NCBI RefSeq assembly: GCF_029870285.1 | Contig: NZ_JACSYA010000015.1 | Coordinates: 55,097-119,096, forward strand | Length of the DNA: 64,000 bases | Direction of reading: 5' to 3' | Origin: Delftia sp. PS-11 | GTDB taxonomy: Bacteria > Pseudomonadota > Gammaproteobacteria > Burkholderiales > Burkholderiaceae_C | In this document: one piece after another, positions 1-64,000 of the stretch | How the letters are laid out: every line of letters starts with the position of its first letter | How positions within the stretch are numbered: position 1 is the stretch's first letter | Translations under genes and position numbers: made by a program | Notes under the pieces: generated by a model | The model's database searches: none | Told to the model about the DNA's origin: nothing | Seen by the model: the letters and a program-made list of their open reading frames with translations, nothing else

Positions 1-1616
1 AGCTGGATGGGGTTGGCATTGCCCGCCAGATCCTTCTCCCATGCCGCCTCGACAAAACTGAAATTGATGGTTTCCTGGTAGCCCAGATCCGCCAGCGCAT
101 GGCGCACAGCGAAATGGCTGCGCCGGTTCTCGGCGCGCAGCTTGGGCGCGATAGGCGCCAGCGGCTTGGTCGTGGGCAGCTTCTCGTAGCCCACCATCCG
201 CGCCACTTCCTCGATCAGGTCTTCCTCGATATTGATGTCGAAGCGGAAACTCGGCGGCGTGACGATCAGCACGCCATCGCCCTGCTCCACCGGCAGGCCC
301 AGGCCAGCCAGTGCGTCATAGCATTGCTGCTGCGTCAGCGGCATGCCGATGACCTTGGCCGCGCGCGCCACGCGCAGCGTGACCGGCCGGGGCTCTGGCA
401 TGCGCGCCTTCTGATCGTCAATGGGGCCGCAGACAGTCTCAGGCGTGCCGCAGATCTGCAGCACCAGCTCGGTGATGCGCTCGATGTGCTCGACCGTGAG
501 TTCGGGATCGACGCCGCGCTCGAAGCGGTGGCCTGCATCGGTCGAGAAGTTGTAGCGGCGCGAGCGGCCGGCGATGGACTTGGGCCACCAGAACGCCGCC
601 TCGATATAGATATGGCGCGTATCGTCGGAAACCGCCGTGGCGTCGCCGCCCATGATGCCGGCCAGCGACTCGACTTCGCGCTCGTCCGCAATCACGCCCA
701 CCTGGCCATCGACAGTGACGGTGTTGCCATTGAGCAGCTTGAGCTGCTCGCCCTCCCGGCCCCAGCGCACCTGCAGAGCGCCATGGATCTTGTCAAGGTC
801 GAAAATGTGGGAAGGACGGCCCAGCTCGAACATCACATAGTTGGAGATGTCCACCAGCGGCGCCACGCTGCGCTGGCCGCAGCGGGCAAGGCGGTCCACC
901 ATCCACTGCGGCGTACTGGCCTGGGTGTTGACATTGCGCACCACGCGGCCGGAGAAGCGGCCGCACAGGTCAGGCGCCTCGATCTTCACGGCGATACGGT
1001 CCTGCACGCCCACGGCAGCAGGCGCGAACACGGGCGCCTTGAGCTCAGCGCCAGTCAGCGCAGCCACCTCGCGCGCCACACCATAGACACTCAGGCAGTG
1101 CGCGAGATTGGGCGTGAGCTTGAGCGTGAACAGCGTGTCATCCAGGTTCAGGTACTGGCGGATGTTCTGGCCCAGGGGCGCATCCAGCGGCAGCTCCATC
1201 AGGCCGCCATGGTCCTCGGACAGCTTGAGCTCGCGAGCCGAGCACAGCATGCCGAAGCTCTCCACACCGCGCAGCTTGCCGATCTTGATCAGGAAAGGCT
1301 TGCCGTCTTCACCGGGTGGCAGCTCGGCACCCACCATGGCGCAGGGCACGCGGATGCCCACACGCGCATTGGGCGCACCGCAGACAATGGTCAGCAGCTC
1401 GGGCCCGCCCACATCAACCTGGCACACGCGCAGGCGGTCAGCGTTGGGATGCTGCTCGGCAGCCTTGATCTCACCCACAACGATCTTGGTGAACGGCGGT
1501 GCCACGGGCTCCAGCTCCTCCACCTCCAGACCGGCCATGGTCAGGGTGTCGGCCAGCTCTTGGGTGGTCAGCGGCGGATTGCAGAACTCGCGCAGCCAGG
1601 ATTCGGGAAATTGCAT
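1..1616 (-). CDS. pheT: Phenylalanyl-tRNA synthetase beta subunit, 3' end outside the window
   Basis: This is the large subunit of the alpha2-beta2 class II synthetase that charges tRNA-Phe in the cytoplasm. The minus frame is open from the ATG at 1616 to the window edge, giving about 538 of the usual roughly 800 residues, so only the N-terminal part is present (tRNA-binding OB fold, B3/B4 editing and B5 regions by family knowledge). The translation begins [20 protein letters not shown], a typical PheT start. It is the last gene of the thrS-infC-rpmI-rplT-pheS-pheT block and is separated from pheS by an unusually long 212-base gap holding a repeat-like sequence. No frameshift was seen. Confidence 0.93.
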
Positions 1617-1730
1617 ATCAGACTCTTTGGCGTTGGTTCGGTCCGCGCGCCAGGGCGCTGGCGGACCCCATGAACGTATTGACGACTCTCACTCCACTCC
1701 CCCGAGTGGCTTGACCATGCGACTGGCGCG

Positions 1731-1823
1731 GCCCAAGCCCGGGACGCCGGGCAAGCGCCGCCTCGCGGCGAGGGCGTCGCCCCCCTCCCAGGGGGATGGC
1801 ACGCAGCGCCTCAGGGGGTGGCC
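1731..1823. repeat. Probable Comamonadaceae-type intergenic palindromic repeat
   Basis: The 212-base gap between pheS and pheT contains an extremely GC-rich block made of several small dyads (a CCCCCT..AGGGGG stem, a CGCCTCGCGGCG stem and a CCCGGG core). Read on the minus strand it starts with CCCCCTGAGGCGCTG and ends with GGCGTCCCGGGC. From memory, sequences with this pattern are scattered through intergenic regions of Acidovorax, Delftia and Comamonas genomes. Only one copy is visible in this window, so the repetitive nature is recalled knowledge and not shown here. It interrupts an operon and may form RNA structure between the two cistrons. Confidence 0.45.
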
Positions 1824-1828
1824 CATTT

Positions 1829-2881
1829 CTAGCGGAACTGCGACAGGAAGCGGATGTCGCCGTCGAAGAACAGGCGCAGATCGTTGACGCCATAACGCAG
1901 CATGGTCAGGCGGTCGGGACCCATGCCAAAGGCAAAGCCGATGTATTTTTCGGGGTCCAGCCCCATGTTGCGCACCACGTTGGGGTGCACCTGACCGGAG
2001 CCGGCCACTTCCAGCCAGCGGCCTGCCAGCGGGCCGCTCTGGAACTGGATGTCGATCTCGGCGCTGGGCTCGGTGAAGGGGAAGAAGCTGGGGCGGAAAC
2101 GCAGCACCAGATCGTCGCTTTCAAAGAAGGTCTTGCAGAAATCGGTGAAGACCACCTTCAAGTCCTTGAAGCTGACGTTCTCGCCGATCCACAGGCCTTC
2201 GCACTGGTGGAACATGGGCGAATGCGTGGCATCGCTGTCCACGCGGTAGGTGCGGCCCGGCGCGATCACCCGGATCTCGGGCATGCCCTGCCCTGCATCG
2301 AGCAGGTTGCGGTATTTCTTGACATGCTGCACGGCATGACGCACCTGCATGGGGCTGGTGTGCGTACGCAGCAGATTAGGGGCCTGCTCGGTGCCACCTT
2401 CCACATAGAAGGTATCGTGCATCGAACGGGCGGGATGGTCTTCAGGCGTATTCAGCGCCGTGAAGTTGAACCAGTCGGATTCGATCTCGGGGCCTTCGGC
2501 CACATCAAAGCCCATGGAGCCAAAGATGCCCTCAATGCGCTCCAGCGTCAGCGACACAGGGTGCAGACCGCCCTGTCCGCGGCGACGGCCCGGCAGCGTC
2601 ACGTCCAGCACTTCCGCCTTGAGGTGCGCCTGCAGCTCAGCATCGGCCAGGGCCTTGCGGCGCGCCGTCAGCGCTGCTTCGATCGCCTGCTTGGCCACGT
2701 TGATGGCCGCTCCGCGCGACTTCTTCTCTTCGACGGAAAGCTGCGCCATGCCCTTCATGAGCTCGGTCACCTTGCCCGACTTGCCCAGAAACTGCGCCTT
2801 GGCATTTTCCAGATCGGCGGGGGTTTGTGCCTGCGCGAACAGTTGCTGCGCGCTTTCGACCAGAGAATCCAACTCGTTCAT
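1829..2881 (-). CDS. pheS: Phenylalanyl-tRNA synthetase alpha subunit
   Basis: Catalytic subunit of PheRS, 350 residues, which is the usual bacterial length. An N-terminal coiled-coil region (about 1-90) is followed by the class II catalytic core: the motif 2 region around [19 protein letters not shown] and motif 3 in [17 protein letters not shown] near the C-terminus. The ATG at 2881 starts [10 protein letters not shown], matching family starts. It sits downstream of rplT behind a strong terminator-like hairpin, so expression relative to the ribosomal genes is probably set by read-through. It pairs with pheT, which follows on the same strand. Confidence 0.97.
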
Positions 2882-2903
2882 ATCGACTCTTTATCGACCT
2901 GTG

Positions 2904-2945
2904 AAAAAAACAAGGGCTAGCAGCCTTTTCAAGCCCTAGCCCTTG
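2904..2945 (-). terminator. Intrinsic terminator/attenuator between rplT and pheS
   Basis: On the minus strand a perfect 10-bp stem (arms at 2936-2945 and 2911-2920, sequence CAAGGGCTAG and its complement) is followed directly by seven T residues (2910-2904). It lies after rplT and 23 bases before the pheS start. E. coli controls pheST by attenuation at the same operon position, but no phenylalanine-rich leader ORF is visible here. Confidence 0.8.
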
Positions 2946-2991
2946 CTGTTTGCGCTGCGTGCCATCATGCCGATGGCCGCAGACCGTTATC

Positions 2992-3351
2992 TCAAGCAGC
3001 CAGCTTGGCCTTGACTTGATCAACGATGCTGCCAAAGGCAGCCTTGTCGTGCACCGCGATATCGGCCAGCATCTTGCGGTCGATTTCGATGGAAGCCTTC
3101 TTCAGGCCGTTGGTGAACTGGCTGTAGGTCAGGCCCAGTTCACGTGCAGCGGCGTTGATACGGGCGATCCACAGCTGGCGGAACACGCGCTTCTTGGTAC
3201 GGCGGTCACGGTAGGCATATTGGCCTGCCTTCATCACCGCCTGCTTGGCGATGCGGAAGACATTACCGCGGCGGCCGCGGAAACCCTTGGACAGGGCCAG
3301 AACTTTTTTGTGACGGGCGCGGGCCGTTACACCACGTTTGACGCGAGGCAT
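2992..3351 (-). CDS. rplT: 50S ribosomal protein L20
   Basis: Early-assembly protein that binds 23S rRNA; in E. coli and Bacillus it also represses its own operon translationally. It has 119 residues, the family length, with the typical basic start [16 protein letters not shown] and the conserved core [17 protein letters not shown] and YRDRRTKKR. It follows rpmI by 26 bases, the standard rpmI-rplT pair downstream of infC. A terminator/attenuator follows it before pheS. Confidence 0.98.
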
Positions 3352-3377
3352 GTGTTTTCTCCTTGTTCGTCAGTGAA

Positions 3378-3581
3378 TTACAGGCCAGCCATCGGCAGCA
3401 TCTGAGCGATGTGACCCATGTTGGTCTCATGCACAGCCACTGCACCACGCAGGTGACGCTTGTTCTTGGTGGTCTTCTTGGTCAAGATGTGACGCTTGAA
3501 GGCTTGACCGCGCTTGACGGTGCCACCGGGACGAACGCGAAAACGCTTCTTCGCGCTGCTCTTGGTCTTCATTTTGGGCAT
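3378..3581 (-). CDS. rpmI: 50S ribosomal protein L35
   Basis: Small basic protein of the large ribosomal subunit, 67 residues starting [16 protein letters not shown]. The frame stays open further upstream, but the ATG at 3581 is chosen because an AGGAG ribosome-binding site lies eight bases before it and the family begins exactly here. The gene lies between infC and rplT. The 206 bases upstream hold two long hairpins that may be the target of L20-type autogenous control (see separate entry). Confidence 0.97.
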
Positions 3582-3679
3582 TTGAATGCTCCTGTTGATT
3601 GTGCTCGTGAGGCGGCTCGCAACACTGCGCGCACTTGCTGGCCCCGAGACACTTTTTTGCCGGCCCATGTCCGGCATGC

Positions 3680-3753
3680 GCAAGGTGCGAGGCATGCCGC
3701 GCACCTTGCAATTGCAAGAACCGGCACGAGGAACACCCCCAGCCGGTTCTTGC
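3680..3753 (-). promoter_or_regulatory. Two strong hairpins in the infC-rpmI intergenic region
   Basis: The 206-base gap between infC and rpmI is long for this operon. It contains two perfect stems on the minus strand: a 12-bp stem with arms at 3742-3753 and 3714-3725 (GCAAGAACCGGC) and a 10-bp stem with arms at 3700-3709 and 3680-3689 (GCAAGGTGCG). Neither is followed by a T tract, so they are not simple terminators. In E. coli the region before rpmI carries the L20 translational operator and an RNA processing site. A comparable role here is inference. Confidence 0.55.
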
Positions 3754-3787
3754 CAATTTTTTCAGCCCCAAAAGGGCGAAACCGCAA

Positions 3788-4396
3788 TTATGCCTTATCG
3801 GCCACTGCAGGTGCAGCAGTTTCTGCCTGCTGCTTGCCGCCAGCGGCGGGCTTCTTGCGCGCCGGGGCGACCATCATCACCATCTGGCGGCCTTCCAGCT
3901 TGGGGAACTGCTCCACCTGGATGGTGTCGGCCAGATCGTCACGCAGACGGTTCAGCAGGTCCAGACCCAGCTGCTGGTGCGTGATTTCACGGCCGCGAAA
4001 GCGCAGCGTGATCTTGCACTTGTCGCCATCCGCCAGAAAACGGCGGATGTTGCGCAGCTTGATGTTGTAGTCGCCATCATCGGTACCAGGGCGGAACTTC
4101 ACTTCCTTGATTTCGATGACGGTTTGCTTGGCCTTGGCTTCTGCAGCCTTCTTTTGTTCAAGGTACTTGAACTTGCCGTAGTCCATCAGCCGGCAGACAG
4201 GCGGAGTTGCCGTGGCGGCAATTTCCACCAGGTCCACATCCAGATCGCCTGCCATGCGCAGGGCTTCCTGCAGAGGAACGATACCCAGGGGCTCGTTGTC
4301 AGGGCCAGACAGACGCACTTCAGGCGCCATGATTTCACGGTTGAGGCGATGCTTGCGCTCTTCACGGTGGCGCCGATCACGAAATTCAGTAGCTAT
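3788..4396 (-). CDS. infC: Translation initiation factor IF-3 (probable ATA start)
   Basis: IF-3 binds the 30S subunit, prevents premature 50S joining and rejects non-AUG start codons. The protein (202 residues from the ATA, 205 from an upstream GTG at 4405) contains the family core: N-terminal [19 protein letters not shown], linker helix, then a C-terminal domain with [17 protein letters not shown] and [15 protein letters not shown]. The GTG at 4405 has AAGG touching it, too close to serve as its binding site, whereas AAGG lies nine bases before the ATA at 4396-4394. The ATA reading gives a start like [15 protein letters not shown], the beta-proteobacterial pattern. The C-terminal tail is Lys/Ala-rich. 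The gene follows thrS. Confidence 0.93.
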
Positions 4397-4430
4397 GGTT
4401 CTCACCCTTGGATTTGGTTGCTACAACAGC

Positions 4431-4465
4431 GTAGCCGCTTGCGTGCGACGCACGCAAGCGGTCTA
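4431..4465 (-). promoter_or_regulatory. Long hairpin in the thrS-infC gap
   Basis: A 12-bp perfect stem (CCGCTTGCGTGC, arms at 4435-4446 and 4450-4461, 3-base loop) extends to 16 bp with GTAG/CTAC and one bulged base. It ends about 35 bases before the infC start codon. There is no T tract, so it looks like an mRNA-stabilising or translation-modulating structure rather than a terminator. Confidence 0.5.
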
Positions 4466-4485
4466 CCGCCTGCGGAAAGGCCCCT

Positions 4486-6417
4486 TCAGGCCTTGGCGGC
4501 GATGTCCTTGGTGATGAGCTCGATGAACTCTTCAACCGTCATCACGCCAAGGTCCTTGTTGCCCCGTGCGCGCACTGCCACTGCTCCTGCCGCCTTTTCC
4601 TTGTCACCTGCGACGAGGATGTAGGGCAGCTTTTGCAACGAATGCTCCCGTATTTTATACGTAATCTTTTCGTTACGCAGATCAGTCACTACCCTAAGAC
4701 CTTGATTCGGCAATGCTTTTTGCAGCTTTTGCGCCACGTCGCGCACATAGTCCGCCTGCGAGTCGGTGATATTGAGCACCGCCACCTGCGTGGGAGCCAG
4801 CCAGGTGGGCAACGCGCCGGCGTGCTGCTCGATCAGAATGCCGATGAATCGCTCCAGGCTGCCCACGATGGCGCGGTGCAGCATCACGGGACGGTGGCGG
4901 CCACCGTCTTCGCCCACATACTCCGCATCCAGGCGCTCGGGCATGGAAAAGTCCACCTGAATGGTGCCGCACTGCCACTGGCGGCCGATCGCATCCTTGA
5001 GCGTGTACTCGATCTTGGGACCGTAGAACGCGCCGTCGCCGGGCGAGAGCACGTACTCGCAGCCCGAAGCCTCCAGGCTGTTGATCAGCGCCGCTTCCGC
5101 CTTGTCCCAGATTTCATCGGAGCCAATGCGCGCCTCGGGACGCGTGGCCACCTTGTAGATGATGTCGGTGAAGCCGAAATCCCTGTAGACCTTCTGCAGC
5201 AGCGTGGTGAAGGCCAGCACCTCGGGCTGAATCTGATCCTCGGTACAGAAGACATGGCCGTCATCCTGCGTGAAGCCGCGCACGCGCATGATGCCATGCA
5301 GGCCGCCCGTGGGTTCATTGCGGTGGCACTGGCCGAATTCGCCGTAGCGCAGTGGCAGGTCGCGGTAGCTCTTGATGCCCTGCTTGAAAATCAGGATGTG
5401 GCCGGGGCAGTTCATCGGCTTGAGCGCGTAGTCGCGCTTTTCCGACTCCGTGACGAACATGTTGTCGCGGTACTTGTCCCAGTGGCCGGTCTTCTCCCAC
5501 AGGGTCTTGTCCAGAATCTGCGGCCCCTTGACCTCCTGGTAGCCGTTGTCGCGGTAGACACGGCGCATGTACTGCTCGACCTCCTGCCACAGCGACCAGC
5601 CCTTGGGGTGCCAGAACACGGTACCGGGCGAATGCTCGTCGATATGGAACAGATCGAGCTCGCGGCCCAGCTTGCGGTGGTCGCGCTTTTCAGCCTCCTC
5701 CAGCATGTGCAGGTACTGCTGCAGGTCATCCTTGGTGGCCCAGGCAGTGCCGTAGACGCGCTGCAGCATCTCGTTGCGGTGGTCGCCGCGCCAGTAGGCG
5801 CCAGCCACCTTCATCAGCTTGAAGAACTTGAGCTTGCCGGTGCTGGGCACGTGGGGGCCACGGCACAGGTCCTCGAAGCCGCCTTCACGGTACAGGCTCA
5901 CATCCTCGTTGGTGGGGATGCTGGCAATGATCTCGGCCTTGTAGTTTTCGCCGATGCCCTTGAAATACGCCACCGCCTCGTCACGCGGCAGCACGCGGCG
6001 CACCACGGGCTCATCCTTGGCAGCCAGTTCGGCCATGCGCTTTTCGATGGCAGCCAGGTCCTCGGGAGTGAATGGGCGCTTGTACGAGAAGTCGTAGTAA
6101 AAGCCATTTTCGATCACCGGGCCGATGGTGACCTGTGCATCGGGGAACAGCTCCTTGACGGCATAGGCCAACAAGTGAGCGGTCGAGTGGCGGATCACTT
6201 CCAGACCATCAGCGTCCTTGGCCGTCACGATGGACAGAGACTGGTCCTTGTCAAGGACATAGCTGGTGTCAACCACCCTGGCATCCTCGCCCGTGCCGAC
6301 CTTGCCGGCCAGCGCCGCCTTGGCCAGGCCAGAGCCGATCGAAGCGGCCACCTCGGCCACGGTCACCGGGCCGGGATACTCGCGTTGCGAACCGTCGGGA
6401 AGCGTAATGTGGATCAT
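4486..6417 (-). CDS. thrS: Threonyl-tRNA synthetase
   Basis: Charges tRNA-Thr in the cytoplasm; 643 residues, the normal length. Domains in order: N-terminal TGS domain (1-60, starts [15 protein letters not shown]), the editing domain with [16 protein letters not shown], the class II core with motif 2 [15 protein letters not shown], the zinc ligands in [10 protein letters not shown] and DDGHVFC, and the C-terminal anticodon-binding domain. It is the first gene of the translation operon. A 170-base leader precedes it and encodes a Thr-rich peptide and competing stems, indicating control by transcription attenuation in response to charged tRNA-Thr (inferred; see the leader entries). Confidence 0.98.
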
Positions 6418-6462
6418 GGGATTCCTTCAATATTTCTCGGGGGCGCGCCACCCCCCAAAAGC

Positions 6463-6571
6463 AAAAAAGCGCGGAGCCAGGTCCGCGCTTTTTGAAAGGT
6501 CGAGTCAGTCTCGTGCAGGCGCGAACCGCCAGCCGCTAGCGGCCGGTGTACATCTCCGATGTAGTTCGCGG
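6463..6571 (-). promoter_or_regulatory. Candidate threonine attenuator in the thrS leader
   Basis: Four segments can form mutually exclusive stems on the minus strand. Segment 1 (6571-6564, CCGCGAAC, inside the leader peptide) pairs with segment 2 (6527-6519, GGTTCGCGC). Segment 2 pairs over nine bases, one of them G-U, with segment 3 (6488-6480, GCGCGGACC). Segment 3 also forms the 5' arm of an intrinsic terminator, pairing with segment 4 (6475-6469) and followed by six T residues (6468-6463). This is the classic trp-operon layout, ending 46 bases before the thrS start. Seen directly: all complementarities. Inferred: the regulatory function. Confidence 0.75.
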
Positions 6572-6586
6572 TGTCATAACCAGCAT
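6536..6586 (-). CDS. Threonine-rich leader peptide before thrS
   Basis: A 16-codon ORF reads MLVMTPRTTSEMYTGR; an internal in-frame ATG at 6577 would give a 13-residue version. Four of the last 13 codons are threonine, against a normal frequency near one in twenty. GAGAAAGG lies just before the first ATG. Its Thr codons overlap attenuator segment 1, so a ribosome stalled for lack of charged tRNA-Thr would free segment 2 to form the antiterminator. The peptide itself probably has no function beyond being translated. Confidence 0.7.
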   Translation of the reverse strand: MLVMTPRTTSEMYTGR

Positions 6587-6636
6587 TGCCTTTCTCGCCC
6601 TTGTCAGTTGAAAATCTTTGCCATTCTAACCACAGC

Positions 6637-6674
6637 AAAGAAAAAGCGCCCGAAGCACAAGGCCCCGGACGCTT
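6637..6674 (-). terminator. Intrinsic terminator after aceA
   Basis: On the minus strand AAGCGTCCG (6674-6666) pairs with CGGGCGCTT (6652-6644), nine pairs with one G-U, and is followed by a run of T (6645-6641). It lies 48 bases after the aceA stop and separates aceA from the thrS leader. Confidence 0.75.
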
Positions 6675-6721
6675 CTTCACCCCTATCTACTACCTGAAGC
6701 TTGACTCACTACAGCCGCGCT

Positions 6722-8053
<1,332 letters not shown>

Positions 8054-8202
8054 GTTGCTCTCCAGGGAGGTGGTTGAAACAAGCGGCTTTCTTGCGTCGG
8101 CCTTGGGATCAAATTTAAGCCTTTCAGCGTCCTCAATCCATCTCTTGTGTCTTATATAAGACTAAATTTTTTCTATTAAAAATCAAATACTTGCAACATT
8201 TT

Positions 8203-8237
8203 TTCTCAATGCGAAATTAAATTTCTCGTATTGAGAA
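8203..8237. promoter_or_regulatory. 35-bp dyad in the aceA upstream region
   Basis: TTCTCAAT (8203-8210) and its exact inverse ATTGAGAA (8230-8237) flank an inner dyad GAAAT..ATTTC (8213-8225) with nearly the same centre, in a strongly AT-rich stretch between divergent aceA and the EamA transporter gene. Symmetry and position suggest a regulator-binding site controlling aceA, possibly also the divergent gene. The regulator cannot be named from the sequence. Confidence 0.5.
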
Positions 8238-8273
8238 ATTTTTCCGCATTGCAGCATTTCATTTTTTCATCAT

Positions 8274-9266
8274 GTGAAAACGCAATCGCAGTCGATGAAA
8301 AATGCCCTCGGCTATCATGCCCTGCCCATGGTCATCGCCACCTCTCACCGCACCTTCGCATACGCCTGCCTGGGCCTGAGCATGTCTCTGGTCGGCAGCT
8401 ATGTCGCGCTGTCCAAGCCGCTGGCGGCTGTTTTCCCGGTGCTGCTGCTGGCGTGGATGCGCTTCGGCATCGGCGCCATTGCCATGCTGGGATGGCTGCG
8501 CAGGCCGCCCGAGGAGGCCAGGCTGTCCCGCCGGGCGCGGGCTCTGCTGTTTCTTGAGTCGCTGTTCGGCAACTTCCTGTTCACCATTTGCATGGTCACG
8601 GGCATCAGCATGACCAGCGCCGTGACGGCCGGTGTGACCATGTCGGCCATTCCGGCAACGGTCGCCCTGATGAGCTGGCTGCTGCTGCGCGAACGTGTGG
8701 CACAGCGTACCTGGCTGGCCGTGGCACTGGCCGTCGCGGGCATTGCTCTGTATGCGCTTTCGCGCGAGCAGCCTGCGGTGCAAGCAGGTCCGCAGCCGCC
8801 TGCAGGCGCGGCATGGCTGGGACAGCTGCTGCTCATCGGCGCCGTGCTGTGCGAGTCGCTGTACGCCGTGATCGGCAAGCACCTGACAGCCTCCATGGGC
8901 CCCCGGCGCATCACGGCACTCATCAACCTATGGGGCCTGGTTCTGTCCACGCCGTTCGGCCTGTACCTGGCCTGGAATTTCAATTTCAGCGCCGTGGGCT
9001 GGGGCACCTGGGGACTGCTGCTGTTTTACGGACTTGCGGCCTGTGTCTGGACGGTATGGCTTTGGATGACGGGCCTGCGCAATGTACCTGCATCCCAGGC
9101 GGGAATTTTCACGGTGCTGCTGCCGATCAGCACCGCCATTGTGGGCATGTGCGTACTGGGCGAGCGCATCTCAGCCATGCAGGCGCTGGCCTTCGGCATC
9201 GCCCTGCTGGGCGTACTCATCGCGACCTGGCCCGGCAGGCAGCACAACCTTGCCCAGGCCCACTGA
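8274..9266 (+). CDS. EamA/DMT-family inner-membrane transporter
   Basis: A polytopic protein of up to 330 residues with about ten hydrophobic segments arranged as two EamA repeats, the drug/metabolite transporter fold. Members export amino acids or small metabolites; the substrate cannot be told from the sequence. The start is uncertain: GTG 8274, ATG 8295 and ATG 8328 (MVIATSHRTFAYACLG) are in frame and none has a good ribosome-binding site. The third agrees best with family N-termini, where the first membrane segment begins soon after the start. It is divergent from aceA and shares its regulatory region. No partner gene suggests a substrate. Confidence 0.85.
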   Translation: MKTQSQSMKNALGYHALPMVIATSHRTFAYACLGLSMSLVGSYVALSKPLAAVFPVLLLAWMRFGIGAIAMLGWLRRPPEEARLSRRARALLFLESLFGNFLFTICMVTGISMTSAVTAGVTMSAIPATVALMSWLLLRERVAQRTWLAVALAVAGIALYALSREQPAVQAGPQPPAGAAWLGQLLLIGAVLCESLYAVIGKHLTASMGPRRITALINLWGLVLSTPFGLYLAWNFNFSAVGWGTWGLLLFYGLAACVWTVWLWMTGLRNVPASQAGIFTVLLPISTAIVGMCVLGERISAMQALAFGIALLGVLIATWPGRQHNLAQAH

Positions 9267-9483
9267 CGGCGCCGGACTGCCCTCAGTACCACCGCCCGCA
9301 AGCCAGGCTGCGCAGCGCAGAATGCAAAAACCCCGCAAAAACGGGTGCAACAGCAACAAATCGAGGCAAAAAATTGCCGCCTCAGCTTGGAAGAGCGATT
9401 TTTTCCCATTAGCATCAGCCTGCCAGTGGATAGCGACGGTTTTTCGCTGGTAAAGAATCCACTCTCTACTAGGAACAAGCAAC

Positions 9484-9792
9484 ATGGCAACTGCAAAGAA
9501 GGCAACGGCTGCTCCCGCAGCTCCCGCAGCTCCCGAAAAGAAGCGCACCCCCAACGCCGCCTTCATGAAACCCCTCACCCCCAGCTCCGCCCTGGCAGCC
9601 GTGGTGGGTTCGGCTCCCCTGCCCCGCACCGAGATCATCAGCAAGCTGTGGGTGTACATCAAGGCCAACAAGCTGCAGGATGCCAGCAACAAGCGCATGA
9701 TCAATGCCGACGCCAAGCTCAAGGAAGTGTTTGGCAAGCCCCAGGTTTCGATGTTCGAAATGGCCGGCCTGATCGGCAAGCACGTCAAGTAA
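9484..9792 (+). CDS. SWIB/MDM2-domain protein
   Basis: A 102-residue protein with an Ala/Pro/Lys-rich N-terminal tail (about 1-25) followed by a complete SWIB domain: FMKPLTPSSALAAVVGSAPLPRTE, then the helix KLWVYIKANKLQD and the ending MINADAKLKEVFG...FEMAGLIGKHVK. SWIB domains are known from eukaryotic chromatin-remodelling complexes and from chlamydiae, where a SWIB domain is fused to topoisomerase I. In beta-proteobacteria free-standing copies are common and uncharacterised; a DNA-associated role is inference. The ATG has AGGAA ten bases upstream, and a terminator follows. Confidence 0.88.
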   Translation: MATAKKATAAPAAPAAPEKKRTPNAAFMKPLTPSSALAAVVGSAPLPRTEIISKLWVYIKANKLQDASNKRMINADAKLKEVFGKPQVSMFEMAGLIGKHVK

Positions 9793-9821
9793 TTTTCCAA
9801 GGGGCCACCCCCTGGGAACCC

Positions 9822-9846
9822 AAGCCGGCCCAGGGCCGGCTTTTTC
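9822..9846 (+). terminator. Intrinsic terminator after the SWIB gene
   Basis: The stem AGCCGGCC/GGCCGGCT with a 3-base loop is followed by TTTTT. It lies 30 bases after the stop codon. Confidence 0.8.
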
Positions 9847-9882
9847 GTTTCCGCCCGGGAGCAGGCCACGCCCACTGCCGCC

Positions 9883-11016
9883 ATGAACACTGCGCCCTCA
9901 CTGCAAGCCCTGCCGGACAACCTCATCAATCTGGCAGATCACGAGGCCTGCGCGCGCAGCCGGCTCGACAGCAACGCCTGGGCCTACTTCTACGGCGGTG
10001 CCGCAGATGAGTTCAGTCTGGCGGCGAACCGCCAGGCCTGGGATGCGCTGACACTGTGGCCGCGCGTGCTGCGGACGCTGGCGGGCGGGCACACGCGCGT
10101 GCACCTGCTGGGGCGCGAGCTGGCATGCCCGCTGCTGGTGGCGCCCATGGCCTTCCAGCGCATGGCACATGCCGATGGCGAACTGGCCATGGCCTATGCA
10201 TCGGCCGCGCTGGGCGCAGGCATGGTGTTCAGCACACAGGCAAGCATGCCCCTCGAACAGGTGGCCCAGGCCGTGCTCGGCATGCAAGGCCGTGGCCCAC
10301 TGTGGTTTCAGCTGTACCTGCAGCACGATCGCGGCTTCACCCGGCAACTGGTGGCACGTGCCGAAGCTGCGGGCTACGAGGCACTGGTACTCACGGTGGA
10401 CGCCCCTGCGCATGGGGCGCGCGACCGCGAGCGCCGGGCTCGCTTTCGACTGCCCGAAGGCATTGGCGCCATCAATCTGCAGGGGATGGCGCCGCCGCCG
10501 TCCGTGCCGCTCGAACATGGCCAGAGTGCACTGTTCGATGGCCTGCTGCATCAGGCTCCGACCTGGGAGGATGTGCAATGGCTGCAGAGCCAGACCCGCC
10601 TGCCCGTGCTGCTCAAAGGCATACTGCACCCTGCCGATGCCGTGCAGGCTGCGCGCCTGGGCGTGGCAGGACTGATCGTTTCCAACCATGGAGGGCGGAC
10701 GCTGGATACGGCACCGGCGACGGCCATTGCGCTGCGACACGTGGTGCATGCGCTGCGCAGCGCTGGCATGGATGTGCCAGTCCTCGTCGATGGAGGCATA
10801 CGCCGGGGCACAGACGTGCTCAAGGCAATGGCGCTGGGAGCCAGCGCCGTGCTGATAGGGCGGCCTGCGATCTGGGGGCTGGCCAATGCCGGCGCCGCAG
10901 GCGTTGCCCACGTGCTGCGGCTGCTGCGCGACGAGCTGGAAATTGCCATGGCGCTCAGCGGCTGCGCACGCCTGTCAGACGCGTCGCCAGCCCTGCTGGA
11001 CCCGGCCTGCGCATGA
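9883..11016 (+). CDS. FMN-dependent alpha-hydroxy acid oxidase/dehydrogenase
   Basis: A 377-residue member of the glycolate oxidase/L-lactate dehydrogenase family, which oxidise L-2-hydroxy acids to 2-keto acids on an FMN-bearing TIM barrel. Family features visible: N-terminal AWAYFYGGAADE, the FMN-binding LLVAPMAFQRMAH, WFQLYL, the barrel strand LVLTVDAPAHG, LLKGIL with its active-site lysine, and the signature SNHGGRTLD with the catalytic His at about 269 and substrate-binding Arg at about 272, followed by LVDGGIRRGTDVLKAMALGA. Without an LldP permease or glycolate genes nearby, the substrate is open. ATG 9883 follows the SWIB terminator, so the gene probably has its own promoter. Confidence 0.9.
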   Translation: MNTAPSLQALPDNLINLADHEACARSRLDSNAWAYFYGGAADEFSLAANRQAWDALTLWPRVLRTLAGGHTRVHLLGRELACPLLVAPMAFQRMAHADGELAMAYASAALGAGMVFSTQASMPLEQVAQAVLGMQGRGPLWFQLYLQHDRGFTRQLVARAEAAGYEALVLTVDAPAHGARDRERRARFRLPEGIGAINLQGMAPPPSVPLEHGQSALFDGLLHQAPTWEDVQWLQSQTRLPVLLKGILHPADAVQAARLGVAGLIVSNHGGRTLDTAPATAIALRHVVHALRSAGMDVPVLVDGGIRRGTDVLKAMALGASAVLIGRPAIWGLANAGAAGVAHVLRLLRDELEIAMALSGCARLSDASPALLDPACA

Positions 11017-11067
11017 GACCCGCGCCATATGCCGTGGCACATGTTGTGTAAAGATGGCAACCAAGGA

Positions 11068-11108
11068 TTGCAAATGCGATGAATTCTCATTTATAATCTC
11101 TATCATTC
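11068..11108 (+). promoter_or_regulatory. Promoter with Fur-like box before bfd
   Basis: TTGCAA (11068-11073) and TATAAT (11092-11097) are 18 bases apart. GAATTCTCATTTATAATCTC and the following TATCATT overlap the -10 element and resemble the 19-bp Fur consensus built from GATAAT hexamers. This fits repression of bfd and perhaps tonB-exbBD by iron. Confidence 0.6.
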
Positions 11109-11139
11109 CTTCTATAGCCAGCAACAACTGCCTGCAGCC

Positions 11140-11406
11140 ATGATCGTTTGTGTATGCCGCCGGGTTTCCGACCGTGAGATCGCACGCCACGCGCATGCGG
11201 GCCTGAGCTTTGACGAAATCCAGTTCGAACTGGGCATCGCCATGCAGTGCGGGCGGTGCGAAAACTGCGCCAGGGACGTGGTTGCACGCTGCAGCAGCGC
11301 CCACTCGGTGGCAGCCATACACAACGAGGCGCAGACCGTCCAGCTTGCCAACAACATCCTGGAGAGCAAAGCATGGTCCTCCTCTCAGCACTTGTCGGCA
11401 GCCTGA
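11140..11406 (+). CDS. bfd: Bacterioferritin-associated ferredoxin-like [2Fe-2S] protein
   Basis: An 88-residue protein opening MIVCVCRRVSDREI, with the BFD-type arrangement C-x-C (Cys4, Cys6), then CGRC and ENC further on, which hold a [2Fe-2S] cluster. Bfd reduces and mobilises iron stored in bacterioferritin when iron is scarce. The C-terminal 25 residues extend beyond the usual 60-65 and have no clear domain. A Fur-like box precedes it, and the tonB-exbB-exbD system follows, so it belongs to an iron-limitation block. Its 3' end overlaps a tiny ORF in another frame. Confidence 0.88.
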   Translation: MIVCVCRRVSDREIARHAHAGLSFDEIQFELGIAMQCGRCENCARDVVARCSSAHSVAAIHNEAQTVQLANNILESKAWSSSQHLSAA

Positions 11407-11447
11407 TCCTCGTCGTGACATGTACCTGGTGGATTCTGCGCCGCTGA
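11373..11447 (+). CDS. Candidate 24-residue single-span membrane microprotein
   Basis: This ORF overlaps the end of bfd by 34 bases in another frame. It begins MVLLSALVGSLILVV, continues with a short Cys/Trp-containing stretch and ends ILRR: one hydrophobic helix with a positive C-terminal tail, the pattern of many bacterial small membrane proteins. GGAGAG lies six bases before its ATG, better than the binding site of most genes around it. It sits between bfd and tonB in the iron block, so co-expression with TonB/ExbBD is likely. There is no homology evidence, and the function is unknown. Confidence 0.5.
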   Translation: MVLLSALVGSLILVVTCTWWILRR

Positions 11448-11507
11448 CATCCAGTTTTCCAAGCGGCGGTATATCCTGCTCCCTTGCCGGCCGCTTCCTC
11501 TGTCTCT

Positions 11508-12212
11508 ATGCCACCATCTGATCGTTTTGGCCCCGCAGGGGGCCTTGGCCGCAACATGGCCATCGCAGGCTCGGTCATCGCCTTCCATGCTGCCTCCCTG
11601 TGGGCCATGCAGCATGGCCTGCTGCAGCGCAGCCCTGAAGAGGTCATCGTACCGGCAGAAGTGATCGCGGAATTCATCACGCCACCCACGCCCGAGCCGC
11701 CCGCCCCCACTCCGCCGCCGCCACCACCGCCCAAGCCACAGCCCCAGCCGGTCATCAAGAAAGCGCCGCCGCTGCCCAAGGCCATCGCAGACCCCACGCC
11801 AGCGCCATCCGCTGTGCGCGGCACGCTGGACGAGGAGCCCAAGCCCGTGGTGGAAGCTCCGCCTGCGCCGCCAGCCCCCCCTGCGCCGCCGGCACCTCCG
11901 GCTCCGCCCGCGCCGCCGGCACCGGCCAAGATCGAGCTGCCGTCCAGCACAGCTGCCTATCTGAACAACCCCATTCCCAGCTATCCGGCCATCAGCCGGC
12001 GCATGGGAGAGCAAGGCATCGTGATGCTGCGGGTCTTCATTGATGCGCAAGGCATGCCGCAGAAGGTTGACATCCAGAAGTCCAGCGGCTATGACCGGCT
12101 GGACCAGCAGGCAGTGGATGCCGTCAAGCGCTGGAAGTTCGTTCCAGGCAAGGATCGGGGAGTCCCCACGCCCATGTGGGCCACGGTTCCCATCAACTTT
12201 AATCTCAATTGA
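11508..12212 (+). CDS. tonB: TonB energy-transducing protein
   Basis: Couples the inner-membrane proton gradient, through ExbB/ExbD, to outer-membrane siderophore and heme receptors. Starting at ATG 11508 it has 234 residues: a single N-terminal membrane anchor (MAIAGSVIAFHAASLWAM), a long proline-rich periplasmic spacer with PPPPPPKPQPQP and a run of about eight PPA/APP triplets, and a C-terminal TonB domain with SYPAISRRMGEQGIVMLRVFID and DQQAVDAVKRWKFVPGK. The tandem triplets reflect repeated gcgccgcca-like codons and may vary in number between strains. An upstream TTG (11484) is also in frame; neither start has a clear binding site. exbB follows by 15 bases. Confidence 0.93.
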   Translation: MPPSDRFGPAGGLGRNMAIAGSVIAFHAASLWAMQHGLLQRSPEEVIVPAEVIAEFITPPTPEPPAPTPPPPPPPKPQPQPVIKKAPPLPKAIADPTPAPSAVRGTLDEEPKPVVEAPPAPPAPPAPPAPPAPPAPPAPAKIELPSSTAAYLNNPIPSYPAISRRMGEQGIVMLRVFIDAQGMPQKVDIQKSSGYDRLDQQAVDAVKRWKFVPGKDRGVPTPMWATVPINFNLN

Positions 12213-12227
12213 TTCTCAGGAGTATCC

Positions 12228-12950
<723 letters not shown>

Positions 12951-12953
12951 GCC

Positions 12954-13367
12954 ATGGCATTCGGAACAATGGACGACGATGCCGATGAGGTGATGAACGA
13001 GATCAACATGACGCCGCTGGTCGATGTGATGCTGGTCCTGCTCATCATCTTCATCATCACCGTGCCGGTGATGAAGCATTCGGTCAATGTGGATTTGCCG
13101 CGTGCAGCCAACCAGCCCGAAGACATCAAGCCCGCCACCGTGCGCCTGGCGGTTTCTTCCGACGGGCAATACCACTGGAACGGGGCCGCCATCACCGACA
13201 GCCAGCTGGAGGAGAACCTGAAGGCCGAAGCTGGCAAGGACCCGCAGCCCGACCTGCACATCCAGGGCGACAAGGAGGTGCGCTACGAGCGCGTGGCGCA
13301 GGCCATGGCTGCTGCGCAGCGCGCGGGCGTGCGCAAGATCGGCTTCGTGACCGACCCGGCCAAGTAA
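12954..13367 (+). CDS. exbD: Biopolymer transport protein ExbD
   Basis: A 137-residue protein with a single N-terminal membrane span (VDVMLVLLIIFIITVPVM) containing the essential membrane aspartate in PLVDVMLVLL, and a periplasmic domain ending in the typical HIQGDKEVRYERVAQAMAAAQRAG and KIGFVTDP. It works with ExbB to harness the proton gradient for TonB. It starts three bases after exbB and is followed by a strong terminator closing the operon. Confidence 0.95.
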   Translation: MAFGTMDDDADEVMNEINMTPLVDVMLVLLIIFIITVPVMKHSVNVDLPRAANQPEDIKPATVRLAVSSDGQYHWNGAAITDSQLEENLKAEAGKDPQPDLHIQGDKEVRYERVAQAMAAAQRAGVRKIGFVTDPAK

Positions 13368-13389
13368 GCACGACAGGCATGCCCTACAG

Positions 13390-13417
13390 AAACGGCCGCA
13401 GCAAGCGGCCGTTTTTT
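13390..13417 (+). terminator. Intrinsic terminator after tonB-exbB-exbD
   Basis: The stem AACGGCCGC/GCGGCCGTT with loop AGCAA is followed by a T run, 22 bases after the exbD stop. Confidence 0.85.
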
Positions 13418-13513
13418 GTGGCGCAGCCGCCCTGAGCGGTGCATCCCGCTGGCGCGCAGGGAACAGAAGCTTGCGCGGAAAACCACATTGCAGCCGTGCC
13501 TCGATTGATTTTT

Positions 13514-13537
13514 AATTGAGAATTGTTATCATTCAGT
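13514..13537 (+). promoter_or_regulatory. Fur box before hemP
   Basis: AATTGAGAATTGTTATCATT matches the Fur consensus well: two GAGAAT-type hexamers facing TATCATT. It lies about 35 bases before the hemP start in an AT-rich patch, indicating iron repression. Confidence 0.75.
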
Positions 13538-13567
13538 CAACTGTCTAATTTACGAGGGATGTTCCCC

Positions 13568-13792
13568 ATGTCTGCATCTTCCGCCGCCACTTCCCACCTC
13601 TCCGGCAGCTCCAGCGCTCAGGCCTTTGCCGCCCCTCTGGCTGCAGCATCTGCCGCAATGCACAGCGGCGCTGCTGCCGGCCTCGACAGCACGCTGCTGC
13701 TCAATGGGCAAAAGGCCGTCACCATCGTTCACAACGGCACGCCTTATCGCCTGCAGGCCACCAAGCTGGGCAAGCTCATTCTGACCAAGTAA
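13568..13792 (+). CDS. hemP: Hemin uptake protein HemP
   Basis: A 74-residue protein with a Ser/Ala-rich N-terminal half and the compact C-terminal HemP domain LLNGQKAVTIVHNGTPYRLQ followed by TKLGKLILTK. HemP/HmuP is a small iron-regulated protein; in Burkholderia and Bradyrhizobium relatives it is needed for expression of heme uptake genes. ATG 13568 is chosen because GAGGG lies nine bases before it; the earlier in-frame ATG at 13559 is too close to that site. A Fur box lies immediately upstream. No heme receptor gene is adjacent, which is often the next gene in relatives. Confidence 0.9.
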   Translation: MSASSAATSHLSGSSSAQAFAAPLAAASAAMHSGAAAGLDSTLLLNGQKAVTIVHNGTPYRLQATKLGKLILTK

Positions 13793-13927
13793 ATAGCGGA
13801 CAGCTGTCCTGCATTTCGCATCGTGGGGCAACTCCGGACTCCAAGGTTCCGGGGTTGATTTGCCAGCCAACGAAGCCTTGCCGCTTCGCGTAGCCAAGCA
13901 TTTTTTCGCACGATAGCCAGGCATACG

Positions 13928-13958
13928 AAAAAGCCCCTGCATGGCATGCAGGGGCTTT
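13928..13958. terminator. Bidirectional terminator between hemP and the HbpS-like gene
   Basis: GCCCCTGCATGGCATGCAGGGGC is a near-perfect palindrome with A residues on the left and TTT on the right. It can terminate hemP from the left and the convergent HbpS/GlcG-like gene from the right. Confidence 0.75.
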
Positions 13959-13993
13959 CCTTTGCCGGCAGCCGGCAGAAATTCAGGCAGTGA

Positions 13994-14401
13994 TTACAGG
14001 CCCAGGGCTGCAATGCCGGCGTTGGCCACTTGCGCATCTTCGGTGGATTTGACACCGCTGACACCCACGGCGCCCAGGCACTGGCCATCCTTGATGATGG
14101 CCACGCCACCTTCGAGCAGGCCATCCACCGTGGGCGCGCTCAGGAAGGCCGTGCGGCCGTTGTTGATCATGTCTTCGTAACCCTTGGTGTCACGGCGACC
14201 CAGGGCCGAGGAGCGGGCCTTGGCAGGTGCGATGTGCGCAGATACGGCAGCGGCGCCGTCCAGACGCTGCAGCCACAGCAGGTGGCCGCCATCGTCAACG
14301 ATGGCGATGGTCACGGCCCAATTGTTCTTCAGCGCTTCGGCTTCGGCTGCGGCGGCAATGGCCTTCACATCGGCCAGTTCGAGTTCATGCTTGGTTTTCA
14401 T
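13994..14401 (-). CDS. HbpS/GlcG-family heme-binding-like protein
   Basis: A 135-residue single-domain protein of the GlcG/HbpS family (older name DUF336), recognised from NWAVTIAIVDDGGHLLWLQRLDGA, the middle AHIAPAKARSSALGRRDT and the ending GGVAIIKDGQCLGAVGVSG. HbpS of Streptomyces binds heme and senses redox stress; other members sit in glycolate or propanediol loci with no proven role. There is no signal peptide, so it is probably cytoplasmic. It converges on hemP, which fits a heme link, but this is weak evidence. It is divergent from the BI-1 gene. Confidence 0.85.
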   Translation of the reverse strand: MKTKHELELADVKAIAAAAEAEALKNNWAVTIAIVDDGGHLLWLQRLDGAAAVSAHIAPAKARSSALGRRDTKGYEDMINNGRTAFLSAPTVDGLLEGGVAIIKDGQCLGAVGVSGVKSTEDAQVANAGIAALGL

Positions 14402-14591
14402 AAGATTCCAGTTATCCGATCCATCACAAAAGTCCTATAAGCATAGCAACCGGCAGCGGATGGACAATGCATATGCCGCACAAAACATTCGATACCAAAC
14501 CATGACTCAGGCTCCGGGTATTAGACAGCGCGCGCCAGCGGCCACCTAGAATGGTTCTGTCGCAACAACACTCCTTTGGAGGACTGGCTAC

Positions 14592-15284
14592 ATGAATGAT
14601 CAAGTCACCACACTGGGCTCTGCGGGCTACGGTGTCTCGCAGCAGGAGCGCAATCGTGTACTGCGCAACACCTACTGGCTGCTGGCCCTGAGCCTTCTCC
14701 CCACCGTGCTGGGCGCTTGGCTGGGCGTGGCCACGGGAATCACACGCTCTCTGACAGGGGGCCTGGGGCTGATCGTCTTCATGGGCGGCGCCTTCGGCTT
14801 CATGTATGCGATCGAGAAGACCAAGCACTCCGGCACCGGTGTGCTCGTGCTGCTGGGCTTCACGTTCTTCATGGGGCTGATGCTGTCGCGCATGATCGGC
14901 ATGATCCTGGGCTTCAGGAATGGCTCCGAACTGATCATGACAGCCTTTGCCGGCACGGCAGGCGTGTTCCTGGTCATGGCCAGCCTGGCCACGGTGATCA
15001 AGCGCGATCTGTCGGGCATGGGCAAGTTCCTGTTCGTCGGCGTGCTGGTGCTGCTCGTTGGCTCCATCATCAATGTCTTCGTCGGCTCCACGGCCGGCAT
15101 GATGGCGATCTCGGTGGCGGCCATCGGCATCTTCAGCGCCTACATGCTGTATGACCTCAAGCAGATCATCGACGGCGGCGAAACCAACTACATCAGTGCC
15201 ACGCTGGCACTGTATCTGGACCTGTTCAACGTGTTCCAGAGCCTGCTGGCCCTGCTGGGCATCATGGGCGGCGAACGCGACTGA
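14592..15284 (+). CDS. Bax inhibitor-1/YccA-family inner-membrane protein
   Basis: A 230-residue protein with seven hydrophobic spans after a short N-terminal tail (MNDQVTTLGSAGYGVSQQERNRVLRNTYWLLALS). The C-terminal part AYMLYDLKQIIDGGETNYISATLALYLDLFNVFQSLLALLG is the family hallmark, with the paired acidic residues of the BI-1 pore. E. coli YccA modulates FtsH proteolysis and YbhL is a relative; Bacillus YetJ leaks calcium. The precise role here is unknown. GGAGG precedes the ATG. A 20-bp hairpin terminator follows. Confidence 0.93.
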   Translation: MNDQVTTLGSAGYGVSQQERNRVLRNTYWLLALSLLPTVLGAWLGVATGITRSLTGGLGLIVFMGGAFGFMYAIEKTKHSGTGVLVLLGFTFFMGLMLSRMIGMILGFRNGSELIMTAFAGTAGVFLVMASLATVIKRDLSGMGKFLFVGVLVLLVGSIINVFVGSTAGMMAISVAAIGIFSAYMLYDLKQIIDGGETNYISATLALYLDLFNVFQSLLALLGIMGGERD

Positions 15285-15311
15285 CGCCCGCTCAGGCCGG
15301 TCTGCCGGCCA

Positions 15312-15356
15312 CATATGCAAAAAGGCCTCCCCTCGCGGGAGGCCTTTTTGCATATG
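15312..15356 (+). terminator. Very stable terminator after the BI-1 gene
   Basis: A perfect 20-bp stem (arms 15312-15331 and 15337-15356) with a 5-base loop contains AAAAAGGCCTCCC and the matching GGGAGGCCTTTTT, so the T tract lies inside the stem. It can act in both directions. Confidence 0.85.
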
Positions 15357-15420
15357 CAGCATCACTATCGTGCAAAAGGGGGCTCAACTTTGCACCAGGC
15401 ATGCCGATAATCATCACAAG

Positions 15421-15792
15421 ATGACCATGCCAAACCTTCCCCGCACTTCCGCCATCGTGCTGCTGCCCATGCTGCTTGCCAGCTGCAAGCTGGACGATAT
15501 TCCGGGCCTGGGACCGGACCCACGCGTGCTCGCCAAGGAAGCCGAGGCCAAGGCCATCGGCGGGGCGTGCCGCCATGCCCTTCGAGGGCTGGAGGACTGT
15601 TATACGCTCAACCCCAAAGCGCCCAAAGCCCTGGTTTTTGCAGGGTGGAAGGATATGGATGAGTACATGCGCGCCAACAAAATGGAGGGCGCGCCTTCGG
15701 TGCTGGGCCAGCAGAGCGAGCGCAAGCGCAGCGACCGAGACGAAGGAGGCGCGGCGGCTGCCGAGCCTTCTTCGGGTCGCAACCGCAGCTGA
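15421..15792 (+). CDS. Small predicted lipoprotein of unknown function
   Basis: A 123-residue protein with a lipoprotein signal peptide: MTMPNLPRTSAIVLLPMLLASC, where LLAS-C is the lipobox and Cys22 the lipidated residue. After the cysteine come KLDDIPGLGPDPRVLAKEAEAKAIGG, two more cysteines (ACRHAL, EDCYTL) that may form a disulfide, and a charged Ser/Arg-rich tail. I do not recognise a named family. Asp at +3/+4 after the lipid cysteine might favour inner-membrane retention. It has no operon partner: rlmD faces it from the other strand 25 bases beyond its stop. Confidence 0.75.
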   Translation: MTMPNLPRTSAIVLLPMLLASCKLDDIPGLGPDPRVLAKEAEAKAIGGACRHALRGLEDCYTLNPKAPKALVFAGWKDMDEYMRANKMEGAPSVLGQQSERKRSDRDEGGAAAAEPSSGRNRS

Positions 15793-15817
15793 GCTGTTGC
15801 GCCGGTGACGCCGCCTC

Positions 15818-17293
15818 TCAGGCGTCGGCGCGGCGCTCGAACACGGCCATGCTTTCCACGTGGGCCGTGTGCGGGAACATGTTGACCACGCCTGCAGACA
15901 CACAGCGGTAGCCGGCCTGGTGCACCAGCAGACCCGCGTCGCGTGCCAGCGTCGCCGGGTTGCAGCTCACATAGACAATGCGCTCAGGGAAGGACCATGC
16001 CTCGTGTCCTTGCGGCAGTGCCGGCGCCCCTTCGGCACCGATGCGTGCCTGATGGATGTCGGCCAGGGCCTTGGACAGGGCAAAAGCTCCTTCGCGCGGC
16101 GGATCGACCAGCCACTTCTGTGCCACGCCATCGGCGATCAGCATCTCCGGCGTCATCTCGAACAGATTGCGCGCAACAAACGATGTGGGCGCCAGCTTGT
16201 CGTTTTCGGCACGGGCAGCGTTGTTGGCGGCGTAGTTTTCGTGCGAGCGCTGCACCAGCGCATCACTGCCTTCGATGCCCAGTACTTCGCGCGCCTGCGT
16301 GGCGATGGGCAGCGTGAAGTTGCCCAGGCCGCAGAACCAGTCGATCACACGCTCGCTCTTGCGCGCATCCAGCAGGCGCAGCGCCCGCGTGACCAGAACG
16401 CGGTTGATGTGTGGATTGACCTGGGTGAAGTCGGTGGGCTTGAACGGCATGCGGATGCCGAAATCAGGCAGTCCATAGGCCAGCTGGGGGCCGCCCTCTT
16501 GCATGCGGTGCACGGTATCCGGCCCCTTGGGCTGCAGCCACCACTGCACCTGGTGCTCGGCAGCGAAGGCCGCGAGCCGCTCCTTGTCGGCACCAGACAG
16601 CGGCTCCAGATGGCGCAGCACCAGCGCCGTGACATCGTCGCCGCAGGCCACCTCGATCTGCGGGCAGGTTTCGCGCGCATCGAGAGAAGCGATCAGCGCG
16701 CGCATGGGCATCAGCATGGCATCCACATGCGGCGGCAGGATCTTGCAGGTCTCCATGTCGGCGATGTAGCGGCTTTTGCGCTCATGAAAGCCCACCAGCA
16801 CCTTGGCCTTCTTGACCACATAGCGCACAGACAGGCGCGCACGGAAGCGGTAGCCCCAGGAAGGCCCTTCAATGGGGCGCAGCAGCATCTCGGGCCGGAC
16901 CTTGCCCAGATGCCAGAGGTTGTCCTCCAGCACACGCTGTTTGATGGCCACCTGGCCTGCAACATGCATGTGCTGCATCTTGCAGCCGCCGCAGGCGCCT
17001 GCATGCAGTCCGAAGTGGGGGCAGCCAGGGCGCACGCGCTGCGAAGATTCGCGGTGGATGGCCGTCAGGCTGGCTGCCTCCCAATTGTTCTTCTTGCGGT
17101 GGGTATTGGCGCTGACGAGCTCGGTGGGCAGGGCTCCGTCAATGAAAACGACTTTGCCATCGGTCTTGCGGGCCACACCCTGGGCGTCCATGTCCATGGA
17201 CAGCACCCGCAGCCAGCCCTCGGGCAGCGCGGGTGCATCGGTGTCGGCTTCGGGCAGGTTGTCGGGGATCTTGTTGTCGCTGGATTCACTCAT
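15818..17293 (-). CDS. rlmD: 23S rRNA (uracil-1939-C5)-methyltransferase RlmD
   Basis: A 491-residue SAM-dependent RNA methyltransferase. It has an N-terminal TRAM-like region (about 25-85), four cysteines for a [4Fe-4S] cluster (Cys91, Cys101, Cys104 in [14 protein letters not shown] and a fourth in METCKILPP), the SAM-binding [14 protein letters not shown], the base-contacting PPREGA and the catalytic cysteine in [13 protein letters not shown]. RlmD, rather than RlmC or TrmA, is favoured by the length and iron-sulfur motif. It is monocistronic. Confidence 0.94.
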
Positions 17294-17377
17294 GGTGGCC
17301 CGATTGTCTCAGGACGCAGGCCAGCACCGGCATATCGCGCCAAAAAACCCGGCGGCGCACAAAAAAGGCTTGATCCC

Positions 17378-17689
17378 TCAGCGCCGGGGGGCACGCCGGG
17401 CTGCGTTCATGCGCTCCTCGCGCGCCTGGGCCAGTTGGGCACGCTCGGCCAGCAGATTGATTTCGGCGGTGCAGTTGAACTCATCCAGCGTGAACACCAG
17501 GGTCGCGCCAGGAGCGAGCTGATCCACAGTCTGGTGCAGCGGCTGGGCCAGATCGACCGGGGGCCGGCTGGAGCGATAGATCAGTTCCTGATCGCTTGCA
17601 TACACATGGAAGCAGGCAGCGGATGCGGCCTGGGCCGCAAGGCACATCGCCAGTACGGCGATGGCACGCAGTTTTTGCACAGCAGTCAC
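17378..17689 (-). CDS. Small predicted periplasmic protein of unknown function
   Basis: From GTG 17689 this gives a 103-residue protein with a clear signal peptide (VTAVQKLRAIAVLAMCLAAQ, cleaved after ASA-A), a short mature domain with two cysteines (ACFHVYAS and EFNCTAE) that could form a disulfide, and an Arg/Ala-rich helical tail (ERAQLAQAREERMNAARRAP). The GTG is supported by AGGGGG five bases upstream; the frame stays open far upstream but without a signal. No family is recognised. It is divergent from the regulator gene across a 150-base region holding a large palindrome. Confidence 0.7.
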   Translation of the reverse strand: MTAVQKLRAIAVLAMCLAAQAASAACFHVYASDQELIYRSSRPPVDLAQPLHQTVDQLAPGATLVFTLDEFNCTAEINLLAERAQLAQAREERMNAARRAPRR

Positions 17690-17786
17690 GGGATCCCCCT
17701 CACAAAGACGGCCCGCCTGGGTCTGTAGCGGTTTGCGGGCCTGGCTGCCGCCATTATGAAGCAGTGCGCAAACGCATGGATGGGCC

Positions 17787-17826
17787 AAGGTTTGAAATTT
17801 CTGTCTTGACAGAAATTTCAAACCTT
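17787..17826. promoter_or_regulatory. 40-bp perfect palindrome before the GbsR-type regulator
   Basis: Two 19-base arms (17787-17805 and 17808-17826) around a central TT are exact reverse complements. The core TTTCTGTCTTGACAGAAA resembles GbsR/MarR-type operators. It lies 15 bases before the regulator ATG. A related, less perfect copy (18403-18422) stands before the next gene, which supports an operator read by the neighbouring regulator. Confidence 0.75.
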
Positions 17827-17840
17827 TGGACACTGCCCTC

Positions 17841-18395
17841 ATGCAATTGACTCCCATCGCACACCGATTCATCCACCACTGGGGCGATATGGGCAGCAGC
17901 TGGGGCGTGAACCGCACGGTTGCCCAGATCCATGCCCTGCTGTTCTTCCATGGCCGCCCGCTCAACGCGGAGGAAATCGCAGACACCCTGGGAGCCGCGC
18001 GCTCCAATGTCAGCAACAGCCTCAAGGAACTGCAAAGCTGGGAGCTGATCCGCACCAGCCGCAAGCCAGGCGACCGCCGCGAATACTTCGAGACATCGTC
18101 GGATGTCTGGGAGCTGCTGCGCACCATCGTGCGCGAGCGCAAGCAGCGCGAGTTCGACCCGACCTCCGAGATGCTGCGTGCGCTGATCGCAGAGCCGGAC
18201 TTCGAGGCCGAATCCCCCGACACGCAGGATCGCGTGCACGAGACACTGCGCCTCATGGAGTCCCTGGGGATCTGGACCGACGAGATGCTGCGCCTGTCGC
18301 CGTCCACGCTGGACAAGCTGCTGCGCCTGGGTGCCAGCATCCAGCGTTTTGTGCGTTCCGAAACGGCAGGCACTGGCAGCCGGCACGGCCGCTGA
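17841..18395 (+). CDS. GbsR/MarR-family transcriptional regulator
   Basis: A 184-residue winged-helix protein. The N-terminal MQLTPIAHRFIHHWGDMGSSWGVNRTVAQIHALLF leads into the recognition-helix region LNAEEIADTLGAARSNVSNSLKELQSWELI and the wing RKPGDRREYFET, the pattern of GbsR-like regulators (including the opening GxxWGxNRTxAxIHALL). A longer frame begins at TTG 17826, but ATG 17841 fits the family and leaves the palindrome outside the gene. It probably regulates itself and the following SDR-DoxX-DUF2269 operon through the two similar palindromes. The effector is unknown. Confidence 0.88.
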   Translation: MQLTPIAHRFIHHWGDMGSSWGVNRTVAQIHALLFFHGRPLNAEEIADTLGAARSNVSNSLKELQSWELIRTSRKPGDRREYFETSSDVWELLRTIVRERKQREFDPTSEMLRALIAEPDFEAESPDTQDRVHETLRLMESLGIWTDEMLRLSPSTLDKLLRLGASIQRFVRSETAGTGSRHGR

Positions 18396-18402
18396 GCCAT
18401 TC

Positions 18403-18422
18403 ATTTCTGTCTTTAGAGAAAT
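18403..18422 (+). promoter_or_regulatory. Second operator-like palindrome
   Basis: ATTTCTGTCTTTAGAGAAAT shares its left half with the 17.8-kb palindrome core and is itself an imperfect dyad. It lies 12 bases before the SDR gene and 8 bases after the regulator, overlapping the likely ribosome-binding region AGGAGATC. Confidence 0.65.
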
Positions 18423-18433
18423 AGGAGATCATC

Positions 18434-19303
18434 ATGCGTATCCTGGTATGCGGTGGGTCGGGCTTCATCGGCCGCCATATCGTCAATCTGCTCGTGCTGG
18501 CCGGCCATGATCCGGTGGTGCGCAGCCGCCATTCCAGCCCCGCGCTGGACTATGCAACGGCAACCACAATAGAAGCCTGGCTGCCCCACCTGGCAGGCAT
18601 TGATGCCGTAATCAACGCCGTAGGCGTGCTGCGCGACAGCGCCTCCCGGCCCATTGATGCCATGCATGCCAGGGCCCCGATGGCCCTGTTCGATGCCTGC
18701 GTTTCGGCCGGTGTGCGGCGCGTGGTGCAGATCTCGGCGCTGGGCATCGAGGACAGCGCGACGCGCTATGCCAGCACCAAGCGCGCGGCCGACACACATC
18801 TGCTGGCGCAGACGGCTGCCGGCCATCTGCAAGGCTGTGTGGTTCGCCCCAGCGTGGTTTTCGGCGCGGGAGGGGCCAGCAGTGAAATGTTCCTGGGTCT
18901 GGCACGCCTGCCGGTGTTGTTGCTGCCCAAACCTGTGCAGCAGGCCCAGGTGCAGCCTGTGGCTGTGCGTGATCTGGCCGAGGTGGTGGCAGGACTGGCA
19001 ACACGCACCGGGCCCACAGGCCTGATCGAGATCGGTGGTCCTGCCGCATTGCCTCTGGCGGCACTGATTGCCAGCCTGCGTGCGCAAATGGGGCGGGCAC
19101 CAGCCCGGGTGATCGCCCTGCCCGACTGGATCAGCCGCGCCAGCGCACGGGCTGGGGACTGGGTGACCGTATCGCCCTGGTGCAGCGAGACGCTGGCCAT
19201 GCTGGGCAGCGACAACGTGACGGACCCGGCCGGTCTGGAGAAACTGCTGGGCCGCCCGGGCATCGCGCCAGACCAGCTGCTGGCCACGCTGCACCATGGC
19301 TGA
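18434..19303 (+). CDS. Atypical SDR/NAD(P)-binding epimerase-like protein
   Basis: A 289-residue Rossmann protein. The N-terminal RILVCGGSGFIGRHIVNLLV is the NAD(P)-binding GGxGFIG motif of extended/atypical SDRs, followed by VINAVGVLRDS and the region around RYASTKRAADTHL, where the usual YxxxK appears as Y-ASTK. The C-terminal part resembles NDUFA9-like or NAD(P)H-binding proteins of unknown substrate. It is the first gene of a three-gene unit, overlapping the next gene by eight bases. AGGAG lies before the ATG. Expression is probably controlled by the upstream GbsR-type repressor. Confidence 0.85.
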   Translation: MRILVCGGSGFIGRHIVNLLVLAGHDPVVRSRHSSPALDYATATTIEAWLPHLAGIDAVINAVGVLRDSASRPIDAMHARAPMALFDACVSAGVRRVVQISALGIEDSATRYASTKRAADTHLLAQTAAGHLQGCVVRPSVVFGAGGASSEMFLGLARLPVLLLPKPVQQAQVQPVAVRDLAEVVAGLATRTGPTGLIEIGGPAALPLAALIASLRAQMGRAPARVIALPDWISRASARAGDWVTVSPWCSETLAMLGSDNVTDPAGLEKLLGRPGIAPDQLLATLHHG

Positions 19304-19694
19304 CAGCACCACCGTCGCTGCGCCGCTGCGCACCATGCATGCCAGTCTGGTCGCCGTATGGCTGGGCACGGCCCTGGCCAGTGCCATAGAACACCAGGGC
19401 ATGAGCATTCAGGTGCTTGCTGATGCCGGCATCCATGACCCACGCTGGCAGACCCTGCTGGTCTGGAGCGGCCTGCTGGCTGATCTGGCCGTAGGCATGG
19501 CGCTGTGGCTGCGGCCCGGCCGTGCCAGCTACTCGGCAGCTTTGCTGCTGATGGCGGCCATGACCGTGGTGGCAACCGCCTTGCAGCCGGCGCTGTGGCT
19601 GCATCCGCTGGGGCCGCTGCTCAAGAACCTGCCGATCGCGGCGATGCTGTTGCACCTGATATCGGTGGCCCGGATCACCAAGGAGCCCCTATGA
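19296..19694 (+). CDS. DoxX-like small membrane protein
   Basis: A 132-residue protein with four predicted membrane spans (around LVAVWLGTALAS, LVWSGLLADLAVGMALWL, AALLLMAAMTVVATAL and LLKNLPIAAMLLHLIS), the pattern of DoxX-like proteins. It overlaps the SDR gene upstream by eight bases and the DUF2269 gene downstream by four (ATGA), so all three are translationally coupled. SDR and DoxX-like domains are sometimes fused in one protein, supporting a joint function; the reaction is unknown. Confidence 0.78.
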   Translation: MADSTTVAAPLRTMHASLVAVWLGTALASAIEHQGMSIQVLADAGIHDPRWQTLLVWSGLLADLAVGMALWLRPGRASYSAALLLMAAMTVVATALQPALWLHPLGPLLKNLPIAAMLLHLISVARITKEPL

Positions 19695-20170
19695 ATGCCT
19701 ATCTGCTGCTCAAGACCCTGCATATCGCCTCCAGCGTGCTGCTGGTGGGCACGGGACTGGGTTCGGCTTTCTACATGTTCTTTGCCAACCGCAGCGGCAG
19801 CGTGGCTGCACAGGCGGTGGTCAGCCGCCTTGTGGTGCGCGCCGACTGGTGGTTCACCACGCCCTGCGTGGTCATCCAGCCACTGACCGGCATCGCCATG
19901 GCCCACATGGCAGGTTGGCCGCTGACCACGCCATGGCTGGCGCTGTCGCTGGGCCTGTACCTGCTGGCAGGCGCCTGCTGGCTGCCCGTGGTCTGGCTGC
20001 AGATGCGCATGGCGGCCATGGCGCACGACGCGGATGCCACACGCTCGGCGCTGCCAGCGCTGTATGCCACCTATGCACGGCGCTGGGAGGCACTGGGCTA
20101 CCCCGCTTTCATTGCCATGGCCGTGACCTATTACCTGATGGTCAACAAGCCGGCGCTGTGGAGCAGTTGA
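19691..20170 (+). CDS. DUF2269-family membrane protein
   Basis: A 159-residue protein with four hydrophobic spans. The first span with a histidine (LLKTLHIASSVLLVGTGLGSAFYMFF) and the later WWFTTPCVVIQPLTGIAM are typical of DUF2269, whose conserved His residues suggest a heme-binding or redox membrane protein (inference). The start ATG overlaps the preceding stop in ATGA, and AAGGAG stands just before it. It closes the SDR-DoxX-DUF2269 unit; mop faces it from the other strand. Confidence 0.82.
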   Translation: MNAYLLLKTLHIASSVLLVGTGLGSAFYMFFANRSGSVAAQAVVSRLVVRADWWFTTPCVVIQPLTGIAMAHMAGWPLTTPWLALSLGLYLLAGACWLPVVWLQMRMAAMAHDADATRSALPALYATYARRWEALGYPAFIAMAVTYYLMVNKPALWSS

Positions 20171-20211
20171 GGTTGCGCCGCCACCAGCAGCTGGCAGCGC
20201 TGGCGGCGCCA

Positions 20212-20427
20212 TCACAACTTGGCGATGGACACCTCGGTGGACTTGACCAGGGCCACGACCTCGGAGCCGACGACCAGCCCCAGCTCGTCCACCGAGCGCG
20301 TGGTGATGACCGAAGTCACGATGCCCCAGGGGGTCTGCACATCGACTTCGGAGACAACGTCGCCACGGATGATTTCGTGCACCTTGCCCTTGAACTGGTT
20401 GCGCACGTTGATGGCTTGGATGGACAT
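20212..20427 (-). CDS. Molybdopterin-binding (Mop/TOBE) protein
   Basis: A 71-residue single TOBE domain beginning MSIQAINVRNQFKGKVHEII and including VDVQTPWGIVTSVITTRSVDELGLVVGSEVVALVKSTEV, the Mop fold that binds molybdate or related oxyanions as oligomers. The start is fixed by AGGAG seven bases before ATG 20427; the longer frame upstream is a shadow of ssuB. It is the last gene of the ssu block, an unusual partner: it could be an oxyanion sensor or buffer, since sulfate and molybdate are similar anions (inference). Confidence 0.88.
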   Translation of the reverse strand: MSIQAINVRNQFKGKVHEIIRGDVVSEVDVQTPWGIVTSVITTRSVDELGLVVGSEVVALVKSTEVSIAKL

Positions 20428-20477
20428 GTTTTTCTCCTGATACGGGAAAGGGTTGGGGAAGCGAAAACGGAAAGCGG

Positions 20478-21410
<933 letters not shown>

Positions 21411-21427
21411 GTGGTACTCCTTGTGTG

Positions 21428-22273
21428 TCATTGGGACTGGTAGCCCGGATGCCAGCGCAGCCACCAGCGCTCCAGGCCACGCGCGAACCAATCGGCCAGC
21501 TTGCCCAGCAAGGCGTACAGCAGGATGCCGACCAGCACCACGTCTGTCTGCAGGAATTCACGGGCATTCATGGTCAGGTAGCCGATACCGGCCTGCGCCG
21601 AGATCGTTTCGGCAACGATCAGAATCACCCACATCAGGCCCAGCGAAAAGCGAAGGCCCACGAGGATGGAGGACAGTGCGCCTGGCAGGATGACCTCGCG
21701 GTACAGCTGCCAGCGCGTAAGGCCGTAGCTGCGGCCCATCTCGATCAGGGCGGGATCCACGTTGCGGATGCCATGGAAGGTGTTCAGATAGATGGGAAAG
21801 AACACCGAGACGCTGATCAGGAACAGCTTGGCACTCTCGTCGATGCCGAACCACAGGATGACCAGAGGAATGAGTGCCAGCGCAGGGATGTTGCGCACCA
21901 TCTGGATGGACGAGTCCAGCAGCGTTTCGGCCCAGCGCAGCGAGCCTGTCAGCAGGCCCAGCGCCAGCCCCAGGCTGCCGCCGATGGCCAGGCCGCTGAG
22001 AGCACGGCCCGCACTGACCTGCACATGCTTGAACAGTTCACCCGACTCGGCCAGCGCCAGGGCTGCGCGCAGTACATCCAGCGGCGCTGGCAGCACCCGC
22101 GTGGACAGCCAGCCCCAGGCCGAGGCAGCCTGCCAGACAGCGATCAGCGCCAGCGGCACCAGCCAGGGCAGCAGGCGCCGGCCTGTGCCGGCCGCAAAGC
22201 GAACTCCGGCTGACCAGGCATCACCACCACCTTCTCTGACCGGCAGAGCCGCCACAGTGCTTGCATCGGACAT
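21428..22273 (-). CDS. ssuC: Aliphatic sulfonate ABC transporter permease
   Basis: A 281-residue inner-membrane protein with six spans after an N-terminal cytoplasmic tail. The cytoplasmic loop [35 protein letters not shown] carries the EAA motif that docks the ATPase. [26 protein letters not shown] is typical of SsuC/TauC permeases. It lies 17 bases before ssuB and 11 bases after ssuD in an unbroken operon. Confidence 0.94.
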
Positions 22274-22284
22274 GCGGTACTCCT

Positions 22285-23436
22285 TCAGCTTTGCGCCGCG
22301 CGCGGCGAATAGAGGTTGGCGACGGTTTCGCCCAGGGGGCCGCCAGCGAGCTTTTCACGCACGCCCAGCGGCAGCAGCGGAAAGACCAGTTCCGCGAAGC
22401 GGTAGGCCTCCTCAAGATGTGGGTAGCCCGACAGCACAAAGGTGTCTATTCCCAGGTCTGCGTACTCCTTGATGCGCTCGGCCACGGTCTGCGGGTCGCC
22501 CACCAGGGCCGTGCCTGCCCCGCCCCGCACCAGACCCACGCCGGCCCAAAGATTGGGGCTGATCTCCAGTTCCTGCCGCGTGCGGCGGCTGCCGCCGGCG
22601 TGCAGTGCCGCCATGCGGCGCTGGCCTTCCGAGTCCATGCGCGCAAAAGCGGCCTGGGCCTGGATCACGGTCTCATCGCGCAGGCGGCTGATCAGGCGTT
22701 CGGCATCGGCCCAGGCCTCCTGCTCGGTTTCGCGCACGATGACGTGCAGCCGGATGCCGAACTTGACGGTGCGTCCATGGCGTGCGGCCTTCTCACGCAC
22801 ATCGGCGATTTTTTTCGCGACCTCGGCCGGTGGCTCGCCCCAGGTCAGGTACGCATCGACCTGCTCGGCAGCCAAATCGTGGGCCGCTTCGGAAGATCCG
22901 CCGAAATACACGGGCGGATAAGGCTTTTGCTGCGGGGGGAACAGCAGCTTGGCGCCCTTGACCGACAGATGCTCGCCTTCGTAGTCCAGCGTCTGGCCTT
23001 CATGGCTGCGTGCGAGGATCTCCCGCCAGATGCGGATGAACTCGGCAGACTGCGCATAGCGCTGGGCATGGTCAAGAAAAACGCCATCGCCCTCCAGTTC
23101 GCCACGGTCGCCGCCCGTGACCAGATTGATCAGCAGGCGCCCGCCCGACAGGCGGTCGAAGGAGGCCGCCATGCGTGCCGCCAGGCTGGGCTGGTGTAGG
23201 CCGGGACGCACGGCCACGAGGAATTTGAGCCGCCGCGTGACGGGAATCAGGCTGGAAGCCACGACCCAGGGATCTTCGCAGGAGCGGCCTGTGGGAATGA
23301 GCACCCCTTCGTAGCCCAGGCTGTCGGCCGCAATGGCGACCTGCTTGACGTAGTCGTGGCTGAGCTGGCGTGCTCCCTCGGACGTACCGAGGTAACGGCT
23401 GTCGCCATGGGTGGGAATGAACCAGAAGACCTGCAT
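22285..23436 (-). CDS. ssuD: FMNH2-dependent alkanesulfonate monooxygenase
   Basis: Cleaves C1-C14 alkanesulfonates to the aldehyde and sulfite using FMNH2 and oxygen. The 383-residue protein begins [19 protein letters not shown] and shows the SsuD core [31 protein letters not shown] (with the active-site Cys), [21 protein letters not shown] and the C-terminal [19 protein letters not shown]. The FMN reductase SsuE normally feeding it is not in this window. It is preceded by a 34-codon ORF and followed by ssuC. Confidence 0.96.
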
Positions 23437-23447
23437 GGGCGTGCTCC

Positions 23448-23552
23448 TCAGTGAACGGACAGGTTCCAGCTCAAGGCGGTGGTCGCCAGAAGCTGGAATG
23501 CGTGGCGGTGCAAGCGATCCAACCGGGGCTGAAGGTCCTGGAAAGCGTTCAT
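23448..23552 (-). CDS. 34-residue conserved-looking small ORF in the ssu operon
   Basis: Encodes a 34-residue peptide beginning [19 protein letters not shown] and ending SWNLSVH. A near-perfect ribosome-binding site AAGGAG stands seven bases before the ATG, and the ORF sits snugly between ssuA and ssuD (22 and 11 bases), so it is very likely translated. The middle is a basic amphipathic stretch ([13 protein letters not shown]) followed by small polar residues. It may be a translational coupler, a leader peptide or a small partner of the sulfonate enzymes. Function unknown; no family recognised. Confidence 0.65.
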
Positions 23553-23574
23553 GTCGTTACTCCTTGTTGGCAGT

Positions 23575-24579
23575 TCAGTGGCGTGCGGTGACCAGGTCCA
23601 CAGGGGCCGCATGCAGCAGGTTGAGCTTGCGTGGGATGAGCTTGAGCTCGAAGAATGTGTCGGCGATCTGCTGCTGCTCGGCAAGGATCTCGCGCGTCAC
23701 AGGGGCCGTGCCGAAACTGGCGCGGCTCAGGTACAGCTCGGTAATGGATTTGTCCAGACCGAGCACGCCGGACAGTTCGGCGGCGGCGGCGGACGGGTTC
23801 TTCGATGCCCAGCGGTCGATGGCGTCGATTTCCTCGATGGCGATGCGCAGCACATCGGCATTGCGCGTGGCGAAATCGCGCGAGGTGAAGTAGTAGGCAC
23901 GGTTGTTGACCACACCCTTGGCATCGGCCAGCAGGCGCGCATCCAGCGTTTTTTGCGCTGCGGCCAGGAAAGGGTCCCAGATCAGCCAGGCATCGACGGC
24001 TCCGCGCTCGAAGGCGGCACGCGCATCGGCCGGCGCCAGGAATACGGATTGCACATCGCCGTACTTGAGGCCATGCTTTTCCAGCAGCTTGACCAGAAAG
24101 TACTGCACGTTCGAGCCCTTGTTGTAGGCCACGCGCTTGCCCTTGAGGTCCTTGACGCTCTGGATGGGCGAATCCTTGGGCACGATCACGGCCTCCAGTC
24201 CGGGGCGCGGCACGGTGGCGCCGGCATAGACCAGGGGGGCGCCTGCGGCCTGGGCGAAGATGGGCGGCGCTTCACCGACATCGCCAAAGTCGATGGAGCC
24301 CACGTTCAGCGCCTCCAGTTGCACAGGGCCTGCGTTGAACTCGGTCCAGCGCACCGTGACGCCCAGCGGTGCCAGCCGCTTTTCCAGCGTGCCGCGCCCC
24401 TTGAGAATGGACAGCCAGCCTTTTTGATAGCCCACGCGCAACACGCGCTCACCGGCCTTGTCCTGGGCCAGAACCGGGCCGCCCAGAGAGGCTGCAGCCG
24501 CAGCAAGCCCGGCCCCCAGCCATTGGCGCCGACGCCAGGCGGTGGTGGTATGCAAAGAAAGCGAATCCAACGAAACCAT
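23575..24579 (-). CDS. ssuA: Aliphatic sulfonate ABC transporter substrate-binding protein
   Basis: A 334-residue periplasmic binding protein. The N-terminus has a twin-arginine-like AWRRRQWLGAGLAAAAASLGG signal ending in VLAQ. The mature part begins ERVLRVGYQKGWLSILKGRGTLEKRL and contains TEFNAGPVQLEALNVGSIDFGDVGEAPPIFAQ, the ligand-site pattern of SsuA. ATG 24579 is preferred because AAGG lies nine bases upstream; ATG 24588 overlaps that site. It is the first gene of the ssu block proper. Confidence 0.92.
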   Translation of the reverse strand: MVSLDSLSLHTTTAWRRRQWLGAGLAAAAASLGGPVLAQDKAGERVLRVGYQKGWLSILKGRGTLEKRLAPLGVTVRWTEFNAGPVQLEALNVGSIDFGDVGEAPPIFAQAAGAPLVYAGATVPRPGLEAVIVPKDSPIQSVKDLKGKRVAYNKGSNVQYFLVKLLEKHGLKYGDVQSVFLAPADARAAFERGAVDAWLIWDPFLAAAQKTLDARLLADAKGVVNNRAYYFTSRDFATRNADVLRIAIEEIDAIDRWASKNPSAAAAELSGVLGLDKSITELYLSRASFGTAPVTREILAEQQQIADTFFELKLIPRKLNLLHAAPVDLVTARH

Positions 24580-24935
24580 GTCAAACATCCTTGGGTGAAG
24601 GCCGGCGCAGGCAAAGCGCCGCCCATGCATGCGTGCGGCATGCAGTTACAGACAACAATGGGGAAGATGGGGCGGCAGCCGGCGCGAGGCCGCGCCGCCA
24701 GGGATCGTCAGACGCTACATCGCACGCTGGCGAAGGCAATGGGACTGGATAGGTCCGGCCAGGCTCGCAGGCCGCCGGCCAGAGCGGCTGAACGGGATCG
24801 GGCTGCCGGGAAAGGACCTGTCAGTGGCGCCAGCCAGCGTGCTGCTGGGCGCAAGGGCCACGAAGGGCTGGCGGCAGTCAGGCGTGTGGGCATGGCAGGC
24901 TGCGGTGGTGGCTGGCGAGACTCAGGCAGATACCG
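24580..24935. other. Intergenic region between sbp and ssuA, no gene recognised
   Basis: 356 GC-rich bases without a convincing ORF. A 61-codon minus frame (24708-24893) lacks a binding site and looks compositional. No clear terminator was seen after sbp, nor a clear promoter before ssuA, so read-through from sbp into ssu is possible. Confidence 0.5.
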
Positions 24936-25958
24936 TCACTTGCGGGTGTAGATCTGGTCGAAGCTGCCGCCGTCGGAGAAGTGATCCTTATCCGCCTTGG
25001 CCCAGCCGCCAAAGGCCTGATCGATGGTCACCAGCTCCAGCTTGGGGAACTTGCTGGCGAACTCGGCCTTGATCTTGGGGTCCGTGGGACGGTAGTAGTT
25101 GCGGCCTGCGATGCGCTGGCCTTCCTCGGAGTACAGGTACTTCAGGTATTCCTCGGCCACGGCGCGCGTGCCTTTCCTGTCCACGACCTTGTCCACCACG
25201 GCCACCGAAGGCTCGGCCAGGATGGACAGCGAGGGCACGACAATCTGGAACTTCTCGGGACCAAATTCCTTGAGCGCCAGGAAGGCCTCGTTTTCCCAGG
25301 CCAGCAGCACGTCGCCCACACCACGCTGCACGAAGGTGATGGTGGCGCCGCGTGCGCCAGTGTCAAGCACGGGCACGTTCTTGAACAGCTTGCCGATGAA
25401 ATCCTTGGCCTGCGCATCGCCACCGTACTTGCGCTTGGCGAACTCCCAGGCAGCCAGATAGTTCCAGCGGGCGCCGCCGCTGGTCTTGGGGTTGGGCGTG
25501 ATCACCTGCACGCCGGGCTTGACCAGGTCGTCCCAGTCCTTGAGGTTCTTGGGATTGCCCTTCTTCACGAGGAAGACGATGGTCGAGCTGTACGGCGCGG
25601 AGTTGTAGGGCAGGCGCTTTTGCCAGTCAGGCTTGAGCAGGCCGCCGTTCTTGACCAGGGCGTCGATGTCGCCCGCCAGCGCCAGCGTGGCCACGTCGGC
25701 ATCGATGCCATCGATGATGGAGCGAGCCTGCTTGCCCGAGCCGCCATGCGACTGCTTGATGCTCACCTCCTGGCCGCTCTTGGCCTTCCAGTGCTTGGCG
25801 AAGGCCTGGTTGTACTCCACGTACAGCTCGCGCGTCGGGTCGTAGGAAACATTGAGCAGCTGCACAGGCTGTGCCAACGCCGGCAGCGCCGACAGGGTCA
25901 AGCCCGCAATCAGGCCAGCGGCAACAGGAAACTTGATAAAGTGGCGGCGAGTTTTCAT
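24936..25958 (-). CDS. sbp: Sulfate-binding periplasmic protein
   Basis: A 340-residue periplasmic binding protein of the Sbp/CysP family. It has an N-terminal signal ([20 protein letters not shown]...ALAQ), [20 protein letters not shown], the sulfate-loop [31 protein letters not shown] and [18 protein letters not shown] 25958 is taken as the start; the longer frame begins with TTG. Such proteins deliver sulfate or thiosulfate to the CysTWA permease, but no cysT/W/A gene follows; ssuA does. It may serve a permease encoded elsewhere. It is divergent from yggX. Confidence 0.93.
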
Positions 25959-26104
25959 TGGAGTGTCGGTAGGGTGTGTAGGCAACGGTCTTGGTGCCGT
26001 TGGAATGCATTCTCAAAGCCAACGCTTAAAACACAAACCAATAAGATTTCAGTTTGTTATTCCCAAAACATCTGAATCTGCATAGGACAAGGACTGAATC
26101 CCCC

Positions 26105-26377
26105 ATGGCACGCACTGTTCACTGTATCAAGCTCGGCATCGACGCAGAGGGCCTGGACTTCCCGCCCTACCCCGGCGAACTCGGCAAGCGCATCTTCGAA
26201 GGCGTGAGCAAGCAGGCATGGGCCGAATGGCTCAAGCACCAGACCATGCTGGTCAATGAAAACCGCCTGAACCTGGCCGATGCCCGCGCACGCCAGTATC
26301 TGGCCCGCCAGATGGAAAACCACTTCTTCGGCGCTGGCGCCGACGCGGCAGCAGGCTACGTGCCCCCCTCGGCATAA
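26105..26377 (+). CDS. yggX: Probable Fe(2+)-trafficking protein YggX
   Basis: A 90-residue cytoplasmic protein with the compact YggX fold, beginning [23 protein letters not shown] and containing [24 protein letters not shown] and [12 protein letters not shown]. YggX protects iron-sulfur enzymes from oxidation and is thought to move ferrous iron. ATG 26105 gives the family start including the conserved cysteine at position 7; the upstream ATG 26054 does not. It is a single gene. Confidence 0.95.
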
Positions 26378-26550
26378 CCTGCCCCTGTTGCGCCTGCCGC
26401 CCCCGCCGCGCTGCGCCGGGGGCGGTTTCATTTGCGGCGCCGCAAAGGGCAGCCGCCACACCAGCGCCTACAATGCGCGCCTCGTTTTGCGGGAGGGCGC
26501 AGTGCGCCGCGTGCCCAACGGCGCAGGCCGGTTTTCACCAGAGGTTTCCC

Positions 26551-27219
26551 GTGCTTCCATCTGTCTCCCTGCTGGAGTCTTTCCAGGCATCGCAGTTCAC
26601 CGTCATGCTGGTGATCTATCTTGTGGCCATCACGGCAGAAGCCATGTCGGGGGCGCTGGCGGCTGGCCGGCGCAACATGGACATCTTCGGCGTGGCCGTG
26701 ATCGCTTTTGTCACCGCGCTGGGCGGCGGCACCATCCGCGACATGGTGCTGGGCCACTACCCGATCGGCTGGACACAGCACCCCGAGTACGTCTACCTGG
26801 TGATCTCGGCAGGCCTGCTGACGATTGTGGTGGCACGCCACATGCACCATCTCAAGCAGGTATTCCTGCTGCTGGACGCCATGGGGCTGATCGCCTTTTC
26901 GCTGATCGGCTGCAATGTGGCACTGGAGCTGGGCTATCCGCCGGTCGTGGTGGTGATGTCGGGCATGCTCACCGGCATCAGCGGCGGCATCCTGCGCGAC
27001 GTGCTGTGCAACCAGGTGCCAGTAGTGTTCCGCCGCGAGCTGTACGCCAGTGTCTCGCTTGCGGTGTGCCTGCTGTTCCTGGGCCTGCGTGCGCTGGAGC
27101 TGGGCTCCAACATCAGCACGGCTGTGTGCTTCGCGGCAGGCCTGACGCTGCGCCTGTCCGCCATACGCTTCAAGTGGCGCCTGCCCGTGTTCTCCTACCA
27201 GCAGCGCTGGGAAGAATAG
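26551..27219 (+). CDS. TRIC/UPF0126-family inner-membrane channel protein (YicG-like)
   Basis: A 222-residue protein with seven membrane spans made of two repeats. Both repeats show the family glycines: FVTALGGGTIRDMVLG in the first and MLTGISGGILRDVLCNQVP in the second. Bacterial members are trimeric monovalent cation channels. GTG 26551 is chosen because AGAGG precedes it by six bases; an ATG at 26605 would delete part of the first helix. The gene runs into mnmC 13 bases later. Confidence 0.9.
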   Translation: MLPSVSLLESFQASQFTVMLVIYLVAITAEAMSGALAAGRRNMDIFGVAVIAFVTALGGGTIRDMVLGHYPIGWTQHPEYVYLVISAGLLTIVVARHMHHLKQVFLLLDAMGLIAFSLIGCNVALELGYPPVVVVMSGMLTGISGGILRDVLCNQVPVVFRRELYASVSLAVCLLFLGLRALELGSNISTAVCFAAGLTLRLSAIRFKWRLPVFSYQQRWEE

Positions 27220-27232
27220 CCTTTCATTGCCC

Positions 27233-29161
27233 ATGTCAGAACCGATTGACTGGATGCCTGACGGCACGCCCTACAGCCCGCGCTTCGGCGACCGCTACCA
27301 CAGCGAGCGGGGCGGCCTGGACCAGGCGCGCCATGTATTCCTGGGCGGCTGCGGCCTGCCCGCCGCCTGGGCTGACGCGCAGCAGTGGCGCATCCTGGAG
27401 ACAGGCTTCGGCTTCGGCCTGAATTTCCTGGTGGCCTGGGCCGCCTGGAAAGCCGATGCACACCGGCCCAGGCTGCTGCATTTCACCTCGGCCGAGGCCT
27501 TTCCCGTCAGCGCTGACGATATGCGCCGGGCGATGCCCGAAGACCCTGCTCTGCGTCCGCTGGCCGAAAAACTGGCGCAGCAGTTCCAGGGCCTGCTGCC
27601 TGGCGTGCACCGGCTGTGCTTCGAGCAGGGGCAGGTGCTGCTGACCCTGTACATCGGCGACGCGCAGGCCATGCTGCGGCGCCAGCAGACCACGGCAGAC
27701 AGCATCTACCTGGACGGTTTCTCCCCGGCGCTCAACCCCGGACTCTGGAGTGCAGACACGATGCGGGCACTGGCACGCCACTGCCGGCGCGGCACGCAGT
27801 TGTCCACCTGGTGCGTTGCGCGCACGGTACGCGACGCGCTGGCGCAGCAGGGGTTTCAGGTTCGCAAGGTCGATGGCGTACCACCCAAGCGCCACAACCT
27901 GCACGCCATTTACGACCCTGCCTGGCAGCCACGGGGGCCTGGCGCACAGGCACCACAGGCGGTCACGCCCAGGCGCTGCATGGTGCTGGGCGCCGGCATT
28001 GCCGGCGCTGCCGCTGCCGCAAGCCTGGCGCGCCGGGGCTGGCAGGTCACCGTGCTCGATGCAGCCAGCACGCCAGCTGCAGGTGCATCGGCCCTTGCGG
28101 CCGGCCTGTTCTGCCCGCATGTCTCGCCTGACGACAGCCAGCTGTCACGCCTGAGCCGCGACGGTGCGCGGCTGACACTGGCACAGTTGCGGATGCTCTC
28201 CGCCCAGGGCCTGCTGCGCCCCGGCACGGACTGGGACCATACCGGAGTGCTCGAACACGGCGTGCAGGCCACTCCCCGCCTGCCACGCGGCTGGCAGTCG
28301 CCTGGCCCGGGTGACTACTGGAGCCGCCCCGCCGACGCCTGGCAGCTTGCGCAGGCCGGCCTGCCCGGCGACGCACCAGCCTGCTGGCATGCGCAGGCTG
28401 GCTGGGTGCGTCCCGCACGGCTGGTACAGGCACAGCTGGCCCTGCCCGGCGTGCGCTGGCAGGGGAACGCGTGCGCGCAGCGCCTGGTCCGGGTGCAATC
28501 CTCGGACCATCAGGCATGGCAGGTGTTCGATGCAAGCGGCACACTGCTGGCCGAGGCAGAGCTGGCCGTCATCGCCCTGGGGCCGGCAACGAATGCGCTG
28601 CTGGAGCACAGCCTGGGCGTCCAGGCATGCTGGCCGCTGCAGCCCATACGCGGCCAGGTCAGCTGGGATGTGCACACGGGCGCCAGCCTGCAGGCCATGC
28701 CACCTTTTCCCGTCAACGGACACGGCAACCTCGTTCCTGCCATGCCACTGCCGGGCGGCGAAAGCAGGCAAGGCTGGATCATGGGCTCGACTTTCGAGCG
28801 GGATCAGACGGCGCTGCCGCCCAGCCTGCAGGACCAGTCTGCGGCACACGCGGCCAACGGCGCCAAGCTGTCGCAACTGCTGCCGCGCACCTACGAGAGC
28901 CTGCAGGGCTTTTTCAGCGCGCCGCCGCGCCCGACCTGGGGAGCGGTGCGCGTGGCATCGCCCGACCGGCTGCCCGTGGTCGGCCCGGTATCCGCGCAGG
29001 CGCCTGGCCTCTGGGCGCTGACAGCCATGGGCTCGCGTGGACTCACGCTGTCGCTGCTGTGCGGCGAATTGCTGGCGGCGCGCCTGCACGGCGAGCCACT
29101 GCCGCTGGATGCAAAGCTGGCGGCAGCGCTGGACAGCGAGCGCCTGCAGGGCAGACGCTGA
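27233..29161 (+). CDS. mnmC: Bifunctional tRNA mnm5s2U34 synthesis enzyme MnmC
   Basis: Catalyses the last two steps of mnm5s2U formation at the wobble base of several tRNAs. The 642-residue protein has the N-terminal methyltransferase MnmC2/MnmD (1-240; ILETGFGFGLNFLVAWAAW is the SAM site, YLDGFSPALNPGLWS the active-site loop). It is followed by the FAD-dependent oxidoreductase MnmC1 (250-640; CMVLGAGIAGAAAAASLARRGW is the dinucleotide site, with GSRGLTLSLLCGELLAARL near the end). ATG 27233 is used rather than TTG 27227. It converges with an unknown gene 42 bases beyond its stop. Confidence 0.95.
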   Translation: MSEPIDWMPDGTPYSPRFGDRYHSERGGLDQARHVFLGGCGLPAAWADAQQWRILETGFGFGLNFLVAWAAWKADAHRPRLLHFTSAEAFPVSADDMRRAMPEDPALRPLAEKLAQQFQGLLPGVHRLCFEQGQVLLTLYIGDAQAMLRRQQTTADSIYLDGFSPALNPGLWSADTMRALARHCRRGTQLSTWCVARTVRDALAQQGFQVRKVDGVPPKRHNLHAIYDPAWQPRGPGAQAPQAVTPRRCMVLGAGIAGAAAAASLARRGWQVTVLDAASTPAAGASALAAGLFCPHVSPDDSQLSRLSRDGARLTLAQLRMLSAQGLLRPGTDWDHTGVLEHGVQATPRLPRGWQSPGPGDYWSRPADAWQLAQAGLPGDAPACWHAQAGWVRPARLVQAQLALPGVRWQGNACAQRLVRVQSSDHQAWQVFDASGTLLAEAELAVIALGPATNALLEHSLGVQACWPLQPIRGQVSWDVHTGASLQAMPPFPVNGHGNLVPAMPLPGGESRQGWIMGSTFERDQTALPPSLQDQSAAHAANGAKLSQLLPRTYESLQGFFSAPPRPTWGAVRVASPDRLPVVGPVSAQAPGLWALTAMGSRGLTLSLLCGELLAARLHGEPLPLDAKLAAALDSERLQGRR

Positions 29162-29203
29162 AGCTCTGGCGGCAGCTGGAAAAGCTGGCAGCGGCCACCC
29201 CAT

Positions 29204-30208
29204 TCAGCGTGGGGGCGTTGGCAACTGCCAGCCGGGCGGCGGCTCCAGGGCAATGCCTGCCTGCTGAAGCCTGCGCTCCGTCATTTGCCGCTCGTTCTGG
29301 ATCGAGGAATCGGACAACAGGCGCACCACATCGGAGAGCCTGGGGATGTGGCGCATCGACTGGTGCATCAGCCAGTCCAAACGGCGGCGCTGCTCCTGCG
29401 CCCTGGCGCGCTCGTCCTCGCTCTGCGCCAACTGGCGCAACAGACTCCAACCGAGCGCCTGATCCAGCAGGGTGGACGAGCGCGTGGCCAGCAATTGCGC
29501 GACATGGCGGCAATCGGCCAGTTGCTGCGCATCCGCAGACAACCGTTCTTCCTTGCAAGAGAGGATCAGGACCCCGTAGCCGGGAAAGGCAAAGGCCGCC
29601 GATATCCCCAGGGCTGTGACCGCCGCGTTTTCCTCCACGGAAAAAGGCTGGCCTGCATTGAGCGCCACCAGTTCCTGCGCCGTCGGCGGATGGCGCAGCA
29701 GCGCCGACTGCATCCAGCGGACATTGCCATACAGGTTGCTGTCCAAATAGGTGGCAGACCGGGCCTGCTCCAGCCACTGAGGCAGCGGCAGTTTCTGGTG
29801 CATCAGCGGCGCCAGATTGTCCGGCTCCAGCCGGGACCACCGGCGCAATGCCTCGGCCCTCAGCGCCGCCGCGTCAGGGGACTTGGTTGATGCGATCAGG
29901 CGATAGGCCTGCACATCCTGCCCGGCGGCGTCCAGCGCCGCCTGGAGCCAGTCCGTTGCCTGACCAGGGGTCTGGCGTGGCGCATGGGCTGCATCCAGCA
30001 GCACGGCAAAGGCCTGATGACGGGCATCGCCCGCACGGCCCAATGCCTGCGCCACACGATGCATATAGGCATCTTCGGCCCGGTTGCGCGCAACCTCGTC
30101 CTGGGTTGGAGAGACTTCACCGCCCGCCTGCACACCAGCGACCGTGTACTGCGCCTGTGCTGCCAACAGCGCCAACGCACATGCCATTGCAAGCAGTGAT
30201 TGACCCAT
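29204..30208 (-). CDS. Predicted exported protein of unknown function
   Basis: A 334-residue protein with a signal peptide (MGQSLLAMACALALLAAQAQ). AGGAGG seven bases before ATG 30208 fixes the start; the longer frame is not supported. The mature part is Ala/Arg/Gln-rich and almost entirely helical, with TPR-like spacing of helices (AEDAYMHRVAQALGRAG, ATDWLQAALDAAGQD) and a C-terminal coiled-coil-like region (EDERARAQEQRRRLDWLMHQSM). There are two cysteines about a dozen residues apart (SCKEER, ADCRHV). No family recognised. It is divergent from cysI. Confidence 0.75.
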   Translation of the reverse strand: MGQSLLAMACALALLAAQAQYTVAGVQAGGEVSPTQDEVARNRAEDAYMHRVAQALGRAGDARHQAFAVLLDAAHAPRQTPGQATDWLQAALDAAGQDVQAYRLIASTKSPDAAALRAEALRRWSRLEPDNLAPLMHQKLPLPQWLEQARSATYLDSNLYGNVRWMQSALLRHPPTAQELVALNAGQPFSVEENAAVTALGISAAFAFPGYGVLILSCKEERLSADAQQLADCRHVAQLLATRSSTLLDQALGWSLLRQLAQSEDERARAQEQRRRLDWLMHQSMRHIPRLSDVVRLLSDSSIQNERQMTERRLQQAGIALEPPPGWQLPTPPR

Positions 30209-30503
30209 ACCACACCCTCCTCTGTTGCGACTTCGCAGCATAGCAATCGCCATACAGTCCGCCGCAGCCATGACCCTGCGAGGAATCCCGGAACCGGGAG
30301 TCTTATGCATCTATATATCCTTATTCGCATACTTGCAGGACAAAACAATCGTTTGCTTCTATAAGGCGATTGCTTACATTTGCATCCATGCAGGTTCCCG
30401 CGCGTGTATACCAGCGTTCCGAGGCCCAGGCCCGCCGGTAGCATGCGAGGACCCATGCCCAGCCGCCCACAGCGGCCGTCGAAGACCCCACACCCGAAGC
30501 TCC
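30209..30503 (+). promoter_or_regulatory. AT-rich control region upstream of cysI
   Basis: 295 bases between divergent genes. The stretch 30300-30385 is markedly AT-rich, with the direct-repeat-like TTGCAGGACAAAACAATCG and TTTGCTTCTATAAGGCGATTG. CysB sites are poorly conserved, so assignment of this region to CysB control is inference from position. A longer open frame crosses it, but the cysI start is placed at 30504. Confidence 0.35.
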
Positions 30504-32339
30504 ATGTACCAATACACCGAATTCGACCAACAGTTCATCCGGCTGCGCGCCGAGCAGTTCCGTGACCAGCTCGAACGCTGGCAGGCCGGCAAGCTCTCGG
30601 ATGACGAGTTCAAGCCCCTGCGCCTGCAAAACGGCTGGTATGTGCAGCGCTACGCGCCCATGCTGCGCGTGGCCGTGCCCTATGGCGAACTGTCCAGCGC
30701 CCAGCTGCGCGTGCTGGCGCGCATCGCGCGGGAGTACGACCAGCCCGATGCTGCCCTGCTGGCAGAAGCACGCGCCACACAGGACAAGCTCGGCGACATC
30801 CCGCTGCACGACGGCCGCCGCATCGGCTCCAACCTGCAGTATGGCTACGGCCACTTCACCACACGCACCAACGTCCAGTTCAACTGGATCCCGCTATCCA
30901 AGGCGGCCGATGTCATGGACCTGCTGGCCAGCGTGAACCTGCATGGCATTCAGACCAGCGGCAACTGCATCCGCAACATCAACAGCGACGCGCTGGCCGG
31001 CATTGCCGTGGACGAGATTGCCGACCCCCGCCCCTTCACGGAAATCCTGCGCCAGTGGAGCACGCTGCACCCTGAATTCAGCTTCCTGCCGCGCAAGTTC
31101 AAGGTCTCGATCAATGGCGCCGAGGAAGACCGCGCAGCCCTGGGCTGGTATGACGTGGGCCTGCAGCTCGTCAAGAACGAGGCCGGCGAGCTGGGCTTCA
31201 AGGTGCGCGTGGGTGGCGGCATGGGCCGCACGCCCACCATCAGCCCGGTGCTGCGCGAGTTCCTGCCGTGGAACCAGCTGATGAACTACCTGGAAGCCGT
31301 GATCCGCGTCTACAACCGCTACGGCCGCCGCGACAACGCCTGGAAGGCGCGCATCAAGATCCTCGTCAAGTCCGAGGGGCAGAGCTACATCGATCAGGTC
31401 GATGAGGAGTTCCGCCAGATCGTCGAGGTCGAGGGCGGCCCCCACACCATCACCCAGGCCGAATACGACCGCGTGGCCGCCAACTTCCGCGAGCCGCTGC
31501 TGGATCTGTCGCCCTCCAACGCCGAGGAGGAAACCCTGGCCCTGCTGCGCACTGCCGCCGAGGAAGACAAGGACTTTGGCCGCTGGCTGACCAGCAATGT
31601 GCGCCCGCACCGCCACCCCCAGCTGCGCGCCGTGCTGCTGTCGTTCAAGCGCCCGGGCCATGCGCCCGGCGATGCAACCGCAGACCAGATGGATGCCGCC
31701 GCTGCGCTGGCCGATCAGTTCTCGGCCGGCGAGATGCGCGTCACGCACGAGCAGAACCTGCTGCTGCCCTGGGTGCGCCGCGACCAGCTGCCCCAGCTGT
31801 ACAAGGCCGCCAAGGCCCTGGGCCTGGCCAAGCCCAACATCGGCCTGCTGACCGACATGATCGCCTGCCCTGGCGGCGACTTCTGCTCGCTGGCCAACGC
31901 ACGCTCGCTGCCCATCGCCGAGGCCATCACCGAGCGCTACCAGGACCTGGACGAACTGTGGGACCTGGGCGAGATTGATCTGCACATCAGCGGCTGCATC
32001 AACAGCTGCGGCCACCACCACAGCGGCCACATCGGCATTCTGGGCGTGGACAAGGACGGCAAGGAGTGGTACCAGATCACGCTGGGCGGCGCCGATGGCT
32101 CGCACCTGTCCGGCCCAGCCACGCCCGGCAAGATCATCGGCCCCTCGTTCAGCGCCGCTGAAGTGCCCGGCGTGATCGAAGCCCTGCTCAACACCTACCG
32201 CGAACAGCGCCAGAGCGTCGAAGGCGGCCGTTTCGAGACGTTCATTGCCACCGTGCGCCGCGTCGGCATCGAACCCTTCAAGGCAGCCGGCAACGCTGCA
32301 CGCCACCCCGCCAAGCACACCGAGGAAGCGGCCGCCTGA
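30504..32339 (+). CDS. cysI: Sulfite reductase hemoprotein (nitrite/sulfite reductase family)
   Basis: Reduces sulfite to sulfide with six electrons. The 611-residue protein has two copies of the ferredoxin-like half domain and siroheme domain: GSNLQYGYGHFTTRTNVQFNW and TSGNCIRNINSD in the first, and the cluster ligands CPGGDFC and CINSCGHHHSGHIG in the second, which hold [4Fe-4S] and siroheme. No flavoprotein CysJ is encoded nearby, so electrons probably come from ferredoxin. ATG 30504 gives MYQYTEFDQQFIRLR, the beta-proteobacterial start. It leads an operon with DUF934, cysH, cysD and cysN. Confidence 0.94.
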   Translation: MYQYTEFDQQFIRLRAEQFRDQLERWQAGKLSDDEFKPLRLQNGWYVQRYAPMLRVAVPYGELSSAQLRVLARIAREYDQPDAALLAEARATQDKLGDIPLHDGRRIGSNLQYGYGHFTTRTNVQFNWIPLSKAADVMDLLASVNLHGIQTSGNCIRNINSDALAGIAVDEIADPRPFTEILRQWSTLHPEFSFLPRKFKVSINGAEEDRAALGWYDVGLQLVKNEAGELGFKVRVGGGMGRTPTISPVLREFLPWNQLMNYLEAVIRVYNRYGRRDNAWKARIKILVKSEGQSYIDQVDEEFRQIVEVEGGPHTITQAEYDRVAANFREPLLDLSPSNAEEETLALLRTAAEEDKDFGRWLTSNVRPHRHPQLRAVLLSFKRPGHAPGDATADQMDAAAALADQFSAGEMRVTHEQNLLLPWVRRDQLPQLYKAAKALGLAKPNIGLLTDMIACPGGDFCSLANARSLPIAEAITERYQDLDELWDLGEIDLHISGCINSCGHHHSGHIGILGVDKDGKEWYQITLGGADGSHLSGPATPGKIIGPSFSAAEVPGVIEALLNTYREQRQSVEGGRFETFIATVRRVGIEPFKAAGNAARHPAKHTEEAAA

Positions 32340-32355
32340 GCCGCAGGAGATCCCC

Positions 32356-32739
32356 ATGAAAATCATCCCCGCCCACGAACACCAAACCCCTGCAGAAGGC
32401 CAGACCCGCATCCTCGTGCTGGCCAATGACGCCGACCCCTTCACTCTGGATCTGGCAGGTCTGGAACGCATCGACCTGCACTTTCCCAAGTTCACCGACG
32501 GCCGCGCTTTCAGCCAGGCGCGCCTGCTGCGCCAGCGCCTGGGCTTCAAAGGCGAAATCCGCGCCACGGGCGACGTGCTGATCGACCAGCTGGTGCAGAT
32601 GCAGCGCTGCGGCTTCGATGTGGCCGTGCTGCGCGAAGGCGTGGACATGGCCGATGCCCAGCGCCAGCTCGACCGTTTCCATGGCTTCTACCAGGGCGAT
32701 GCGGTCCACCCCGCACCCCACTTCGCCAAGGCAGCCTGA
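32356..32739 (+). CDS. DUF934 protein of the sulfite-reduction operon
   Basis: A 127-residue cytoplasmic protein of the DUF934 family, always found beside cysI in proteobacteria and often labelled as probably involved in sulfite reduction. Recognisable parts are LANDADPFTLDLAGLERIDLHFPKFTDGRAFSQARLLRQRLGFKGEIRATGDVL and MQRCGFD. Its cysteine count is low (one, in QRCGF), so a metal cofactor is unlikely. It starts 16 bases after cysI with AGGAGA before the ATG. It could be an assembly factor or electron-transfer partner for CysI (inference). Confidence 0.88.
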   Translation: MKIIPAHEHQTPAEGQTRILVLANDADPFTLDLAGLERIDLHFPKFTDGRAFSQARLLRQRLGFKGEIRATGDVLIDQLVQMQRCGFDVAVLREGVDMADAQRQLDRFHGFYQGDAVHPAPHFAKAA

Positions 32740-32740
32740 G

Positions 32741-33499
32741 ATGGGAGCGCAAAGCTTTCTGTCCCGGCAGGCCACGGCCAAGGCCACCGAGGTCAACGGG
32801 CGCGCCAGCAGCGGCTACGCCGGCAAGCTCGCAGCCACCGAGGCCCTGCTGCGCGAAGCCGCAGCCCTGGGCGCCGAGGCGGTCACCCAGGCATCGAGCC
32901 TGGGCGCCGAGGACGTGGTGATCACCCACATCATCCACCGCCTGGGCCTGGACATCCCCGTCTTCGTGCTCGACACCGGCGCGCTGCACACCGAAACACT
33001 GGCCCTGCTGGAGCGCACACAGGCCCAGCCCGGCCTGAGCGTCAAGGTCTACCGGCCTCAGCTCGAATCGGTGATCCATTTCATCCGCGACAACGGCCAG
33101 GACGCCATGTACCGCAGCATCGAACTGCGCAAGGCCTGCTGCGGCGTGCGCAAGATGGAGCCGCTGGCGCGCGCGCTGTCGGGCAAGAGCGCCTGGATCA
33201 CGGGTCTGCGCCGCGAGCAGTCCAACGCACGCGCCGATGTGCCAGCCGTGGACCGCAGCGAACTCGAGACCAAGGGCCTGAGCAAGTACAACCCCCTGAC
33301 CGACTGGACCCTGGGCGATGTCTGGCACTACATTGCCTCGCACGGCGTGGACTACAACCCGCTGCACGACCAGTTCTACCCCAGCATCGGCTGCGCGCCC
33401 TGCACGCGCGCCGTCAGCCTCGGCGAGGACTTCCGCGCCGGCCGCTGGTGGTGGGAAGACGAAGCCGCCAAGGAATGCGGCCTGCACGTCAAGAAATGA
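32741..33499 (+). CDS. cysH: Adenylylsulfate (APS) reductase
   Basis: Reduces APS to sulfite with thioredoxin. The 252-residue protein has the PP-loop-like start SLGAEDVVITHIIHRLGLDIPVFVLDTGALH and the two cysteine pairs RKACCGVRKMEPL and IGCAPCTRAV that bind a [4Fe-4S] cluster. This marks an assimilatory APS reductase rather than a PAPS reductase, consistent with the absence of an APS kinase gene. The C-terminal catalytic cysteine is in KECGLHVKK. The ATG follows the DUF934 stop by one base. Confidence 0.94.
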   Translation: MGAQSFLSRQATAKATEVNGRASSGYAGKLAATEALLREAAALGAEAVTQASSLGAEDVVITHIIHRLGLDIPVFVLDTGALHTETLALLERTQAQPGLSVKVYRPQLESVIHFIRDNGQDAMYRSIELRKACCGVRKMEPLARALSGKSAWITGLRREQSNARADVPAVDRSELETKGLSKYNPLTDWTLGDVWHYIASHGVDYNPLHDQFYPSIGCAPCTRAVSLGEDFRAGRWWWEDEAAKECGLHVKK

Positions 33500-33540
33500 A
33501 GCCGGCAGGGTTTGACAAGAATCTGATTGGAAACCAAAAA

Positions 33541-34473
33541 ATGAACGCCCGTGTGGACACCTCCGTGCTGAGCCATCTCAGCAACCGCCACCTTGACGCC
33601 CTCGAAGAGGAAACCATCTTCGTGCTGCGCGAAGTGGCTGCCGCCTTCGAACGCCCCGCCCTGCTGTTTTCGGGCGGCAAGGACTCGCTGGTCATGCTGC
33701 GCTGCGCCGAAAAGGCCTTCGGCCAAGGCCGCATCCCCTACCCGCTGCTGATGATCGACACCGGCCACAACTTCCCGGAAGTCACCGACTTCCGCGATTT
33801 CCGGGCCAAGGAACTGGGCGCCGAGCTCATCGTGCGCAGCGTCGAGGACTCCATGGCGCGCGGCACCGTGCGCCTGGCCCACCCGGGCGAGAGCCGCAAC
33901 GTCCACCAGTCGGTGACGCTGCTGGAGGCCATCGATGAATTCCGCTTCGACGCCCTGATCGGCGGCGCCCGCCGCGACGAGGAAAAGGCCCGCGCCAAGG
34001 AACGTATCTTCAGCCACCGCGACAGCTTCGGCCAATGGCAGCCCAAGGCCCAGCGCCCCGAGCTGTGGACGCTGTTCAACACCCGCCTGGCACCGGGCGA
34101 GCACTTTCGCGTGTTCCCCATCAGCAACTGGACCGAGCTGGATGTCTGGCAGTACATCGAGCGCGAGCAGATCGCCCTGCCCAGCATCTACTACACGCAC
34201 AAGCGTGAAGTCGTCGAACGCCGCGGCCTGCTGGTGCCAGTGACCGAGCTGACACCGCCGCGCGAAGGCGAACAGGTCGTGGTGCGCGACGTGCGCTTTC
34301 GCACCGTGGGCGACATCACCTGCACCTGCCCCGTGGAAAGCAACGCAGCCACGGCTGCCGATATCGTGCTCGAAACCCTGGCCGCCGAAGTCAGCGAGCG
34401 TGGCGCCACGCGCATGGACGACAAAACCAGCGAAGCCTCCATGGAAAAGCGCAAGAAGGACGGATATTTCTGA
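33541..34473 (+). CDS. cysD: Sulfate adenylyltransferase subunit 2
   Basis: Forms APS from ATP and sulfate. The 310-residue protein shows the PP-loop FSGGKDSLVMLRCAEKAF, IDTGHNFPEVTDFRD, GGARRDEEKARAKERIFS, WNWTELDVW-like NWTELDVWQYI, and the C-terminal CTCPVESNA and RMDDKTSEASMEKRKKDGYF ending. An earlier in-frame ATG (33496) overlaps the cysH stop in ATGA and would add 15 residues; family alignment favours 33541. Its stop overlaps the first base of cysN, so the two are coupled. Confidence 0.95.
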   Translation: MNARVDTSVLSHLSNRHLDALEEETIFVLREVAAAFERPALLFSGGKDSLVMLRCAEKAFGQGRIPYPLLMIDTGHNFPEVTDFRDFRAKELGAELIVRSVEDSMARGTVRLAHPGESRNVHQSVTLLEAIDEFRFDALIGGARRDEEKARAKERIFSHRDSFGQWQPKAQRPELWTLFNTRLAPGEHFRVFPISNWTELDVWQYIEREQIALPSIYYTHKREVVERRGLLVPVTELTPPREGEQVVVRDVRFRTVGDITCTCPVESNAATAADIVLETLAAEVSERGATRMDDKTSEASMEKRKKDGYF

Positions 34474-35831
34474 TGACCACCGCAACCATTGCCCCCGCCG
34501 CAGCGGACCAGACCCACACCGGCACAGCCAACGCTTCGGCCCTGCGCTTCATCACCTGCGGCTCCGTCGATGACGGCAAGAGCACGCTGATCGGCCGCCT
34601 GCTCGTGGACACCCGCGCCGTACTGCAGGACCAGCTCGCCGGCGTCACCAAAAGCGGCGAAACCGATCTGGCGCTGCTGACCGATGGCCTGTCGGCAGAG
34701 CGCGAGCAGGGCATCACCATCGATGTGGCCTACCGCTACTTCGCCACCGAAAGCCGCAAGTTCATCATCGGCGACGCACCGGGCCATGAGCAGTACACCC
34801 GCAACATGGTCACGGCAGCCAGCAGCGCCGATGCCGCCGTGGTCCTGGTCGATGCCACCAAGCTCGACTGGAAGAACCCGCAGCTGACGCTGCTGCCGCA
34901 GACACGCCGCCACAGCCTGCTGGCGCACCTGCTGCGCGTGCACTCGCTGGTCTTCGCCATCAACAAGCTCGACGCTGTCGAGAACCCGCAGCAGGCCTTC
35001 GAGCACATCCGTGGCGCGCTGCAGCGCTTCACGGACGAAGCGGGCATTGCGGTCGCCGCCACCGTGCCGGTCTCCGCGCTCAAGGGCTTCAACGTGGTCA
35101 ACGCGGAACCCGGCTGGGCCGGCTACGAAGGACCCAGCCTGCTGCAGTTGCTGGAACAACTGCCCAACACCCCTGCCGACACGCAACTGCCGCTGGCCTT
35201 CCCTGTGCAGTGGGTGGAGAAGTTCTCCTCCTCGGCCGATACCAGCCAGGGACGGCGCGTCTTCTGGGGCCGCGTGGCTGCAGGCCAGGTGCGCGTAGGC
35301 GATGCCGTGCAAATCCTGCCCAGCGGCCAGCAGGCGGTCGTGGCCCAGGTGCTGGACCATGCCCGCGTCCCCGGCAGCATCGGCGCAGGCCTGTCGGCAG
35401 GCATCACGCTGGACCGCGAAGTCGATGTCTCGCGCGGCGACTGGATCGTGGCCGCCCCGGTGGCCGCCGCCGTGTCCGACGACGATTTCGACACCCCCGG
35501 CACGCAGCCTGCCTGGCCCAGCCAGCGCGAACTGACCGCCACCGTCGCCTGGATGGACGAAGAGCCCCTGGTGCCCGGACGCACCTACTGGGCGCTGCAC
35601 GGCCACCGCTGGATCAAGGCCAAGGCCCGCCGCGTCGCCCACAAGCTCAACATCAACACCCTGGCACGGGAAGAAGCAACCCAGCTCGAACCCAATGCCA
35701 TCGGCCGCGTGGAGCTGCTGCTGCAGGAAAGCATTCCTGCAGCCCCCTTCGCCCAGGCGCGCCAGTTGGGCGCCCTGATCCTTGTGGACACCGCCAGCCA
35801 TGCAACGGCAGGCGCTGCCCTGCTGGACTGA
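34473..35831 (+). CDS. cysN: Sulfate adenylyltransferase subunit 1 (GTPase)
   Basis: GTP hydrolysis by CysN drives APS formation by CysD. The 452-residue protein has the elongation-factor-like G domain: G1 GSVDDGKSTLIGRLL, the switch REQGITIDVAYRYF, G3 DAPGHEQYTRNM, G4 NKLD, then two beta-barrel domains. There is no CysC kinase fusion at the C-terminus (the protein ends after the second barrel), in keeping with an APS-reductase pathway. It is the last gene of the cys operon; a GC-rich hairpin follows. Confidence 0.95.
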   Translation: MTTATIAPAAADQTHTGTANASALRFITCGSVDDGKSTLIGRLLVDTRAVLQDQLAGVTKSGETDLALLTDGLSAEREQGITIDVAYRYFATESRKFIIGDAPGHEQYTRNMVTAASSADAAVVLVDATKLDWKNPQLTLLPQTRRHSLLAHLLRVHSLVFAINKLDAVENPQQAFEHIRGALQRFTDEAGIAVAATVPVSALKGFNVVNAEPGWAGYEGPSLLQLLEQLPNTPADTQLPLAFPVQWVEKFSSSADTSQGRRVFWGRVAAGQVRVGDAVQILPSGQQAVVAQVLDHARVPGSIGAGLSAGITLDREVDVSRGDWIVAAPVAAAVSDDDFDTPGTQPAWPSQRELTATVAWMDEEPLVPGRTYWALHGHRWIKAKARRVAHKLNINTLAREEATQLEPNAIGRVELLLQESIPAAPFAQARQLGALILVDTASHATAGAALLD

Positions 35832-35852
35832 GCCACAACAGCTGCCCTGATT

Positions 35853-35878
35853 CGCGAGCCGGCCCCTGCCGGCTCGCG
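35853..35878 (+). terminator. GC-rich hairpin after cysN
   Basis: The 11-bp stem CGCGAGCCGGC/GCCGGCTCGCG with a 4-base loop stands 22 bases after the cysN stop. It lacks a T tract, so termination may be inefficient or the hairpin may protect the 3' end. Confidence 0.5.
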
Positions 35879-35995
35879 GGCCTTGAGAAAACCACAGTGC
35901 CACGCGTCACAATCGCGCCCATGCCTGGCCCTGCACCTGAAAAATTCTAGAATCTCGGGTTGATACCGACATTCACACCGCCATAAAAGACTCCC

Positions 35996-36325
35996 ATGAC
36001 TCACGTCGTCACCGAAAACTGCATCAAGTGCAAATACACCGATTGTGTGGATGTCTGCCCCGTGGACTGCTTCCGCGAAGGCCCCAACTTCCTCGTGATC
36101 GATCCTGACGAATGCATCGACTGCGCCGTGTGCATTCCCGAATGCCCGGCCAACGCCATCTTTGCCGAAGAAGACGTCCCTGCCGATCAGTTGGCCTTCA
36201 TCAAGCTCAATGCCGAACTGGCGCTGGAAAAGGGCTGGAAAAGCATCACCAAGCGCAAGGCTTCGCTGCCCGATGCTGACGAATGGAACGGCAAGGAAGG
36301 CAAGCTGGATCTGCTCGAGCGCTGA
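35996..36325 (+). CDS. fdxA: Seven-iron ferredoxin FdxA
   Basis: A 109-residue soluble electron carrier with a [3Fe-4S] and a [4Fe-4S] cluster. The N-terminal half shows the cysteine pattern [14 protein letters not shown] and [12 protein letters not shown] in tandem. The C-terminal 50 residues ([22 protein letters not shown]...) are the usual FdxA extension. It lies between the cys operon and a ferredoxin reductase gene that starts 13 bases later, so the pair probably forms an electron chain, a possible donor to CysI (inference). Confidence 0.96.
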
Positions 36326-36338
36326 AGCAGCACGGCCC

Positions 36339-37388
36339 ATGCATGATGCCCCAGCCCGCGTGATCGACACCGACGCCCTCATCATTGGCGCAGGCCCTGC
36401 CGGCCTGTTCCAGGCGTTCCAGCTGGGGCTGCAGGGCGTGCGCAGCCATATCATCGATGCCCTGCCCCATGTAGGCGGCCAATGCGCCCAGCTGTACGGC
36501 GACAAGCCCATCTACGACATTCCAGGCATTCCCGTATGCACGGGCCATGAACTGGTCGGGCTGCTGCAGCAGCAAATCGCGCCCCTGGGTGTACAGCTGC
36601 ATCTTTCGCAGCAAGTCTCGCAGCTGCAGCGCCTGGGCGATGGACGCTGGCAGGCGCTGACCACGCAAGACCAGCAGTTTCAGGCGCGCAGCATCTTCAT
36701 TGCGGCCGGCGTGGGCGCCTTCGTACCCAAGGCGCTGAAAGTGCCGGGAGTGGAGCAGCTCGCTGCTGGCCAGTTGCACTACCATCCCGCCAGCACGGAC
36801 ATGGTCAGCGGGCAAACCGTCGTCATCCATGGCGGAGATGAAGAAGCCGTGGCTGCGGCCATCAGCTCTGCGCAAAAGGCGCAAGCCACCTACCTTCTCT
36901 ACCGCCGCGACGCCTTCCAGGCACCCCCCCCCTTGCTCGACACGCTCCAGGCACTGCGCAACAGTGGCGCCATCCGCGTGGTGATCGGCCAGATCACACA
37001 ACTGCATGCCGATGCAGGCCATCTGCGCGCCGTGCAATGGATGGACGGCGAAGGCAACGAGCACGAACTGCAAGCACAGCAACTGATCATCTGCCTGGGC
37101 ATCTCACCCCGCCTGGGCCCTGTGACAGAGTGGGGCCTGGCCATGGAGCGCAAGCAGCTCCAGGTGGACCCGGCAACCCAGGCCACCAGTGCGCCGGGCA
37201 TCTATGCCGTGGGCGACATCGTCACCTATCCGGGCAAACGCAAACTGATCCTGTGCGCCTTCCACGAAGCCACGATGGCGGCCTTTGCCGCAGCTGAATA
37301 CCTTCAAGGCGAAAAACCGCTGCTGCAGTACACGACGACAAGCCCCAGGCTGCATGCCATTCTCGGCGTGCCATCGCCCAGCGCCTGA
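36339..37388 (+). CDS. Ferredoxin-NADP reductase (thioredoxin-reductase-like type)
   Basis: A 349-residue FAD/NAD(P)-dependent oxidoreductase of the YumC/FNR2 type. The FAD site [21 protein letters not shown] is followed by [21 protein letters not shown], the NAD(P) site [16 protein letters not shown], and the C-terminal FAD contact [20 protein letters not shown]. The second glycine motif is GGDEEA, where many relatives have GGGDSA. There is no CxxC redox pair, so it is not a thioredoxin reductase. ATG 36339 follows fdxA closely; NADPH-to-FdxA electron transfer is the likely job. Confidence 0.9.
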
Positions 37389-37472
37389 TCGCCAGAAAGA
37401 AGCAAACCCGTCCTACAGTTTCGCGCGGCTGTGTCGATAAAGTGCCAACGTCCACTACATCCACATACAGCT

Positions 37473-37745
37473 ATGACGGTTGCCACAGCAGATGCCACAC
37501 ACCAGCCCCCCGTAGCCCCCACCGATCCGCGCAGCTTCACCTTCCAGATGCCGCTGTTTCGGCCGGGTACGGCGGTCACGCAAAATGGCAAACCTGAAAA
37601 GGTCAGCCATGTCATTCTTCGACGGCGCGAACTCATGGTCTACCTGGTCGGCCATGAGGACCCCGTCAGGCCGGACCGCCTGAGCCTGACGCCCTCGCTG
37701 TTCACCACGCAACGGCGCCCGCAGCCGCTGACCTGGATTCTTTGA
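37473..37745 (+). CDS. Small conserved-looking protein of unknown function
   Basis: A 90-residue cytoplasmic protein, MTVATADATHQPPVAPTDPR followed by a compact domain with SFTFQMPLFRPGTAVTQNGKPEKVSHVILRRRELMVYLVG and a polar tail. No family recognised. The sequence looks like a real small beta-rich domain (balanced hydrophobic pattern). The start has no strong binding site, and an upstream in-frame ATG (37431) would add 14 residues. It converges on psd across a large palindrome. Confidence 0.6.
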   Translation: MTVATADATHQPPVAPTDPRSFTFQMPLFRPGTAVTQNGKPEKVSHVILRRRELMVYLVGHEDPVRPDRLSLTPSLFTTQRRPQPLTWIL

Positions 37746-37800
37746 ACCGGGTACTGCAACACCCCCAGGGCCTGTTCACACTGATCTGGGGATCGCGTTG

Positions 37801-37891
37801 CCCGGCAGCGGGGTCAGACGCAAGGCGCCCGCGCTTGCAAGGTTCATGCCTTGCAAGCGTGGGCAACGCCGCAGATGGCCCCGCTGCCGGG
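37801..37891. repeat. Large imperfect inverted repeat between convergent genes
   Basis: Arms of 42 and 43 bases (37801-37842 and 37849-37891) flank a 6-base loop. The outer 13 bp (CCCGGCAGCGGGG) and inner 16 bp (GCCCGCGCTTGCAAGG with one G-U) pair, with mismatches between. It occupies the gap between two convergent genes, so it could be a bidirectional transcription barrier or a REP/MITE-like element. Confidence 0.6.
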
Positions 37892-37900
37892 GATGTACTG

Positions 37901-38755
37901 TCAAGCGGCCGCGCGGCTGGCCATCATCTGGCCCAGGCGCACGGGCGCCGCATGCGCCCAATCCGGGTTGAAACGCAGCCCTGCAGCCGCGGGAAACAGC
38001 ATGACCACCGTGGAGCCGAGCTGAAAACGGCCCATCTCCTCGCCCTGCGCCAACTCGATGGCACGGTCATCGTAGCGCCAGTCCTGGATGCGGCCTGGCC
38101 GTGGTGGATTGACGATGCCGTGCCACACCGTGCCCATGCTGCCGACGATGGTCGCCCCCACCAGCACCAGCACCATGGGGCCGAACTCGGTATCAAAAAC
38201 GCAAACCACCCGCTCATTGCGGGCGAACAGGCCAGGCACGCCGCGGGCCGTCGCGGGATTGACCGAAAACAGATCACCCGGCACATACACCATGCGCCGC
38301 AGGCGTCCTGCACACGGCATATGAATGCGGTGGTAGTCGCGCGGGCTCAGATAAATGGTGGCAAAGTGTCCATTGTCGAACTGGCGCGCCAGCTGTGCAT
38401 CGCCTCCGACCAAGGCCGTTGCGCTGTAGCTGTGTCCCTTGGCCTGGAAAATCTGCTCACCTTCGATGGCGCCAATCTGACTGATGGCGCCATCGACAGG
38501 ACACACCCAGGGCGCCTGCGCCAGCGGGCGGACACCCGGCTTGAGGGCCCGCGTGAAAAACGCATTGAAAGTCTTGTATGCGGCGGGATCAGGCTCGGCA
38601 GCCTCCGCCATGTCCACACCATAACGGTCAATGAAGCGCCGGATGACGGCCGTGGTCAGGCCCGCTGCCTGGGCCTGAGCCAGGCGCCCCATGAGGACGG
38701 TCAATGCCTGCTTGGGCAGCAGATACTGGGAGAGAACGGCAAGTCGATCAGACAC
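37901..38755 (-). CDS. psd: Phosphatidylserine decarboxylase proenzyme
   Basis: Makes phosphatidylethanolamine at the inner membrane. The 284-residue proenzyme cleaves itself at the LGST site ([11 protein letters not shown] near the C-terminus), where the serine becomes the pyruvoyl cofactor. [44 protein letters not shown] and [22 protein letters not shown] are the conserved blocks. It is monocistronic and faces a small unknown gene across a large palindrome. Confidence 0.96.
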
Positions 38756-39189
38756 TGAATTTTGCTATAAAAGTGATAGAAGCTTTCCACGGATTCTAGC
38801 CAACCCGCATGGGCTGCGCGTTAGCGCGTACCGTGCGCCACGGCACATGCACCGCAGCACTGCAAGATCAGGCAGATGCGTTGCAGCGCCTGCCGGCACT
38901 CAGATTGATCTGATTTTCATGTCAGAGGGGCCAGCTAGGTCATGCGGCGCACGCAATCCGGGCTGACACGGTACAATCGACGGGCTAAGGTATTTGCGAA
39001 AAATCGATTGCTCGATTGTCTTTGCAGCGCCACTTGATCCGGCCCTCTGTTCGGTCTGCGCCTCTTGCGCAGCGCATCCACCCGCCCCAGCTGTTTTCGC
39101 ACGCGCCATGCAGGCACGTGCGGGACGCAGAGCTTGCGTGGGCCCGACGAACAAGCGCCACAACCGACCTGACCTGAGAGATTGAACAC
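38756..39189. other. Intergenic region between psd and infA
   Basis: 434 bases with no convincing gene. A TACAAT at 38972-38977 is a possible -10 element of the infA promoter, giving a leader of about 200 bases. A 63-codon plus frame (38994-39185) inside that leader has no binding site and atypical composition, so it is not called. GCGCGTTAGCGCG at about 38817 forms a small dyad. Confidence 0.4.
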
Positions 39190-39438
39190 ATGGCCAAAGA
39201 AGAACTGATTGAAATGCAAGGCTCCGTCACGGAAGTCCTGCCTGATTCGCGCTTTCGCGTGACGCTGGACAACGGACACCAGCTGATCGCCTACACCGGC
39301 GGCAAGATGCGCAAGCACCACATCCGCATTCTGGCAGGCGACAAGGTGTCGCTGGAAATGTCGCCCTACGACCTGACCAAGGGCCGCATCACCTTCCGCC
39401 ACCTGGCCAATCGCGGCCCGGCTCCCGGCTCGCGATAA
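39190..39438 (+). CDS. infA: Translation initiation factor IF-1
   Basis: An 82-residue OB-fold protein ([64 protein letters not shown]) that binds the ribosomal A site during initiation. The tail NRGPAPGSR is longer than in E. coli, and the gene stands alone rather than in the ribosomal protein operon. In many beta-proteobacteria a second infA copy of this type exists besides the one near rpmJ; whether one does here cannot be seen. It is followed by tRNA-Pro. Confidence 0.95.
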
Positions 39439-39492
39439 TCAAAGCGCATTTGGAAAAATGCACGATTTTTGACACTATAATAGTGTTTTCGT

Positions 39493-39569
39493 CGGAGCGT
39501 AGCGCAGCCTGGTAGCGCATCTGCTTTGGGAGCAGAGGGTCGCGAGTTCGAATCCCGCCGCTCCGACCA
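39493..39569 (+). tRNA. tRNA-Pro (anticodon UGG)
   Basis: A 77-base cloverleaf with CCA encoded. Acceptor CGGAGCG pairs with CGCTCCG. The D-arm contains AGCGCAGCCTGGTAGCGC. The anticodon stem TCTGC/GCAGA encloses loop TTTGGGA with anticodon TGG, and the T-arm carries GTTCGAATC. The discriminator base is A. TATAAT stands at 39476-39481 inside the palindrome ACACTATAATAGTGT, and a terminator follows. Confidence 0.98.
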
Positions 39570-39577
39570 AAAGATTC

Positions 39578-39609
39578 AAGCCCTTAGCTGGAAACAGCTA
39601 AGGGCTTTT
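39578..39609 (+). terminator. Intrinsic terminator after tRNA-Pro
   Basis: The 13-bp stem AAGCCCTTAGCTG/CAGCTAAGGGCTT with tetraloop GAAA is followed by TT, eight bases after the tRNA. Confidence 0.9.
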
Positions 39610-39680
39610 GTCTACATCTCTCCCAGGCGTCTACCCCTGGCTCAGGCGAAGCAGCCCGCAGGCACGGGACAATACAGCGC

Positions 39681-40127
39681 ATGCAACGCAGCAAAAATGC
39701 ACGCTCGCCTCGTCAGTACGACCCCAACGCCTGGAACGTTCACATCGATGGCAGCGCCATGCCCAACCCCGGCCCCATGGCCATCGGCGTGCTCATCACC
39801 GCCCCGGACGGAAGCCGCCATCAACTGTCCCAAGCGCTTCAGGCCACAGGCTGCAACAATGAAGCGGAGTTGCGCGCACTGATGGCCGCACTGCACAAAC
39901 TGCGCGAACTGCAGGCAGACAGGCTGGACATCTTCACGGACAGCAGCATCCTCGTCGAGCAGTTGGCGCAGCCAGCACCCCGCCCCATTGTCAGGCTGGC
40001 TGCACTGTTCGATGCCACGCGCACCGCCATGTCCATGTTCGGGCAGGTCCGGCTGCACTGGGTACCCAGACACCGCAATGCAGACGCCGATGCACTGGCA
40101 CGGGCCGCTTTCAACCAGACCACATAG
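39681..40127 (+). CDS. Ribonuclease H-like protein
   Basis: A 148-residue RNase HI fold. The active-site carboxylates are visible: Asp in NVHIDGSAMPNPG, Glu in CNNEAELRALMAAL, Asp in LDIFTDSSILVEQL and Asp in HRNADADALARAAF, with the conserved WVPRHRNADADALA helix. It differs from classical RnhA and is closer to the stand-alone RNase H-like family, also called reverse-transcriptase-like. Hydrolysis of RNA in RNA/DNA hybrids is likely but unproven. A classical rnhA elsewhere is expected. Confidence 0.88.
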   Translation: MQRSKNARSPRQYDPNAWNVHIDGSAMPNPGPMAIGVLITAPDGSRHQLSQALQATGCNNEAELRALMAALHKLRELQADRLDIFTDSSILVEQLAQPAPRPIVRLAALFDATRTAMSMFGQVRLHWVPRHRNADADALARAAFNQTT

Positions 40128-40147
40128 CCACACCGGCTGCAACGGGC

Positions 40148-40338
40148 TTGCTGCAATGCAACAAATTCGGTACAATATCTACTGTTGTCTGCGCAGACAA
40201 TGCTGCATCTCACGCCGGCACGTCGTGCACTGCGACGAAAAAAACAACAGTGCCAGCTGCAGAGACGTTCTGCCGTAAAACGGAAGCCGCGTAAGAGCTT
40301 CCGTCCAAACACAAAAGCCCGCTTGCAGCGGGCTTTTC
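40148..40338 (+). ncRNA. Candidate small RNA, about 155 nt, with own promoter and terminator
   Basis: A good sigma-70 promoter, TTGCTG (40148-40153), 17 bases, TACAAT (40171-40176), predicts a start near 40183. An intrinsic terminator AAAAGCCCGC/GCGGGCTTTT ends at 40337. In between are the palindrome TTGTCTGCGCAGACAA (40185-40200) and the hairpin CGGAAGC/GCTTCCG. An Arg/Lys-rich 48-codon frame from ATG 40200 crosses the terminator and has no binding site; a basic small protein is a less likely alternative. Confidence 0.5.
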
Positions 40339-40409
40339 TCATGTAGCCAGCAGATCCGCCCTCCTCTTCGGCACACCCCGGCAAAGACCCCACAAAGCAC
40401 ACAAGTTAT

Positions 40410-40528
40410 TTGAGAATGATTCTCGTTTGAGTTATCATTCATCCCATGGTGCAGCGCTGACAGCGTTTCATCAGTTCAGTTTCATCGTGGGGCGACTCGT
40501 CAGGCCTGTTCAGCCTGCAGTCGTTTTT
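40410..40528 (+). ncRNA. Candidate Fur-regulated small RNA, about 80 nt
   Basis: The promoter TTGAGA (40410-40415), 17 bases, TATCAT (40433-40438) is overlapped by a strong Fur-box-like sequence (GAGAATGATTCTCG, then GAGTTATCATTC). The predicted start is about 40446. The terminator is a stem CGACT..AGTCG enclosing CAGGC/GCCTG with TTTTT at 40524-40528. The transcript carries GUUUCAUC twice (40465-40472 and 40479-40486) in a stretch without obvious pairing, plausible seed regions. Only a four-codon ORF (MVQR) is present. The layout matches iron-responsive sRNAs such as RyhB or PrrF, though I see no sequence similarity to them. Confidence 0.6.
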
Positions 40529-40806
40529 GCCAGCCAGCGGTATGCCGGTTAGCCAGGCTCTTTTTTAAAAGCACGGTCCACTGAACCCATCTCTTTGCCA
40601 CCACAAGCACACGCATCGCAGCACCTCTGGTGCCACCCGGCGACAAAACTGCCTGCAAGACTTGCCAGCCCCACCGTTGTGCGCTAGGCCTGAGGCAGTA
40701 CCCCCCTATCTGGTTCCTACAGGCAAGCCCTTCTGAAGGGCTCCGGCTTTTTCTGCAAGCCTCGAAAAGCTCAATCAGAAAATAGCGCTCACGCATGGTA
40801 GCCTGC
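40529..40806. other. Intergenic region before the sirtuin gene end, no gene recognised
   Basis: 278 bases without a supported ORF. AGCCCTTCTGAAGGGCT (40724-40740) is a 7-bp hairpin followed after a few bases by CTTTTT and may be a weak plus-strand terminator. A minus frame of 151 codons overlapping the region has no binding site. Confidence 0.4.
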
Positions 40807-41688
40807 CTATGGGTGTAACCCACCGGGATCCCAGCACGGGTCCAGCAGTTGCACAATCGCTGCCAGCCCGCTGGCAGCCCCCATGGGCAACCCTGCATCC
40901 AGACGTGTCGGTACGACGCACTCATGGGGATTGATCCGAACCAGCCTCCCGCCAAACTGCCGGATCACGCGCTGGCTGAAATGCCGAACGGAAGGAATCG
41001 CTGTGCCCGCACCCAACTCAATGACCACAGGCCGCGACACATCGGACAGCCACGCCTGCAGTCGTCCGGCCTGTGCGGCACTGCGCCGCTCGATCCAGCC
41101 ATCATCATTGAACATCAGCACATTGGGCCGTGCCAAGCCGCCACAGCCAGGACAGACAGGCGGTTGATTGCGCAGCCAGCACCTCACACCATCGACATCA
41201 GGCATAAAGCCTTGCGCACTCCATAGGTCTTTACTGCAGGGCCGCAGGCATTGCAGGTGGTGAATGGAGCCGTGACACTCGTAAATGCACTCGGCATCAA
41301 AACCCGCCTTCTGAAACTGCCCATCCACATTGCTGGTGAACACACGGGCGCCGTGCGGCATCAGCGAACCCCAGTGCTTCAGAATTTTGTAGCCCACATG
41401 CGGCTGCGTTTCACGGTACAGCGCCAGCCGATGGCCATAGAAACCCCAGGCCAGCCCCGGCATGGAGTGAAAGGCCGAAGGGGACGCAATATCGTGAAAA
41501 TCAAGCTGCGCGTCCCGCAAAGCCGGATAAGCCCGCCAGAAACCATACTGGCCACGAAAATCCGGCAGACCCGAGTCCACCCCCATGCCTGCGCCTGCAG
41601 CCACAATCAATGCGTCAGCCTGCTCCACCAGGGCGGCAGCCCGCTCCAGATCAGAAAAATCCATGGATTGAACGCCAGCACCGCGCAT
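40807..41688 (-). CDS. Sir2-family NAD-dependent protein deacylase
   Basis: A 293-residue sirtuin. The NAD site AAGAGMGVDSGLPDFRGQYGFW, the SNVDGQF motif (TQNID in classical members), and the catalytic His in ECHGSIHHLQC are present, together with cysteines typical of the zinc module (LRPCSK, CPGCGG) and the C-terminal ELGAGTAIPSVR. ATG 41688 is chosen because AAAGGGG precedes it; a GTG at 41754 would add 22 residues. It is longer than CobB and resembles the larger bacterial class with an extended zinc module. Its neighbour is a putative molybdenum-carrier protein on the same strand. Confidence 0.88.
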   Translation of the reverse strand: MRGAGVQSMDFSDLERAAALVEQADALIVAAGAGMGVDSGLPDFRGQYGFWRAYPALRDAQLDFHDIASPSAFHSMPGLAWGFYGHRLALYRETQPHVGYKILKHWGSLMPHGARVFTSNVDGQFQKAGFDAECIYECHGSIHHLQCLRPCSKDLWSAQGFMPDVDGVRCWLRNQPPVCPGCGGLARPNVLMFNDDGWIERRSAAQAGRLQAWLSDVSRPVVIELGAGTAIPSVRHFSQRVIRQFGGRLVRINPHECVVPTRLDAGLPMGAASGLAAIVQLLDPCWDPGGLHP

Positions 41689-41787
41689 GGCACCCCTTTC
41701 AACATCCGTGGCAAAAGAATGCCGATTGATCGTACCATCACCGCCATAGCCCACCGATCACATCGCAAAGTCCATGCTCTGCATGCA

Positions 41788-42324
41788 TCATGCAAAACAG
41801 GCAACAGCAGCAGCGGCCTGCAGCAACTCCCCTGTCAACCGATAAATGCCAGGCCTTTTGCTCTCGCGCGGACCGGCAATATTCAAGGTTTTGACGCTGT
41901 GCCCGCGCAGCCATGCAATGACGTTGACAGCAGCATCGGTCATGGCCAAGGCATCACATTGCACCACCAGACACGGCTTGCCCATGCGCTGTGCAAAAAC
42001 CTGCGTCGCCAGCGTCCCACCCTCCAGCACACCCAGATTAACGATCAGCGTGCCATCACTGTCTGCCACATTACGGCGCGTGCGCTGGCGATAACCCCCC
42101 TCGGCCAGTTCCATGAGCTGGTACTTGAGCGGAATGCATCCATCCTCAGCCAGACGACCGCGCGGCGCCCAGCCGCCATGCGTATAGCCATGCGACATGG
42201 CAAAGTCCAGTGCTGCACGGTCCGCTCCGGTCTGCCCGCCTGAAACAATGTGCTCGCAAAATCGCTGTGGCCCGGCAGACGGGCGCAATGATGGCAAGGG
42301 CACAGACTCGCAGTCGATACTCAT
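41788..42324 (-). CDS. Putative molybdenum carrier (MoCo carrier-like) protein
   Basis: A 178-residue Rossmann-like protein with the hallmark IVSGGQTGADRAALDFAMSHG and GWAPRGRLAEDG, followed by YRQRTRRNVADSDGTLIVNLGVLEGGT and KPCLVVQ. The family (putative molybdenum carrier; related to the lysine-decarboxylase/LOG fold) has structures but no proven function. The nucleotide-binding-like loop GGQTGAD could bind a nucleotide or the pterin. The gene stands 99 bases upstream of the sirtuin gene on the same strand, possibly co-transcribed; NAD-derived ligands would be a common theme (speculation). Confidence 0.82.
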   Translation of the reverse strand: MSIDCESVPLPSLRPSAGPQRFCEHIVSGGQTGADRAALDFAMSHGYTHGGWAPRGRLAEDGCIPLKYQLMELAEGGYRQRTRRNVADSDGTLIVNLGVLEGGTLATQVFAQRMGKPCLVVQCDALAMTDAAVNVIAWLRGHSVKTLNIAGPRESKRPGIYRLTGELLQAAAAVACFA

Positions 42325-42519
42325 GGTTCAGCCTGCCCAGCGGCAGGGGTTCTTCAAGCCAGTCTGCTCAGATTGCAGGAGCGGTAAGTCCCCTCATCGT
42401 CAGAGCGCAGCGTTGTTCAATCAATGCATTGATTTTCTCTGCTACGGCATTGCCTGCAAAGCCTCGTTCAGCATCAGACGGGATGCTTGCGCGCCGTCGC
42501 TGACAGCCACTTTTCCCAT

Positions 42520-42871
42520 TCAAGAATGCGCCACTTGGCTTGAGCCTTGTTCGGGCTCGTGCGTCCATGCCGGAATATTCAGCAAGCCGTGCAGCACATG
42601 CCACACATCGACGTGGTCGGAGTGCTCGACGTAGAACACGAGGTGCGGGTAGCGCGTCAGCGGCTATGCGCGCAGGCCTGGCAGAGTGAGTGCATGGGCG
42701 TAGCACGGAGAGCCTGTGGCCGGGTGGGCGACTGATGTGGCCGTAGGCCCTCTCCAGCGCATCGACAAAGCCTATTGCCACGGCTTCGTCCACCTCACTC
42801 AGGTAGTAAGCAACAGCATCGTCCGCATCCCGGTTGGCCTGCTCACGCGGGATGACCACCTTGGCCTTCAC
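42520..42871 (-). pseudogene. parE: ParE-type toxin gene, broken by a frameshift and a stop codon
   Basis: The 5' part is intact (MKAKVVIPREQANRDADDAV to ALERAYGHISR). After about position 42730 the ParE-like sequence continues in another frame as HPATGSPCYAHALTLPGLRA, then TAG where ParE proteins have a Trp (LRxWPL), then PLTRYPHLVFYVEHSDHVDV and WHVLHGLLNIPAW. Two lesions therefore disable the toxin. The start overlaps the stop of the parD-like antitoxin gene, the normal operon arrangement. The open 167-codon frame through the region is not the ancestral protein. Confidence 0.75.
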
Positions 42872-43098
42872 GCCTTGGCAGCGGGTTTGGCTGCCTTGCG
42901 CACTCGGTCACGCAGCCCGTCGAAGTAGCTGGCATCGGCAGGGGCCGCCGGGGCAGAGGCTGCTCCAGCCAGCAGCAAGCCGCGCAGTTGCAGACGGTCT
43001 CGATCCTTGCGGATCAACTCGTGGACGTACTCACTGCTCGTGCCATAGCCCCGCTGGCTGACCTGCTCGTCCACGAAAGACTTCAGGGGCAAGTTCAT
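42868..43098 (-). CDS. parD: ParD-type antitoxin, orphaned by loss of its toxin
   Basis: A 76-residue ribbon-helix-helix protein: LPLKSFVDEQVSQRGYGTSSEYVHELIRKDRDR is the DNA-binding domain and the C-terminal YFDGLRDRVRKAA the ParE-binding tail typical of ParD. It would bind its own promoter and neutralise ParE. The adjacent parE is a pseudogene, so this gene survives alone, perhaps as an anti-addiction gene or simply in decay. Confidence 0.82.
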   Translation of the reverse strand: MNLPLKSFVDEQVSQRGYGTSSEYVHELIRKDRDRLQLRGLLLAGAASAPAAPADASYFDGLRDRVRKAAKPAAKA

Positions 43099-43132
43099 CG
43101 GGGAGGACTATCAGAAGCCGAAGACTGAACCG

Positions 43133-43705
43133 TCATATCGCTACCTTCCACTCCCGCAACTGACCGACGGTCTGTGTCAGTCCCTGTTTGAGTAGCGTGT
43201 CCAGGTACTCGTCAACCGTCTTGGGCGGGCTCGTCAGCGATTGGCGGTGGTTGGCTGCAGCCTCGCAAACCCGGGCGGCGTGCAGATCCAGTAGGTCGAA
43301 GATGAAGTCATCCGGGTGCTGGGCGGTCAGGTTGTAGGGCTTGAGCCGTTCCGGCGGAAAGTCCTTCAGGTTGAAGGTCACGATCAGGCTCGCGCCGCCG
43401 TGAATGGCGGCTGCCACCACATGCCGGTCATCGGCGTCCGGCAACTTGACGGACGGGATCAGATGCTCGAAGCCGGTGACCAGGCTGTCGCGGACGTGGG
43501 CGTTCATCAGCGACCGCGTCCGCTCCAGGTCTTCGGCCTTCAGATCCGGCCGCTGCTTCAGGACGTTACGCGTCCACTCGTCGTGGATCATGTCCGTCCA
43601 ACGCGCCCGATACAGATCGGTCAGCGCAAGGCGCATCAGCAAGTCGCGCAACGGTGCCGGGTAGAGCACGCAGGCGTCGTAGATGACGGTGAAGTTCGAA
43701 CTCAT
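43133..43705 (-). CDS. PIN-domain toxin-like protein
   Basis: A 190-residue protein with an N-terminal PIN domain: the first acidic residue in FTVIYDACVLYPAPLRDLLMRLA, the second region HDEWTRNVLKQRP, and the C-terminal acidic cluster KLPDADDRHVVAAAIHGGASLIVTFNLKDFP. Asp residues at these places form the Mg-dependent RNase site. The last 60 residues are an extra helical tail. It begins immediately after the HTH gene (TGA ATG, no gap), the usual antitoxin-toxin order. Ribonuclease activity is inferred. Confidence 0.85.
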   Translation of the reverse strand: MSSNFTVIYDACVLYPAPLRDLLMRLALTDLYRARWTDMIHDEWTRNVLKQRPDLKAEDLERTRSLMNAHVRDSLVTGFEHLIPSVKLPDADDRHVVAAAIHGGASLIVTFNLKDFPPERLKPYNLTAQHPDDFIFDLLDLHAARVCEAAANHRQSLTSPPKTVDEYLDTLLKQGLTQTVGQLREWKVAI

Positions 43706-44170
43706 TCATTCGTACCCCATCTTGAGCGCCTGGGCTTGCTCGGCTAGTGCATCGAGGGCCTTGCTGCGCTCAGCGTCGATCTGCTCCTTGTACGCGATCA
43801 CGTCCTGGTAGCGGACGCGACGGTGTGTGCCAATCTTGTGGAACGGGATCTCGCCGCGCTCCAGTAACTGCACGAGGAACGGTCGCGAGACGTTGAGCAC
43901 GTCCGCTGCGTCCTGGGTCGTCAGTTCGGCGTGGATCGGGATGATGCTGACCGCGTTGCCCTCACCGATTTCGGTCAGGACGTCCACAAGCAGACGCAGT
44001 GCCGACACGGGGACGCGGACCGGATGAGACGCGCCCTTGTCGTCGAAGATCCCGATCTGCTGGGTTTCCGCGCGGGTCTGCAAGAAGGCGGACAGCGCCC
44101 GACCGCTCTCGCGAGCGATGGCAACTTCTTCCGCTGTCGGCAACGAATGGGTGGGAGAGAGTGTAGTCAT
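43706..44170 (-). CDS. HTH (excisionase-type) antitoxin of the PIN pair
   Basis: A 154-residue protein whose C-terminal half is an excisionase-like winged HTH: ELTTQDAADVLNVSRPFLVQLLERGEIPFHKIGTHRRVRYQDVIAYKEQID. The N-terminal half (MTTLSPTHSLPTAEEVAIAR to EIGEG) is helical and probably holds the toxin-binding part. Followed without a gap by the PIN gene, it fits the MerR/excisionase-PIN type of toxin-antitoxin module and would repress its own promoter. Confidence 0.82.
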   Translation of the reverse strand: MTTLSPTHSLPTAEEVAIARESGRALSAFLQTRAETQQIGIFDDKGASHPVRVPVSALRLLVDVLTEIGEGNAVSIIPIHAELTTQDAADVLNVSRPFLVQLLERGEIPFHKIGTHRRVRYQDVIAYKEQIDAERSKALDALAEQAQALKMGYE

Positions 44171-44359
44171 GGCAGCCTCCTGGGAGCTTCAAACAGCATC
44201 ATGGGAGGAAGCATAATCGAAATATTCGAAACGACGAGGTTTTGTCGGGCAGACAACCAAAAGTACACCCATTGCGCCGCCAGGCCGTGCTGCGTCTTGG
44301 CTCGCGGGCGGAACCGCGCCTGCATGGACTCCTGCCAACTCATTCGGAAGGAGACCAAG

Positions 44360-44904
44360 ATGGAAGTCGCTCACCTCAATCAAAAACAATTGGCCGCTCC
44401 GCTGGAGCATCAGCGAGGCCACCCTGGAGCGCTGGCGACTATGTGGCGCAGCCGTTCACCCGCTTGAAGCGGGAAGCCATTTTTGCGGCGACCCGGGAAG
44501 ATGAGCAGCCCATGCTCCAGTTCTGGCTCAACTCTGGATTGCGCCCTGGCGAACTGCAGGTACTCCAGTGGGATCACATCGACTTCGGCAAGAAGATCGC
44601 GTACATCGTGCTCAACCAGGTTGCTGGCATCGCCAAGGCGCCGAAGACCGAGGCCGGCAAGCGGGAGGTTGAGCTCAATACCGAGGCGGTCGATGCCTTG
44701 AAGCAACAGCGCGCGATCAGTCAGGTTCGAGGCCCCAGGGTCTGGCTCAATTCGCGCACCTTGAAGCCGTGGACCACCGACGCCCAAATCCGGAAAACGC
44801 TGTGGCTGCCGGTAATGGAGCGAGCCGGGATCGAGTACCGGAATCCGTACCAGATCCGGCACACTTATGCGTCCACGCTGCTGACCGACCTCCCAAGCTT
44901 ATGA
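44360..44904 (+). pseudogene. Truncated tyrosine integrase fused to a broken HTH start
   Basis: From ATG 44360 (AAGGAG six bases upstream) the first codons read MEVAHLNQKQLA, then after one extra base RWSISEATLERWR in the next frame: a small excisionase/AlpA-type HTH. The other frame continues as a phage-type integrase catalytic domain with FWLNSGLRPGELQVLQWDHID (catalytic Arg) and NPYQIRHTYASTLL (second Arg region). It stops at 44904 before the catalytic Tyr. This looks like a deletion scar joining two genes of a former mobile element; the product cannot be an active recombinase. Confidence 0.8.
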
Positions 44905-44927
44905 GCCCTGGTGCGGGGTCCTGCGGG

Positions 44928-45269
44928 TCAAGCGCCTAACAGGCGCCGAGCAAGCACGGTTTGCATGTCGCGGCGTCCATCGGCGATCAGGTAAATGATG
45001 ACCTGGCTGCCTGTGACACGGTAGATCACGCGATACGGCATGAATAAGGTCTGGCGGTATTCTTTGATCCCAAGACCGACAAGTTCCTTCGGATAGCTAC
45101 CGCGTTCCGGGAATTTCGACAGACTCTCCACAACGTCCATCAACTTATCCAACACATAATTGGCGTTGGCTACACAGTCGAATTCGGAGATGTAGTCGTG
45201 GATGGCCTCCAGGTCCTGCTCCGCACCCTCGGTGAGAAGGACGTCGAACTTGGCAGACGTACCTGTCAT
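44928..45269 (-). CDS. RelE/ParE-family toxin
   Basis: A 113-residue protein with the RelE/ParE fold: FDVLLTEGAEQDLEAIHDYISEFD, the middle LSKFPERGSYPKELVGLGIKEYRQTLFMPYRVIYRVTGSQVIIYLIADGRRDM and a C-terminal RRLL. The lack of the RelE catalytic His/Lys set suggests a ParE-like gyrase inhibitor or an inactive member; not certain. The start codon overlaps the antitoxin stop (TGATG), so the pair is translationally coupled. Confidence 0.87.
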   Translation of the reverse strand: MTGTSAKFDVLLTEGAEQDLEAIHDYISEFDCVANANYVLDKLMDVVESLSKFPERGSYPKELVGLGIKEYRQTLFMPYRVIYRVTGSQVIIYLIADGRRDMQTVLARRLLGA

Positions 45270-45544
45270 CAGACCGGGGGGCGCTTGGCGCGGAGGCGGG
45301 CAACGATGTCGGCCACGGGTTTGACCTTACCAGCGACCACATCCTGATTGCCCAGCGCAAGGATTTTTAGCAAGGCCAGTGTTTCCTGCGTCTCCTCGAA
45401 CGAGGCAATGTCCTGCAGGACAGCCTTGGCCTCACCGTTTTGGGTGATGACCATAGGTTCACGCTGCTCCGCAAGGTGCGTCAAAACCTCGGCAGCGTTG
45501 GCTTTGAGATAGCTGATAGGCTTGACTTGTGATGAGTAGCGCAT
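45269..45544 (-). CDS. Phd/YefM-family antitoxin
   Basis: A 91-residue protein with the Phd/YefM N-terminal fold: VKPISYLKANAAEVLTHLAEQREPMVITQNGEAKAVLQDIASFEE, followed by an unstructured-looking tail that would wrap the toxin. It precedes the ParE-like toxin and likely represses the operon through the GACTA/TAGTC repeats just upstream. Confidence 0.88.
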   Translation of the reverse strand: MRYSSQVKPISYLKANAAEVLTHLAEQREPMVITQNGEAKAVLQDIASFEETQETLALLKILALGNQDVVAGKVKPVADIVARLRAKRPPV

Positions 45545-45567
45545 GGCGGTGCTCCAGACTCGAATAA

Positions 45568-45592
45568 GACTAAATATAGTCCTTTTATAGTC
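45568..45592 (-). promoter_or_regulatory. Operator-like repeats before the Phd/ParE module
   Basis: GACTAAATATAGTC (45568-45581) is a dyad, and a further TAGTC half-site lies at 45588-45592. The position 24 bases upstream of the antitoxin start fits autoregulation by the Phd-type antitoxin. Confidence 0.55.
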
Positions 45593-45838
45593 CGATCACA
45601 AGGTGTGCAGAGGGCCTCAGGCCCGGGAAAATTCGTCTTCATTACGCAGGCAGATCAGAACCCCAAAGTGCATCTGCAAGACCCGGGATTTAGAACCGCT
45701 AACACGACCCAGCAAAGTATCCGTCCGGCCACCCCATCTACCCTGAATGAAGACTTCCAAGCACCATCGTGTCCACGTAAAACATCGTGCAGACCTTGGG
45801 CAGCCCGTTTGCGCGCGAGCTCCGGGATGGCAGCCAGG
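45593..45838. other. Gap within the TA cluster, no gene recognised
   Basis: About 246 bases of lower GC than the surrounding housekeeping genes, without a supported ORF. Short minus-strand frames look like eroded coding sequence, but no family is recognisable. It is probably leftover mobile DNA. Confidence 0.4.
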
Positions 45839-46162
45839 TCAAGCTGCCTCGATCACCCGTGCCACATCACTGCGGCATTCGGCGCACTTGCCCACCAGCA
45901 GCAAGTCGCCGCCTTTGATGGTGCCACTGAAATTGGTGATTGTGGTTTCGTGACGGCAGTGGCCGCACCAGACGTTGGACTGCAGCCGCTTGCGGATGTC
46001 GGCAGGGATGGACTCCCAGCGCTGACGGGCGGGTTTGGTGAAGCTGGGAAATGACTCAACGCCTATTGTGGACTCTGCCAGTTCAGGCACCCGCTTGATC
46101 GCCATCGCCCTGGCTTCTTTCATCGCAGCCTGAGTCTGCAGGTTCGGTGTTTTCTCGTTCAT
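45839..46162 (-). CDS. Zinc-ribbon protein of unknown function
   Basis: A 107-residue protein. The N-terminal half is helical and charged (KEARAMAIKRVPELAESTIGVESFPSF), then TKPARQRWESIPADIRKRL and a C-terminal zinc ribbon with the two pairs CGHC and CAEC enclosing HETTITNFSGTIKGGDLLLVGK. No family recognised. It begins five bases after the doc toxin stop, so it is the third gene of the antitoxin-doc unit, an unusual companion that may be regulatory or part of the cargo. The start ATG 46162 has only a weak binding site. Confidence 0.6.
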   Translation of the reverse strand: MNEKTPNLQTQAAMKEARAMAIKRVPELAESTIGVESFPSFTKPARQRWESIPADIRKRLQSNVWCGHCRHETTITNFSGTIKGGDLLLVGKCAECRSDVARVIEAA

Positions 46163-46166
46163 GGCA

Positions 46167-46547
46167 TCACTCTGCGGCGACGGCAAACGACCGCAGCCAC
46201 GGATCGAGGTGGGCAATGTCAAACGTGCCCGACTCGAACATCTGCATCATTTCCGCATAGATCTGCATCGGGGCGCGCCGCAAGCGCCAGCCATTGATGC
46301 GCAAAAACACGTCGGCCGCTGCAAAGGCGATGCGCTTGTTGCCGTCCACGAACGGGTGGTTGATCACCAGGCTTTCAAGCAGGGCAGCTGCCTCGGCCAC
46401 GATGTCATCGTAGTAGCCGGTCTGCGGGCGGAACAGTGCGGCCTCCAGGGCCCCCGGGTCACGCACGCCCGGCGCGCCGCCGTAACGCTGCATCAGCACC
46501 GTGTGCATGCCGAGCACATCGGCCACTGTCAGGTAATCGTGCGCCAC
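46167..46547 (-). CDS. doc: Doc-type (Fic fold) toxin
   Basis: A 126-residue protein with the complete Fic/Doc active site HPFVDGNKRIAFAAADVFL (His, Asp/Gly/Asn/Lys/Arg anion site), preceded by the Doc-type start LTVADVLGMHTVLMQRYGGAPGVRDPGALEAALFRPQ. Doc phosphorylates EF-Tu in phage P1, and this protein probably does likewise. GTG 46547 stands three bases after the antitoxin stop. All catalytic residues are intact, so the toxin may be active. Confidence 0.92.
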   Translation of the reverse strand: MAHDYLTVADVLGMHTVLMQRYGGAPGVRDPGALEAALFRPQTGYYDDIVAEAAALLESLVINHPFVDGNKRIAFAAADVFLRINGWRLRRAPMQIYAEMMQMFESGTFDIAHLDPWLRSFAVAAE

Positions 46548-46550
46548 GGC

Positions 46551-46781
46551 TTACTTGGCCAGTTCGCGGTAGAGGCAGTCGAACTCATCCAGACTTGAAG
46601 CGAAAGAAGCCATCACGTGGCGGCGGGGGCGCTCCTTCTGCTGCCGGTCGATGTAGTCGCGCAGGGCTTCATCGAGCACCGCCTGGAACTGGCGGCCCTG
46701 GCTTTCTGCGATTTGGCGCAACGCCGCCAGCACATCGGGCGCGGCCTGGGAAGAAAACTTTTCGCGGACAGCAGTTGTCAT
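46551..46781 (-). CDS. Antitoxin partner of Doc
   Basis: A 76-residue protein with an N-terminal ribbon-helix-helix-like part (REKFSSQAAPDVLAALRQIAESQGRQFQAVLDEALRDYI) and a C-terminal tail (MASFASSLDEFDCLYRELAK) that probably blocks Doc. It is not a Phd homologue, which makes it an alternative antitoxin for Doc. GGAG six bases before ATG 46781 fixes the start. Two TATCATGA repeats stand upstream. Confidence 0.82.
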   Translation of the reverse strand: MTTAVREKFSSQAAPDVLAALRQIAESQGRQFQAVLDEALRDYIDRQQKERPRRHVMASFASSLDEFDCLYRELAK

Positions 46782-46792
46782 GGCTATCTCCA

Positions 46793-46820
46793 TCATGATA
46801 CATCTTGACGCTTCATGATA
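46793..46820 (-). promoter_or_regulatory. TATCATGA direct repeats before the doc operon
   Basis: On the minus strand TATCATGA occurs twice, 20 bases apart (46820-46813 and 46800-46793), two helical turns, consistent with cooperative antitoxin binding over the promoter. Confidence 0.5.
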
Positions 46821-47063
46821 GAGCAAGATAGGAAGGTTGGCTACCGCGTTGACGTCGTTCGATGCCTGACCGGCAGCCTTGGTTGACGGTGAACCGGCGC
46901 GTGTAAGTTGTTGATTTTGCTAGACCACCATCTGCACCTACCCGCAGGCCAAACGGAGAACAGAGACGGCTCTGGCCGAGAAAGCGGCGGATTTCAGTCG
47001 TTTCGGCAGCAGGCCACCCGCAGCACAGATGGCCGGAACCCCGCGTGGTGCGGGGATTTCAGG
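46821..47063. other. Gap between the TA cluster and ssrA, no gene recognised
   Basis: About 240 bases without a supported ORF. CCCCGC/GCGGGG (around 47040) forms a small hairpin just beyond the ssrA terminator. If the island used the 3' end of ssrA as attachment site, a boundary should lie here; no direct repeat of the ssrA 3' end was found by eye. Confidence 0.4.
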
Positions 47064-47065
47064 CA

Positions 47066-47106
47066 AGAAAAAACCGCCACACACTGAGGTTTTCAGTGTG
47101 TGGCGG
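47066..47106 (-). terminator. Intrinsic terminator of ssrA
   Basis: On the minus strand a 14-bp stem (47106-47093 with 47087-47074, CCGCCACACACTGA) and a 5-base loop are followed by TTTTTT (47073 and down), ten bases after the CCA end of tmRNA. Confidence 0.92.
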
Positions 47107-47115
47107 TGTCTTGTA

Positions 47116-47493
47116 TGGTGGAGCTGGCGGGAATTGAACCCGCGTCCGCAAGCCTTCGCCGGGCAGATCTACATGCTTAGCATTCTGGTTTGAGTCTCGC
47201 TTCCCGGGCCGCGCAGATGCACGCTGCCCGAGACGCCAGCTTCCTTGGATCTCGCCATGTACTAAGAAGCCCAGCACACAGCCAGCTGATGTGAATTCCC
47301 TTGCAGCCGGGAGGTATTGCTACCCCCTTGCCCAGCCCATCAGCGTGCTGTTGCAAGGCTCACCGGATTTAAGCGGCGAGTGCGAAACGTTCGTCGTTTG
47401 CAGTTAGTTTTTTGAATGGAGATTTACGAGCGTCACTCAAGCTCGGCATGCACCACACCGGTCCCGCACCCACGTCGAAACCAGGACAGCCCC
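47116..47493 (-). ncRNA. ssrA: Transfer-messenger RNA (tmRNA)
   Basis: A 378-nt one-piece tmRNA that rescues stalled ribosomes with SmpB. The 5' end GGGGCUG pairs with the 3' CAGCUCC before ACCA. The 3' end carries the tRNA-Ala-like T-arm (GGTTCAATTCCCGCC on the RNA strand). The tag reading frame ends ANDERFALAA followed by TAA, the tag of Comamonadaceae-type tmRNAs. A probable promoter with TTGAAA and TAAAAT lies upstream. The 3' end faces the toxin-antitoxin cluster; ssrA is a common integration site for genomic islands. Confidence 0.97.
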
Positions 47494-47505
47494 ATGGAAT
47501 GTATT

Positions 47506-48171
47506 TTAGCGCTTTCCCAGCAGTTTCAAGAGCTCCATCGGAGAATTGATCTGCGCATCGGCCTGCCAGTGCGCCGTTTCGCTGCTTTCCCCGAGGTATC
47601 CATAGCATGCGGCCACGGTTTTCATGCCGGCAGCCTTGCCGGCGATGATGTCGCGCTCGTCGTCACCGACGTAGATGCAGTGCTGCGGTGAAAGGCCCAT
47701 GCGGGCAGCTGCCTCCAGCAAGGGTGCCGGATGGGGTTTGGCATGGGGTGTCGTGTCACCGCTGACGATGGCGCCTGCGCTGGCAAACAAGGGCATCTGG
47801 CGGGTCAGAGGGTCGGTAAAGCGCATGGACTTGTTCGTCACCACCCCCCAGGCCATGGATGCAGCCTGCAGACTGACAATCAGTTCGGCAACGCCTTCAA
47901 ACGCGTAGGTGCGCTGTGTCATGCAGCGCTCGTAGTTCTGAAAGAACTCCTCGCGCATGGCCGGAAATTCAGGCGACTCGGGTGTGAGGCCGAAACCGAC
48001 GCCGAGCATGCCGCGCGCGCCCGCGCCTGCCATGGGCCGGTAGCTCTCGTAGGGCAGCGACGGCAGGCCACGGTCGGTACGCATTTTGTCGGCAGCCGCT
48101 CCCAGGTCGGGAGCGCTGTCGATCAGCGTGCCATCGAGATCGAACAGCACGGCACGGATCTGCGTCCACAT
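47506..48171 (-). CDS. gph: Phosphoglycolate phosphatase (HAD family)
   Basis: A 221-residue HAD-superfamily phosphatase. The motif 1 nucleophile is in AVLFDLDGTLIDSAPDL, motif 2 in VVTNK, motif 3 Lys in HAKPHPAPLLEAA and motif 4 in CIYVGDDERDIIAGKAAGM. It removes phosphoglycolate made by RubisCO side reactions or DNA repair. ATG 48171 (AGGAG eight bases upstream) is preferred to GTG 48180, which touches the binding site. It follows ubiG by five bases. Confidence 0.93.
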   Translation of the reverse strand: MWTQIRAVLFDLDGTLIDSAPDLGAAADKMRTDRGLPSLPYESYRPMAGAGARGMLGVGFGLTPESPEFPAMREEFFQNYERCMTQRTYAFEGVAELIVSLQAASMAWGVVTNKSMRFTDPLTRQMPLFASAGAIVSGDTTPHAKPHPAPLLEAAARMGLSPQHCIYVGDDERDIIAGKAAGMKTVAACYGYLGESSETAHWQADAQINSPMELLKLLGKR

Positions 48172-48176
48172 GGCGG

Positions 48177-48899
48177 TCACTCCTGTGCCCGGCGCGCAGC
48201 CAGCATGTAGTTGACCGAGGTGTCCGCGCTCAGCCAGTACCGGCCGGTGACAGGGTTGTGCTGCAGACCTTTGCTGGCCTGCAGATCCAGCCCGGCCTGG
48301 CGCGCGAAGGCGGCAAGCTCGCTGGGCTGTATGAGCTTGGCGTACTCATGCGTGCCCTTGGGAATCATCTTGAGCAGGTACTCGGCAGCCACAATGGCCA
48401 GGGCAAATGCCTTGGCGTTGCGGTTGATGGTGGAAAAGAACACCCAGCCGCCAGGTTTGGCAAGACGCGCACAGGCAGCAACGATGGATGCAGGATCAGG
48501 CACATGCTCCAGCATTTCCATGCAAGTGACGACATCGAACGATGCAGGCTGCTCCTGCGCCAGCCGCTCCACGCTCACTTCGTGGTACTGAATGTTGGGA
48601 GTACCGGTTTCCAGCGCATGCAGCTGGGCAACGCGCAGCGCCTTGGTGGCCAGGTCGATGCCGATGACCTGGCTTGCCCCCCTGCGGGCCATGGAGTCGG
48701 CCAAAATGCCGCCGCCACAACCCACATCGAGCACCCTTTTGCCCCGAAGATTGGCAAAGCCATCAATCCATTCCAGGCGCAGCGGATTGATCTGGTGCAG
48801 GGGCTTGAATTCGCTTTCGGGATCCCACCAGCGATGGGCCAGGCTGGAGAACTTTTCCAGTTCCGCCGGATCGGCGTTGACATTGCTTGCGTTGCTCAT
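48177..48899 (-). CDS. ubiG: Ubiquinone biosynthesis O-methyltransferase
   Basis: Performs both O-methylations in ubiquinone synthesis. The 240-residue SAM methyltransferase starts [28 protein letters not shown], with motif [21 protein letters not shown], motif [19 protein letters not shown] and [13 protein letters not shown]. The conserved ubiG-gph pair supports the call. ATG 48899 is used rather than TTG 48908; its binding site is weak. Confidence 0.95.
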
Positions 48900-48928
48900 G
48901 GCCGTCAATTGTCCGCGATTGCAGACAT

Positions 48929-48957
48929 AAAAAAAGCCCCGTTACCGGGGCTTTTTG
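48929..48957. terminator. Bidirectional terminator between ompA and ubiG
   Basis: AAAAAAGCCCCG and CCGGGGCTTTTT pair around TTA; both strands have a U tract on the proper side. It ends ompA transcription on the minus strand before the ubiG promoter region. Confidence 0.85.
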
Positions 48958-48973
48958 GGAAGCAATCGAAAGA

Positions 48974-49627
48974 TTACTGAGCGGCGCGGGTGCCGACCAC
49001 TTCGATTTCCACGCGGCGGTTCTTGGCGCGGCCTTCCTTGGTCTTGTTGTCGGCGACGGGCTGCTTTTCGCCCTTGCCTTCAGTGTAGACGCGGTTCTTT
49101 TCGATGCCCTTGGTCACCAGGTAAGCCTTCACGGCTTCAGCGCGGCGGACCGACAGCTTCTGGTTGTAGGCGTCAGAGCCAACGGAGTCGGTGTGACCAA
49201 CGGCGATCACGACTTCCAGGTTGATGCCCTTGACCTTGGAGGCCAGGTCGTCCAGCTTGGCCTTGCCTTCGGCCTTCAGAACAGCTTTGTCGAAGTCGAA
49301 GAAAGCGTCAGCGGAGAAGGTCACCTTGGAGGCGATGGCCGGAGCAGGAGCGGCTGCGGGAGCGGCAGCAGCAGCGGGAGCAGGTGCTGCTGCGGGAGCG
49401 GCTGCAGGCTGCAGGGCGCCGTCGCAGCCAGCGGCTGCAGTGGCGGGAGTCCAGTTAGCATCGCGCCAGCACAGTTCGTTGGTACCGTTCTTCCACACCA
49501 GTTCGCTGGTACCGTTCTGCCAGTTGTCGATGGTCTTGCCACCGTCAGCAGCCTTCACTTGTGCACCAGCGGCCGTTGCGAGGGCAGCAGAGGCAAACAA
49601 CATCGCCACTTTGTTCAGTTTCTTCAT
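48974..49627 (-). CDS. ompA: OmpA-family outer-membrane protein
   Basis: A 217-residue envelope protein with a signal peptide (MKKLNKVAMLFASAALATAAGAQ), a short N-terminal segment with two Cys (ELCWRDANWTP and AGCDGAL), an Ala/Pro hinge rich in APAAAAAPAA repeats, and a C-terminal peptidoglycan-binding OmpA domain (FFDFDKAVLKAEGKAKLDDLA, VVIAVGHTDSVGSDAYNQKLSVRRAEAV, ENRVYTEG-like KNRVYTEGKGEKQPVADN). There is no 8-stranded barrel like E. coli OmpA; the beta-proteobacterial OmpA-related protein has this short form. AGGAGA before ATG 49627 fixes the start. Confidence 0.92.
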   Translation of the reverse strand: MKKLNKVAMLFASAALATAAGAQVKAADGGKTIDNWQNGTSELVWKNGTNELCWRDANWTPATAAAGCDGALQPAAAPAAAPAPAAAAAPAAAPAPAIASKVTFSADAFFDFDKAVLKAEGKAKLDDLASKVKGINLEVVIAVGHTDSVGSDAYNQKLSVRRAEAVKAYLVTKGIEKNRVYTEGKGEKQPVADNKTKEGRAKNRRVEIEVVGTRAAQ

Positions 49628-49856
49628 GGTTCTCCTCTTGGGGAAAAAGCCGCAGCAGGGCTGCGAATCTGTGGACGTCATCAGTGACCATCACCAAAAA
49701 CGTTGAATTGATTGTGCCATACGTAACATGCAGGCGGGCCTCCAAGCGGGCGCCAACAAGTAGGACAGCGGCGGAATTCCGGGGTTATGTTGCTAGGCTG
49801 CTACACGGCATTCGACCTAAAATGGACGTTTTCCCGCCGTCAGAGTATCGCCACAC

Positions 49857-52496
49857 ATGACCCAGTTTGCTAAAGAAACCCTGCCCATCAGCCTCGAGGA
49901 GGAGATGCGTCGCAGCTATCTCGATTACGCCATGAGCGTGATCGTGGGACGGGCACTTCCCGATGCGCGAGACGGTCTCAAGCCTGTGCACCGACGCGTA
50001 CTGTACGCCATGCACGAGCTCAACAACGACTGGAATCGCCCCTACAAGAAGTCGGCGCGTATCGTGGGTGACGTGATCGGTAAATACCACCCGCACGGCG
50101 ACAGCGCGGTGTATGACACCATCGTGCGTATGGCCCAGGATTTCTCGCTGCGCCACATGCTGGTCGATGGACAGGGTAATTTCGGCTCGGTGGACGGCGA
50201 CAGCGCAGCGGCGATGCGCTACACCGAAATCCGGCTGTCCAAGATCGCCCACGAAATGCTGGGTGACATCGACAAAGAGACCGTGGATTTCGGGCCGAAC
50301 TACGATGGCAGCGAGAGCGAGCCACTGGTGCTTCCTTCGCGCCTGCCCAACCTGCTGGTCAATGGCTCGTCGGGCATTGCGGTGGGCATGGCCACCAATA
50401 TCCCGCCGCACAACCTCAACGAGGTGGTCGATGCCTGCCTGCACCTGTTGCAGTCGCCACAGGCCAGCATCGAGGAGCTGATGGAGATCATTCCCGCGCC
50501 TGACTTCCCGACTGCCGGCATCATTTACGGCATCAATGGGGTCAAGGAAGGCTACCGCACGGGCCGTGGGCGCGTGGTGATGCGCGCCAAGTGCCATTTC
50601 GAGGATATCGACCGGGGCCAGCGCCAGGCAATCATCGTCGATGAGCTGCCCTACCAGGTCAACAAAAAGACGCTGCAGGAGCGCATGGCTGAGCTGGTGC
50701 ACGAAAAGAAGATCGAGGGCATCAGCCACATCCAGGATGAGTCCGACAAGTCGGGCATGCGCCTGGTGATCGAGCTCAAGCGCGGCGAAGTGCCCGAGGT
50801 GGTGCTCAACAACCTCTACAAGCTGACCCAGCTGCAGGACACCTTTGGCATGAACATGGTGGCGCTGGTCGATGGCCAGCCCAAGCTGTGCAACCTCAAG
50901 GACCTGATCGAGGTCTTCCTGCAGCACCGCCGCGAAGTGGTCACGCGCCGCACGGTGTTCGAGCTGCGCAAGGCGCGCGAGCGCGGCCATGTGCTGGAAG
51001 GCCTGGCGGTTGCCCTGGCCAATATCGACGACTTCATCGCCATCATCCGCAACGCGCCCACACCGCCCGTGGCCAAGGCGGCTCTGATGGAGCGCAGTTG
51101 GGACAGCCAGCTGGTGCGCGAGATGCTGACCCGCACGCGCACCGATGGCGGCGTGATCAATGCCGACGACTATCGCCCCGAAGGACTGGAGCGCGAGTTC
51201 GGCATGCAGGCCGATGGCAAGTACCGGCTGTCCGAAACCCAGGCACAGGAAATCCTGCAGATGCGCCTGCAGCGCCTGACAGGCCTGGAGCAGGACAAGA
51301 TCGTCGCCGAGTACAAGGATGTGATGGCCGTGATCGAGGATCTGCTGGACATCCTGGCCAAGCCCGAGCGCGTCTCGGCCATCATCGGCAACGAACTGCA
51401 GCAGCTCAAGGCCGAGTTCGGCCAAAGCAAGCTGGGCGCCCGCCGCAGCACCATCGAGTACAGCGCGCAGGATCTGTCCACCGAAGACCTGATCACCCCG
51501 ACCGACATGGTGGTCACGCTCAGCCACTCGGGCTACATCAAGAGCCAGCCGCTGTCCGAGTACCGTTCGCAAAAGCGCGGCGGCCGCGGCAAGCAGGCCA
51601 CAGCCACCAAGGAAGACGACTGGATCGACCAGCTGTTCATTGCCAATACGCATGACTACCTGCTGTGCTTTTCCAACCGTGGCCGTCTGTACTGGCTCAA
51701 GGTCTGGGAAGTGCCGGCCGGCTCGCGCGGCTCGCGCGGGCGCCCCATCGTCAACATGTTCCCGCTGCAGGACGGGGAAAAAATCAATGTGGTGTTGCCG
51801 CTGACGGGCGAATACCGCAGCTTCCCGGCCGACCACTATGTGTTCATGGCCACCAGCATGGGCACGGTCAAGAAGACGGCGCTCGATGAATTCTCCAATC
51901 CGCGCAAGGCAGGCATCATCGCCGTGGGTCTGGACGATGGCGACTACCTGATCGGCGCGGCGCTCACCGATGGCAAGCACGATGTGATGCTGTTCAGCGA
52001 CGGCGGCAAGGCCGTGCGCTTCGACGAGAACGACGTGCGCCCCATGGGCCGCAACGCACGCGGCGTCAAGGGCATGACGCTGGAAGACGGGCAGAGCGTG
52101 ATCGCCATGCTCGTGGCCGAGGATGAGTCGCAAAGCGTGCTCACGGCCACCGAGAACGGCTACGGCAAGCGCACCTCCATCGTCGAGTACACGCGCCATG
52201 GCCGGGGCACAAAGGGCATGATTGCTATCCAGCAGTCCGAGCGCAACGGCAAGGTCGTGGCCGCCACGCTGGTCCATGCTGATGACGAGATCATGCTGAT
52301 CACCGATACCGGCGTGCTGGTGCGCACCCGGGTCTCAGAGATCCGCGAACTCGGCCGCGCCACCCAGGGCGTGACGCTGATTGCGCTGGACGAAGGCGCC
52401 AAGCTCGGCGGCCTGCAGCGCATTGTCGAAAACGATGCCAACGAAGCCGAAGGCAGCGAGGCCGCCACAGGCGACGAAGCAGACGCTGCGGCCTGA
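49857..52496 (+). CDS. gyrA: DNA gyrase subunit A
   Basis: Type II topoisomerase subunit, 879 residues. The N-terminal breakage-reunion domain includes the quinolone-resistance region [19 protein letters not shown], with Ser83 and Asp87 in E. coli numbering, that is, the susceptible residues, and the catalytic Tyr in [10 protein letters not shown]. The C-terminal pinwheel has repeats and the GyrA box QKRGGRG. The tail is acidic ([15 protein letters not shown]). It stands between ompA (divergent) and serC, the beta-proteobacterial order. Confidence 0.98.
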
Positions 52497-52606
52497 GGCC
52501 CGGCGCCATTGTCCGCCTGCAGCCCCCTGGCTGCGGGAGGGCTCGAGCAATCCTTGATTGCAGGCCTGGCGACTCCAGGCCTGCGCGTGACTTGACTGTG
52601 AACTCC

Positions 52607-53716
52607 ATGAACCGCCCATACAACTTCTCCGCAGGCCCCGCCGCCATCCCCGCCGAAGTGCTGCAGCAGGCAGCCGCCGAAATGCTCGACTGGCATGGCT
52701 CCGGAATGAGCGTCATGGAAATGAGCCACCGCGGCAAGGAGTTCATCTCCATCTATGAACAGGCCGAGGCCGACCTGCGCGAACTGCTGGCAGTGCCACC
52801 CGAGTTCAAGATCCTGTTCATGCAGGGCGGCGGACTGGCGGAAAACGCCATCGTGCCCCTGAATCTGTCGCGCGCAGGCACCGTGGACTTCGTGCTGACC
52901 GGCAGCTGGAGCCAGAAGTCGGCCAAGGAAGCGCGCAAGTACGTGGCTGAAGCCAATATCGCCGCCAGCGGCGAGGACAGCAAGTTCACGGCCCTGCCCG
53001 CCCCCGAAAGCTGGCAGCTCAGCCGTGGCGCCAGCTATGTGCACATCTGCAGCAACGAAACCATCCATGGCATCGAATTCCAGGAGCTGCCCGACCTCAA
53101 GGCACTGGGTAGCGATGCGCCGCTGGTGATCGATTTTTCATCGCACGTGGCCTCGCGCCCCGTGGACTGGAGCCGCGTGGGACTGGCCTTTGGCGGCGCG
53201 CAAAAGAACCTGGGCCCGGCCGGCCTGACGCTGGTCATCGTGCGCGAGGACCTGCTGGGCCATGCGCTGCCGGCATGCCCTTCGGCCTTCGACTACAAGA
53301 CCGTGGCCGACAACCAGTCTATGTTCAACACGCCCCCAACCTGGGGCATCTATATCGCGGGCCTGACCTTCCAGTGGATCAAGCGCCAGACCGAAGGCGC
53401 CCTGACCGGTGTGGCCGCGCTGGAGGCTCGCAACATCGCCAAGGCCGACCTGTTCTACCAGTACGTGGACCAATCCTCGTTCTACGTCAACAAGGTCGCG
53501 GCCAACTGCCGCTCGCGCATGAACATTCCCTTTTTCCTGCGCGATGAATCGCGCAACGACGCTTTCCTGGCCGGCGCCAGGGAACGCGGCCTGCTGCAGC
53601 TCAAGGGCCACAAGTCCGTCGGCGGCATGCGCGCCAGCCTCTACAACGCCATGCCTATCGCGGGCGTGCAGGCGCTGGTGGACTACATGCGCGAATTCGA
53701 ACAGCGCAACGCCTGA
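52607..53716 (+). CDS. serC: Phosphoserine aminotransferase
   Basis: A class V PLP-dependent transaminase for serine and pyridoxine synthesis, 369 residues. It starts [19 protein letters not shown], shows [10 protein letters not shown], the PLP-contact [27 protein letters not shown] and the Schiff-base lysine in [16 protein letters not shown], and ends [26 protein letters not shown] 52607 is used rather than an upstream in-frame start. It begins the serC-pheA-tyrA-aroA unit. Confidence 0.97.
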
Positions 53717-53734
53717 CCGACCTAGACCCCTGCC

Positions 53735-54835
53735 ATGAGCACCACACCCCAAGCCTCACCCGATCTGGCGCAGTTGCGCGTGCAGATCGACTCCATCGAC
53801 CAGCAATTGCTGGACCTGCTGAACAAGCGCGCCCATGTGGCGGAGCAGGTCGGCGAAATCAAGAAGCGCGAAGGCTCGCCCTTCTTCCGCCCGGACCGCG
53901 TGGCCCAGGTGATTCACAAGATCGAGTCCGCCAATCGTGGCCCGCTCAAGAATGCCCATGTCTCGGCCATCTGGCGCGAGATCATGTCGGCCTGCCTGGC
54001 GCTGGAGTCCCCTCAGCGCGTGGCGGTGCTGGGCCCGGCCGGCACGTTCTGCGAGGAAGCGGCCATCCAGTACTTCGGCGGCGCGGCCGATCTGATGTAC
54101 TGCAACACTTTTGACGAAGTCTTCCACGCCACGGCGGCCGGCAGCGCGCAGTACGGCGTGGTCGGCGTCGAGAACTCCAACGAAGGCGTGGTCACGCGTT
54201 CGCTGGACATGTTCCTGCACACGCCCTGCCATGTGGTGGGCGAAGTCAGCCTGCTGGTGCGCCACAATCTGCTGCGCTCGACCAATTCGGCAGAGGGCAT
54301 CAAGGTGGTGGCGGCCCACCCGCAGGCGCTGGCCCAGTGCCAAAGCTGGCTGTCCAAGCATCTGCCGCATGCCGAGCGCCGTCCCGTGTCCAGCAATGCC
54401 GAAGGCGCGCGCCTGGCTGCGCTCGACCCTGAAATCGCAGGACTGGCCAGCGAGCGCGCTGCGCAGCAGTTCGGCCTGCATGTGGTGGCCCACGCCATCC
54501 AGGACGATGCCTACAACCGTACGCGCTTTGCCGTCATCTGCCTGCCCCATACGCTGGCCAGGCCCGCGCCCACGGCGCATGACTGCACCAGCCTCATCAT
54601 CTCCGTGCCCAACCGGCCCGGCGCCGTGCACGACCTGCTGGTGCCGCTGAAAAAGCACGGCGTCTCCATGACGCGCTTCGAGTCGCGGCCTGCGCGCACA
54701 GGCCAGTGGGAGTACTACTTCTACATCGATCTCGAAGGCCACCCGGATCAGCCCCATGTGGCCAGCGCGCTCGAAGAGTTGCGCGGGCTGTGCGCCTTCT
54801 ACAAGGAACTGGGTACCTACCCGGTAGCCAAGTGA
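53735..54835 (+). CDS. pheA: Chorismate mutase/prephenate dehydratase
   Basis: A bifunctional enzyme that converts chorismate to phenylpyruvate. The 366-residue protein has an N-terminal AroQ chorismate mutase helix bundle (about 10-95, LRVQIDSIDQQLLDLLNKRAHVAEQVG), the prephenate dehydratase domain starting VAVLGPAGTFCEEAA with the catalytic NRTRFAVI, and the C-terminal ACT domain with the phenylalanine-binding ESRP (SMTRFESRPARTG), so feedback inhibition by Phe is expected. Its stop overlaps the tyrA start by one base. Confidence 0.96.
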   Translation: MSTTPQASPDLAQLRVQIDSIDQQLLDLLNKRAHVAEQVGEIKKREGSPFFRPDRVAQVIHKIESANRGPLKNAHVSAIWREIMSACLALESPQRVAVLGPAGTFCEEAAIQYFGGAADLMYCNTFDEVFHATAAGSAQYGVVGVENSNEGVVTRSLDMFLHTPCHVVGEVSLLVRHNLLRSTNSAEGIKVVAAHPQALAQCQSWLSKHLPHAERRPVSSNAEGARLAALDPEIAGLASERAAQQFGLHVVAHAIQDDAYNRTRFAVICLPHTLARPAPTAHDCTSLIISVPNRPGAVHDLLVPLKKHGVSMTRFESRPARTGQWEYYFYIDLEGHPDQPHVASALEELRGLCAFYKELGTYPVAK

Positions 54836-55713
54836 TGCAGCCATTCGAGCAACTGGGCCTGATCGGCTGCGGCCTCATGGGAGGCTCCTTTGCACTGGCA
54901 CTCAAGCAGGCAGGCCTGGTCAAGCGTGTCGTCGGCTACAGCAAGTCCCCGTCCACCACGGAACGCGCGCGCCAGCTGGGTGTCATCGATGTGGCGGCAC
55001 CCTCGGCACTGCTGGCGGCGGCAGGCGCCGATCTTGTGCTGCTGGCCGTCCCGGTCGCCGCGACCGAGGCCACGCTCAAGTCCATCAAGCACCTCGTCAC
55101 GCCCGAGATGATGATCATGGACGTGGGATCGACCAAGGTCGATGTGGTCCAGGCTGCGCACACGGCGCTGCGCGACCAGATCGGCTCCTTTGTGCCCGCC
55201 CACCCCATCGCGGGCAAGGAGGTCTCGGGTGTGGAGCACTCCGATGCCAGGCTCTACCATGGCGCACAGGTCATCCTGACGCCGACCGAGCGCACTATTG
55301 CCGGGCACCTGCACAAAGCACAGGCTTTGTGGGAACTGCTGGGCTGCCGGGTGCGCTCAATGTCGCCGCAAGACCATGATGGCGCCTTCGCCACCGTCAG
55401 CCACCTGCCCCACCTGCTGGCATTTGCGATGATGCAAAGCGTACTCTCCCAGCCCAACGCAGACGAAATGCTGTCCCTGGCCGGGCCGGGCTTTCGCGAC
55501 TTCACGCGCATTGCGGCAGGCGATCCCAAGATGTGGCGCGACGTGCTGCTGGCCAACCGCGAGCAGGTGCTGGCGCAATCGCAGCAATTCCAGCAGGCGC
55601 TGCAGCAGCTGCAAGCGCTGATACAGGCCGGCGACGGCCAGGGTCTTGAAGACCACCTGACGCTGGCCAGTGCCGCGCGCGCCCACTGGCGCCCCGGCGC
55701 GCCGCGCCGCTGA
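54835..55713 (+). CDS. tyrA: Prephenate dehydrogenase
   Basis: Oxidises prephenate to 4-hydroxyphenylpyruvate for tyrosine synthesis. The 292-residue protein has the N-terminal NAD(P) site LGLIGCGLMGGSFALALKQAG, the catalytic His region FVPAHPIAGKEVSGVEHSDARLY and the C-terminal helical dimerisation domain (SHLPHLLAFAMM, GPGFRDFTRIAAGDPKMWRDV). TGATG coupling with pheA. No histidinol-phosphate aminotransferase gene lies in the operon, unlike some relatives. Confidence 0.95.
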   Translation: MQPFEQLGLIGCGLMGGSFALALKQAGLVKRVVGYSKSPSTTERARQLGVIDVAAPSALLAAAGADLVLLAVPVAATEATLKSIKHLVTPEMMIMDVGSTKVDVVQAAHTALRDQIGSFVPAHPIAGKEVSGVEHSDARLYHGAQVILTPTERTIAGHLHKAQALWELLGCRVRSMSPQDHDGAFATVSHLPHLLAFAMMQSVLSQPNADEMLSLAGPGFRDFTRIAAGDPKMWRDVLLANREQVLAQSQQFQQALQQLQALIQAGDGQGLEDHLTLASAARAHWRPGAPRR

Positions 55714-55784
55714 ATGCCGGCCCATGCCACCCGAGGGTGGACTGGGCCGCTCAGACCAGACTGCCTGTCCGCTCCTGAATTGCC

Positions 55785-57806
55785 ATGTACAGCACCACTT
55801 TTCTCGATCTTCCCGCACTCACCCAGGCGCAAGGCACGGTAAGCCTGCCCGGCTCCAAGAGCATCTCCAACCGCGTGCTGCTGCTGGCCGCCTTGAGCCA
55901 GGGCACGACCGTGGTCCACGACCTGCTGGACTCGGACGACACGCGCGTCATGCTCAAGGCACTGCAGCAGCTGGGCTGCACGGTGGCGCCGACCACCATT
56001 GCCCCGGGCCAGCCCGTGCACATCACCGGCCTGGCAGGGGCGCTGCCTGCGCATGCCAGCGCAGAACTGTTCATGGGCAATGCCGGAACGGCCATGCGCC
56101 CGCTGACCGCCGCACTGTCGGTGCTGGGCGGAGACTTCCGGCTCAGCGGCGTGCCGCGCATGCATGAACGCCCGATCGGCGACCTCGTCGATGCACTGCG
56201 CCAGCTGGGCTGCCGCATCGCCTACCTGGGCAACGAGGGCTTCCCTCCACTGCACATCACGCAGCCTGATTTTTCGCAGTGGCCGGACAGCCCTATTCAG
56301 GTGCGTGGCGATGTCTCCAGCCAGTTCCTGACCTCGCTGCTGATGGCGCTGCCGCTGCTGGCCTCCTCACGGGACATCACCATCGAAGTCGTGGGCGAGC
56401 TGATCTCCAAGCCCTATATCCACATCACGCTGGAGCTGCTGGCGCGCTTTGGCATTGCCGTGCGCAACGAAAACTGGCAGCGCTTTACCATCCCTGCAGG
56501 CAGCCGCTACCGTTCGCCGGGCGAGATCCACGTCGAGGCCGATGCCTCTTCGGCCAGCTATTTCATCGCCCTGGGCGCCATCGCCCATGGCGAAGGCATC
56601 ACCATCCAGGGGGTGGGCCTGGATTCCATACAGGGTGACATCCGCTTCGTGGAGGCAGCGCGCGCCATGGGCGCAAGCGTCGAGGGCGGCCCGAACTGGC
56701 TGCGCATCCGCCGTGGCGCCTGGCCGCTGCAAGCCATCGATCTGGACTGCAACCACATCCCTGACGCTGCCATGACGCTGGCCGTGATGGCCTTGTATGC
56801 GAACGGCACGACCACCCTGCGCAACATCGCAAGCTGGCGCGTCAAGGAGACCGACCGCATCGCAGCCATGACCCTGGAGCTGCGCAAGCTGGGCGCGCTG
56901 GTCGAGGAAGGCGCGGACTTCATCCGCATCACGCCGCCTGCAACTGCGGCAGACTGGCGTGCGGCCAGCATCCATACCTACGACGACCACCGCGTGGCGA
57001 TGTGTTTCTCGCTGGCGGCGTTCAACGCGGCAGGACTGCCCGTGCGCATCGAAGACCCCAAGTGCGTTGCCAAGACCTTTCCGGACTACTTCGAGGCGTT
57101 GCTGTCTGTCTGCAGCACGCCACGCGAGCGCATTCCCGTGATCTGCATCGATGGCCCCACGGCCTCGGGCAAGGGCACGATTGCCGCTGAAGTCGCTCAA
57201 GCGCTGGGCTACCACCTGCTCGACTCGGGCGCGCTGTACCGCCTGACAGGACTGGCCGCTTCGCGGGCCGGCATGGCGCTGGAGGCATCGGACGCGCCGC
57301 AGATCGCGGCACTGGCGCGCACGCTGCCCGTGCGCTTCGATGCCGAGCAGCGCATCTGGCTCGGTGACGAGGACGTCACGCTGGCACTGCGCAGCGAGGA
57401 AGCGGGCATGAATGCCTCGCGCGTGTCGGCACTGCCGGCGGTGCGCGAAGCGCTCGTGGACCTGCAGCTGTCGTTCCAGCAACTTCCAGGACTGGTCGCT
57501 GATGGCCGCGACATGGGCACGGTGATCTTCCCGAACGCTCCTTTGAAGGTCTATTTGTCGGCTTCTGCCGCATGCCGCGCAGACCGCCGGCATAAGCAGT
57601 TGATTTCCAAAGGAATTGCAGCTAATATAGATGCCCTTCGGGCAGACCTTGAGGCACGCGATGCGCGGGACATGAACCGCAGCGTGGCGCCGCTCAAACC
57701 CGCCGAAGACTCCGTGCTGCTTGACAGCTCTGCGCTTTCCATCGAAGAGGTGGCTGCGCAGGTGCTTTCGTGGTGGCAGGAACGCCAGCCCTTTGGCCGC
57801 GATTGA
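55785..57806 (+). CDS. aroA-cmk: Fusion of EPSP synthase (AroA) and cytidylate kinase (Cmk)
   Basis: A 673-residue bifunctional protein. Residues 1-440 are EPSP synthase, making 5-enolpyruvylshikimate-3-phosphate in the shikimate pathway: [37 protein letters not shown]-like [19 protein letters not shown]. From about 450 comes cytidylate kinase: [20 protein letters not shown] (P-loop), [14 protein letters not shown], the catalytic [21 protein letters not shown] [13 protein letters not shown]. There is no stop or frameshift at the join, and both active sites are complete. rpsA follows, as in unfused operons (cmk-rpsA). Confidence 0.96.
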
Positions 57807-57989
57807 TTGCATTCGCGCCGCAGCGCCGGCACCCCGCCCTCCGGACCCAGGCATGGTGGCACAGCCCCTGTACGGCCCGGAGGCTCATTGGCTCTCACCC
57901 CGTGGTTGAACCCACAACACCTCCGCAGGCAGTCTTAGAAACGCTTGGCAATAGTGCCAACGGAAACCTGTCGGCGGGCAAGGAAATAC

Positions 57990-59675
57990 ATGTCTGAATC
58001 TTTTGCCTCCCTGTTTGAAGAATCGCTGCAACGCACCGAAATGCGTCCTGGCGAGGTCATCACCGCCGAAGTCGTGCGCGTCGAGCACAACTTCGTCGTC
58101 GTGAACGCTGGCCTGAAGTCGGAAGCCTATGTGCCGATCGACGAATTCAAGAACGACCAGGGTGAAATCGAAGTCCAGGTGGGCGACTTTGTGTCGGTCG
58201 CCATCGGCTCGATCGAAAACGGCTACGGCGACACCATCCTGTCGCGTGACACCGCCAAGCGCCTGGCCTCGTGGCTGGCTCTCGAAAAGGCCCTGGAATC
58301 GGGCGAATTCGTGACCGGCACGACCTCCGGCAAGGTCAAGGGCGGCCTGACGGTGCTGGTCAACGGCATCCGCGCCTTCCTGCCCGGCTCGCTGATCGAC
58401 ACCCGTCCGATCAAGGATCTGACTCCGTACGAAAACAAGACGATGGAGTTCAAGGTCATCAAGCTGGACCGCAAGCGCAACAACGTGGTGCTGAGCCGCC
58501 GCGCTGTGGTCGAAGCCTCGATGGGCGAAGAGCGCGCCAAGCTGATGGAAACGCTGAAGGAAGGCGCCATCGTGCAGGGCGTGGTCAAGAACATCACCGA
58601 ATACGGTGCGTTCGTGGACCTGGGCGGCATCGACGGCCTGCTGCACATCACCGACATGGCATGGCGCCGCGTGCGTCACCCCTCGGAAGTGGTGCAGGCT
58701 GGCCAGGAAATCACTGCCAAGATCCTCAAGTTCGACACCGAAAAGAACCGTGTCTCGCTGGGTCTGAAGCAGATGGGCGACGATCCGTGGCTGGGCGTTT
58801 CGCGCCGCTACCCCTCGGGCACCCGCCTGTTCGGCAAGGTCACCAACATCGCTGACTACGGCGCCTTCGTCGAGCTGGAACCCGGCATCGAAGGTCTGGT
58901 GCACGTCTCCGAAATGGACTGGACCAACAAGAACATTGCTCCGACCAAGCTGGTTGCCCTGGGCGACGAAGTGGAAGTCATGGTGCTGGAGATCGACGAA
59001 GACAAGCGTCGCATCTCGCTGGGCATGAAGCAGTGCAAGGCCAACCCCTGGCAAGAGTTCGCGCAGAACACCAAGCGCGGCGACCGCGTCAAGGGCCCGA
59101 TCAAGTCCATCACTGACTTCGGCGTGTTCGTGGGCCTGGCTGCCGGCATCGACGGCCTGGTACACCTGTCCGACCTGTCTTGGAACGAAGCCGGCGAAGC
59201 TGCCGTGCGCAACTACAAGAAGGGCCAGGAAGTTGAAGCCATCGTGCTGGCCGTGGACGTCGAGCGCGAGCGCATCTCCCTGGGCATCAAGCAGCTGGAC
59301 AGCGACCCGTTCACCACGTTCGTGACCGTGAACGACAAGGGCCAGATCGTGTCCGGCAAGGTCAAGACGGTGGACGCACGCGGTGCTGAAATCGACCTGG
59401 GCGAAGACATCGTCGGCTACCTGCGCGCTTCGGAAATCTCCGCTGACCGCGTGGAAGACGCCCGCTCCGTGCTCAAGGAAGGCGACGAAATCACCGCTGT
59501 GGTGGTCAATGTGGATCGCAAGACCCGCAACATCCAGCTGTCGATCCGCGCCAAGGACCAGGCTGACCAGCAAGAAGCCATGGCTTCGCTGTCGGCTCAG
59601 TCGGCCAAGGAAAACGCTGGCACGACCAGCCTGGGCGCCCTGCTGCGTGCCAAGCTGGACAACTCCGACAAGTAA
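57990..59675 (+). CDS. rpsA: 30S ribosomal protein S1
   Basis: 561 residues with six S1 RNA-binding repeats, which guide mRNA to the small subunit. It starts [24 protein letters not shown], and repeats such as [24 protein letters not shown] and [23 protein letters not shown] follow one another. AAGGAA before ATG 57990 fixes the start. The 183-base gap after aroA-cmk has a long stem (CCTCCGG..CCGGAGG) and may be the S1 self-regulation region. ihfB follows. Confidence 0.97.
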
Positions 59676-59765
59676 TCAGCAGCCTGGCTGCTGACCGCTG
59701 AAGGTCGGATGCGACGGGCGCCTCCGGGCGCCCGTCGCCATTTCAACCCCTGACTTCCTCCCTCG

Positions 59766-60089
59766 ATGACCCGATCCGATCTCGTCGAAGAACTTGCCGC
59801 CCGATTCGGCCAGCTGAGCCAGCGCGACGCCGAGCTGGCTGTCAAGACGATTCTTGATGCCGTCAGTGAGGCCCTGGTGCGTGGGCAGCGCATCGAAATC
59901 CGTGGCTTTGGCAGCTTTTCTGTCAATCACCGCCCTCCCCGCCTGGGCCGCAACCCACGCAGCGGCGAGGCTGTGCACATCCCGTCCAAGCGCGTCCCTC
60001 ACTTCAAGCCCGGCAAGGCCTTGCGGGAATCTGTGGATCTTCGCCCCGGCACGGCGCCGGAAGCTGCCCCCAAGGCATCCACCGACTGA
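59766..60089 (+). CDS. ihfB: Integration host factor beta subunit
   Basis: A 107-residue DNA-bending protein of the HU/IHF family: [30 protein letters not shown], the arm region [22 protein letters not shown] with the minor-groove intercalating Pro, and [17 protein letters not shown]. The C-terminal tail is a little longer than in E. coli. The position rpsA-ihfB is conserved across proteobacteria. Confidence 0.96.
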
Positions 60090-60166
60090 CAACCGGCAGA
60101 CCGCCCGCAGACATGCCGCAGCGGGCGGCACGCTCTAGAATCGTTTCCCGTCACACAAGGGAACGC

Positions 60167-60490
60167 ATGAAATACCTGCTGTGGCTGCTCAAGGCGGCCA
60201 TTTTTTTTACGCTGTTCGCTTTCGCGCTGAATAACCAGCACAACGCGACGGTGCACTTCTTCTTTGGTACTGCCTGGACTGCACCCATGGTGCTTGTGGT
60301 GCTGGCTGCCTTTGCCCTGGGCCTGATCGTCGGTGTGCTGGGCATGGTTCCGCGCTGGCTCAAGCACCGCAATGCGGCACGCTCGGCACAGGCCGCAGCG
60401 CAGCCACAGGCCAGCACGCCCGCGGCTGTGCAGCCCCCCTCCGCCAACGCCCACAACACCCCCCTGCCGAGCGAAGTGCATGGAATTTGA
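60167..60490 (+). CDS. lapA: LapA-like inner-membrane protein (DUF1049)
   Basis: A 107-residue protein with two membrane spans (LLWLLKAAIFFTLFAFAL and APMVLVVLAAFALGLIVGVL) followed by a Pro/Ala-rich tail. LapA works with LapB in lipopolysaccharide quality control (E. coli). AGGG before ATG 60167 fixes the start. It overlaps lapB by 11 bases. Confidence 0.85.
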   Translation: MKYLLWLLKAAIFFTLFAFALNNQHNATVHFFFGTAWTAPMVLVVLAAFALGLIVGVLGMVPRWLKHRNAARSAQAAAQPQASTPAAVQPPSANAHNTPLPSEVHGI

Positions 60491-61634
60491 CCTGAGCTGG
60501 ATTTTGCTGGGCCTGCCAGTGGCCTTTGTCATGGGCTGGCTGGCATCGCGCTGGGACCTGCGGCAGATACGCGCCGAGAACCGCCAGGCACCCAAGGCCT
60601 ATTTCAAGGGGCTGAACTTTCTGCTCAACGAGCAGCAGGACAAGGCCATCGACTCCTTCATCGAGGCGGTGCAGAACGACCCCGACACCTCGGAGCTGCA
60701 TTTTGCGCTGGGCAACCTGTTTCGCCGCCGGGGGGAATACAACCGCGCCGTGCGCGTGCACGAGCACCTGCTGTCGCGCGGGGACCTGAGCCGCGCAGAC
60801 CGCGACCGCGCGCAGCATGCGCTGGCGCTGGATTTTCTCAAGGCAGGGCTGCTGGACCGTGCGGAGGATGCATTGCGCAGGCTGGAGGCGACGGCCTTCG
60901 AAGCTGAGGCACGCCTGGCACTGCTGGCCATCTATGAGCGCTCACGGGACTGGACTCAGGCAGCAGCCATCGCACGCCGCATGCAGGATGCCGGCCAGGG
61001 AGACTTCAGCGGCAGGCTGGCGCACTATCTTTGCGAGGACGCCCACAGCTTGCTCACCCGGGGTCAGCAGGCTGAAGCCATGCAAAGGCTGCAGCAGGCC
61101 ATCTCCACCGCGCCCCAGGCCCCCCGCCCCCAGCTGGAGCAGGCCCAGTTGCTGCACCGCATGGGCCAGTCCGCGCAGGCGCTGGACCAGCTGGAGTCCC
61201 TGGCCCAGCAGGCACCGACTGCGCTGCCGCTGGTTGCCAGCCTGCTGGTGGATATCGCGGCTGCCACAGGCCAGCGTGAACGCGTCCAGACACTGCTGGA
61301 GCGGCAATACCAGCAGCAGCCGTCGCTGGACCTGCTGCAGGCCCAGGTCGCGCTCGATGCGCAAGGGCAGGAGCAGGGACCGGGCCGTGCACGGCTGGTG
61401 CAGCACCTGGACAAGGAGCCTTCGCTGGTGGCCGCCGCACAGTGGCTGGCAGGCGAAACCTTGTCAGAAGAACGCTACCACCCTGCTGTCCAGCGGGCAC
61501 TGGACCATGCGGCCAAGCCGCTGACACGCTACCGCTGCGCTGCCTGCGGCTTCGAGGCCCGTCAGCACTTCTGGCATTGCCCCGGCTGCCAAAGCTGGGA
61601 CAGCTACCCGGCACGGCGCGTGGAAGAACTGTAA
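60480..61634 (+). CDS. lapB: Lipopolysaccharide assembly protein LapB (YciM)
   Basis: A 384-residue protein with a single N-terminal membrane helix (LSWILLGLPVAFVMGWLASRW), a chain of TPR repeats (from YFKGLNFLLNEQQDKAIDSFIEAV) and a C-terminal rubredoxin-like zinc site (CAACGFEARQHFWHCPGCQSW). LapB recruits LpxC to FtsH for degradation, balancing LPS synthesis. It overlaps lapA and closes the long operon. Confidence 0.94.
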   Translation: MEFDLSWILLGLPVAFVMGWLASRWDLRQIRAENRQAPKAYFKGLNFLLNEQQDKAIDSFIEAVQNDPDTSELHFALGNLFRRRGEYNRAVRVHEHLLSRGDLSRADRDRAQHALALDFLKAGLLDRAEDALRRLEATAFEAEARLALLAIYERSRDWTQAAAIARRMQDAGQGDFSGRLAHYLCEDAHSLLTRGQQAEAMQRLQQAISTAPQAPRPQLEQAQLLHRMGQSAQALDQLESLAQQAPTALPLVASLLVDIAAATGQRERVQTLLERQYQQQPSLDLLQAQVALDAQGQEQGPGRARLVQHLDKEPSLVAAAQWLAGETLSEERYHPAVQRALDHAAKPLTRYRCAACGFEARQHFWHCPGCQSWDSYPARRVEEL

Positions 61635-61764
61635 CCGAAGCAAATGGCACAAGGGACGCTGGCGGCAGCAGAGCCCCTTGCCCCAGTGCGATCCAGCGCG
61701 AGCCGTTGGAAGCAATCCAGACCTTGCTGGAGCGTGCGTGCACCCAGACAGCCCCGACGCGGCC

Positions 61765-64000
61765 TTACTGCAGCTGGCGCCAGCTCGGGCGCACGGGCTG
61801 CTCGGGCATGCGGGCCAGCACGCTTTGCTCGCCGTCGCCGCCTTGCAGCACGATGCGGTCGTCCTTGCGGATGACCTGCGACTGGGCACCTCGGGGGATG
61901 CTCATGCGGTGCATGCCCTGGTCGGCGGCGCTGTAGATGCCATCGCCGTTGGTGTCCATGATCTGCACCGAGGGGCGCTTGCCATCCAGGATGTTGAGCA
62001 GGGTCAGAAACTGGCGCTCGTTCTCGACTGGAAGGGCACAGCTTTCCTGTGTTGCACCCGTGGTGGTTGCCGGGGGTGTTCTGGCGGGAATCTGGCTGTA
62101 GATGGTCAGGATGTTGCTGTGGTCGAAAAAGCCCAGGGGCTTGAGCAGGCGCTCGCCCGCTTCGGGCAGATCGAAGCGCCAGCCGGGCTTTTCCAGCAGG
62201 CCCACGTTGGCGCCGTCACCGCTGACCTTCCAGAAGGTGCGGTCGGCGCTGGCTTGCTGGCCTTCGGTGGTGGATTGGCGGTCCACGGACAGCGTGGCCA
62301 GTTCGCTTTCGCGGATGGTCCAGGGCACCAAAGTGGCAGTGTTGTAGCACTCGTCGCTTGCATGCACGCTGACGGTTGTACAGGGCTCCACCCGTGAGCC
62401 TTCCACCTGCTTGTAGCGTGTGGGGTCCAGCACGGAGTAAATGGCGCCGGGCGTGTCGTCGTCGGGGTCGCTGGGGGTCAGGTTGCGGCCGGTGCCAAAG
62501 GCAATCATCATGCCTTCGGCCACGCTCTGGTCCTGGCCACGGCCTGGGGGCAGGGTGACCTTGCGGCTATTGACGCGCACCACCGGGGCGGTCGTGATGG
62601 CGCGCTCTTGTGTGGGCCTGAAAAGGGGTCGGTTACGGCCAGGCCACGAATGGTGCAAGCCCGCGTGCCATTGAGCAGCATCGGCGCTGGCGATGTTGAA
62701 CTTCCACAGGTTGCCCTTGAGGTCACCGGCATAGGCCACATCCGGCCGGCCATCGCCATTGATGTCCACCAGGCGCGGAGCAGAAAGGCCATTGATGGGG
62801 AACGGGCCTCCTATTCGGCAAGTGGGGAATGAGGTGGGGATTGGCAGCATTTCCTTTGCGCCATCCAGATACTGGATCAGCAGTGTGGGTATTCTGGAGG
62901 GGCTGTTGTAGCCGTTGCCCATGACCACGGCCCAACGGTCATTGTTGAGCTTGACAATCTGCGAGGTCTGCTGGGGGTTGGCTTCGTCCCGCACCGGCTC
63001 GGCAAAGAGATGGCCGATATAGTCTTGTGCCGTCAAAGCGCCGCACCAGAAATTGGGCAGCGTGACCAGACCCGACGACGACCCTGCGTTGCGCTCCTGG
63101 GTCAATGGATAGGTCTTATCCATCACCACCAGGGAGGCTGCATTGTTCTCGCTGAAGTTTGCCGGGTTGGTCACATCCAGCACAAAGTAGCCCCGCCCGC
63201 CTGCGCCCAGGGTGCCTACCAGCAGGGTCTTCCAGTCGCTGCCGTCCTGAATATCGCCGGTCATGGGCGAGCCATCGACAAAGTAGCGGTGCCTGTCGTC
63301 GTAGGCCGGCTCGGTCAGCCGGGCCAGGTTGTGGGTGATGCCTTTGGGCACATAGGCCAGTTTTTCCGTGCCATCCACGGCGGAAAAGCCGTGCAGCATG
63401 CCGTCGTTGCCGCCCACATAGAGCATGGGGGTGCGGTCCTTGTGCGTTTTGACGAAGTCCCGGTAGCTGGGCAGCGCACTCATGGCCGACGGCGCGCCCG
63501 TGTACCAGATTTGGGAGTTGACGGTATCGCCCTGGCGTGAATGGCGCTGCCGCAAAGGCTGCTGGCTCGTATAGCTGGGCGGTGAGCCTGTGCCTTCCAT
63601 GCGGCGGTCGCCACGCAGGTAGTTCAGGCGTTTTTCGCCCAGGGCATCGGTGGTGCCGTCGGCCCGTTGGTTGAACAGGGCCTTTTGCTCGGCGTTCAGT
63701 GCATTCCACCGGAAAGGCACGCCCTGGCCGGGGCCCGCAGGGCGGGTACTGTCGTTCCAGCTCCAGGTCAGGATGGTGCGGCTGCCGGCGTCGCTCAGGC
63801 TGTCGAGGTGGTCGGCGGTGGTTTTACCCTGCCAGCCTGGGGCGGCGCTGACGGTGCCATCGGGGGCCATGCTCTGGCCGGTGATCCAGCCTTTCCAGGC
63901 TTTGGTGGGGTCGTAGTGGGCGGTGTACAGACCGACCGGGCTGCGCGCGACGGTGCCGCCGCTGGTGGCGGCAGAGCCCCGTTCAGGCTCCGAGGCGGCG
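61765..64000 (-). CDS. pilY1: PilY1-type type IV pilus tip adhesin, N-terminal part outside the window
   Basis: The minus frame is open from the stop at 61765 beyond the right edge, giving about 744 residues of the C-terminal half of PilY1, a calcium-binding pilus tip protein. MLYVGGNDGMLHGFSA, FVDGSPMTGDI, WKTLLVGTLGAGGRGYFVLDV, the beta-propeller calcium loop DINGDGRPDVAYAGDLKGNLWKF and a second loop DTNGDGIYSAAD are visible. The 5' end with the variable von Willebrand-like domain is outside. It converges on lapB. A 130-base gap without a gene lies between. Confidence 0.93.
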   Translation of the reverse strand, partial: AASEPERGSAATSGGTVARSPVGLYTAHYDPTKAWKGWITGQSMAPDGTVSAAPGWQGKTTADHLDSLSDAGSRTILTWSWNDSTRPAGPGQGVPFRWNALNAEQKALFNQRADGTTDALGEKRLNYLRGDRRMEGTGSPPSYTSQQPLRQRHSRQGDTVNSQIWYTGAPSAMSALPSYRDFVKTHKDRTPMLYVGGNDGMLHGFSAVDGTEKLAYVPKGITHNLARLTEPAYDDRHRYFVDGSPMTGDIQDGSDWKTLLVGTLGAGGRGYFVLDVTNPANFSENNAASLVVMDKTYPLTQERNAGSSSGLVTLPNFWCGALTAQDYIGHLFAEPVRDEANPQQTSQIVKLNNDRWAVVMGNGYNSPSRIPTLLIQYLDGAKEMLPIPTSFPTCRIGGPFPINGLSAPRLVDINGDGRPDVAYAGDLKGNLWKFNIASADAAQWHAGLHHSWPGRNRPLFRPTQERAITTAPVVRVNSRKVTLPPGRGQDQSVAEGMMIAFGTGRNLTPSDPDDDTPGAIYSVLDPTRYKQVEGSRVEPCTTVSVHASDECYNTATLVPWTIRESELATLSVDRQSTTEGQQASADRTFWKVSGDGANVGLLEKPGWRFDLPEAGERLLKPLGFFDHSNILTIYSQIPARTPPATTTGATQESCALPVENERQFLTLLNILDGKRPSVQIMDTNGDGIYSAADQGMHRMSIPRGAQSQVIRKDDRIVLQGGDGEQSVLARMPEQPVRPSWRQLQ

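Follow-up and report, generated by a model that had tools for sequence, protein, structure and literature searches.

The thrS upstream region

The locus lies on the minus strand of the window (the whole stretch of 64,000 nucleotides that was analysed), between the genes for isocitrate lyase (6722-8053) and threonine--tRNA ligase (thrS, 4486-6417). Its features and the genes that follow thrS are given here with the evidence for each.

6623..6628, minus strand: -10-like hexamer TAGAAT, probable promoter of the leader transcript (sequence and relatives)
6589..6594, minus strand: Shine-Dalgarno-like GAAAGG of the leader ORF (GAAAGG-like in 88/91 relatives)
6536..6577, minus strand: leader ORF MTPRTTSEMYTGR, 13 codons, stop TAG at 6538-6536, with Thr at codons 2, 5, 6 and 11
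6564..6570, minus strand: segment 1, CGCGAAC, within leader codons 3-5 (leader nt 8-14) (folding, RNAalifold of three classes)
6519..6526, minus strand: segment 2, GTTCGCGC (duplex tests, RNAalifold, masking folds)
6482..6493, minus strand: segment 3, terminator 5' arm (terminator scan, aligned pairs)
6481..6488, minus strand: GCGCGGAC, segment 3 as the predicted antiterminator partner of segment 2 (complementarity)
6463..6475, minus strand: segment 4, terminator 3' arm plus six T (6468-6463) (terminator scan, aligned pairs)
4486..6417, minus strand: thrS, threonine--tRNA ligase, the putatively controlled gene (NCBIfam equivalog TIGR00418)
3788-4405, minus strand: infC, 3' of thrS (NCBIfam equivalog TIGR00168)
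within 3378-3704, minus strand: rpmI, 3' of thrS (NCBIfam equivalog TIGR00001)
2992-3351, minus strand: rplT, 3' of thrS (NCBIfam equivalog TIGR01032)

The elements described in the initial annotation, namely complementary segments pairing as 1:2, 2:3 and 3:4 and a terminator with six T residues, are all present. The intrinsic terminator runs from 6493 to 6464, and thrS begins 46 nt further on. The conserved leader start is the ATG at 6577-6575, and from this codon the original count of four Thr residues in 13 codons is correct. An earlier start at the ATG at 6586, reading MLVMTPRTTSEMYTGR, was also proposed in that annotation; we reject it because this ATG is unconserved, with an in-frame ATG no more than 12 nt 5' of the conserved start in only 31/91 relatives, and stands two bases behind the Shine-Dalgarno-like sequence. 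A TA[AG]AAT hexamer occurs 25-90 nt 5' of the leader start in 45/91 relatives, compared with 0.9% in shuffles, and a scan of the locus found no -35 consensus. The 146-nt element region folds better than 198/200 dinucleotide shuffles (z -2.87). Four terminator-like sites were observed in 5900-7000, where 0.8 are expected; two of these four are intergenic, on the minus strand, and have distinct long stems. A long terminator-like hairpin lies behind the isocitrate lyase gene (minus strand, 6678-6640), and its match to the Rfam family ctRNA_p42d is weak and at chance level (21.7 bits, gathering score 50).

Conservation of the leader within the family

The family was sampled as 120 genomes, one per genus; thrS was detected in 119/120, and 110 upstream regions were analysed. 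The initial annotation had staked its reading on a conserved Thr leader, and such a leader was found, with the strict motif ATGACxCCxCGxAC upstream of thrS in 91/110 genera and a relaxed start raising the count to 93/110. A terminator is present in 91/93 family loci with the relaxed motif, and in 54/91 the end of its stem is no more than 30 nt from the thrS ATG, a T tract so near the gene that little room is left for a separate promoter. Leader peptides identical to that of the window occur in its genus-mates and in named Comamonas contigs.

Since M-T-P-R is prescribed by the search motif and residue 5 nearly so, amino-acid conservation cannot be judged independently at those sites. Outside the motif, codon 6 encodes Thr in 68/91 leaders, with the codon varying among ACG, ACC, ACA and ACT, and codon 7 encodes Thr in 48/91. 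Leader codons 2-9 contain a mean of 3.8 Thr residues, with at least three in 82/91 leaders and exactly two in 8/91. The label ‘Thr-rich’ given at the outset is moderately apt, as many relatives have leaders with fewer Thr residues; in other families, several leaders contain no Thr beyond the two in MTPRT. Codon choice is also conserved. ACA (89/91), CCG (91/91) and CGA at codon 4 (88/91) are near-fixed; ACA, ACT and CGA, nearly fixed at leader codons 2, 5 and 4, respectively, are rare in eight ORFs of the window (ACA in 6 and ACT in 8 of 117 Thr codons, CGA in 3 of 156 Arg codons). Pairing explains CGAAC, but does not plainly explain ACA.

Even by the relaxed motif, 17/110 family members are without a leader. 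A terminator-like hairpin is kept in ten of these 17 (loci L024, L030, L034, L038, L044, L045, L071, L089, L100 and L105), where it has the form GCGCGG..CCGCG, with the variant GTGCGG in L105, and stands a short distance 5' of thrS, at some loci close beside a -10-like hexamer. The hairpin of these loci may now serve another purpose.

Alternative pairings of the four segments

Counts from the alignment refer to 71 sequences; the other 20/91 match none of three segment-2 motifs, and leaving them out favours 1:2 and 2:3. As the initial annotation had anticipated for 3:4, the pairing is conserved: seven core terminator pairs are kept in 71/71 aligned sequences, with two-sided changes in three of the seven. 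For 2:3, 84.6% of cells are paired in these selected sequences versus 22-49% for slid versions, and 500 shuffles average 82.2, none reaching 84.6%. The covariation score for 2:3 is higher than in any of the 500 shuffles, but 115/500 shuffles reach its count of pairs with a two-sided change, and 151/500 reach another measure. Across all 91 unselected sequences, the 2:3 duplex has a mean z of -1.52 against dinucleotide shuffles, ranks 5 or better of 100 in 31/91 and is unremarkable (rank above 20 of 100) in 24/91.

By the same duplex test on all 91 sequences, 1:2 has a mean z of -1.16, ranks 5 or better of 100 in 25/91 and is unremarkable (rank above 20 of 100) in 34/91. In the alignment, 79.6% of 1:2 cells are paired, two A-U pairs of the helix are broken in 44/69 and 35/69 sequences and one pair has a two-sided change; there is almost no covariation because segment 1 hardly varies. 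The 1:2 pairing appears to be the weakest-supported part of the attenuator model.

Structure prediction is consistent with mutually exclusive folds. For each of three sequence classes (23, 21 and 27 sequences), RNAalifold predicts 1:2 together with 3:4 and, once segments 1 and 4 are removed, 2:3; combined folding of the 71 sequences gives the terminator only, with 1:2 and 2:3 emerging solely by class or when the pairing is specified in advance. In the window, masking to +30 with segment 4 absent yields the 2:3 antiterminator (-30.0 kcal/mol), masking segment 1 with segment 4 present lets the terminator win (-35.8), and masking to the stop codon (+54) gives the terminator. As the terminator wins at equilibrium once segment 4 has been made, the choice between structures would have to be kinetic. 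When the stalled state was tested by whole folds, 88/91 sequences agreed with it, but shuffled sequences scored almost as well, the difference being weak (8.95 vs 8.32 bases of segment 3 engaged, p 0.005); the case for 2:3 therefore rests on the duplex test. In 72/91 leaders, the distance of the stop codon from segment 2 is between -9 and +15 nt; for the other two frames, counting the sequences that have a stop, the corresponding figures are 4/34 and 8/38.

Distribution across the order

A pattern combining the Shine-Dalgarno-like sequence with the leader start matches in 26/300 genomes of the order, in 26/26 cases directly before thrS (99-179 nt 5' of the gene, on the same strand), and the window genome has a single match; among the matches listed for this 300-genome scan, the reversed control pattern has none. 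A scan of named contigs found at least 118 stretches, and thrS lies 60-400 nt downstream in 115 of the 118 listed, the remaining three contigs ending before its position could be seen. Among the matches listed, the leader is found in Comamonas, Acidovorax, Variovorax, Rhodoferax, Massilia, Janthinobacterium, Undibacterium, Herbaspirillum, Collimonas and Cupriavidus. The element extends beyond Comamonadaceae, the initial scope of comparison.

A wider sample of the order, spanning 47 families, added 88 upstream regions, one of them mis-anchored (L138; the leader of that genome is represented by L128), with 9/99 order genomes that have thrS falling outside it. A terminator precedes thrS in 61/88 of these regions, from 37 families. 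In an unbiased order-wide test of ORFs before the terminator, Thr is the most enriched of the 20 residues (z 11.4), followed by Val (z 7.2), probably because a tRNA-Val gene lies upstream; Arg has a z of 4.0. At least three Thr residues occur within six in 21 order loci. A set of 32 loci was scored as having a Thr ORF. The ORFs picked across the order, both for the enrichment test and for this set, contain some spurious ones that stem from tRNA genes (for example L189, L154 and L156), and these count among the 32; 19 of the 32, from 13 families, have an Arg-Thr pair, with CGAAC in 19/19, and the 2:3 duplex ranks 5 or better of 100 in 17/32. The leaders themselves differ across the order (MTPRT, MQLNRTTTTS, MFKRTTTTRISR, MSFRTTTTGTLNQG and others).

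A tRNA-Val(GAC) gene stands directly 5' of thrS, on the same strand, in many of the order's families and also in other orders of the class; it is usually gone from the Comamonadaceae loci examined. ARAGORN identified it in 40/46 loci scanned (L160, L166, L172-L224), on the thrS strand in 40/40; these loci were hand-picked, many for visible tRNA-like sequence, and the fraction is not a prevalence. Two genomes from one family of the order (G151 and G195) have a second, more distant copy of thrS (57% and 56% identity).

Operator-like hairpins in other orders of the class

Other orders, which we infer to be classical gammaproteobacteria, were represented by 40 upstream regions from 57 genomes (17/57 fell outside the sample). 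An anticodon-mimic motif is present in 21/40 of these regions. A hairpin scan flags 25/40, three of them within tRNA-Val, and 22/40 resemble the E. coli anticodon-arm mimic. Among these 40 regions (L343-L382), one example of the hairpin just before thrS reads GTGGTCT-CTCGTAT-GGATCAC. In the window's order, the anticodon-mimic motif was found in 0/88 regions and in 0/110 from the family; the hairpin scan gave 5/88 and 2/110 hits, all terminator hairpins or unrelated stems. No convincing E. coli-type operator thus appears among 198 regions of the window's order.

Discussion

We consider it highly likely that a ribosome-mediated transcription attenuator of the trp type controls thrS via charged tRNA-Thr. 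The leader, terminator, stop position, conservation and complementarities are read from sequence, and they suggest the following course of events. Transcription would start near 6616, and a ribosome would translate MTPRTTSEMYTGR. With charged tRNA-Thr plentiful, the ribosome would reach the stop codon and mask segment 2 at its 5' edge, and 3:4 would form the terminator ahead of thrS. With charged tRNA-Thr in short supply, the ribosome would stall at Thr codons 5-6 (or 2), covering segment 1 and leaving segment 2 free to pair with segment 3 as it emerges; this 2:3 antiterminator would allow RNA polymerase to continue into thrS. If the leader were not translated, 1:2 would form and then the terminator. 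The kinetic choice of structure proposed here is believed to operate in the trp attenuator too. The switch may also affect infC-rpmI-rplT.

In pheST, a leader peptide with cognate codons is combined with 1:2/2:3/3:4 pairing and an intrinsic terminator. The proposed thrS attenuator shares these features, 1:2 as a predicted pairing, with the pheST, trp, thr and his attenuators of E. coli, as well as, with pheST, control of an aminoacyl-tRNA synthetase gene, and differs from pheST and the amino-acid operons in its gene, its few Thr codons, its fixed ATG-ACA-CCG-CGA-ACN start and the lack of any sequence relation in Rfam. In E. coli, ThrRS binds a tRNA-like hairpin near the start codon of thrS mRNA. 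This operator concerns the same gene and presumably serves the same homeostatic purpose, but its mRNA hairpin, of the kind seen in 22/40 regions from other orders, has no convincing counterpart in the 198 regions of the window's order. T-boxes, in which uncharged tRNA antiterminates aminoacyl-tRNA synthetase genes, including thrS of Firmicutes, likewise act by antitermination of synthetase genes; here, sensing would occur through a translated ORF.

Attenuation of the aminoacyl-tRNA synthetase genes pheST is named in PMC1262725, together with predicted attenuators before leuS and trpS2 of Streptomyces, and autoregulation of E. coli thrS is named in PMC2965389. The Streptomyces examples are likewise classical attenuators before synthetase genes, for other amino acids and in another phylum. 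With attenuators before pheST, leuS and trpS already known (PMC1262725), the mechanism is known, and it is the gene and lineage that appear to be new: among the openly licensed papers listed in literature searches, no title or abstract opening names a leader-peptide attenuator of thrS, and one may be described elsewhere. The Rfam search proposed in the initial annotation returned no family matching the element. At the gathering score, nothing matches the leader in window positions 4000-12000, and 18 loci give tRNA only. T-boxes have no match in 4000-12000 (E up to 5) or, at the gathering score, in the 18 loci; nor does Thr_leader, which we take to be the Rfam name of the thr operon leader, match in either set. 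The sole match on the leader itself is Atu_C9 (13.6 bits, E 3.6, below its gathering score of 40).

A leader-ORF attenuator could instead sense something other than threonine charging, either the general speed of translation or, through its invariant rare CGA codon, arginine. Such sensing would account for CGA at codon 4 in 88/91 leaders despite its rarity in the window ORFs (3/156 Arg codons), for the CGAAC shared by the 19 Arg-Thr leaders (13 families) and for leaders with two Thr codons only, but we regard it as very unlikely: enrichment is strongest for Thr (z 11.4, vs 4.0 for Arg), codon 6 is Thr in 68/91 leaders with a varying third base, the controlled gene encodes ThrRS and CGAAC is explicable as segment 1. 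Invariance at the level of bases, synonymous positions included (ACA 89/91, CCG 91/91), could also reflect autocontrol in which ThrRS, a known autoregulator in E. coli (PMC2965389), or another protein binds the near-invariant RNA GTTATGACACCGCGAAC and the ORF is secondary. This we find highly improbable, as such binding leaves the frame-specific stop position unexplained, other families of the order retain CGAAC alone within different flanking leaders and the E. coli-type anticodon-arm hairpin was not found in the 88 and 110 regions of the order and family.

The hairpin might, finally, be the ordinary terminator of an upstream unit, with the thrS promoter behind it and the small ORF incidental. 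Isocitrate lyase, however, has a separate terminator-like hairpin (6678-6640), the stem ends within 30 nt of the thrS ATG in 54/91, and both the conservation of the leader (91/110) and the position of its stop relative to segment 2 (72/91) speak against an incidental ORF. We therefore judge this reading the least probable of those considered here, even though ten of the 17 leaderless family members retain a hairpin before thrS and in several families the tRNA-Val gene is followed directly by a terminator, with no Thr leader.

More broadly, the attenuator may have arisen by an order-wide switch, in which the ThrRS-binding tRNA-mimic operator of the other orders in the class gave way to a leader-peptide attenuator that grew from the terminator behind the tRNA-Val(GAC) gene, with the near-fixed ATG-ACA-CCG-CGA-ACN start having a second job beyond its Thr codons, for example rare-codon slowing to keep the ribosome in step with RNA polymerase. 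This combined scenario is tentative, and we think it unlikely to be correct as it stands.

thrS is the textbook example of an enzyme gene under autogenous control, in which the product binds a tRNA-like hairpin in the mRNA. If the threonine-charging attenuator proposed here is correct, the same gene follows another logic in a large neighbouring lineage, with charged tRNA-Thr read through the ribosome, and would provide a clear example, open to test, of one RNA control device replacing another at a fixed gene. The element would also constitute a candidate new Rfam family, a small ORF for annotations to add and a ready threonine-charging reporter for Comamonas, Cupriavidus and relatives. In many beta-proteobacteria, the output of the thrS enzyme would then be likely to rise as charged tRNA-Thr runs low.
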